From: Pseudomonadota bacterium | Lineage (GTDB): Bacteria > Chloroflexota > UBA6077 > JAJPHF01 | Direction of reading: 5' to 3' | NCBI GenBank assembly: GCA_021325365.1 | Contig: JAJPHF010000153.1 | Coordinates: forward strand, 1 to 31,841 | DNA: 31,841 nucleotides | Shown here: piece after piece, positions 1 to 31,841 of the stretch | How the letters are laid out: each line of letters begins with the position of its first letter | Position numbering within the stretch: the first letter of the stretch is position 1 | The notes under the pieces: generated by a model | Told to the model about the DNA's origin: nothing | Databases searched by the model: none | Seen by the model: the letters and a program-made list of their open reading frames with translations, nothing else | Program-made: the position numbers and the translations under genes

Positions 1-15
1 AGAGGAGCAGTAACC

Positions 16-366
16 GTGCGACACCGATGGGGCGGGCGCAAGCTCGGCCGGCCCACCAGCCACCGCCGGGCGCTACTGCGCAACCAGTCCACGGACCTGC
101 TGCGCTACGAGAAGATCAAGACGACCGAGGCGAAGGCCAAGGAGCTGCGCGGCGAGGTCGAGCACCTGATCACGCTGGCGAAGGCCGGCACGCTGCACGC
201 GCGGCGGCAGGCGTACGCCTACGTGTACGACAAGCGGGTGGTCGACAAGCTCTTTCACGAGCTGGCGCCGCGCTTTCAGGAGCGGCCGGGCGGCTACACG
301 CGCATCATTCGGCTCGGGCTGCGGCGCGGCGACGCCGCGCCGATCGTGCAGATCGAGCTGGTGTAG
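16..366 (+). CDS. rplQ: 50S ribosomal protein L17
   Basis: L17 is a structural protein of the large ribosomal subunit, near the peptide exit tunnel. The 116-residue product starts with [20 protein letters not shown] and continues with the family pattern of a basic N-terminus, a [13 protein letters not shown] stretch and a [11 protein letters not shown] helix. Length matches the compact bacterial form. The GTG start at 16 follows a GAGGAG ribosome site at 3-8. truA follows after 51 bases and rplM/rpsI come next, the usual tail of the bacterial alpha operon; rpoA would be expected just left of the window. Identification is secure. Confidence 0.97.
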
Positions 367-417
367 CGCCGGGCCGCAGCGGGACGGGCGCCCACGTTCG
401 GCCCCGATTCGCCGCTG

Positions 418-1170
418 ATGCGCACGCTGCGCCTGGCGCTGGAATACGACGGCACCGCCTATCGGGGCTTTGGCGTCCAGCCCGATGCGCCGACGATTCA
501 GGGCGTACTGGAGGCGGCGCTGGCGGCGACGCTAAGCCACCCGGTGCGCGTGGTGGCCGGTGGGCGCACGGACAGCGGCGTCCACGCGGTCGGCCAGGTC
601 GTTTCGCTGCGGACGAGTTCGCGTCTGGACACGGACTCCGTGCGGCGGGCGACGAACGCGCGGCTGCCGGCCGACGTGCGGGTGCGGGCGGTAGCGGACG
701 CGCCGGCGGGCTTCGATGCGCGGCGCAGCGCGCTGTGGCGGCACTATCGGTACACGCTCTGGCGGGACGCGGCGCCGAACATCTGGTGGCAGCGCTATAG
801 CCACCATCTGGCCGAGCCACTCGACCTCGGGGCGATGCGGCGGGCAAGCCGACGGCTGGAGGGGCGCCACGACTTCGCGGGCTTCGCCACCCACCAGGCG
901 CAGAACGCGCCCGTGAGCACGGTGCGACGGGTGATCGCGGCGCGCTGGCGCGTGGACGGCGGGTTCTGGCACTTCGACGTGGTGGCCGACGCGTTCTTGC
1001 GGCACATGGTCCGCAGCATGGTGGGCACGCTGCTGCTCGTCGGGCGCGGCGAGCTGGCGGCGCGCGATATCGACGGCGTGCTGCGCGCGCGGGACCGCCG
1101 CCGTGCCGGGCCGACGGTGCCCGCGGCGGGCCTGACGTTGATGGAAATTGCTTATCCAAGTGAGGAGTGA
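418..1170 (+). CDS. truA: tRNA pseudouridine(38-40) synthase TruA
   Basis: TruA converts uridines 38-40 of the tRNA anticodon stem to pseudouridine. The 250-residue protein has the [10 protein letters not shown] motif with the catalytic Asp at residue 52, a YDGTAYRGF motif near the N-terminus, and the [17 protein letters not shown] motif toward the C-terminus. The usual GWQ after the first motif reads GFGVQ here, a mild deviation. The gene sits between rplQ and rplM as in many bacteria. Its last codons (Ser-Glu-Glu-stop) are supplied by a period-7 GTGAGGA array at 1160-1180, so the extreme C-terminus may have been altered by repeat insertion. The core enzyme looks intact. Confidence 0.96.
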
Positions 1171-1180
1171 GGAGTGCGGA
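1160..1180 (+). repeat. GTGAGGA heptad array, 3 copies
   Basis: Three back-to-back 7-mers (GTGAGGA, GTGAGGA, GTGCGGA) span the 3' end and stop codon of truA. With the CAGCACT array 21 bases downstream, the truA-rplM junction is built largely from period-7 DNA. Confidence 0.8.
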
Positions 1181-1201
1181 GCAACGAGAACGGCTGCCGT
1201 A

Positions 1202-1236
1202 CAGCACTCAGCACTCAGCACTCAGCACTCAGCACT
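1202..1236 (+). repeat. CAGCACT heptad array, 5 perfect copies
   Basis: Five perfect tandem copies of CAGCACT lie between truA and rplM and end one base before the GGAGGA ribosome site of rplM. The opposite strand reads AGTGCTG, which shares AGTG with the GTGAGGA array upstream. A shorter piece of the same pattern (ACTCAGCACTCGG) lies inside the 5' end of tlyA near 6064, and its complement core CTGAGTGC lies just before the tlyA start near 6029. Copy number could affect transcription or spacing between truA and rplM, but that is inference. Confidence 0.9.
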
Positions 1237-1247
1237 CGGAGGACACC

Positions 1248-2048
1248 GTGCCGGTAACGATGCGCTCGTCCGCGTCCCAGCGGACCTATTCGCCCAAGAA
1301 GACCGATCTCGTCCACCAGTGGCATGTGCTGGACGCCGAGGGCCAGACGCTCGGGCGGCTCGCCACGCAGGCAGCATCGCTGCTGCGCGGCAAGCACAAT
1401 CCCCGCTACGTGCCGCACCTGGACTGCGGCGACTACGTGGTGATCGTCAACGCCGAGAAGATCGTCGTCAGCGGCCGCAAGGCCAGCCAGAAGACGTACT
1501 ATCGGCACTCCGGCTATCCGGGCGGGCTGAAGGAAGAAACGCTCGAACGGCTCATGCATCGCAAGCCGGAGCGCGTGGTCGAGCTGGCCATCAAGGGCAT
1601 GTTGCCGCATACGGCGCTCGGCCGCGCGATGTACAAGAAGCTGCGCGTGTACAAGGGCCCGAGGCATCCGCACCAGGGGCAGCTGGCAGCGCCCGCCGGC
1701 AGCCAGGCTGCTCCTAAGGTCGCCGCGCCGGCGGCCCCCGCGGGGGCCCCCACCGGGTCCGTCGCTCCCGTAACGGCCCCCGCCGCGCCCGCGGCGGCCG
1801 GCGCCCGGCCCGTGGCCCCGGCCGCCGCGCCCAGCCCGGCCCCGGCGCCTGAGGTGGTCCAGGGCGACGTGCCCGGCGCAGGCGCCGGGCCATCGGGAGT
1901 GGAGCTGCCCGCCCCGCCGCAGGCGACCGAGTCCGCGAGCGCTCCCGAATCGGCCGCGCCAACAACCGCGCCAACCGCGAACCCGGCCCCCGCCGAGTCC
2001 GAAGCCGCTGCCGCCCCGGAAGCGGGCACCACGGAAGAGAGTAAGTAA
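1248..2048 (+). CDS. rplM: 50S ribosomal protein L13 with long Ala/Pro/Glu-rich C-terminal tail
   Basis: L13 is an early-assembling large-subunit protein. Residues about 10-145 match the family: [16 protein letters not shown], the [11 protein letters not shown] segment, SGYPGGLK, and [20 protein letters not shown] followed by GPRHPHQ, where normal L13 stops soon after. This protein runs on for about 120 more residues (DNA 1684-2045) of low-complexity Ala, Pro and Gly that becomes Glu/Ser-rich toward the end. I chose GTG 1248 because GGAGG at 1238-1242 sits five bases upstream. An earlier in-frame GTG at 1167 would translate the heptad arrays, and ATG 1260 is too far from the ribosome site. 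rpsI follows with no gap. The tail is probably disordered; its role is unknown. Confidence 0.95.
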
Positions 2049-2462
2049 ATGCGAGAGGCCACCCCCCGCGCCAGCCGCACCGCGCACTCCAGCGTCGGGC
2101 GCCGCAAGACCGCGATTGCGCGTGTGCGCTTGCAGCCCGGCAACGGCATCATCATCATCGACGGCAAGCAGTTGCCGGAGCGGTTCCCACGGCTCGTCTA
2201 TCAGAAGGCCATCGCCGAGCCGCTGGAGCGCACGAACACGCTCCGTACCTACAACGTGATGGCCAAGGTGACGGGCGGCGGCCTCACCGGCCAGGCCGAG
2301 GCCATTCGCCACGGCATTGCCCGGGCACTCGTCCGCGAGAACGAGGAGTTCCGTCCCACGCTGCGCCAGGCTGGCTTCCTCACGCGCGACTCGCGTGTGA
2401 AGGAGCGCAAGAAGTACGGTCTGAAGCGCGCCCGCAAGGCGCCGCAGTACACCAAGCGCTAA
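2049..2462 (+). CDS. rpsI: 30S ribosomal protein S9
   Basis: S9 binds the small-subunit head, and its C-terminal tail reaches the P-site tRNA. The 137-residue product has VGRRKTAIARVRL near the N-terminus, KVTGGGLTGQAEAIRHGIARAL in the middle, DSRVKERKKYGLKRARKAPQ near the end, and the invariant C-terminal Lys-Arg. The ATG directly abuts the rplM stop codon, so translation is probably coupled; only a weak GGAAG lies upstream. The first 12 or so residues form a short polar extension. The operon ends at the hairpin at 2542-2581. Confidence 0.97.
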   Translation: MREATPRASRTAHSSVGRRKTAIARVRLQPGNGIIIIDGKQLPERFPRLVYQKAIAEPLERTNTLRTYNVMAKVTGGGLTGQAEAIRHGIARALVRENEEFRPTLRQAGFLTRDSRVKERKKYGLKRARKAPQYTKR

Positions 2463-2475
2463 GGCATAGGAAGTC

Positions 2476-2509
2476 GTAGGGCAGCGGCTCGTCCCCTAGC
2501 GCCCGGCTG
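2476..2509 (+). repeat. Dispersed palindrome, degenerate copy
   Basis: This stretch reads GTAGGGCAGCGGCTCGTCCC and then CTAGCGCCCGGCTG. It aligns with the copies at 25537 and 25606, but the hairpin arms carry mismatches. It is the most decayed member of the short subtype seen here. Confidence 0.55.
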
Positions 2510-2541
2510 TGGTGCGCAGGCTCGCCGGCTGCCGGTAACCA

Positions 2542-2581
2542 AAGGCGCGGAGGTCGCCGTTCGGGATGACCTCCGCGCCTT
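2542..2581 (+). terminator. Hairpin terminator after rpsI
   Basis: A perfect 14-bp stem, AAGGCGCGGAGGTC pairing with GACCTCCGCGCCTT, encloses a 12-base loop. It lies 80 bases past the rpsI stop. The stem ends in TT followed by CCTGTCT, so the U-tract is poor, as is common in very GC-rich genomes. The AA/TT base pairs at the foot let it act in both directions. Confidence 0.75.
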
Positions 2582-2725
2582 CCTGTCTAACGCTAACTGT
2601 GCAAGCAGCGCCCGACGCGTCAAGCTAGGTGCCGCGCATGCCGCCACCAGCACGCGTGCCGGCTCCTCAGGTCGTTATGACGAGCTATCCGCGCCGCCAC
2701 TCTGTCACCGATGTGAATGCCCGGC

Positions 2726-2731
2726 TATACT
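2726..2731 (+). promoter_or_regulatory. -10 element TATACT before the VOC gene
   Basis: TATACT in the context GGCTATACTGCC lies 33 bases before the start at 2765. The -35 region is weak (TGTCAC at 2703-2708 with 17-base spacing). The same hexamer precedes tlyA, the Rieske gene at 19647 and the gene at 31651. Confidence 0.5.
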
Positions 2732-2764
2732 GCCTCGAAGATCCTCGCGGAGGAGGAGCGCCCG

Positions 2765-3172
2765 ATGGCCAAGCTGCGGCACATCGCCATTCGCACGGCC
2801 GATCCCGAGCAGACCGCTGCCTGGTACAAGCAGGCGTTTGATCTCGAGGAGGTCGGCCGCGCGCGCAATGGCGTCTACCTGTCGGACGGGGATATCAACA
2901 TCGCTATCTTGCGGACGAGCACCGAAACGACGCGCGGCGAGGTACCGCCCGGCATCCACCACCTGGGCTTCCTGGTGGAGGACCTGGACGCCACGTGCCA
3001 CCGGCTGGCCGAGATGGGCGCCGAGCGGCTGCCGAGCGCGCCGCTGGCGGGCAACTACTACGAGGTGAAGCACCTGGGCCCCGACGGCGTTGAGTTCGAC
3101 GTCAGCGCCGCCGGCTGGGCGGGCGCCCGGCCGCTCGACGGGGAGGCTAGCGAGGCCGCCGCGTCGTCCTAA
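2765..3172 (+). CDS. VOC (glyoxalase/bleomycin resistance) family protein
   Basis: This 135-residue protein has the two-module beta-alpha-beta-beta-beta fold of vicinal oxygen chelate proteins, which bind a metal in a cupped barrel. It starts MAKLRHIAIRTADPEQTAAW, with a likely metal ligand at His6. The second module begins GIHHLGFLVEDL (His65/66), and GPDGVEFDV supplies Glu110. The arrangement resembles lactoylglutathione lyase, methylmalonyl-CoA epimerase and many uncharacterised members, so the substrate cannot be named. ATG 2765 is chosen over an upstream in-frame start because AGGAGG at 2751-2756 sits eight bases before it. It is a single-gene unit with its own -10 element. Confidence 0.85.
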   Translation: MAKLRHIAIRTADPEQTAAWYKQAFDLEEVGRARNGVYLSDGDINIAILRTSTETTRGEVPPGIHHLGFLVEDLDATCHRLAEMGAERLPSAPLAGNYYEVKHLGPDGVEFDVSAAGWAGARPLDGEASEAAASS

Positions 3173-3187
3173 TGCGTGCTGCTCCCC

Positions 3188-3667
3188 TCAGAGCACCCAG
3201 TCACGGCGGGCGGCAAAGGCGGCGAGCGCGCGCTCCTGGTCGGCGCTGCTGATCGCGCCAGGGCAGATCGCGCGCAGCTCGCGCAGCGCCGCGTCGGCGC
3301 TCAGGCCGCCGCGGATAAGGTGCGCCGCGAGCACCGTGGCCGTGCGTCCCTGGCCCATCAGGCAATGGACGACGGCTGGGATGCCGTGAGCTCGCTGCCA
3401 GTCGAGGAAGCTGAGCGCGTGCCGGAGTTGGAGCGGGGCCGGCGCCGTCAGATCGGCGACGGGTAGGTGCAGGCTGGCGAGCCCGTGCCGCGCGAGCGCC
3501 TGCGGCGCTAGCGGCGTCTCGGTTACCGACAGCACCGCGCCGATCCCCTGGCCGCGCAGCCAGGCCAGGTCGGCGTCCAGCCGGTCCTCGTCACCATCGC
3601 GGCCGCCCGGCCGCGAGCAGCCCGCAAGCGTCTCGGGTATTAACCAGTAGAACCGCTCCAGTGCCAT
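3188..3667 (-). CDS. Dual-specificity/tyrosine phosphatase-like protein
   Basis: The 159-residue product carries the signature HCLMGQGRT, a CX5R loop with nucleophile Cys102 and Arg108. An Asp at about residue 72 (PVADLTAP) is a plausible general acid. The N-terminus MALERFYWLIPETLAGCSRP resembles cyclin-dependent kinase inhibitor/DSP-like proteins annotated as protein-tyrosine phosphatases. The frame is open a further 51 codons upstream, but that part looks non-coding; ATG 3667 starts the recognisable domain, although the ribosome site (GGCGAGG) is close and weak. It lies 168 bases downstream of the UbiA gene on the same strand, so it could belong to that operon and act on a sugar or lipid phosphate. 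That role is inference. Confidence 0.8.
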   Translation of the reverse strand: MALERFYWLIPETLAGCSRPGGRDGDEDRLDADLAWLRGQGIGAVLSVTETPLAPQALARHGLASLHLPVADLTAPAPLQLRHALSFLDWQRAHGIPAVVHCLMGQGRTATVLAAHLIRGGLSADAALRELRAICPGAISSADQERALAAFAARRDWVL

Positions 3668-3781
3668 CCTCGCCTGCCCGCCTCGCCGTGGTTCGTGTTG
3701 TGCCTGGCTGCCGCGCCGGCCCACAGCAGTAGGGTACGACACGAGGCCGCGTATGCCCCTGGGCGTTTTGGCGGGAAGGCA

Positions 3782-3799
3782 CCTGCCAATTCGGGCAGG
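3782..3799 (-). terminator. Weak hairpin between the UbiA and phosphatase genes
   Basis: CCTGCC and GGCAGG form a 6-bp stem with a 6-base loop about 40 bases beyond the UbiA stop on the minus strand. There is no clear T-run. It may be a partial terminator or simply a hairpin in the 168-base gap. Confidence 0.3.
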
Positions 3800-3835
3800 A
3801 TCGCACGCGGCAGGGCGCGGCACCCAAACGGCGCC

Positions 3836-4723
3836 TCAGCGGGGACCGAGGTAGAGGATGGCGGCGCTGAGGGTGGCCCAGAGAGCGACGGTGATCAGCA
3901 GGGGGCGATCGCCGAGCAGCGCCTCCTCGGGGCTGCCGCCCAGGCCGCCGACGCGCACGAGGTAGAGGTAGCGGAAGATGCCGTAGATCACCAGCGGAAT
4001 GGTCAGCATCAGGAGCGGCGGGCGGTCGGGCCGCTCGGAGAACGTGTACAGCGAGTACACTACGATGCTGCACGCGGCCGTGATCAACATCATCTCGTCG
4101 AGGAACGGCACCGACATCGCGCTCAGGCTCGCGCGGTGCGCCATGGCACCGTCCTCCAGCGTCGCTAGCTCATGGCGCCGTTTCGCGGTCACGATGAACA
4201 GCGCGCCCAGGAACGTACACAGCAGGAGCCACGGCGAGATCAGCACCTGGAGCACGACGGCGCCGGCGGCGGCGCGCAGCACGAAGCCGGTGGCGACGGT
4301 GAAGAGATCGACGATCGTGACGTGCTTCAGCCAGAGCGTGTAGACGGCTGTCAGCACGATGTAGCTGAGGCCGACGAGGAAGAAGCCCCAGCCGAGCGCC
4401 GCGGCCACCGCGAGCGCGCCGAGCAGCAGCGCGCCGGCCACGCGGACGGCCGTCGCCGGGGCGATGAGCCCAGCGGCGATAGGGCGGCGGGCCTTGAGGG
4501 GGTGCAGGCGGTCCCGGGGGGCGTCGGCGGCGTCGTTGATCAGGTAGGCGCTCGACGCCAGCGCGCACAGCACGGCGAAGGCGACGACCGCGCGCCAAAC
4601 CGCGGGGGGATTCGTCAGGTTCAGCGAGAAGACCAGGCCCACGAAGACGAGCCCGTTCTTGATCCACTGGCGCGGGCGCAGCGCGGTGAGCCAGATCAGC
4701 AGCGTCTTGGACGACGATCCCAT
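3836..4723 (-). CDS. UbiA-family prenyltransferase, decaprenyl-phosphate phosphoribosyltransferase-like
   Basis: This 295-residue polytopic membrane protein has the first Asp-rich motif NDAADAPRD (residues 63-71), followed by HPLKARRPIAAG. The N-terminal LRPRQWIKNGLVF and the KRRHEL segment are typical of the branch that transfers phosphoribose from PRPP to decaprenyl phosphate (the Rv3806c type), rather than of ubiquinone or heme O synthases. Some eight or nine hydrophobic segments fill the rest. In actinobacteria this reaction starts the decaprenylphosphoryl-arabinose pathway. The start lies 16 bases after the stop of the upstream GT2 gene, so the two are almost certainly co-transcribed. 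Family assignment is firm; the exact substrate is inferred from motifs. Confidence 0.85.
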   Translation of the reverse strand: MGSSSKTLLIWLTALRPRQWIKNGLVFVGLVFSLNLTNPPAVWRAVVAFAVLCALASSAYLINDAADAPRDRLHPLKARRPIAAGLIAPATAVRVAGALLLGALAVAAALGWGFFLVGLSYIVLTAVYTLWLKHVTIVDLFTVATGFVLRAAAGAVVLQVLISPWLLLCTFLGALFIVTAKRRHELATLEDGAMAHRASLSAMSVPFLDEMMLITAACSIVVYSLYTFSERPDRPPLLMLTIPLVIYGIFRYLYLVRVGGLGGSPEEALLGDRPLLITVALWATLSAAILYLGPR

Positions 4724-4739
4724 GTTCGTTCGCCGTGTA

Positions 4740-5906
4740 TCAGGGCGAGTACATCCGCCCTTTCCAACTGACGCCTCGCCCGGAGACGACGCGGTAGGCC
4801 GAATAGCAGATCAGGGCGTTGAACATGGCGGCGCCGAGGGGAATGGTGAGCGAGTAGCGGCCGGGCACGTCGGCCTCGCGGTTGCAGCGCCAGGCCAGGT
4901 ACAGGATGCAAGCGGTTTGGAGGCTCGCCACGCCGCTCACTAGCGCCGCCGACGCGTCGAGGCCGTTCGGCGCCACCACCCGGCCCAGTGCCACCAGGAC
5001 GATCAGGGGAGGCACGAGGGTCACGGCGCTGACAGCGCCCACCAGCAGCAGCACCCGGTCGATCCGCCGGCCCAGGCTCTCGAAGCTGTTCTTCGCCCAG
5101 CCCTCCCAGATCTGGCCCAGGTCGCGGTACATGCGAATGTGTACCAGCGCGCGGCCGTCGGCCAGCTGGACCGGATAGCCCGCCATCTTCACGGCGCGCG
5201 CCAGGGCGCTGTCCTCGACGATGGCCTCCCGCTGGGCAGCGTGGCCCCCTGCCTTCTCGTAGGCGGCGCGGCGCACGAGCAGGAACTGGCCGTTGGCGTA
5301 GGCGACCTGTGGCCGGCGCGGATCGGCCATTGCCTGGAGCGGCAGCGCCAGGGCGATGACGAGCAACACAACCGGCTGGATCACCCGCTCCCAGAAGCTC
5401 GACAGCCGCTGGCGGGGCACCAGCGAGACCAGGCCCAGCCCGCGGTCCTCCGCGTGCGCCAGGGCCGCGCCCACCGCGCCCGGCTCCAGCCACGTATCGG
5501 CGTCGAGAAACAGCACCCATTCGCCTTCCAGGTGCGGCGCGGCCTGTGCCAGCGCGAAGTTCTTGCCCGTCCAGCCCCGGGGGAGCGGCTGGCCCGGGAT
5601 CACGCACAGGCGCGGCTCGCGGGCGGCGAGCCGGGTCAGGATGGCCGGCGTCGCGTCGGTCGAGTTGTCGTCGACGACGACGATCTGCAGGGCGCGGTGG
5701 CGCTGCGCGAAGACGGAGCGCAGACAGCGCTCGACGTTCGCCGCCTCGTTGCGCACTGGGATGACGACCGAGACGAGGGGCTCCGGCAACGCCGTCGGGC
5801 TGCCCTCGTCGGCCACGCGCTCCAGAGCGGCGAAGAAGGCGCGAGCGCGCCAGGCGATCATGGCTAGCAGAATGCTCACGCCCGCGAGCAGACCCAGAGG
5901 GGCCAT
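4740..5906 (-). CDS. Membrane-anchored family 2 glycosyltransferase
   Basis: The 388-residue protein has an N-terminal membrane helix (residues 3-19) and a GT-A domain: [19 protein letters not shown] (43-61), [12 protein letters not shown] (76-87), [13 protein letters not shown], the metal-binding DAD at 135-137, NGQFLLVRR near 205, and acceptor-side EDSALA (231-236). About three hydrophobic helices follow residue 285. This layout resembles carotenoid and hopanoid-associated GT2 enzymes (CrtQ and HpnB types). It is first in a minus-strand operon with the UbiA gene 16 bases on. ATG 5906 has GGAGAG eight bases upstream, and an extended -10 lies at 5952-5960. Acceptor and sugar are unknown; a lipid-linked sugar role fits its neighbour. 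Confidence 0.85.
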
Positions 5907-5951
5907 AGGCTTCTCTCCACGGGGACTCGCGCCGCCGGGCGCGGGAGCCCT

Positions 5952-5960
5952 ATTGTAACA
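5952..5960 (-). promoter_or_regulatory. Extended -10 element for the GT2-UbiA operon
   Basis: The minus strand reads TGTTACAAT, a TGn-extended -10 with hexamer TACAAT, about 45 bases before the GT2 start. No good -35 is seen, as expected when TGn is present. It lies back-to-back with the tlyA promoter. Confidence 0.5.
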
Positions 5961-6003
5961 CGGTGCGCCAGGCGGGCGCGGTCGCGGCCACCCGGGGCTC
6001 GGC

Positions 6004-6009
6004 TATACT
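6004..6009 (+). promoter_or_regulatory. -10 element TATACT before tlyA
   Basis: TATACT in GGCTATACTACC lies 32 bases before the tlyA start. No -35 match is evident in the GC-rich upstream sequence. The context is nearly identical to the -10 at 2726. Confidence 0.5.
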
Positions 6010-6041
6010 ACCGGCGAGCGACGAGCGCTGAGTGCCGAAGG

Positions 6042-6932
6042 ATGAGGAAGAAGACACCGTCGCGACTCAGCACTCGGGGCGCGGCAAGCGGGGCTTCCAC
6101 GGCACCGAACACTTCGGCCGCGGGCCGCGCCCGGCTCGACGTGGCGCTGGTGGAGCGCGGCCTGGCGGCTAGCCGCGAGCAGGCGCGGGCGTTGATCCTG
6201 GCCGGCGACGTGCTCGTGGATGGGCAAGTGGCCGCGAAGCCGGGCGCGCTCGTCCCGGACGCGGCGGCGCTCGCGGTGCGGGCCGCGCCGCCTTACGTGA
6301 GCCGCGGCGGCGAGAAGCTCGCGCATGCCCTGGCGCGCTTCGACGTCGACGTCGCGGACCGCGTGGCGCTTGACGCGGGTGCCTCGACGGGCGGCTTCAC
6401 CGACTGCTTGTTGCAGCGCGGCGCACGGCGCGTGTACGCGGTCGACGTGGGTTACGGCCAGCTCGACTGGCGGCTGCGCCAGGACCCGCGCGTGGTGGTG
6501 ATGGAGCGCACCAACCTGCGGCAGCTCCAGGCGCTGCCCGAGCCGCTGGACCTGGCGACGCTGGACCTGTCGTTCATCTCGCTGCGGCTCGTGCTGGAGC
6601 CGGTGCGCCAGCTGCTGCGTGCCGAGGGCGAGGTGATCGCGCTGGTGAAGCCACAGTTCGAGGCCGGGCGCGGCCAGGTGGGGCGTGGCGGCGTCGTGCG
6701 CGACCCAGCGATCCACCGCGCGGTGCTCGGCGAGGTGCTAAGCTGGGCAGCCGCGCACGGCTACGCTATCCGGGGGCTGACGGCGTCGCCGCTGCGAGGC
6801 CCGGCGGGCAACGTCGAGTTCCTGGCGTACCTCGTGCGGCAAGAGCCGGTCCCCGGCCGCGGGGCCGCGGCGGCGGGCGACTACGGCTCGCTGATCGACG
6901 CGGCCCTGGCCGAAGCCGCGGCAGTCGGCTAA
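6042..6932 (+). CDS. tlyA: TlyA-family rRNA 2'-O-methyltransferase
   Basis: TlyA enzymes methylate ribose 2'-OH groups of rRNA (in mycobacteria C1409 of 16S and C1920 of 23S). The 296-residue protein has an S4 RNA-binding domain (about residues 30-85, [21 protein letters not shown]) and an FtsJ-like fold with SAM motif [13 protein letters not shown]. The catalytic tetrad positions look intact: Lys92 (RGGEKL), Asp175 (LDLSF), Lys203 (LVKPQFE) and Glu259 (NVEFL). An unusual Ser/Thr/Ala-rich stretch of about 28 residues precedes the S4 domain and is partly encoded by a heptad-repeat fragment. No in-frame start is apparent nearer the S4 domain. Followed by nadK and recN, the common order. Confidence 0.92.
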
Positions 6933-6944
6933 TGTCCGCTCCCC

Positions 6945-6978
6945 GCCCCCTATGGGGGGAGGGGCCGGGAGGGGGGGT
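6945..6978 (+). repeat. G-run/C-run hairpin upstream of nadK
   Basis: CCCCGCCCCCTATGGGGGGA followed by GGGGCCGGGAGGGGGGGTC forms a C-rich/G-rich foldback. The purine-rich end also provides the GGGAGGGG ribosome site for the GTG at 6984. Similar pyrimidine/purine foldbacks are frequent between genes in GC-rich environmental genomes. Confidence 0.45.
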
Positions 6979-6983
6979 CACGC

Positions 6984-7882
6984 GTGGAGCGAGTCGCGGT
7001 CGTCTACCAGCCCGGCATCGCGGACGCGCAGACGCTCGCCGAGCAGTGCGCCGAGTATGTCGTCGGCCGCGGCCACGCGGCCCAGCTGTACTCGTCGTGG
7101 GACCTCGGCACCTCGGTGACCACGGACGGGCTCACGCTCGCCATCACCTTCGGGGGCGACGGCTCCACGTTGCGCGTTGCGCGCTGGCTCGCGGCGACCG
7201 TCGTGCCCATCGTCGGCGTGAAGATGGGGCGGCTGGGCTTCCTCGCCGAGCTGCTGCCCGACGAGCTGCCCGCCAGCCTCGATCCCTACCTGGCCGGGGA
7301 CTACTGGCTGGACGTGCGGACGATGGCGCGCGCCGGGCTGCTGCCGCCGCCGGTGACCGATGGGCCGCACCTGCCCGTCCCGCCATCGCCGCCGTGGGAG
7401 CAGCCGGCCGTGATGCCGAGCCCCACCGCGCTGGAGGCGATGGGGCCGCTCGTCGCGCTCAACGACGTGGTGGTTGGCCGGGCCGCGGCCGGCCGCGCCG
7501 TGCGCGCCGTGGTCGAGATCGACGGCACCGCGCTGGCGCAGTGGACCGCCGACGGCGTGATCGTGGCGACGGCTACGGGCTCCACCGCCTACTCGTTTGC
7601 CGCCGGCGGGCCGATCCTGATGCCCGAGCTGCCCAACCTGGTCGTCACGGCGATCGCGCCGCACGTCCACGGCACGAACGGGATCGTGCTGCCGCCCGAC
7701 GTGGCGGTCACCATCCGCGTGTCCACGCCGCAGACGGCGAGCGTGAGCCTCGACGGCCACATCGACCTGCCGCTGCTCGACGGCCAGGCGTCACGGTGCG
7801 CGTGGCCGACGAGCACACGCGCTTCGCTCGGCGCGGCCGGCGCTCCGCCTTCTACCGCGGCCTGCTCGAGAAGCTGCGGTAG
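6984..7882 (+). CDS. nadK: NAD kinase, with an apparent -1 frameshift near the 3' end
   Basis: NAD kinase phosphorylates NAD to NADP. The GTG start at 6984 follows GGGAGGGG. Motifs present are FGGDGSTLR (residues 56-64, catalytic Asp59), PIVGVKMGRLGFL, ALNDVVVGR and TATGSTAYSFAAGGP. A Pro-rich insert of about 35 residues precedes ALND. In this frame the normal C-terminus is lost after residue about 268 (DNA about 7789). The expected ending VTVRVADEHTRFARRGRRS and on to a TAG at 7880 is intact in the next frame. Restoring one base in GGCGTCACGG near 7788-7791 would join the halves into a normal protein of about 299 residues. As written, the frame instead continues in phase into recN. This could be a sequencing or assembly deletion, a real mutation, or recoding. 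Confidence 0.85.
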
Positions 7883-7970
7883 CGGTACGCCAGGCCGCAA
7901 CCATGCTAGCCTACTGCATGGCTGCCAGCCGATGCTATCTGCGCTGGATCGAACGGATAGACGAACGACC

Positions 7971-9776
7971 GTGCTGCTAGAGCTTTCCGTCCGTAACTTC
8001 GCCATCCTCGACCAGGTAACGCTGCGCTGGGCGCCGGGCCTGAACGTGCTCACGGGCGAGACCGGCGCCGGCAAGTCGATCATCGTGGACGCCGTGAGCG
8101 CGCTCATGGGCAGCCGCATGGGCGCCGACTGGGTGCGCGCGGGCGCCGACCAGGCGGTGATCGAGGGCGTGTTCGAGCTGCCCGCGGAGGCGGGCGACGC
8201 CGCCGAGGGGCCGACGCTCGCCGCCCTGCTCGCGGAGTACGACCTCCTGCCCGAGGGCGAGACGACGCTGATCCTGAGCCGCGAGATCTCGCGCGCGGGC
8301 CGTACGTTCTGTCGCGTGAACGGCCGGCCGGTGCTGCTCAGCGTCCTCCAAGAGGTCGGTCGGCGCCTCGTGGACATCCACGGCCAGTCCGAGCACCTGT
8401 CGCTGCTCCGCACGCGCGAGCACCTGTACCTGCTCGACCGCTACGGCGGCACGGTCGGACTGCGCGACGAGGTGGCGGGTCTGGTGGCCGAGCTGGAGCG
8501 CGTGCGTGCGGCGCTGCGCGAGAGCGATGCGGAGGAGCGGCGGCTGGCGCGCGAGGCGGCGCTGTTGCGCCACGAGGTGGCGGAGATCGAGGGCGTGGCG
8601 CCGCAGCCGGGCGAGGACGCCGAGCTGGCGCAGCAGCGCGACCGCCTGCGCAACGCCGAGCGCCTCCGCGCCCTGGCGCTCGGCGCCTACACGGCGCTGG
8701 AGGGGGGCGACGCCGAGACGCCCGGCGCCCTCGACGCGCTGGGCACCGCCGCCGCCGCGGCCGGGGAGCTAGCCGCGATCGACCCCCAGGCGGCGCCCGC
8801 GCGGGACGCGCTCGACGCCGCCGCGGCCGCGGTGGACGACTGCGCCCGCGCGCTGCGCCGCTACGCCGAGGAGATCGAGAGCGACCCGCTGCTGCTCCAG
8901 TCCGTCGAGGAGCGCCTGCACGCGCTGCGCGAGCTGGCACGGAAGTACGGCGGCAGCCTGGAGGCCGCGCTGGCTTACGCCGACGAGGCGCGGGCCAAGC
9001 TGGACCGGCTGGAGCACCACGAGCAGCACGTGGCCGACCTGCAAGCGCGCGAGGGCGAGCTGCGGGCGGCGGTCGGCGCGCGGGCGGCCGAGCTGAGCGC
9101 CCGGCGCCGCGCGGCCGCCGGCACGCTGGCGGCGGCGGTCGAGCGCGAGCTGGCCGATCTCCGCATGGCCGGCGCCCGCTTCGAGGTGGCCTTCGCGGAG
9201 AATGAGAGTGCGGACGGCGTGCCGGTGGGCGGGCGCACGCTCGCCTTCGACCGCACGGGCGCGGACCGCGTCGAGTTCCTGCTGGCGGCCAACGCCGGCG
9301 AGGAGCCGCGGCCGCTGGCGCGCGTGGCGAGCGGCGGCGAGATGGCGCGCATCCTGCTCGCACTGAAAACCATTCTCGCCGGCGTGGACGTGCGGCCCAC
9401 GCTGATCTTCGACGAGGTGGACGTGGGCGTGGGCGGGCGGCTGGGCCAGGTGCTCGGGGAGAAGCTGTGGCAGCTGGCCACGCGCCACCAGATCCTCTGC
9501 GTCACGCACCTGCCCCAGCTCGCCGCTTACGGCGACCACCACTTCCTCGTCTCCAAGACTGAGACGGCGGGACGCACGGAAACGGCTGTGCAGGCCGTCG
9601 CCGCCGACGCGCGCACGGACGAGATCGCCGCCATGCTCGGCGGCGCGGGCGAGGCCGCGCGCCTGAGCGCTAGCGAGTTATTGGAGCAGGCCGACCGCTG
9701 GAAGGAGCAGGCCACGAAGCCCAAGTCGCGCCAGGCCGCCCGCGCCCGCCAGGGGGTCGCGCGCAGCTCGGCGTAG
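7971..9776 (+). CDS. recN: DNA repair protein RecN
   Basis: RecN is an SMC-like ATPase that tethers broken DNA ends during recombinational repair. The 601-residue product starts MLLELSVRNFAILDQV, has Walker A GETGAGKS at residues 29-36, a long Ala/Glu/Arg-rich coiled-coil section (about 160-370), the ABC signature ASGGEMARILLALK, and Walker B LIFDEVDVGVGG, then CVTHLPQLAAYGDHH. GTG 7971 gives the canonical N-terminus. An in-frame ATG at 7932 is possible, and neither has a clear ribosome site. Because of the nadK frameshift, one open frame runs from 6984 to 9776. The conserved start and the intact nadK end in another frame argue that two proteins are intended. The C-terminal 35 residues are basic and variable. 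Confidence 0.95.
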   Translation: MLLELSVRNFAILDQVTLRWAPGLNVLTGETGAGKSIIVDAVSALMGSRMGADWVRAGADQAVIEGVFELPAEAGDAAEGPTLAALLAEYDLLPEGETTLILSREISRAGRTFCRVNGRPVLLSVLQEVGRRLVDIHGQSEHLSLLRTREHLYLLDRYGGTVGLRDEVAGLVAELERVRAALRESDAEERRLAREAALLRHEVAEIEGVAPQPGEDAELAQQRDRLRNAERLRALALGAYTALEGGDAETPGALDALGTAAAAAGELAAIDPQAAPARDALDAAAAAVDDCARALRRYAEEIESDPLLLQSVEERLHALRELARKYGGSLEAALAYADEARAKLDRLEHHEQHVADLQAREGELRAAVGARAAELSARRRAAAGTLAAAVERELADLRMAGARFEVAFAENESADGVPVGGRTLAFDRTGADRVEFLLAANAGEEPRPLARVASGGEMARILLALKTILAGVDVRPTLIFDEVDVGVGGRLGQVLGEKLWQLATRHQILCVTHLPQLAAYGDHHFLVSKTETAGRTETAVQAVAADARTDEIAAMLGGAGEAARLSASELLEQADRWKEQATKPKSRQAARARQGVARSSA

Positions 9777-9810
9777 CGATACTACGTTCGATCTAGGCAA
9801 GGAGGGAACC

Positions 9811-10284
9811 ATGCCGCGCGTGCTGGGACTGAGCCACGTCGGGATCTTCGTGCGCGACCTGCAAGCGTCCAAGGACTTCTATACTCGCGTGCTCGGGCTC
9901 ACGGTGACCGACGAGAACGACCGCTTCGTCTTTCTGTCCGCTCAGCCCGAGAGCGAGCACCACGAGCTAGCGCTGCTGGCCGGCCGCGAGGCGCCGCCCG
10001 GCACCGCCATCGTGCAGCAGATCAGCTTCCGCGTGCCGACGCTCGCCGACCTGCGCGAGTACTACCAGCGCGTCGTCGCCGAGGGCGTAAAGATTCAGCG
10101 CCAGACGACGCACGTCATCGCGCTCGGCCTGTACTTCTTCGATCCAGACGGCAACCCCGTCGAGGTGTTCTGGGACACTGGCCGGCGCTACCCACAGCCG
10201 TTCAACGCGCCGATGGACTTCTCGCTCTCGGAAGAGGAGATTCTCGCCCAGGCCGAGGCCGCCATCCCCGCGGGCGCGCGCTGA
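9811..10284 (+). CDS. VOC family protein, extradiol-dioxygenase-like
   Basis: The 157-residue protein opens with VLGLSHVGIFVRDLQASKDF, with a likely metal ligand at His9. HHELALL contains His51, and DPDGNPVEVFWDTG contains Glu118, the typical last ligand of catechol 2,3-dioxygenase-like VOC proteins. At the start of the second module, where dioxygenases normally have His, this one reads IVQQISFRV, so ring-cleaving activity is uncertain. An AAGGAGGG ribosome site lies five bases before the ATG. It is 34 bases after recN and could share its transcript. It is probably a small-molecule lyase, isomerase or dioxygenase relative. Confidence 0.85.
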   Translation: MPRVLGLSHVGIFVRDLQASKDFYTRVLGLTVTDENDRFVFLSAQPESEHHELALLAGREAPPGTAIVQQISFRVPTLADLREYYQRVVAEGVKIQRQTTHVIALGLYFFDPDGNPVEVFWDTGRRYPQPFNAPMDFSLSEEEILAQAEAAIPAGAR

Positions 10285-10364
10285 GCGACCCTGCCGCGCG
10301 GCTCAGCCAGCACCCAGCCGATCGCCTCATCCGCGCCCTGCTCGCCACCGGTCGGGCGGCCGCC

Positions 10365-10808
10365 GTGGACGAGGTCGTTGCGATCGTCGGACGGATCGCC
10401 GCGGCGCCGTTCGATCCGCGGCCGCGCGCCGTGCCCCCGGCGCTGCGCGGGGCCCTGCTGGGAGGCAGACCGCTCGGGCCGCGCGAACCCTCGATACTCG
10501 TGCATCTGGCTCAACGGGCGCTGGGCGACGCTCAGTGGACCGACGATACGACGGTGGAGCAATACCTGGACGATTTGCGACAGGCTGCGTCCGACGCGCG
10601 AGCACGCCTCGCTCTCTATCGCGCCCGTGGCGGGTGCGTAGCGGGGATATTCGCGCCCAATCAGGTGCCGACTGCTCGCCAGGGGGAGGGGGCGTTACCG
10701 TGGCTGTACGTCGTATACTCGGCGGACCGTGGTACGATCGTCTCGGGTTACCAGGTCAGCAGTGAACAGACGATTCGTCTGCCCGGAGACGAACGATGGC
10801 TCAAGTAG
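10365..10808 (+). CDS. Protein of unknown function, first of an overlapping pair
   Basis: I do not recognise a named family. The 147-residue product has a helical first half (YLDDLRQAASDARARLALYR) and a compact second half with GGCVAGIFAPN, LYVVYSADRGTIVSGYQVSS and a C-terminal PGDERWLK. No signal peptide or membrane helix is seen. GTG 10365 is the first standard start, but the same frame stays open back through 10281 and reads convincingly as protein (HPADRLIRALLATGRAAAVD). A CTG or missed upstream start is therefore possible, with the true N-terminus up to about 28 residues longer. It overlaps the next gene by 13 bases, implying translational coupling. Confidence 0.65.
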   Translation: MDEVVAIVGRIAAAPFDPRPRAVPPALRGALLGGRPLGPREPSILVHLAQRALGDAQWTDDTTVEQYLDDLRQAASDARARLALYRARGGCVAGIFAPNQVPTARQGEGALPWLYVVYSADRGTIVSGYQVSSEQTIRLPGDERWLK

Positions 10809-11128
10809 CGCCGCGAGTGCGGCGGCATATTGACTTGCTACTCGCTCTCGCTATTGATCGATGGGCCGGTCTGCCCGAGGACGAGCGTACCATCGACGAG
10901 TGGGATCCCGTGGACCAGAGTCTCTTCGGGGCCGAGTGGCCGTTGGAGGAGCAGCGACTGGACATGCTAAAGCGCTACGTCGCGGACGGCGCGCTTACGC
11001 CCGCGCAATTGGAGCGTTACCACGAGCTGGAGCGCCTCGTCGCGCAGAATCGGCCGATCGTCGATCGGTTGTTGCCCGGCTGGGTCTCGGCGGCGGAGAG
11101 CCGTCGGCGCCAGGGCCTGGCACCCTAG
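10796..11128 (+). CDS. Small protein of unknown function, second of an overlapping pair
   Basis: This 110-residue, acidic and mostly helical protein has DEWDPVDQSLFGAEWPLEEQ, then a likely helical hairpin, GALTPAQLERYHELERLVAQ, followed by NRPIVDRLLP. The last part resembles a short helical motif seen in many uncharacterised small bacterial proteins. The ATG lies inside the end of the preceding gene with GGAGA upstream, so the two are made together. A small helical protein coupled to a compact mixed alpha/beta protein resembles toxin-antitoxin pairs in layout, but no toxin motif is recognised. Confidence 0.65.
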   Translation: MAQVAPRVRRHIDLLLALAIDRWAGLPEDERTIDEWDPVDQSLFGAEWPLEEQRLDMLKRYVADGALTPAQLERYHELERLVAQNRPIVDRLLPGWVSAAESRRRQGLAP

Positions 11129-11168
11129 CGGGGCGAGGGCCCTCGGACCGCACATGAGGAGGGAGCCC

Positions 11169-12047
11169 ATGGCAACCGCCAGCGAGCGGCGGCGCGCGCT
11201 CCGCGCCGCAACCCAGGGCCCGGGCATCGTCGTCGCGCCCAGCGCCTACGACCCACTGAGCGCCATGCTCATCGCCGAGGCGGGCTTCCCAGCGGTCCAC
11301 GTGTCGGGCAGCGGCGTGGCGCGCTCGTGGGGCTTCGCCGATGTCGGGCTGACCACCGCCACGGAGATGATCGCCGTCCACGAGCGGATCGTGGGCGCCG
11401 CGGACGTGCCGGTGGTGGGCGATGCCGAGACGGGCTACGGCAACGCGCTGAACGTGCAGCGCACCGTGCGCGCCTACGAGCGCGCGGGCGTGAGCGCCAT
11501 CCACCTGGAGGACGACTACACGCCCAAGCGCCCCGGCGGCAATCCGGACATCCCCCACGGCGCCATCCCGGTGACTGAGATGGTCGGCAAGCTGAAGGCC
11601 GCGCTCGACGCCCGCACCGATCTCGACTTCCTCATCATCGCCCGCAGCAACGCCCGTGACGCCGAGCCGTTCGAGCAGCTCATCGAGCGCCTCCTGGCCT
11701 ACGAGGAGGCTGGCGCCGACCTCATCTGGCCGGGCGTGCGGGCCGTCGAAGAGCTGCAGCAGCTGCCGCGCCTCCTGCACCGAGGGCTGGTTGGCGTGCC
11801 GCCCCGCCCGCGCGTGACGGCCTACCAGTACGCCGACTACGGCTTCAAGATCGCCTGCCTGCCCGGCACGCTCGGCCAGGCGGCCACCGCGGCGATGCGC
11901 GCCGCGCTGCAAGCCATCAAGCAGACGGGCGTGGGCGACGAGGTGTTCGAGCAGCTGCCCGACGGCGCGGCCGCGCGCCGCTGGTACCAGGACATCGGCA
12001 TGGCCGACGCCGACCGCGTCGAGCGGGAGTTCGGCGGCGGCCACTGA
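11169..12047 (+). CDS. Isocitrate lyase/PEP mutase-family enzyme with altered active site
   Basis: The 292-residue product has the beta/alpha barrel of the family that makes or breaks C-C or P-C bonds in 2-oxo acid-type substrates: VVAPSAYDPLSAMLIAEAGF, HVSGSGVA, GDAETGYGNALNV (Asp85, Glu87) and IHLEDD (Glu114, Asp115). Lyases of the family usually continue with K(K/R)CGH, where Cys is the acid/base. Here the loop reads PKRPGGNPDIPHG, with no Cys. The usual ARTDA reads ARSNA (159-163). Neither change suits 2-methylisocitrate lyase, so a hydrolase, decarboxylase or unknown activity is likelier. ATG 11169 has AGGAGGGA upstream; the earlier ATG 11154 lacks a site. It converges with the UbiD gene, six bases away. 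Confidence 0.82.
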   Translation: MATASERRRALRAATQGPGIVVAPSAYDPLSAMLIAEAGFPAVHVSGSGVARSWGFADVGLTTATEMIAVHERIVGAADVPVVGDAETGYGNALNVQRTVRAYERAGVSAIHLEDDYTPKRPGGNPDIPHGAIPVTEMVGKLKAALDARTDLDFLIIARSNARDAEPFEQLIERLLAYEEAGADLIWPGVRAVEELQQLPRLLHRGLVGVPPRPRVTAYQYADYGFKIACLPGTLGQAATAAMRAALQAIKQTGVGDEVFEQLPDGAAARRWYQDIGMADADRVEREFGGGH

Positions 12048-12053
12048 CGCGCG

Positions 12054-13604
12054 CTAGCCCCCAGCGAGCTGGAGCCGGCCCTGATCGTCGCGGCTGAGGT
12101 CGCCGGCCTGGTCGAGGGCGCCGATCGCCGCGTTCAGCGCGCGGCACTCGACATGGCGCAGGCGGGCCAGTAGCTCCGCATAGTACAGCGGCCTGCCCGC
12201 CAGCGCCTCGCGCAGCGCGGCCGCCGCGCCCACCGTGTCGGCGATGCCGTCGGCCGCCGGGAAGGGCGGCGCGGGCGGCGCATCGGCGCCCAGCAGCTCG
12301 CGGAAAGGGTAGGTGATGCGCGTGTAGCGGGCGCGCGGCACCTCGTCGGGGATCGTGGCGTCGATACCCATTTTGGCCGTGAGGCCCGCGTTGCCGCCGG
12401 GCGGGATCGACGGGTCGAGCGGCTTGCCGCGGCTGCCGCTGATTATCAGCACGTCCTTGTCGGCCTGCACGCGCGTCGCCACCGCCCACTCCACCTCGAC
12501 TGGATCGTAGATGTCGATGTCGTCGTCGGTCACGATCGCGTGCTTGAAGTCGGCAACCGACAGCAGGGCCGTGAGCGCGTTCTTGCCGTCGCCCGGCGTC
12601 TTGCGGATCGCGGCGACCACGTGCCAGTGGCAGCAGCCGCCCGGCGTGATGTTCACGGCAGTTGTCCGTACGCCCGCCTCGCGCAGCACGCGCCAGGCCG
12701 CCGCCTCGTAGACCGGCGCGCTGAGGTAGATGTTCTCCCAGGGCATCTGGAGCGCGTAGAACAGCGCGTCGCGCCGCATGGTCATTGCCCGCACCCGCAC
12801 GATCGGGTTGCGATGGACGCCGCCCATCAGCCGCGTGAACTCGCCGTAGCCGCCCTCGGGATGCACGTAGCCATCCGGTAGCAGCTCGCCCTCCAGGATG
12901 ATCTCGGCGTTCGCCAGCCCCGCCACGGGGATGCACTCGCCCGCCACCAGCTCCACCGGTTCGCCGCGCAGCCCCCCCGCGATACCCACCTCGTCCAGCT
13001 CCAGCGGCGCCTTGAACGTCGCCGCCAACAGCTCGACCGGCGCCGCGCCCACGGCGATCGAGATAGGCAGCGGCTCGCCCCGCGCCGCCGCCTCCTGGTA
13101 CAGCGCGCGCAGGTTGTTCGGCGAGACGATGTCGATGCCCAGGGTGTTGCGGTTGCGCAGCATGAGCCGGTAGATGCCCGCGTTGCGACCATACCGCGGG
13201 TGCTCGGCGATCACCACGGCGGAGGCGATGAACGGCCCGCCGTCTAGCTCGGCCATCACCGGGATCGGCAGGGCGCTCAGGTCCACGTCGCCGCCGCGCA
13301 GGACAATCTCCTTCGCGGGGCTGTCGGGCACGAGCACGGGGGCGATCGGGCGGTCGAGCGCCTGGCGCAGCCGGTCTACCGTCTCCGCGCCCTCCATGCC
13401 CAGGCAGATGCCCAGGCGGCGACGGTCGGAGAGCAGGCCGCTCACCAGGCCGTGCTCGTAGCCGCGGACGCGGCGGAAGAGTATCGCGTGGGGCGAGCGC
13501 GCCACCAGCGGCGACACGTAGCGCAGGTCGATCTCTTCGGCCACCTCGTCGAGCTGCCCCGCGCGCCGCAGCGCATCGAGCGCTTCCCGCAAGCCCGCGT
13601 TCAT
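12054..13604 (-). CDS. UbiD-family prenylated-FMN decarboxylase
   Basis: UbiD enzymes reversibly decarboxylate aromatic or alpha,beta-unsaturated acids using prenylated FMN made by UbiX. The 516-residue protein carries PAKEIVLRGGDVDLSALPIP, NAGIYRLML (Asn141, Arg146, matching the N-x4-R of the family), AEIILEGE (Glu234) and EGGYGEFTR (Glu250, Glu255), which supplies the E-x4-E of the catalytic Glu/Arg network. HRNPIVRVRAMTMRRD and DDDIDIYDPVEVEWAVATR are also typical. ATG 13604 is chosen because GGAGGGGAGG lies just upstream; the longer open frame beyond it looks non-coding. No ubiX is nearby. The substrate is unknown; the catabolic setting suggests an aromatic or unsaturated acid. Confidence 0.9.
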   Translation of the reverse strand: MNAGLREALDALRRAGQLDEVAEEIDLRYVSPLVARSPHAILFRRVRGYEHGLVSGLLSDRRRLGICLGMEGAETVDRLRQALDRPIAPVLVPDSPAKEIVLRGGDVDLSALPIPVMAELDGGPFIASAVVIAEHPRYGRNAGIYRLMLRNRNTLGIDIVSPNNLRALYQEAAARGEPLPISIAVGAAPVELLAATFKAPLELDEVGIAGGLRGEPVELVAGECIPVAGLANAEIILEGELLPDGYVHPEGGYGEFTRLMGGVHRNPIVRVRAMTMRRDALFYALQMPWENIYLSAPVYEAAAWRVLREAGVRTTAVNITPGGCCHWHVVAAIRKTPGDGKNALTALLSVADFKHAIVTDDDIDIYDPVEVEWAVATRVQADKDVLIISGSRGKPLDPSIPPGGNAGLTAKMGIDATIPDEVPRARYTRITYPFRELLGADAPPAPPFPAADGIADTVGAAAALREALAGRPLYYAELLARLRHVECRALNAAIGALDQAGDLSRDDQGRLQLAGG

Positions 13605-13661
13605 CGCCTGCCTCCCCTCCCGCGCGCCGGCGGCTCGCCGCGCCGCCGCCTCCGTGCCCTT

Positions 13662-13670
13662 GTTGTAGCA
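13662..13670 (-). promoter_or_regulatory. Extended -10 element for the UbiD gene
   Basis: The minus strand reads TGCTACAAC, a TGn-extended -10 (TACAAC, 4 of 6), about 58 bases before the UbiD start. It resembles TGTTACAAT before the GT2 operon. Confidence 0.4.
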
Positions 13671-13883
13671 TGTCGCGCTCGCCGCGTGGTCCCGCTTGGC
13701 TAGAAGTGGGGGGAACGTGCTCTGCGAGAGCGCCGCTGGCATTCCGTGTTGATACCGGATATCATCTTGGGGCCGAGTGGACGGGCCAGGAGGCAACCGC
13801 GCGAGGGTTTCTCTCACGCGACGTGGCGCGCGGCCATTGTCGCCCCGCTCTGTCCACCGTGAATCTCACCGCCGAGGTGCCGT

Positions 13884-14657
13884 GTGCTCGCCGTCCTCTC
13901 TATCTTGCCGTTCTTCTCCACGCTGTTTGGCGGGATGATGGCCCTGCGCCTGCGCCATCGGCTGCACCCGATCATGGCGTTCGCCGGCGGCGTGCTCGTC
14001 GCCACGGCGCTGGGCGACCTGCTGCCCGAGGCGATCGAGCTGGTCGGCGGCGAGGGCGGCGCGACGGTCGCCGGGGTGGCGGCGGTCGGGGGCTTTCTCG
14101 CCTTCTCGGCGCTCGAGGCGCTGGTCCACCGGCAGAGCTGGGAGCACCAGCACCCCGCGCACGAGGACCCGGACGCGCCCCACCGGCACCCCGACGAGGC
14201 GCCCCTGGCGGACTCGCCGATCGGCGTCGTCGGCCCGCTGGGGCTGATCGTCCACAGCACCCTCGACGGCCTGGCGATTGGCCTGGGCTTCCACGCGAGC
14301 GCCGAGGTGGGGCTGATCGTGGCGCTGGCCGTACTGGCTCATGACTTCGCGGATGGCATGAACGTGGTGACGCTGGCGCTGGCGGGCGGCCGCGGCCGCC
14401 GCGCCGCCATCGTGGTGCTGGCGCTGGACGCGCTCGCGCCGCCGGTCGGCGTATTGCTGAGCAGCGTGGTCGTGCTCTCCGGCGCTGGGCTAGGGACGTT
14501 GCTGGGGGTGTTCGCGGGCGTGTTCATCGCGATTGGCGCGAGCCACCTGCTGCCCGAGGCGCAGCACCAGAAGCCCGGCGCGGCGCCCGCCCTGTGGGCG
14601 CTCGCCGTGGTCGGCGCCGCCGTCCCGATCACCGTTCGCAGCCTCGTGGGCGGCTAG
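13884..14657 (+). CDS. ZIP-family divalent metal transporter
   Basis: ZIP proteins carry Zn2+ or Fe2+ into the cytoplasm. The 257-residue protein has about eight hydrophobic helices, a His/Asp-rich cytoplasmic loop between helices 3 and 4 (residues 82-104) and the two metal-site helices [11 protein letters not shown] (His124, Asp128) and [10 protein letters not shown] (His153, Asp154, Asp157). ASHLLPEA near the C-terminus is also typical. The GTG start at 13884 has GAGG six bases upstream. Its TAG overlaps the stop of the converging tricorn gene in one CTAG. Metal specificity cannot be read from the sequence. The 215 bases before it hold a TTGATA at 13749 but no matching -10. Confidence 0.88.
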
Positions 14658-17600
14658 CCGCCGGCGCCGGGCATGCGGGGCGGGCGCGGGGGCAGGGGCG
14701 CGGGCGCGCGGCCGGGCGGCGGCGTGGGGCGCGGCGCGTGCGGTGGCCGGGCGGCGAGCAGCGCCAGCGCCTCGGCGATCGCGCGCTCGAGCTGGGGATC
14801 GGCGCCGCGCGCGTAGTCTTGCGGCGCGTTCTCGACCTCGATATCGGGATCGGTGCCGTAGTTCTCCACGCCCCAGCCCACGTCGTCGAAGAAGAACGAG
14901 AACTCGGGCTGCGTCGTCACGGTGCCGTCGGCCAGCGGGTGACGCGGCCAGATGCCGATAACGCCGCCCCACGTGCGCTTGCCGACGAGCGGCCCCAGGC
15001 GCAGCAGCTTGAAGGCGTGGCTGAACATGTCCCCGTCCGAGCCGGCGTGCTCGTTGGTGAGCGCCACCAGCGGCCCGCGCGGCGACTCCTGCGGGTACGG
15101 CTCGGGGGAGCCCCAGCGCGGGAAGTCGTAGCCCAGCCGGCGCCGCGCCAGCTTCTCCAGCAGCAGCCCCGACACGTGGCCACCGCCGTTGTAGCGCACG
15201 TCCACGAGCAGCGCCTCGCGGTCGTACTCCGCCAGGTAGCCGCGGTGGAACTCGGCGTAGCCGTCCGGCCCCATGTCGGGCACGTGCACGTAGCCCACGC
15301 GGCCGTCGGTCGCCGCGTGGACGCGCTCGCGGTTCGCGTCCACCCACTCGCGGTAGCGGGCCGGCCGCTCGTCGGCGAGCGCCTTCACCGTGACCGTGTG
15401 GGGCGGGGCGTCGCCACGCTGGAGCGTGAGCGCCACTTGCTGCTCGGCCTGGTGGACGAGCAGCGCCCCGGGCGGCAGGTCGGCCCGGACAGCCTGGCCG
15501 TTGATCGCCAGCAGCGCGTCGCCCTCGGCGGCGTCCACGCCCGCCCGCGCGAGCGGGGCGCTAGCGGCAGGGTCCCAGGGGTCGCCCTGGGCCAGGTGCG
15601 CCAGGCGATAGCGGCCAGTGGCCCCGTCGCGCGTCCAGTCGGCGCCCAGGAAGCCCTGATGATACTCGGGACCCGGCCGGTACTCGCCGCCCATCTCGTA
15701 GGCGTGCGAGGTGCCTAGCTCGCCCTGCAGCTCCCAGAGCAGGTCCGAGAACTCCGAGCGGCTGACCACGCGCTCCACCAGCGGCTGGTAGCGCCGGTAC
15801 ACGCTCTCCCAATCGATCCCCGCCATGTCCGCCACCCAGAAGTTCTCGCGCTGGAGGCGCCAGGCCTCGCGGAACATCTGTCCCCACTCCGCGGCCGGCC
15901 GCACCGCCACGCGGACGCGCTCCAGGTCGATCCAGCCGCTCTCGCGGCCCGGCGCGTCGGGCGCGGCGCCGGGCTTCGGCTCCGGCGGCTTCTCGCCGGC
16001 TTTCAGCACGCGCAGCCGCTCGCCCGCCCGGTAGAGCAGCGTCTGGTCGTCGCGACCCACGGCGAAGTCGGTGATGCCGTCCACCAGGCGGTCGTGCTTC
16101 TGGGTGGCGAAGTCGTACACCTCTAGCGCGGCCTTCGCCGGCGGGGTGAGGTTGAACCAGTCGTGGTGGCGGCTGCCCTCGACGGGCGAGACGGAGAACA
16201 GCGCCTTGCCGGCAATGCCCTGGATGCGCTCGTAACGCCCCTCGGGCACGGGGAAGGCGAGCAGCCGCCCGGCCAGGCCGTCGCGGTCGATCGTCACGGT
16301 GGGCGGCAGCGCCTCGCCCGCCGCGGCGCCTTCGCTCTTGGCGGCAGACGGCGGCTCGCCGGGGGGACGCGGCGCCGGCTCGAACGGCGACGGCAGGTCG
16401 CGGCGCAGGGTGAGCAGGAAGGGCCGTGTGCCGCGCGGGAAACCGAGGTCGAAGTGCAGGGCGTCATAGACGGGGTCGAAGTCGCGCTGGCCGACGAAGT
16501 ACAGGTACTTGCCCTCCGGGTCCCAGGCGGGCGCGCTGTCGCGCAGCAGCGGGCGCGTCGCGTCGAACGTCTCGCCCGTCGCAGTGTCGCAGAGGCGAAT
16601 GGCGGTGGTCTGGGGGGTAGTCGGGTAGGCGTAAGCCAGCCAGCGGCCGTCGGGTGACCAGGCCGCGCCGCCGAGCGGCCCGAAGCTGCTGCGGTCGAGC
16701 GTCCGCGCCGTCGGCTCGGCCGCGGCCAGGCCGACCAGCAGCAGCTCGTTGCGGTGGTTCGTCAGCGCCACCTGGTCGGCGTGCGGTGCGACCGCCAGGC
16801 GCTCCACGCGGCCCACGTCGAGGGGTAGCCGCCGCTCGGGCGCGCTGCCGTCGGCGGTCAGCACGACGAGCTGCTCGTCGCTGGCGGCGTCGCTCGCCAC
16901 GGCGACCAGGCGCTGGCCATCGCCGAGCCAGGTTAGCAGGCGGTAGCGCACGCCGTCGGCGGCGCCCTGCTGCAGCACGGGACCGTCCCAGTGGGCCAGC
17001 GTGTACGCCTTGCCGCGGGTGGTGATCGCCAGTCGGGCGCCGTCCGGGCTGAGCGTGGCGCTCTGCAGGTGCTTCGCGGCCGAGACGAAGCGGCGGTTCT
17101 GCTGCGTGCGCCCGCTGCCCAGCTCGACCGCGAGGCGCTGCGGCTCGTGGGCCGTTGGGTCGAGCAAGTAGAGGTCCGCGCCCGCCTGGTAGACCAGCCG
17201 CGCGCCGTCGGAGGCGAGGTGGCGGGCGTAGTAGTCGGCGTGGTCGGTGTGCCGCCGCAGGTCCGTGCCATCGGGCCGACAGGAGTAGACGTTGCCGACG
17301 CCCTCGTGGTCCGACAGGAAGTAGATGCGCTCGCCGACCCAGCATGGACTAGCAAGGTTGCCGGGCAGCGCGATGAGGCGGGTGAACGTGGCGGTGCCCG
17401 TCGCGTCGATCCAGAGATCGCCTGCCGTGCCGCCACGGTAGCGCTTCCAGCGCGCCAGGTCGCCCGTGTTGCGGCCGAGCACGACGGCGCCGCCGGGGCC
17501 GTGGGCGATGGCCGTGGCGGGGCCGAGCGGCAGGCGACGCGGCCACGGAGCGTCGGGCGCGACGGCGTGGAGCCACTGGTCGCGGCGGAAGGGGCGCTCG

Positions 17601-17935
17601 GCGCTGCTGGTGTACAGGATCTCGCGGCCGTCCGGCGTCCAGCCGACCACGGCGCAGAGCACGCTCGGCGCGCCCTGGTAGGTTAGGCGCCGCGCCGGGC
17701 CGCCGGCTGCCGGCATGACGTAGACCTCCGCTGCCTCCTCCTCGCGGCCGATGAACGCCAGGTGCCGGCCGTCGGGCGCGAGCCGGGGATGGCTGGCCTC
17801 GCCCACGCCGGCCGTCAGCCGCCAGGCGCGGCCACCCGTGTCCGCCACCAGCCACAGATCGTCCTCGCAGGCGAAAACCACCCGGTCGCCGTGCAGCGTG
17901 GGGTAGCGCAGATAGCCTTGATCGGTCGTTCCCAT
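14654..17935 (-). CDS. tri: Tricorn-type protease (S41 family)
   Basis: Tricorn is a very large cytosolic peptidase that trims proteasome-sized peptides. The 1093-residue protein has a beta-propeller N-terminal half with repeated blades ([36 protein letters not shown]), then a helical C1 domain ([11 protein letters not shown]), a PDZ domain near residues 770-860 and the S41 catalytic domain. Active-site residues fall almost exactly where Thermoplasma tricorn has them: Ser743-His744 (LGTSHAY), Ser966-Asp967 (EHAGSDGDM) and Glu1024 ([10 protein letters not shown]). A Pro-rich tail ends the protein. There is no signal peptide, which supports a cytoplasmic location. AGGAGAG precedes the ATG. Confidence 0.93.
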
Positions 17936-18087
17936 CGGGCGCTCGCTCTCCTGGCCGTAATGTCGAGGGGGAGGCGCGGCAGCGCTTGCCAGCCTCGCTT
18001 AATGTTAGCGCGCTGCCGCCGATGATATGGTTGTGGCTGGCGGCCGCGGCGTGCCAGGGCGCGGCCTGGGCAAGCAGAAGGGCGAAC

Positions 18088-18288
18088 ATGAGTGGCGATC
18101 ATCCCGGCGAGCCCGAACGGGACGCGGATGCGGCTGTACCGTCCGCGCCTCATCCCTACAGCTACGTGACGATCCGGCTCACGGCGGCGGAGTTCGAGCA
18201 GGTCGCGCGGGCCGCCCGGGCCGCCGGCCAGACTCTGCCCGAATACGGCCGCGAGGCGATCCTTGCCCGGGCGGCGGGGGCCACGTAG
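18088..18288 (+). CDS. Small ribbon-helix-helix-like protein
   Basis: The 66-residue product has a disordered acidic N-terminus (about 22 residues), then a beta strand YVTIRLTAAEFEQV and two helices ending EYGREAILARAAGAT. This matches the ribbon-helix-helix pattern of CopG/MobC-like DNA-binding proteins and antitoxins. ATG 18088 is preferred over the upstream in-frame start at 17986 because the extra N-terminus lacks coding character, although the ribosome site (AAGGGC) is weak. It stands alone, with no adjacent toxin or relaxase gene, so a solitary regulator is likelier. It diverges from the tricorn gene. Confidence 0.6.
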   Translation: MSGDHPGEPERDADAAVPSAPHPYSYVTIRLTAAEFEQVARAARAAGQTLPEYGREAILARAAGAT

Positions 18289-18357
18289 CCGTGTGCGCGG
18301 CGGTTGAGCGTGTGGAGCGCGATCGGCCCCGCTGAGCGCGCCCGGCTGGCCCCGCCG

Positions 18358-18855
18358 CTAGGCCGCCTGCCCGAGCGCATTCAGGAGCAGCCGCAGCGCG
18401 CCGCTGGCGAACGCCTCCATGTTCGCGCGGCGGTCGGCGATCCCCGTCTCTAGCGTATCCGCCTCCTCGACCGGCCCGGCGACGGCGAAGCAGCCGTGCC
18501 CTGCCGCGTCGCCGTAGCGATTGCCGGTCGGCCCCGCGGCGCCGGTCTCGCCGAGGCCCCAGGTAGCGCCCAGCGCCGCGCGGACGCCGCGGGCGAGCAC
18601 CTGCGCGTGGGCCTCCGTGGACGGTCGGGGGTCGGTCACGGCCCCCACGGCGAGGTGCAGCAGCGCCACCTTGGCGTCGCGCGTGTAGACGACCGCGCCG
18701 CCCTGAAAATAGGCCGAGGCGCCCGGCACCGCGAGGAGCGCCGCCGCGATCAGCCCGCCTGCGGCCGATTCGGCGACCGCCACCGTCTCCTGCCGCGCTT
18801 GCAGCCGGGCGCCCACCTGCTCGCCCAGCGCCAGCAGCTCCATCGATAGCGCCAT
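18358..18855 (-). CDS. CinA C-terminal-domain amidohydrolase (PncC-like)
   Basis: Stand-alone CinA-C proteins deamidate nicotinamide mononucleotide to nicotinic acid mononucleotide in NAD recycling. The 165-residue product matches: VAVAESAAGGLIAAAL with Ser30, QGGAVVYTRDAK with Lys62, and GLGETGAAGPTGNRYGD, the usual glycine-rich stretch. Length is normal for the single-domain form. The ATG at 18855 has GGGAGG seven bases upstream, better than the alternative ATG four codons on. The secreted repeat protein lies 68 bases upstream on the same strand and may share a transcript. A link to nadK elsewhere in the window is only thematic. Confidence 0.88.
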   Translation of the reverse strand: MALSMELLALGEQVGARLQARQETVAVAESAAGGLIAAALLAVPGASAYFQGGAVVYTRDAKVALLHLAVGAVTDPRPSTEAHAQVLARGVRAALGATWGLGETGAAGPTGNRYGDAAGHGCFAVAGPVEEADTLETGIADRRANMEAFASGALRLLLNALGQAA

Positions 18856-18923
18856 GGTAGTGCCTCCCTCGTCGCGCTCCCTGACGCGCCTGGCGGCCCC
18901 CGCCGCGCGCGGTCATGCTGCCT

Positions 18924-19325
18924 CTACGGGGCGCTCCAGACGATCTTGCCGGTCGCGTCCCGGACCTGGATCGTGGGCGTCCCATCCGCCGGCACGCCGA
19001 TGCCCGCGCGCACCTGCCCGGCGGCGTCCCATACGGAGATACCGGCGCTGTCGGCGGCGTCGATGCCGATGTCGGCGCGCGGCTGGCCGTTCGCGTCGAG
19101 GAGCGCGAGCGAGACGCTTCCCGACGGCGCCACGCCCATGCGCGCGCGCACCGTGCCGGCGTCGTCCACCAGCTCGAACGCCTGCGTCCGCACCACCGGG
19201 GCGGTAGCTTGCGGCAGCGGCGCTGCCTGCCCCTCGGCCGGCAGGCGCAGGCTCGCCACACTCCAGGTCAGCGCCGCGGTTGCGATGGCCGTCGCCAGCA
19301 TGGGCGCGATCAAAGCGCGCTGCAT
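18924..19325 (-). CDS. Secreted or membrane-anchored beta-repeat protein of unknown function
   Basis: The 133-residue product has an N-terminal hydrophobic segment (residues 4-26) that is a signal anchor or uncleaved signal, a short Pro/Ala linker, and then repeats of about 25 residues: FELVDDAGTVRARMGVAPSG, VSLALLDANGQPRADIGI, ISVWDAAGQVRAGIGVPADG and IQVRDATGKIVW. Each unit is a D-x-x-G beta turn followed by an RA-x-(M/I)G strand, suggesting a small beta-solenoid outside the membrane. Similar repeats occur in uncharacterised bacterial proteins, and I know no function. ATG 19325 has GAGGAG seven bases upstream. Confidence 0.7.
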   Translation of the reverse strand: MQRALIAPMLATAIATAALTWSVASLRLPAEGQAAPLPQATAPVVRTQAFELVDDAGTVRARMGVAPSGSVSLALLDANGQPRADIGIDAADSAGISVWDAAGQVRAGIGVPADGTPTIQVRDATGKIVWSAP

Positions 19326-19448
19326 CGATACTCTCCTCGTGGCCCGCGGTCATCACGGATGATCACACCGTCATCAGAATACCGCGCCGCGCCTTGGCCC
19401 CGATAGGCGGCGCGTGGGCGCAGAGACCGCCGGCACCCGCGTCGCGTC

Positions 19449-19477
19449 TTGACCCGCTCTCGGCGTCGGCCTATACT
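19449..19477 (+). promoter_or_regulatory. Sigma-70-type promoter for the Rieske cluster
   Basis: TTGACC (19449-19454) and TATACT (19472-19477) are separated by exactly 17 bases, the best full promoter match in the window. Transcription would start near 19484, leaving a leader of about 160 bases before the Rieske start at 19647. That leader has no recognised riboswitch. Confidence 0.7.
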
Positions 19478-19646
19478 GCGGCCAGTCCACCACCCGCGGT
19501 CCGCCGCCGATCGGGCCGCGCGAGCCGCCCCCCGGCCGTCCGGCGCGTCGCGGCGTGGGATGGCCGGCGCCGGGCCCTGGGGCCGTCGGCAGCATCCCGG
19601 CGACCGTGGACCGGCGGTGCGGGCGAGGCGGGGAGCGGAGGGCGCC

Positions 19647-20792
19647 ATGACGGAAGCAGCCCAGTCGGCCAGCCGCGAGCAGGTGCGCGGCCAGTGGCCT
19701 CGCTACGACGCCGCCGTGCTCGGCTTCCGCAACTACTGGTACCCTGTCCTGTTCGCGCGCCAGCTCGGGCGGCGGCCGCGGGCCGTGACGGTGTGCGGCG
19801 AGCGCCTGGTGCTGGTGCGCGACGGGGGCCGCGCCTACGCGCTCCACGACCGCTGCCCGCACCGCGGCGTGCCGCTGTCGGCCGGGCGCTGTGTCTTCCC
19901 CGGGCTGCTCACCTGCGCCTACCACGGCTGGACCTACGACCTCGCCAGCGGCGAGCTGGTCGCGGCGCTCACCGATGGTCCGGACTCGCCGATCTGCGGC
20001 AAGGCGAGCGTGCGGGTCGCGACCTATCCCGTCGCGGAGCGCGGCGGGCTGCTCTGGGTGTGGGTCGGCGACGCGCCGCCCGTCCCGGTCGAGGAGGACG
20101 TGCCCGAGGACCTGCTCGATCCCCGGGCGCTCGTGCAGGGCGTCATCTTCGCGCGCCCGGGCAACTGGCGCTACGCGGCCGAGAACGGCATCGACGAGGG
20201 CCACTCGCGCTACCTGCACCGCGACGCACTGTGGACCTTCTTCCGCCAGATGCCGGCCTGGACGAAGGGCGTGCGCCTGGTGCCGAGCGACGACGGCAAG
20301 TGGATGTGGCGCGTGCGCGACGGCGTCGTCTTCGAGGACGAGTATCCGCGCATCGGCCGCTGGCCGCCGCGCCAGTGGCGCCGCTTCCGCAGCGGCAAGG
20401 GCATCTACCACCGGCTCGGCATCCGCTTGCCCGCCACCCTGATGAGCGAGCAGCCCGACGGCACCGACTACCAGATCTGGGTGCCGGTGGACGCGGACCA
20501 CCACCTGGCCGTGCTGCTCTCGGTGACCCGCGCCAGCGGCCTGGCCGCGCTGTGGGCGCGCGTGCGCTACCGGCTGTGGGTGCGCTGGCTGCACCACGGG
20601 CAGTTCTACGGGCAGGACGAGTGGATGGTCGGCCTGATGGACACGCCGCCCGAGCGGCTGTACCGGCCCGACGCCTCGATCACCGCCTGGCGCAAGTACT
20701 GCGAGGAGTCGGCCCGCGCCCAGGACGTGCCGTGCCCCGGCGCGGCGGCCGACACGCGTCCGCTCGCCACGGCGCTGCGGCCGGACGCTTAA
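19647..20792 (+). CDS. Rieske non-heme iron oxygenase, alpha subunit type
   Basis: Such oxygenases use a [2Fe-2S] Rieske centre to feed electrons to a mononuclear iron that hydroxylates or demethylates aromatic or alicyclic substrates. The 381-residue protein binds the cluster through Cys70-x-His72 (CPHRG) and Cys90-x2-His93 (CAYHGW). The iron site is ENGIDEGHSRYLH, with Asn180, Asp183, His186 and His191. A reductase partner is not encoded nearby. ATG 19647 is chosen because GGAGG lies five bases upstream and the N-terminus FRNYWYPVLFARQL aligns with the family start; the frame is open to 19449, which overlaps the promoter. It heads the plus-strand cluster through 27493. Confidence 0.92.
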   Translation: MTEAAQSASREQVRGQWPRYDAAVLGFRNYWYPVLFARQLGRRPRAVTVCGERLVLVRDGGRAYALHDRCPHRGVPLSAGRCVFPGLLTCAYHGWTYDLASGELVAALTDGPDSPICGKASVRVATYPVAERGGLLWVWVGDAPPVPVEEDVPEDLLDPRALVQGVIFARPGNWRYAAENGIDEGHSRYLHRDALWTFFRQMPAWTKGVRLVPSDDGKWMWRVRDGVVFEDEYPRIGRWPPRQWRRFRSGKGIYHRLGIRLPATLMSEQPDGTDYQIWVPVDADHHLAVLLSVTRASGLAALWARVRYRLWVRWLHHGQFYGQDEWMVGLMDTPPERLYRPDASITAWRKYCEESARAQDVPCPGAAADTRPLATALRPDA

Positions 20793-20819
20793 CCCAGCAG
20801 CCGCAAGGGACGTGGCCTT

Positions 20820-20870
20820 GTAGGGGCGGCTCTCGTGGCCGCCCGCGGCCCGCAGGCCGCAGCCCCGGCG
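20820..20870 (+). repeat. Dispersed palindromic repeat, long subtype (copy 1)
   Basis: It starts GTAGGGGCGGCTCTCGTGGC, whose arms fold on CCGCCC. A second hairpin, GCGGCC-CGCA-GGCCGC, follows, then AGCCCCGGCG. It shares order and sequence with the copies at 20898 and 26243. It lies between the Rieske and SDR genes. Confidence 0.8.
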
Positions 20871-20897
20871 CCCCGATGCGAACGGCCCCGGAGTCTC

Positions 20898-20948
20898 GTA
20901 GGGGCGGGTCGGGTGCCGGCCGCGGCCCGCAGGCCGCAGCCCGGGCGG
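20898..20948 (+). repeat. Dispersed palindromic repeat, long subtype (copy 2)
   Basis: It starts GTAGGGGCGGGTCGGGTGCC, then GGCCGCGGCC-CGCA-GGCCGC and AGCCCGGGCG. It is in the same orientation as the copy 78 bases upstream. The second hairpin, GCGGCC-CGCA-GGCCGC, is identical in both copies. Confidence 0.8.
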
Positions 20949-20973
20949 CCACAGCGGATCGGTGGGAGATTGC

Positions 20974-21831
20974 GTGAGAGTGGTCGTGACGGGCGGGCTC
21001 GGCAAGCTGGGCCAGTACGTGGTGCGGGCGCTGACCGACGCCAGGGACGGGCGCGAGCCACACCAGGTCACCGTGTTCGACGCGGTGCGCGGCCCCGAGG
21101 ACGGCCCGGTGCGCTACCTGCCTGGCGACGTGCTGGACCTGGGCCAGGTGTTCCAGGCGCTGGCCGGGGCCGACGCCGTCATCCACCTGGCCGCCGTCCG
21201 CAAGCACGGCATCGCGACGAACGACGTGGTACTGCGCACGAACGCGCTCGGCACCTTCAACGTTCACGAGGCCGCCTGGCGGCTGGGCATCCGCCGCGTG
21301 GTGCTGGCGAGCAGCGAGTCGATCATGGGCTGGGACTACGCCGAGCGACCGTTCCTGCCCGACTACCTGCCCGTGGACGAGGACCATCCCGTGCGCCCGC
21401 AGGACAGCTACGGGCTGTCGAAGCAGATCGGCGAGGCGATCGCGCGCTCGTACACCGCCAAGTGCGACATGGAGACGGTCGCCCTCCGCCCGCCGTGGAT
21501 CGTGACGCCCGAGGCGCTGGCCGCGCTGCGGCGCCAGGGCGGCCGGCCCCCCGACCGCTTCGTGCTGTGCAACTACGTGGACGTCCGCGACCTGGCGGCG
21601 GCGTTCCGGCTGGCTGTCGAGCGCCCCATCCGGGGCCACCACGTGCTCCACGTCTGCGCCGACGACAGCCGCGTGGCCGAGCCGCTCTGCGAGCTGTTCC
21701 CGCGCCTGCTACCCGCCATCGGCGACCTGGCGCACGACCTCACCGGCAGCCGCCCGGCGACGAACACCGCGCGGGCGAAGGCGCTGCTAGGCTGGCAGCC
21801 CCAGTATTCGTGGCGGCGACCCGAGGAGTGA
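20974..21831 (+). CDS. NAD(P)-dependent epimerase/dehydratase (extended SDR)
   Basis: The 285-residue protein has the nucleotide-binding motif TGGLGKLG (residues 6-13), VIHLAA (69-74), SSES (113-116), and the catalytic pair in SYGLSK (Tyr146, Lys150), followed by RPPWIVTPEAL. This is the extended SDR fold of sugar-nucleotide epimerases and related oxidoreductases. GTG 20974 gives a clean N-terminal strand MRVVVTGG with GGGAG upstream, so the earlier TTG/ATG-type starts are not needed. Its place after the Rieske oxygenase suggests it may oxidise or reduce a catabolic intermediate rather than a nucleotide sugar, but that is inference from context. Confidence 0.88.
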   Translation: MRVVVTGGLGKLGQYVVRALTDARDGREPHQVTVFDAVRGPEDGPVRYLPGDVLDLGQVFQALAGADAVIHLAAVRKHGIATNDVVLRTNALGTFNVHEAAWRLGIRRVVLASSESIMGWDYAERPFLPDYLPVDEDHPVRPQDSYGLSKQIGEAIARSYTAKCDMETVALRPPWIVTPEALAALRRQGGRPPDRFVLCNYVDVRDLAAAFRLAVERPIRGHHVLHVCADDSRVAEPLCELFPRLLPAIGDLAHDLTGSRPATNTARAKALLGWQPQYSWRRPEE

Positions 21832-21892
21832 GTGCGCCGTCGGGGCGCGGCGGCTGCCCCGACGGCGCGGCCGTCGAGATGAGGGCTGAGCG

Positions 21893-22963
21893 ATGAAATG
21901 GATAGCGTTGCTGGCCGCGCTCCTCACCGCGGCGTGCGCCGCCGGGTCCGGCACGCGGCCGACCGCCCCCGCGCCGCCGGCGCCCCCGGCGGCCGCCGGC
22001 GCGGCGCCCGCGCCGGCCACTGGCCAGCCGACGCTCGCGCCGCTGCCCGAGAAGGTGACAATCGCCTACTCGTCGATCAGCGGCGACTTTCTGCCCCTAT
22101 GGGTGACGACCGAGGCGGGACTGTTCGCCAAGCACGGCGTTGACGTGGAGCTGACCTACGCCTCCAGCGGCACCACGACCATGCAGAGCCTGCTGGCGGG
22201 CGAGGTGCAGCTCGTGCTCTCGTCCGCGCCCGAGTCGGCCGCGGCGCTCGTCGGCGGTGCGCCCGTGCGCATCGCGCTCGCCTGGAACCAGGGCATCGCC
22301 GCGCTGTTCATGGTCGATCCCAGCATCACGAGCCCGGAGCAGCTTCGCGGCCAGGCGATCGGCATCTCGCGCTTTGGCGGCCAGCCGCACGTGGCCGCGC
22401 GGCTGGCGCTCAAGAAGTGGGGCCTCGACCCCGACAACAGCGTGCAGTACGTCCAGCTGGGCGGCGTCGCGGAGATCCTGGCCGCGATGCAGCAGGGCGC
22501 GGTGGTGGGCGGCGTGTTCTCGCCGCCGACCAACGTGCGCGCCCAGCGCCTCGGGTTCCGCGTGCTCGGCGATCTCGGCCAGATGGACGTCGGCTACCAG
22601 ACCGACACGCTGAGCGCCCTGGAGCCGTACATCGACCAGCACCCCGAGGCGCTGCGCCGCGTCACGCGCGCGATCGTCGAGGGCATCAAGCTGACGATGG
22701 AAGACGATGCGCTGGCGCTCGCCGCGCTGGCGAAGTACACCAAGGTCGACGATCCGGACGTGCTGAGGGACACGCTCTCGTACCTGCGTACGGTCTTCAA
22801 GCGCGTGCCGTACCCGTCGATGACCGCGCTACAGACCCATCTGGACGAGATCGCGACGACCGACCCGCGCGCCCAGGGCATGACGGCCGACCAGCTGGCC
22901 GACACCCGGGCGCTCGCCGAGATCGAGCGCGAGGGTTTCATCGAGCAGCTCTACGGGAAATAG
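21893..22963 (+). CDS. NMT1/THI5-like substrate-binding lipoprotein (1)
   Basis: The 356-residue protein has a short signal peptide with a lipobox-like LLTAAC (Cys15), a Pro/Ala linker of about 35 residues, and a periplasmic-binding fold typical of nitrate/sulfonate/thiamine-precursor receptors (SsuA/NMT1): VTIAYSSISGDFLPLWV, EAGLFAKHGVDVELTY, TMQSLLAGEVQLVLSSAPES, LRGQAIGISRFG and YIDQHPEALRRVTRAIVEG. No ABC permease or ATPase gene adjoins it. Ribosome site is weak (GAGG about 10 bases before ATG 21893). It is followed 80 bases on by a second, divergent binding protein. The ligand is unknown, possibly an aromatic or pyrimidine-like compound handled by this cluster. Confidence 0.88.
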   Translation: MKWIALLAALLTAACAAGSGTRPTAPAPPAPPAAAGAAPAPATGQPTLAPLPEKVTIAYSSISGDFLPLWVTTEAGLFAKHGVDVELTYASSGTTTMQSLLAGEVQLVLSSAPESAAALVGGAPVRIALAWNQGIAALFMVDPSITSPEQLRGQAIGISRFGGQPHVAARLALKKWGLDPDNSVQYVQLGGVAEILAAMQQGAVVGGVFSPPTNVRAQRLGFRVLGDLGQMDVGYQTDTLSALEPYIDQHPEALRRVTRAIVEGIKLTMEDDALALAALAKYTKVDDPDVLRDTLSYLRTVFKRVPYPSMTALQTHLDEIATTDPRAQGMTADQLADTRALAEIEREGFIEQLYGK

Positions 22964-23043
22964 GCGAGGCTGGCCGGCCGCCGCGAACCGCCGTGTAGCG
23001 CCGGCGCCGCGGACGGCCGACGCCAGCCGACGAGGAGGAGCGG

Positions 23044-24180
23044 ATGGCCGGCGCGCGCCGTGCCCGCAACCTGTTGCTCGGGGGCCTAGTCCTGGCGGCC
23101 GCCTGCGCGCCAGCGGCCGCGCCCGCGCCGCCGGCCGCGACAGCCGGCCCCGCGCCCACGGCCAGCGCGCCCGCCGCGGCGAGCCCGGCGCCGTCCGCGC
23201 CGACGGCGCCCCCGGCCGCCACCCACGTGCGCGTCGCCAGCCAGTTCGCCTCGACCGACGTCGGCCACTACATCGCCATCGAGCGCGGCTACTACCAGCA
23301 AGAGGGAGTCGACGCCGAGCTGGTGAACTTCGCCGACGCCTCCGAGATGATCCCGTCGCTCGCGACCGCCCAGGTCGAGGTGGGGGGCATCGGCCCGAAC
23401 CCCGCGACCTGGAACGCGCTCGCCCGCGGCGTCAAGCTGAAGCTCGTCATGGACAAGGGGAGCGCGCGGCCCGGCGCCGGCTACACCGCGCTGGTGATCC
23501 GCAAGGACGTATACGACGGTGGCCGCGGCCACAGCCTGACCGACCTGCGGGGCTTGCACATGGCGTTCACGCCGCCCGGCAAGGCGACGACCAACGCGAT
23601 GCCGATGGCGGTCGGGATGGAGCGCGCCGGCGCGTCCATCGACGACCTCGTGATCGAGCCGATCCCCTTCCCCGACATGGTGTCGGCGTTGGCGAACGGC
23701 TCCGTGGACGGCGCGATGATCGTCGAACCGTTCTTGAACCGGGTGCTCCGCCAGGGCAGCGCCGTGCGGGTGATGGGGCTGGACGAGATGTACCCCGACT
23801 TCCCAATCGCCCAGGTGGGCTTCGCCCCGGCGTTCTATGCGAACCGCGCCGTCGCCAAGGCGCTGGTGCGCGGCTACGTGCGGGCCGTGCGCCACTACGA
23901 CAACGCGGTGGCGGGTCGCACCAGCGACGCCGACCGCGCGCAGATCGACGACATCCTGAGCCGCTACACGCATATCGACGCCGCCACGGTCCACGACATG
24001 GTGCCCGTCGGCCTCAACCCCAACGGGCGCTTCAACGTGGACGGTGTGCGCGACGCCTATCGCTGGTTCCGCGAGCAAGGGTTCATCCCGGAGCCGGTGT
24101 CCGAGGCGGCGATCGACGACCTGATCGGCCTGGAATTGGTGGACGAGGTGCTGGGCGAGATCGGCCGCGTGCCCGACTGA
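23044..24180 (+). CDS. NMT1/THI5-like substrate-binding lipoprotein (2)
   Basis: The 378-residue product has a signal peptide ending in lipobox LAAAC (Cys21), an Ala/Pro linker of about 38 residues, then the binding fold: HVRVASQFASTDVGHYIAIE, RGYYQQEGVDAELVNF, EMIPSLATAQVEVGGIGPNP, LTDLRGLHMAF and ALANGSVDGAMIVEPFL. The fold is the same as in the preceding gene but the ligand-side residues differ, so the two probably bind different compounds. GAGGAGGAG lies just before ATG 23044. The thiolase gene starts 67 bases downstream. Confidence 0.88.
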   Translation: MAGARRARNLLLGGLVLAAACAPAAAPAPPAATAGPAPTASAPAAASPAPSAPTAPPAATHVRVASQFASTDVGHYIAIERGYYQQEGVDAELVNFADASEMIPSLATAQVEVGGIGPNPATWNALARGVKLKLVMDKGSARPGAGYTALVIRKDVYDGGRGHSLTDLRGLHMAFTPPGKATTNAMPMAVGMERAGASIDDLVIEPIPFPDMVSALANGSVDGAMIVEPFLNRVLRQGSAVRVMGLDEMYPDFPIAQVGFAPAFYANRAVAKALVRGYVRAVRHYDNAVAGRTSDADRAQIDDILSRYTHIDAATVHDMVPVGLNPNGRFNVDGVRDAYRWFREQGFIPEPVSEAAIDDLIGLELVDEVLGEIGRVPD

Positions 24181-24247
24181 CCCGGCGCGCGAGCCGGCAG
24201 CGCGGCGTCCGCGGGGACGCGCGCGTCTGCCGCAGGAGGGAGCGAGC

Positions 24248-25435
24248 ATGCCAGACACGCTACGCGGAGCCGCCGCCATCGTGGGCATCGGCGAGCTGAA
24301 GCCGGAGCGCACCCGGCCCGGCCGCGACGCCATGAGCCTGCTGGCCGAGGCCGCCTACCTGGCGATCCAGGACGCCGGCCTGACCAAGCGCGACATCGAC
24401 GGGATGGTCGTGGACGAGGGGATGGGCCCGGCTGGCTCGGGCTACTGCACCAAGATGGCCGAGCACATGGGCATCTTCCCCACCTGGGCGACCGGCTGCG
24501 ACGCCCAGGGCGCCGCGGCCGTCGTCATGGCGCTCCAGGCTGCCGCTTACGTCAACGCCGGCCTGGCGACGTTCGTGCTCTGCGGCATGGGCACGGCGAT
24601 CGACCCGGCCGCTCGCCGGGCGCGGGGCTCGCCGCAGACCGACACCGCCACGACCGAGTTCCAGGTGCCATTCGGCCCGACCCAGGGCGCCAACGGCTGG
24701 TACGCCATGATCGCCCAGCGCCACGAGGCGCTGTACGGCACGACCGTCGAGAAGCGCGCCAAGATCTCGGTGGACTTCCGCTACAACGCGAACCACAACC
24801 CCCTGGCCTACTTCCACGACACGCCGCTCACGGTCGAGGACGTGGTCAACTCGCGCATCGTCGCCGACCCGCTGCACCTGCTGGAGTGCGTCATGCCGTG
24901 CGCCGGCGGCGCCGCGTTCATCGTCACGCGCGCCGACATCGCGCGCGGCATGCGCCACCAGCCCGCCTACATCCTGGGCGGCGGCCTGGGCATCCCCCGC
25001 AGCAACCTGACGCACCTCGGCGAGATCACCATTGCCCCGGTCGGCCGCGCCGCGAAGAAGGCGTTTGCGATGGCGGGCTACGGGCCGAAGGACGTGCAGG
25101 TGATGGAGCTGTACGACTCGTTCACCATCACCGTCATCTGTGAGCTGGAGGACTCGGGCTTCTGCCAGAAGGGGGAGGGCGGCGACTGGATCCAGGCGCA
25201 CGACCTGACGTTCAAGGGCGACCGTCCGACCAACACGCACGGCGGCCAGCTTTCCTGCGGCCAGGCCTCGACGGCCGGGGGCTGCGCGCAGGTCACCGAG
25301 GCCGTGCGCCAGATTCGCCGCGCCGCGGGCGAGCACCAGGTGCCCGGCCCCACCGACCTGATCTACGTGACCGGCTCCGGCGGCTCCTTCTCGCAGCAGT
25401 CCGCCATGCTGCTCGGCACCGACGCCACCCTCTAA
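24248..25435 (+). CDS. Thiolase-family protein (SCP-x/lipid-transfer type)
   Basis: The 395-residue protein has the thiolase fold of the SCP-x branch: AAIVGIGELKPERTRPGRDA, LLAEAAYLAIQDAGLTKRDI, GYGPKDVQVMELYDSFT, EDSGFCQKGEGGDWI and HGGQLSCGQASTAGG near the C-terminus. Around residue 84 the sequence reads ATGCDAQGAAAVV, and its Cys may be the nucleophile, but spacing differs from the classical CxSG. The GHP histidine of classical thiolases reads CGQA. Some relatives of this branch act as retro-aldolases with a DUF35 partner, and such a partner lies downstream at 25688. An AGGAGGGAG site precedes ATG 24248. Confidence 0.88.
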   Translation: MPDTLRGAAAIVGIGELKPERTRPGRDAMSLLAEAAYLAIQDAGLTKRDIDGMVVDEGMGPAGSGYCTKMAEHMGIFPTWATGCDAQGAAAVVMALQAAAYVNAGLATFVLCGMGTAIDPAARRARGSPQTDTATTEFQVPFGPTQGANGWYAMIAQRHEALYGTTVEKRAKISVDFRYNANHNPLAYFHDTPLTVEDVVNSRIVADPLHLLECVMPCAGGAAFIVTRADIARGMRHQPAYILGGGLGIPRSNLTHLGEITIAPVGRAAKKAFAMAGYGPKDVQVMELYDSFTITVICELEDSGFCQKGEGGDWIQAHDLTFKGDRPTNTHGGQLSCGQASTAGGCAQVTEAVRQIRRAAGEHQVPGPTDLIYVTGSGGSFSQQSAMLLGTDATL

Positions 25436-25536
25436 GCATCCGACCGAGAGGAGGATGGACGCTGGGCCTCACCAAACGTCCGTACCAACCAGCGACTTAA
25501 CTTACAAACGGCTTCCGGGAGGCCGAGCCGCGCCAG

Positions 25537-25573
25537 GTAGGGCGGGGGCTCGTCCCCCGCCGCCCGGCTGGAG
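25537..25573 (+). repeat. Dispersed palindromic repeat, short subtype (copy 1)
   Basis: GTAGGGCGGGGGCTCGTCCC continues with CCGCCGCCCGGC. GGCGGGGG pairs with CCCCCGCC around a 5-base loop CTCGT. It lies between the thiolase and DUF35 genes, 69 bases from a second copy. Confidence 0.85.
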
Positions 25574-25605
25574 TCGGTGCTGTCGTCTCTCGCGCTAAAG
25601 GTGAG

Positions 25606-25640
25606 GTAGGGCGGGGACTCGTCCCCCGCCGCCCGGCCCG
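25606..25640 (+). repeat. Dispersed palindromic repeat, short subtype (copy 2)
   Basis: GTAGGGCGGGGACTCGTCCC continues with CCGCCGCCCGGC. It is nearly identical to the copy at 25537 in the same orientation. One arm carries a G-to-A change relative to that copy, weakening one pair next to the loop. Confidence 0.85.
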
Positions 25641-25687
25641 CGCCGCCGGGATCATTAGTTCGGCAAACCGCTCGAGGAGCATGACTG

Positions 25688-26119
25688 ATGACCGCCGCGA
25701 ACGAGTACAAGAAGCCGCTCCCGACCCCCAGCGCGGTGAGCCGCCCCTTCTGGGACGCGGCGAAGGAGCACCGCCTGCTCTACCAGCGCTGCCGGATCTG
25801 CGGCACCCGCGTCTTCTATCCGCGCGACGTGTGCCCGGGGCCGGAGTGCTTCGGCATCGGCACCCTGGAGTGGGTCGAGTCCACCGGCAAGGGCTGGGTT
25901 TACGCGCACACCATCTCCTACCAGCCGGCCCACCCGGGCTTTGCCGACGACGTGCCCTACGTCCTCGCCATCGTCGAGCTAGACGAGGGCGTGCGCATGA
26001 ACACCAACATCGTGAACGTCGATCCCAAAGCGGTCCGCATCGGCATGCGCGTCGAGGTGGTGTGGGACGACGTGACCGACGAGTTCACCCTGCCGAAGTT
26101 CCTGCCGGCCCAAGAGTAG
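25688..26119 (+). CDS. Zn-ribbon/OB-fold (DUF35) partner of the thiolase
   Basis: The 143-residue protein has a long N-terminal helix region (SRPFWDAAKEHRLLYQRC), a rubredoxin-like zinc site with Cys35-x2-Cys38 (CRICG) and Cys49-x4-Cys54 (CPGPEC), then an OB fold (GKGWVYAHTISYQPAHPGF, PYVLAIVELDEGVRM). Proteins of this type bind thiolases, HMG-CoA synthases or the SCP-x retro-aldolases and shape their acyl-CoA site. That fits the thiolase gene upstream. ATG 25688 has GAGGAG eight bases upstream; an out-of-frame ATG at 25681 stops at once. The 252-base gap from the thiolase, filled partly by two palindromic repeats, is unusual, because such pairs are normally adjacent. Confidence 0.9.
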   Translation: MTAANEYKKPLPTPSAVSRPFWDAAKEHRLLYQRCRICGTRVFYPRDVCPGPECFGIGTLEWVESTGKGWVYAHTISYQPAHPGFADDVPYVLAIVELDEGVRMNTNIVNVDPKAVRIGMRVEVVWDDVTDEFTLPKFLPAQE

Positions 26120-26242
26120 ACAGTACCCTTTGTCCTATGGCGCCGTTCAGAGCGTGGAAGCGACCCGGGTGACGATGGGTACCTCTGCTGCCCGCGCCAG
26201 CGGCCAGAGGCCTCGCAGATCGTATAGGCTAGGCAGGCCGAC

Positions 26243-26293
26243 GTAGGGGCGGGTTTCATGCCCGCCCGCGGCCGTCGGGCCGCAACCCCGGCG
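26243..26293 (+). repeat. Dispersed palindromic repeat, long subtype (copy 3)
   Basis: GTAGGGGCGGGTTTCATGCC opens a hairpin GGGCGGG-TTTCATG-CCCGCCC; GCGGCC-GTCG-GGCCGC follows, then AACCCCGGCG. It is the best-paired copy. The 285-base gap (26120-26404) holds this repeat and no other clear feature besides a possible -10 TATAGG at 26223. Confidence 0.85.
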
Positions 26294-26404
26294 GTAGCAG
26301 ACCGCTAGCCCAAGCTGCAAACCGCCATGGGATGCGCGCAGGACACTCGCGGCGCGGCCAACCAGCCGCCTCGCGGGCAATCGTCGGCGGAAACGGAAGC
26401 CTAC

Positions 26405-27493
26405 ATGCGCGGTCAGCTGCTCGGCGGCGTACTCGGCGCGCTGCTCGTCGTGGCCGGGAGTCTGGCGTGCGGTGCGCCGTCGAGCCGGTCCAGCGGCGCC
26501 CAGGGCGCGGCCCAGCGCGGAGCGGCCGCCTCGCCCGCACCGTCCGAGGCGGCCGCGGCAGCGGCCAGCACCGCGACGCCGCCGGCGCCGCGCCAGTTCG
26601 ACATGCCGCTCGTTTCGACCGCGGCGTCGATGGTGCCGTTCTGGATCGCCGACGAGCAGGGGATCTTCCAGCGCTACGGGCTGGCGCCTAGGCTCGTGCA
26701 GTTGCCGCCAGCCACCGCCGCCCAGGCGCTCAGCGCCGGCAGCGCCCCCATCGCGGCCGCGGGCGGCAGTGTGGTCAGCGCCTGGGTCGGCGGCGCGACC
26801 GACCTGGTGTTCGTGGCCGGCAACTCGAATAAGGCCCCCTACCGGGTCATTGTGCAGCCGGACATCCAGCGCGTGGACGACCTGCGCGGCAAGTCCGTGG
26901 GGCTGACCACGCCCGGCGCCAGCCCCTCCGTCGCCATGATCGAGGTGTTGCGCCGCTACGGCCTGGAGGCCGACCGCGACGTGACGTTCACCTACCTGCG
27001 CGACACGCCGGCGACCGTCACCGGGCTGCTGACCGGAGTGGTCCAGGCGATCGCCGTGAGCAGCCCCCAGGCCGAGTACACGCTGGCGGAGGGCGGCCGG
27101 CTCTTGCTCGACATGCGCGGCCTGAACGTGCCCATTCTCGGCCCCCAGATCGCCACGACGCGGGGCCTGGTCGAGCGCGACCCGGACTTCGTGCGCCGCG
27201 TCATAATGGCCTACGTCGAGGGACTTCAGTACGCCCGCGACCATCCCGACGCCGGCATCGGGTCGGTCATGCGCGGCGCGATGCTCGACGACCGCGACCT
27301 GGCCGAGCTAGCGTACCGCGAGTACGCGCCGATGTGGGACCCGTGGCTCTCGGAGGCGGCGATCCAGACGCTGCTCGACAACATGGACGTGCCGGCGGCG
27401 CACACGACGCGCCCGGCCGAGATGATCGACGACCGTTTCCTGCGCGAGCTAGACAGCAGCGGTTGGCTCGCCGCCCACCTCCGGCCCCAGTAG
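26405..27493 (+). CDS. NMT1/THI5-like substrate-binding lipoprotein (3)
   Basis: The 362-residue protein starts MRGQLLGGVLGALLVVAGSL and has a lipobox SLAC (Cys22), an Ala/Ser/Pro linker, then a receptor fold: PLVSTAASMVPFWIADEQGI, FQRYGLAPRLVQLP, AQALSAGSAPIAAAGG, VDDLRGKSVGLTTPGASPSV and ARDHPDAG. ATG 26405 is chosen because it begins the signal peptide with GGAAG five bases upstream; the frame is open 26 codons earlier without coding character. It is the third binding protein of the cluster, again without permease or ATPase, and it differs in sequence from the other two. Confidence 0.88.
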   Translation: MRGQLLGGVLGALLVVAGSLACGAPSSRSSGAQGAAQRGAAASPAPSEAAAAAASTATPPAPRQFDMPLVSTAASMVPFWIADEQGIFQRYGLAPRLVQLPPATAAQALSAGSAPIAAAGGSVVSAWVGGATDLVFVAGNSNKAPYRVIVQPDIQRVDDLRGKSVGLTTPGASPSVAMIEVLRRYGLEADRDVTFTYLRDTPATVTGLLTGVVQAIAVSSPQAEYTLAEGGRLLLDMRGLNVPILGPQIATTRGLVERDPDFVRRVIMAYVEGLQYARDHPDAGIGSVMRGAMLDDRDLAELAYREYAPMWDPWLSEAAIQTLLDNMDVPAAHTTRPAEMIDDRFLRELDSSGWLAAHLRPQ

Positions 27494-27501
27494 CGGGACC
27501 A

Positions 27502-27610
27502 GGTCAAATCGGCGCGTGATACGGCCGGAGGGGCCGGGGTAGCGTCGCGTGGCCGGTGAGCGGCGCGCTTTGGGCCGGATCAAGTCGGCGCCTTGTACGG
27601 CTGGAAGGCG
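27502..27610 (+). repeat. Imperfect direct repeat at the 3' end of the 27580 gene
   Basis: Segments 27502-27534 and 27578-27610 match at 25 of 33 positions. The second copy encodes, on the minus strand, the C-terminal PYKAPT-stop of the gene ending at 27580. The first copy would encode PYHAPI-stop, 76 bases further on. It looks like a duplicated gene tail or the trace of a deletion between two paralogs. Confidence 0.6.
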
Positions 27611-27951
27611 AGGAAGGGCGCCTCCTGCCAGGTGGCGGCGGAGACGGTGAGCGGGCCGGCGGGGTCGAGGTCGAGGCGCAGGCGGTCGTCGGCCAGGGTG
27701 GCGCCGCGAATGATCGCGCCGACGATCCAGCCCCAGTCCACGGCGCACACCGCATCCCCGAGCGTCGGCAGCGCGTCGGCCGGCACGGCGGCGACGGCGA
27801 CGGTCGGCCCCGCGCCGCCCGCCCGGGCTTCGGCGAGGAGCCCCAGGCCTCCTTCCAGCGTCACCGCGAAGTAGGTCAGGCTGCTCGTCGCCGCCAGCAC
27901 GCGCCGCCCCAGGACCTGCGCCAGCGCCGCGTCGCCCTCCGTCGCTTGCAT
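27580..27951 (-). CDS. Conserved-looking protein of unknown function
   Basis: The 123-residue product has strand-rich sequence without signal peptide or membrane helix: LGRRVLAATSSLTYFAVTLE, GGLGLLAE, VDWGWIVGAIIRGATLADDR, RLDLDPAGPLTVSAATWQ and FLAFQPYKAPT. The phrases DPAGPLTVS and FLAFQPYK give it the look of a small beta-barrel protein found as a hypothetical in several phyla; I know no function. ATG 27951 starts the recognisable part; a GGAG lies upstream, further than usual, and 12 extra codons are possible. It diverges from the MFS gene across 101 bases. Its 3' end is repeated at 27502. Confidence 0.65.
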   Translation of the reverse strand: MQATEGDAALAQVLGRRVLAATSSLTYFAVTLEGGLGLLAEARAGGAGPTVAVAAVPADALPTLGDAVCAVDWGWIVGAIIRGATLADDRLRLDLDPAGPLTVSAATWQEAPFLAFQPYKAPT

Positions 27952-28052
27952 GCCTGCTCGCTCCGCTCCTGGTCGCGTGCTCCCCACGAGGGGAGGGTAC
28001 CATACTCCTGACGCCGCGAGGCGAGCTAGGGGCGACGTGGCGAGGAGAGCCG

Positions 28053-29288
28053 GTGGCGAGCGCGACGGCGTATCTAGAGCAAGGGTCGGCGGCGTACTGG
28101 CGCGCGAACCTGGCGCTGTTCCTCGGCGGCTGGGTCACGTTCGCCTGTCTCTACTCGACACAACCCGTGCTGCCGGCGCTCACCGCCGAGTTCGGCGTGG
28201 CGCCCGCCCTCGCCAGCCTGTCGGTCTCGCTCACCACGGCGACGCTAGCGGTCACCATGCTGCTGGCCGCGTCGCTCTCCGACACCTGGGGCCGCAAGCC
28301 CGTCATGGCGGCCTCCCTCGTCGCCTCGGGCACGCTCGCGCTACTTACCGCGTTCAGTCCCGACTTTCACACACTGCTCGCGCTAAGGACGCTGCAAGGC
28401 GTGGCGCTGGCCGGCTTCTCGGCCATCGCCATGACCTACGTGGCCGAGGAGATCGCGCCGCACGGCCTCGGCCTGGCGATGGGCATCTTCATCAGCGGCA
28501 ACGTGCTCGGCGGCATGAGCGGGCGCCTGACGGTGGGCCTCATCGCCGACGTGGCCGGCTGGCGCGGCGCGCTCGGCGTGCTGGGCGCGGCCGGGCTCCT
28601 CGGCGGCCTCGCCTTCTGGCGCCTGCTGCCGCCCTCGGCGCACTTCGCGGCGCGGCCGTTCGTCGGGCGGGGCCTGCTCGGCGCGCTCGCCGTGCCGCTG
28701 CGCGACCCGGGGCTGCGCTGCCTCTACGCCATCGGCTTCCTGCTGATGGGCGGCTTCGTCACGCTCTACAACTACCTCGGCTACCAGCTCATGGCGCCCC
28801 CATACTCCCTCAGCCAGGCCGCCATCGGCTGGGTGTTCCTGAGCTACCTGGCGGGCGCGTTCAGCTCGACGGTGATGGGCCGCTGGGCCGACCGTGTGGG
28901 GCGGCGCAAGGTCCTGTGGACGGGGGCCGCCATCATGCTCGCCGGCGCGGCGCTGACCCTCGCCGCGAGCCTGCCGCTGAAGATCGCCGGCGTGGTCGTG
29001 TTCACGTTCGGCTTCTTCGCCGCTCACTCCATCGCCAGTAGCTGGGTGGGGCGGCGCGCGCTCACGCATCGCGCGCAGGCCTCGGCGCTGTACCTGTTCT
29101 TCTACTACATGGGCTCCAGCGTGGCCGGCCCGGTCGGCGGCCTCTTCTGGAGCGGCCTCGGCTGGCCCGGCGTCGTCGGCCTCATCACCGGCGCCCTCCT
29201 CGGCGCTCTCGCCCTCGCCGCGCGCCTGGCCGCCATTCCGCCGGTCCTGCTCGCCACCGGGGCCGCCGCGCCCTCGCCCGAGCGCTAA
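28053..29288 (+). CDS. MFS transporter (drug/metabolite efflux type)
   Basis: The 411-residue protein has 12 hydrophobic helices in two halves. The loop between helices 2 and 3 carries the MFS signature LSDTWGRKP, repeated in the second half as ADRVGRRKVLW. ALRTLQGVALAGFSAIAMTYVAEE is motif-B-like, and GIFISGNVLGGMSGR is typical of the YnfM/arabinose-efflux-like exporters. GTG 28053 has GAGGAGAG upstream. The last 26 bases of the gene, including the stop codon, are repeated almost perfectly at 30972-30997, so this 3' end may be an integration site. Substrate unknown. Confidence 0.92.
   Translation: MASATAYLEQGSAAYWRANLALFLGGWVTFACLYSTQPVLPALTAEFGVAPALASLSVSLTTATLAVTMLLAASLSDTWGRKPVMAASLVASGTLALLTAFSPDFHTLLALRTLQGVALAGFSAIAMTYVAEEIAPHGLGLAMGIFISGNVLGGMSGRLTVGLIADVAGWRGALGVLGAAGLLGGLAFWRLLPPSAHFAARPFVGRGLLGALAVPLRDPGLRCLYAIGFLLMGGFVTLYNYLGYQLMAPPYSLSQAAIGWVFLSYLAGAFSSTVMGRWADRVGRRKVLWTGAAIMLAGAALTLAASLPLKIAGVVVFTFGFFAAHSIASSWVGRRALTHRAQASALYLFFYYMGSSVAGPVGGLFWSGLGWPGVVGLITGALLGALALAARLAAIPPVLLATGAAAPSPER
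29263..29288 (+). repeat. Direct repeat, left copy (possible attL)
   Basis: A 26-base stretch ending at the last base of the MFS stop codon matches 30972-30997 at 25 of 26 positions (the single difference is G versus A just before CGCTAA). Beyond the stop, similarity fades but about 19 of the next 30 bases still agree. Confidence 0.7.
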
Positions 29289-29425
29289 ACGCTCCCGCCG
29301 CACGAAGGGCCGCAGGCCCAACCCATTTGACTTGAGCAGCCAATCGCCCATCGGGCGGCTGCAAGCGCGGGGCTGCCCGTGCGCACCTGAGCGAGCTGGG
29401 TCGCGGCCTCGCCGCGGCGCGTCGG

Positions 29426-29728
29426 GTGGTCGGGCCGATCCAGTGCGCCGAGTGTGGCCAGGAAGTCATTGCCACCACGGCCGGGCGCTACAAGCGGCGC
29501 TATTGCTCGCCGCGCTGCCGGGCATGCGCCTACTGCCCCACCCACCGGGCCGGGCTGACCGACCGCCAGCGCGAGCGCCGTGCTCAGCGCCGTGGCGAGC
29601 TGGCCGTAGACCCCGTGCCGCTCTCCGCAAAGGAAGCGGCAATGATTGCCGCGTCGGCCGAGGCGATGGCCCGTGGCGACTACCTGACCGACGCCGAGCT
29701 AGACACCCTGCTCGCCCGCGAGGCCTAG
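29426..29728 (+). CDS. Small Cys-rich protein with antitoxin-like C-terminus
   Basis: I do not recognise a named family. The 100-residue product has six cysteines near the N-terminus (7, 10, 27, 31, 34, 37) in CAECGQEV, RYCSPRCRACAYC, which look like one or two zinc sites such as a treble clef. A very basic stretch (RQRERRAQRR) follows, then an acidic helical end, AMARGDYLTDAELDTLLARE, resembling the tail of small antitoxin-like proteins. GTG 29426 has no good ribosome site. It lies inside the direct-repeat-bounded segment, so it may be mobile-element cargo or its regulator. Confidence 0.55.
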   Translation: MVGPIQCAECGQEVIATTAGRYKRRYCSPRCRACAYCPTHRAGLTDRQRERRAQRRGELAVDPVPLSAKEAAMIAASAEAMARGDYLTDAELDTLLAREA

Positions 29729-29763
29729 GCTGGCGCGGCCCTGGCGGCCCTGTACCGTTGTCT

Positions 29764-29825
29764 GGCACGTCCCCGTGCCGCGGTCCTAGCGCCGCCAGAA
29801 TGCCCACCACGGCCGCGGCACGGGG
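29764..29825 (+). promoter_or_regulatory. Competing hairpins in non-coding DNA
   Basis: CCCCGTGCCGCGG (29771-29783) and CCGCGGCACGGGG (29813-29825) form a perfect 13-bp stem with a 29-base loop. The same CGTGCC can instead pair with GGCACG (29764-29769) in a small local hairpin. The two folds exclude each other, as in attenuators. There is no clear U-tract, so this is only a structural observation. Confidence 0.45.
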
Positions 29826-29890
29826 GCGGGTGTCTCGCACGTCGGCGCCGTGGCAGGCACCGCTATGCCGTAGGTCCACCGGCCACCCGG

Positions 29891-29903
29891 ATGCACAGTG
29901 CAT
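29891..29903 (+). promoter_or_regulatory. Palindrome ATGCAC-A-GTGCAT, possible operator
   Basis: A perfect 6-bp inverted repeat around one base, 66 bases before the -35 at 29969. The symmetry suits a dimeric DNA-binding protein, but no consensus is recognised. Confidence 0.35.
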
Positions 29904-29968
29904 GCCCTGCCTGGCGCTGGCCCTGAGGTGCCCAATGGGCCGCCGGGGGCGTATACCCCGGCCCGCGC

Positions 29969-29998
29969 TTGTCGCGCCTGGCGGGGGCAGTGTATGAT
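29969..29998 (+). promoter_or_regulatory. Promoter-like pair before the structured RNA
   Basis: TTGTCG (29969-29974) and TATGAT (29993-29998) are 18 bases apart. A start about six bases after the -10 would fall at 30002-30006, exactly on the GGTGACTC that begins the 18-bp stem. Confidence 0.5.
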
Positions 29999-30001
29999 GG
30001 T

Positions 30002-30149
30002 GGTGACTCGGTCCGGGTCGGCGTCGTTAGTCTCTGACCCTACAGCGTGCCCTGTCGTTTCAGCGCGTGGGCGTCACACCCTACACACTGTCGCCGCAGG
30101 CGCCCACTGTCGTCTCCGATTCTCGCGTGGTGACCCGGGCCGAGTCACC
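30002..30149 (+). ncRNA. Candidate structured RNA closed by an 18-bp terminal stem
   Basis: GGTGACTCGGTCCGGGTC (30002-30019) pairs with GACCCGGGCCGAGTCACC (30132-30149) over 18 consecutive positions, with a single G-U wobble. The 112 bases between contain nested 4-bp stems (CTGA/TCAG outside ACAG/CTGT near 30040) and a 7-bp stem GTGGGCG/CGCCCAC (30067-30073 with 30101-30107). The 5' arm begins where the upstream promoter-like pair would start transcription, as expected for an RNA with paired ends. A short hairpin CTGCTC/GAGCAG follows at 30152-30166. Size and closing stem recall 6S RNA, but I see no 6S, SRP, RNase P or tmRNA signature. The strand is inferred from the promoter. It could also be a DNA-level inverted repeat. 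Confidence 0.45.
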
Positions 30150-30277
30150 CACTGCTCCCGGAGCAGCCCTGCCTGATTCGCGGCCGGCCCGCGTTCCACT
30201 CGGCCGCGCTCCCTCTACTCCGCCGCTTCTGGCCGCCTAAGCACCGCCGCAGCCCACGTCGTGCGTAGCCGCGCAGC

Positions 30278-30727
30278 GTGAACAGCGCCTTCTTGGCCGC
30301 CGTCGTCGCGGGCCTGGCGAGTGTCGGAGGCTTTCGGCATGCCCCCGAAGACGCCTGTCCGGCCTGTGCTCCCTTCTGGCAGCATGTCGCGGCCGTGCTC
30401 GGCGCCCTAGAAACCGAGGCCGATAACCTTGCGTTCGCGAGGACAACGCGCATGCATCGCGGCAGTATGGCGGCTCTAGCTGTTGCGGCGGCCTTTGCCG
30501 CTGTCGGGCTCTATTGCCTGGTACTGGGCCGCCGGGCGCAAGCAGAGGCGATTAAGAGCATGGAGCGCATGCGCCGAATCCCGGTCCTTGGCCCGATCTA
30601 CTGCAACCCCCTGATGGAGTGGTGGGTGAGCAGCCGGCTGTGTTTGTGGACCGCCTGGCTGATCGGAATCTTCGCGCTCTGCGGCGCGTTGTGGCTAGCC
30701 TACCTCGCACTGACCATGGCGCGCTGA
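30278..30727 (+). CDS. Small membrane protein of unknown function
   Basis: No family recognised. The 149-residue product has two clear membrane helices: MAALAVAAAFAAVGLYCLVL (about residues 64-83) and LWTAWLIGIFALCGALWLAY near the C-terminus, separated by a basic cytoplasm-like loop (RRAQAEAIKSMERMRRIP). The first 58 residues hold a weakly hydrophobic start and a CPAC pair. GTG 30278 lacks a ribosome site; ATG 30452, with AGGA eight bases upstream, would give a 91-residue two-helix protein and may be the true start. It lies just downstream of the candidate RNA and inside the repeat-bounded segment. Confidence 0.5.
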   Translation: MNSAFLAAVVAGLASVGGFRHAPEDACPACAPFWQHVAAVLGALETEADNLAFARTTRMHRGSMAALAVAAAFAAVGLYCLVLGRRAQAEAIKSMERMRRIPVLGPIYCNPLMEWWVSSRLCLWTAWLIGIFALCGALWLAYLALTMAR

Positions 30728-30752
30728 GGATACGAGCACGTCGCACGCAATC

Positions 30753-30929
30753 GTGCATTACGAAGGGACTGGTCCAGTCGCCACACAAGTGGGTACCGAC
30801 GCCCGCCTACTCGACCTCTGGCTACACGACCACTCGCCGCAGACCCAGCGCGCCCACGAGGCCGGCGCCGACACCTTCCTGGCGCTCGTCGGTAAGCCAC
30901 TGCGCGCCATGACGTTCGGCGATTTGTGA
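30753..30929 (+). pseudogene. Remnant of a tyrosine recombinase (N-terminal SAM-like domain only)
   Basis: The 58-codon frame reads DARLLDLWLHDHSPQTQRAH followed by EAGADTFLALVGKPLRAMTF and GDL, then a stop. This is the core-binding (phage-integrase SAM-like) domain of XerC/D-type integrases, which normally continues past this point with a helix and a catalytic domain bearing R-H-R-Y. None of the catalytic part is present. The stop lies 42 bases before the right direct-repeat copy. The frame begins at GTG 30753 without a ribosome site. Most likely the rest was lost by deletion at the element end. Confidence 0.75.
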
Positions 30930-30971
30930 GCCGACACCGGCGTGACGACGAGCGCGCCGCCCCGCCTCGCC

Positions 30972-30997
30972 CCGCCGCGCCCTCGCCCGAACGCTAA
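30972..30997 (+). repeat. Direct repeat, right copy (possible attR)
   Basis: It matches the MFS gene 3' end (29263-29288) at 25 of 26 positions, including the TAA. Together the copies bound 1.7 kb containing the Cys-rich gene, the candidate RNA, the membrane protein and the integrase remnant. Confidence 0.7.
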
Positions 30998-31550
30998 GCC
31001 TTACAGCCGCGCTTCTGGCACCGCGCCCAAGCCGTGGGACTGGAGCGCCCGACGCCCCGGATCGGTTGGCGTCGAGTTCGCCGCCCGAAACCGTGGCCCA
31101 TCTCAGGCGCGGCTATCCAGTGCGATGCCACACCGGACAACCGCCTCCCGCAAATGCATCTGTAGTAGAGAGGCTGCGAGGCGCGCCGGAGAGCGCCTGC
31201 TAGCTCGCGTGACGTGGTCGCCGTCCCTGCCCGTACACGCCTCCTCCCGCGCCCGCCGCCCGCGCCCGGCCCGGGGCACCCCGCCCCGCCGGCCCGGCCC
31301 ACGGCGGAGCCCCGGGGGAGTATCGTACGGGGTAAACGATGCGACCTTCCGCGCCCGAGGAGCACGCTGAATCCCGCGCCCGGCCTAGCACTTAACCATC
31401 CGGTCAAGGAGCATCGTTTGACCGTTCCTCGGATAAACTTACGCACCCGCGGGCCCATCCCTGGATGCGGTCGGGGGCTATGTTGCCACGCGCCGCCACC
31501 ATCGTGCCGCCTCCGGCGTGGCGGTTCGTCGCCTGGGCGGATGATGGGCC
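30998..31550. other. Long stretch without a supported gene
   Basis: About 550 bases between the right repeat and the promoter of the last gene. Frames here lack ribosome sites, recognisable domains and normal codon bias. It contains an inverted repeat AAACGATGC (31334-31342) / GCATCGTTT (31411-31419), an overlapping small hairpin GGTCAA/TTGACC (31402-31422) and a very C/G-rich block at 31240-31310. It may hold a regulatory leader or decayed sequence. Confidence 0.5.
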
Positions 31551-31557
31551 GCGGGTC

Positions 31558-31563
31558 TATACT
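31558..31563 (+). promoter_or_regulatory. -10 element TATACT before the second Rieske gene
   Basis: TATACT in GGTCTATACTCTTC lies 87 bases before the start at 31651. No convincing -35 is seen. Confidence 0.45.
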
Positions 31564-31650
31564 CTTCGCCACACGCTGGCCGGTGGCCCGCGTCCCGCAC
31601 GGTGCCGGCCGGGCGCGCGTCCCGCGCGATGCCCAGGAGGAGTGACGACG

Positions 31651-31841
31651 ATGCTGAGCAAGGAGCAGAACGCCCTCTTGACGCGGATCGGGCCCGGCAC
31701 GCCGGGGGGCGACCTGCTGCGGCGCTACTGGCAACCGGTCGCGCTGGCCGAGGAGCTGCCGCCCGGCGGGGCGCCGCTGCCGGTGCGGGTTCTCGGCGAG
31801 GACCTGGTGCTGTTCCGCGACGAGCAGGGCCGGCCGGGGCT
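31651..31841 (+). CDS. Rieske oxygenase, phthalate-dioxygenase type (partial, runs off the window)
   Basis: Only the first 63 codons are present. They read MLSKEQNALLTRIGPGTPGG, then DLLRRYWQPVALAEELPPGG and VRVLGEDLVLFRDEQGRPG. This is the standard opening of phthalate 4,5-dioxygenase-like Rieske (2Fe-2S) oxygenase subunits, just ahead of the C-x-H cluster-binding motif, which would lie right of the window. AGGAGG at 31635-31640 precedes the ATG. It belongs to a different subfamily from the oxygenase at 19647, which lacks this N-terminal signature. Confidence 0.9.
   Translation, partial: MLSKEQNALLTRIGPGTPGGDLLRRYWQPVALAEELPPGGAPLPVRVLGEDLVLFRDEQGRPG

What the first reader, a model, noticed from the sequence alone, without database searches (positions are those of the whole stretch)
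29263..30997. Direct repeats bound a 1.7-kb segment with an integrase remnant: a degenerate integrative element
The last 26 bases of the MFS gene, stop codon included, recur at 30972-30997 with one mismatch. A tyrosine recombinase N-terminal domain ends 42 bases before the right copy. Integration into a gene 3' end with restoration of that end, and an integrase next to one attachment site, is the classic layout of such elements. Cargo is unusual: a Cys-rich protein, a structured RNA candidate and a small membrane protein, with no transfer or phage genes.
Basis: partly seen in the sequence, partly recalled or inferred. Interest (0 to 1): 0.75.

Follow-up and report, generated by a model that had tools for sequence, protein, structure and literature searches.

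The report
Decayed integrase relic behind transporter gene
Behind a transporter gene of a little-known bacterium lie a broken DNA-integrating enzyme gene and two near-identical short repeats, probably the worn-out remains of an old mobile element, of an ordinary kind, whose former insertion could not be proven here.

Summary
The repeat is real: 29263-29288 and 30972-30997 agree at 25 of 26 positions; pairs this good were absent from 4 of 8 comparable GC-rich stretches and single in 3. It is longer than reported: the next 49 bases rightward agree at 30 of 49, leftward 11 of 49. The integrase remnant is real: 9 of 10 plasmid recombinases align up to exactly base 30926; roughly 230 codons, catalytic domain included, are missing. 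MFS tandem duplication is not supported. The 'Cys-rich protein' is a zinc-ribbon family, its start codon lost here; the membrane ORF matched only its own lineage. The three ORFs have lower GC3 than 10 host ORFs of the window.

The decisive test, an empty site, was impossible: no genome of this lineage could be reached. Against the attachment-site reading: none of 10 aligned relatives shares the MFS tail, and core and flank diverged unequally. Best reading: degenerate remnant of a tyrosine-recombinase element, about 0.5; local duplication in a relic zone 0.33. Ordinary in kind, low interest.

The parts
28053..29288 (+). MFS transporter gene (YNFM-like by names given to relatives), intact; putative target gene
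   Evidence: Pfam MFS_1 E 2.4e-42; relatives 80-89% identical, one named Chloroflexota; GC3 0.95
29263..29288 (+). left copy of the 26-base repeat (end of MFS gene, stop included); putative attL core
   Evidence: 25/26 to right copy
29289..29337 (+). weaker rightward extension of the left copy
   Evidence: 30/49 in register with 30998-31046
29426..29728 (+). zinc-ribbon ORF; homology starts upstream (about 29372) where no ATG/GTG/TTG start remains in frame
   Evidence: 82% over 100 aa to a Chloroflexota MAG protein; alignment; in-frame reading upstream
29764..29832 (+). GC-rich hairpin about 35 bases behind the zinc-ribbon stop; terminator- or relic-like, unassigned
   Evidence: inverted repeat I22; sub-threshold Rfam F6 match, E 0.14; 8 plasmid records at E 3e-3 to 0.5, best three Thermus, 83% over about 45 bases; both taken as stem similarity
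29969..29998 (+). promoter-like TTGTCG-18-TATGAT at the left edge of the palindrome
   Evidence: 1 found against a mean of 0.2 in shuffles
29982..30160 (+). long imperfect palindrome (structured RNA candidate or fold-back/MITE-like DNA)
   Evidence: arms 30002-30019/30132-30149 94% complementary; fold of 29995-30160 z -4.6; extended arms with a 9-base insertion; no Rfam family at gathering score
30278..30727 (+). orphan ORF with two hydrophobic stretches (ATG alternative at 30452)
   Evidence: only hit is the lineage's own P0010; hydropathy; GC3 0.78-0.79
30753..30929 (+). tyrosine recombinase N-terminal remnant (XerD-like, a name from recall), stop after 58 codons
   Evidence: homology stops at 30926 and was not found to continue
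30972..30997 (+). right copy of the 26-base repeat; putative attR core
30998..31046 (+). weaker rightward extension of the right copy

Best explanation
The segment is the decayed remnant of a small integrative element of the tyrosine-recombinase kind. A circular element with a site resembling the MFS 3' end would have recombined with that end (inferred): the left copy restores the gene end, the right copy is the displaced original end with its old downstream flank. The integrase gene at the right edge lost its catalytic part and the zinc-ribbon gene its start, so the remnant can no longer move by itself (the losses are shown by comparison with relatives; that they followed an integration is inferred).
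For: Direct repeats at a gene end, seldom matched in comparable DNA. Homology starts abruptly at 29263/30972 and extends only rightward, as when a site carries the gene end plus downstream sequence. A true tyrosine-recombinase N-terminus lies 42 bases from one copy. The three ORFs between the copies have GC3 0.78-0.85 against 0.91-0.97 in 10 host ORFs, MFS included; an eleventh ORF measured, 6932-7879, has 0.58 and was left out as an unlikely gene (no Pfam hit). The longest contig of the closest zinc-ribbon cluster, P0002, is 125,254 bp, a length not shown for any of the 120 listed MFS clusters: a weak hint that the gene is not tied to this locus. In streptococci, of 73 tyrosine-integrase elements 39 sit at 3' ends of tRNA or housekeeping genes, 7 at 5' ends and 27 integrate with low specificity; the site-specific ones have 12-54 bp repeats, and most integrase genes lie at one edge (PMC4701971, passages seen).
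Against: No empty site, no second element, no excision evidence. The tail AAPSPER is in 0 of 10 aligned relatives (of 120 listed; 6 of the 10 are 80-89% identical), so the site is not a conserved target. Core and flank diverged unequally (1/26 against 19/49, Fisher p 8e-4), which a simple site model does not itself explain. Base composition is at most mildly unusual: GC 0.702 (30th lowest of 302 overlapping windows), tetranucleotide rank 19, dinucleotide rank 60.
Confidence: 0.5

Rival explanations
1. Local duplication in a patchwork of relics: a short stretch (MFS end plus about 50-90 bases downstream) was copied 1.7 kb away by replication or repair error, into a region that already held decayed genes, among them an unrelated solitary recombinase.
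For: The similarity runs on past the stop codon for 49 bases in register and weakly to about 90 with gaps (8 of 300 shuffles as good); the recombinase fragment ends abruptly and no recombinase signal was found in the repeat.
Against: A plain duplication should decay evenly unless one part is under selection, but the core is 25/26 and the flank 30/49; the left copy spans just the end of a gene, as attachment sites do.
Confidence: 0.33
2. The 26-base match is coincidence or shared GC-rich sequence, and the integrase fragment is an unrelated relic.
For: GC-rich sequence gives near matches: one other 24/26 pair in the window; 25/26 or better occurs in 4 of 8 control stretches, once each in three and 94 times in one with long repeats; 8 of 669 pairs sharing a 12-mer have an equally good 49-base continuation.
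Against: It lies exactly at a gene end, continues in register, and 0 of 100 dinucleotide shuffles of the window matched the pattern at all.
Confidence: 0.12
3. Suicidal (SSV-type) integration: the attachment site lies inside the integrase gene, so integration split it into int(N) at the right copy and int(C) at the left copy.
For: int(N) sits just before the right copy, the arrangement expected; the layout is described for archaea (PMC8371274, passages seen).
Against: No integrase signal in or beyond either copy: profile scores 22.3 (right), 31.0 (left) and 35.2 (left, after the core) against 188 null windows with mean 34.9; anchored motif test at the right copy, 878 of 1514 null positions as good. 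The review says such integrases are found only in archaea.
Confidence: 0.03
4. The right copy is the end of a second, decayed MFS gene (tandem duplication).
For: None found.
Against: tblastn of the MFS protein on 29289-31650 gives nothing better than E 6; no similarity left of the right copy, 11 of 49.
Confidence: 0.02

Closest known systems
Genomic islands, ICEs and IMEs with tyrosine integrases at the 3' end of a protein gene (such as guaA, rplL, lysS sites)
   Same: Direct repeat holding a gene 3' end, recombinase gene near one repeat
   Different: 1.7 kb only, recombinase truncated, no transfer or phage genes recognised, target tail not shared by relatives, no empty site seen
Tyrosine recombinases of about 290-300 aa annotated on plasmids (Methylorubrum pCMU02, Rubrobacter plasmid 1, Gloeothece plasmids); 'XerD-like' is my label from recall
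   Same: 40-52% identity over the N-terminal part in 10 of them
   Different: Only 58 codons left, catalytic domain absent
Archaeal suicidal (SSV-type) integrases
   Same: int(N)-like fragment beside one repeat
   Different: No int(C) signal at the other repeat; tested and not met
YacG-like zinc ribbons
   Same: C-x2-C and C-x3-C zinc ribbon; JGI names some of the relatives YacG/DUF329 family; best but non-significant fold match is YacG (E 0.7)
   Different: Below the Pfam and NCBIfam cut-offs; longer, with a helical C-terminal half

Membership tests
Tyrosine-recombinase integrative element at a gene 3' end | Direct repeats flanking the segment, one completing a gene | tested here: met
   25/26 repeat at the MFS end and at 30972
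Tyrosine-recombinase integrative element at a gene 3' end | Intact tyrosine recombinase inside, near one repeat | tested here: not met
   Only 58 codons remain; homology ends at 30926. A degenerate remnant would look so.
Tyrosine-recombinase integrative element at a gene 3' end | Empty site in relatives | not testable with these tools
   No held genome for the window; genome scan returned no locus labelled Chloroflexota; no usable centre for a phylum search
Tyrosine-recombinase integrative element at a gene 3' end | Same element elsewhere | tested here: inconclusive
   None in viral contigs (8 scans) or phages; plasmids gave only matches of E 0.2 or worse among the rows listed for the segment, two Streptantibioticus records at E 0.01 for the zinc ribbon and none for the palindrome.
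Tyrosine-recombinase integrative element at a gene 3' end | Target sequence conserved among related hosts (usual, not strictly required) | tested here: not met
   0 of 10 aligned MFS relatives share the tail; some of these may be cut by contig ends
XerD-like tyrosine recombinase | N-terminal core-binding part | tested here: met
   9 of 10 plasmid recombinases align up to 30926, the tenth to 30851, best E 5.8e-11
XerD-like tyrosine recombinase | Catalytic domain with R-H-R-Y residues (residues recalled) | tested here: not met
   Not found after 30926. In 9 of 10 queries the C-terminal part has a weak hit at about 2291-2407, E 0.67-9.8, inside the ribosomal S9 ORF region far away; taken as chance
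Suicidal (SSV-type) integrase | int(C) adjoining the opposite repeat | tested here: not met
   Left-copy flank scores at null level
MFS tandem duplication | MFS sequence upstream of the right copy | tested here: not met
   tblastn and in-register comparison

The most novel reading that the evidence does not exclude
A minimal, non-autonomous integrative element whose cargo is an orphan structured RNA with its own promoter and an orphan two-helix membrane protein, moved in trans by related recombinases elsewhere in the genomes of this lineage.
Probability: 0.05. Interest if true: 0.55.

Novelty: new member of a known kind. Interest (0 to 1): 0.2.

Why it matters
If an empty site were found, it would add a non-conserved transporter gene end to the list of integration targets and show how small an element relic can become while its repeats survive. 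Otherwise it is an ordinary relic zone. The orphan palindrome with a promoter-like site is the one part that might deserve study of its own.

Tried and rejected
Integrase continuing through the right copy: by eye the frame at 30985 reads like a recombinase motif, but a frameshift-tolerant profile from 10 recombinases scored low (186 of 188 null windows as high or higher) and the anchored test failed (878 of 1514 as good). Rejected.

MFS tandem duplication: not supported. Third copy of the repeat: none by blastn-short in the window. Known RNA: no Rfam family at gathering score; sub-threshold matches (F6, TB10Cs3H1, MIR1437, P10, sR43; E 0.14 to 4.3) taken as chance. 6S RNA was considered from memory; it is not among the matches up to E 10. 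Defence cargo: no PADLOC hit up to E 1. Zinc ribbon in phages or viral contigs: none by tblastn; PHROGs gives P0003 E 4e-7 and 1e-6 to two phage families (the second HNH endonuclease), read as a shared zinc ribbon. A 31221-31306 match to 1759-1847 was judged low-complexity GC similarity on sight of the alignment. The first hairpin 29763-29833 has 8 weak plasmid matches, best E 3e-3 on Thermus plasmids, not followed up. The 3942-base query matched plasmids only in the MFS and Rieske parts in the 20 of 29 records listed.

Own slips: the first query (from 29389) and the last row (from 29332) were out of the zinc-ribbon frame, as were two GC3 rows and the last line; only the P-rows and one search are used.
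Full report
WHAT IS THERE. The MFS gene 28053-29288 ends in 26 bases that recur at 30972-30997 with one mismatch. Pairs this good are uncommon at such spacing: in eight other GC-rich stretches, 342 kb in all, pairs of at least 25/26 at 300-3000 bases apart numbered none in four, one each in three and 94 in one repeat-rich Streptomyces stretch. In the window itself the only non-tandem same-strand pair of 25/26 is this one; one further pair reaches 24/26.

THE REPEAT IS LONGER AND LOPSIDED. To the right of the core, 30 of the next 49 bases agree in register; 15 of 394,964 random pairs of the window reach that, and 8 of 669 pairs that share an exact 12-mer do. To the left there is nothing, 11 of 49. 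A gapped comparison of the right flanks is matched by 8 of 300 shuffles; the left flanks are at chance (202 of 300). The core is better kept than the flank (1/26 against 19/49 changed, Fisher p 8e-4). A rightward repeat that starts inside the gene end is what a recombination site carrying the gene's end would leave, but it also suits a plain short duplication; unequal decay argues somewhat against the latter.

THE INTEGRASE. The 58-codon ORF 30753-30929 is a tyrosine-recombinase N-terminus: 22 plasmid records match by tblastn at E up to 0.1, 11 of them over at least 80% of the query. Of 10 full-length recombinases taken from these records, 9 align up to exactly 30926 and the tenth to 30851. 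A profile of the rest of the protein finds nothing after that point. The sharp end and the stop at 30927-30929 mark a truncated gene; by the lengths of the relatives roughly 230 codons are missing. Since the relatives were sought on plasmids, and in one viral scan without result, their plasmid habit is no evidence of origin.

THE CARGO. The zinc-ribbon ORF 29426-29728 has eight relatives besides the lineage's own P0001, the nearest (82%, P0002) named as a Chloroflexota MAG protein. All eight begin upstream of this start, and matching codons are present here from about 29372, but no ATG, GTG or TTG precedes the internal GTG at 29426 in frame: the start is lost or replaced. The fold model is weak (pLDDT 76, pTM 0.33) and its best PDB match is YacG at E 0.7, not significant. 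The membrane ORF 30278-30727 matched only the lineage's own P0010 among 1740 candidates. Between them lies a palindrome, 29982-30160, with z -4.6 for 29995-30160, and a promoter-like site at its left edge; no Rfam family reaches its cut-off, and no match was found in plasmids or, by exact pattern, viral contigs. GC3 of the three ORFs is 0.78-0.85; 10 host ORFs have 0.91-0.97, an eleventh (6932-7879, 0.58, no Pfam hit) being left out as an unlikely gene. By overall composition the segment is at most mildly unusual: of 302 overlapping windows it ranks 19th in tetranucleotide and 60th in dinucleotide distance and 30th lowest in GC.

WHERE IT COMES FROM. No genome is held for the window. The nearest named MFS and zinc-ribbon relatives are called Chloroflexota, so the lineage is inferred to be an uncultured Chloroflexota. 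The one genome scan kept 80 MFS loci, at best 56% identical, none labelled Chloroflexota. What the protein data do show is that the MFS tail is not conserved: of 10 relatives aligned (out of 120 listed), six of them 80-89% identical, none ends in AAPSPER; four end in APRGR or APRRP. In streptococci more than half of the tyrosine-integrase elements use 3' ends of tRNA or well-conserved housekeeping genes (39 of 73; PMC4701971, passages), so an ill-conserved transporter tail speaks against a broad integration target, though not against a single event. The longest contig of the nearest zinc-ribbon cluster is 125,254 bp, a length shown for none of the 120 listed MFS clusters: a weak hint that the gene is not tied to this place.

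VERDICT. The reading as a degenerate integrative element is the best single explanation but is not proven (0.5); a local duplication in a relic zone is the main rival (0.33). Suicidal integration and MFS tandem duplication were tested and are not supported. In kind it would be a further decayed member of a well-known class.

LITERATURE. Searches: (one search failed). Passages were seen in PMC8371274 and PMC4701971; all other papers were seen only as listings with the start of the abstract. No claim is made that the locus is or is not in print.

Noticed in passing
29982-30160: Imperfect palindrome of about 180 bases, strongly folded (z -4.6 for 29995-30160), with a promoter-like TTGTCG-18-TATGAT at its left edge; arms differ by a 9-base insertion that holds the TATGAT. 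Could be a structured RNA or a fold-back DNA relic.
   Followed up: partly
25535-25637: Two copies (97% over 34 bases) of a hairpin-forming intergenic repeat around GGGCGGGG.CTCGTCCCCCGCC, 69 bases apart, REP-like by eye.
   Followed up: no
20817-20873, 20895-20950, 26243-26293: Three copies (84-86% identical) of another interspersed GC-rich repeat; two of them share the stretch CCGCAGGCC with the sequence behind the MFS gene at 29310.
   Followed up: partly
1200-1240: Seven-base tandem repeat (CAGCACT units) in the 5' part of ORF 1167-2048, upstream of its ribosomal protein L13 domain.
   Followed up: no
21893-27493: At least two NMT1-like ABC substrate-binding proteins (21893-22963, 26327-27493) in the run of genes towards the MFS and Rieske genes; perhaps an uptake and aromatic-compound neighbourhood.
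   Followed up: no
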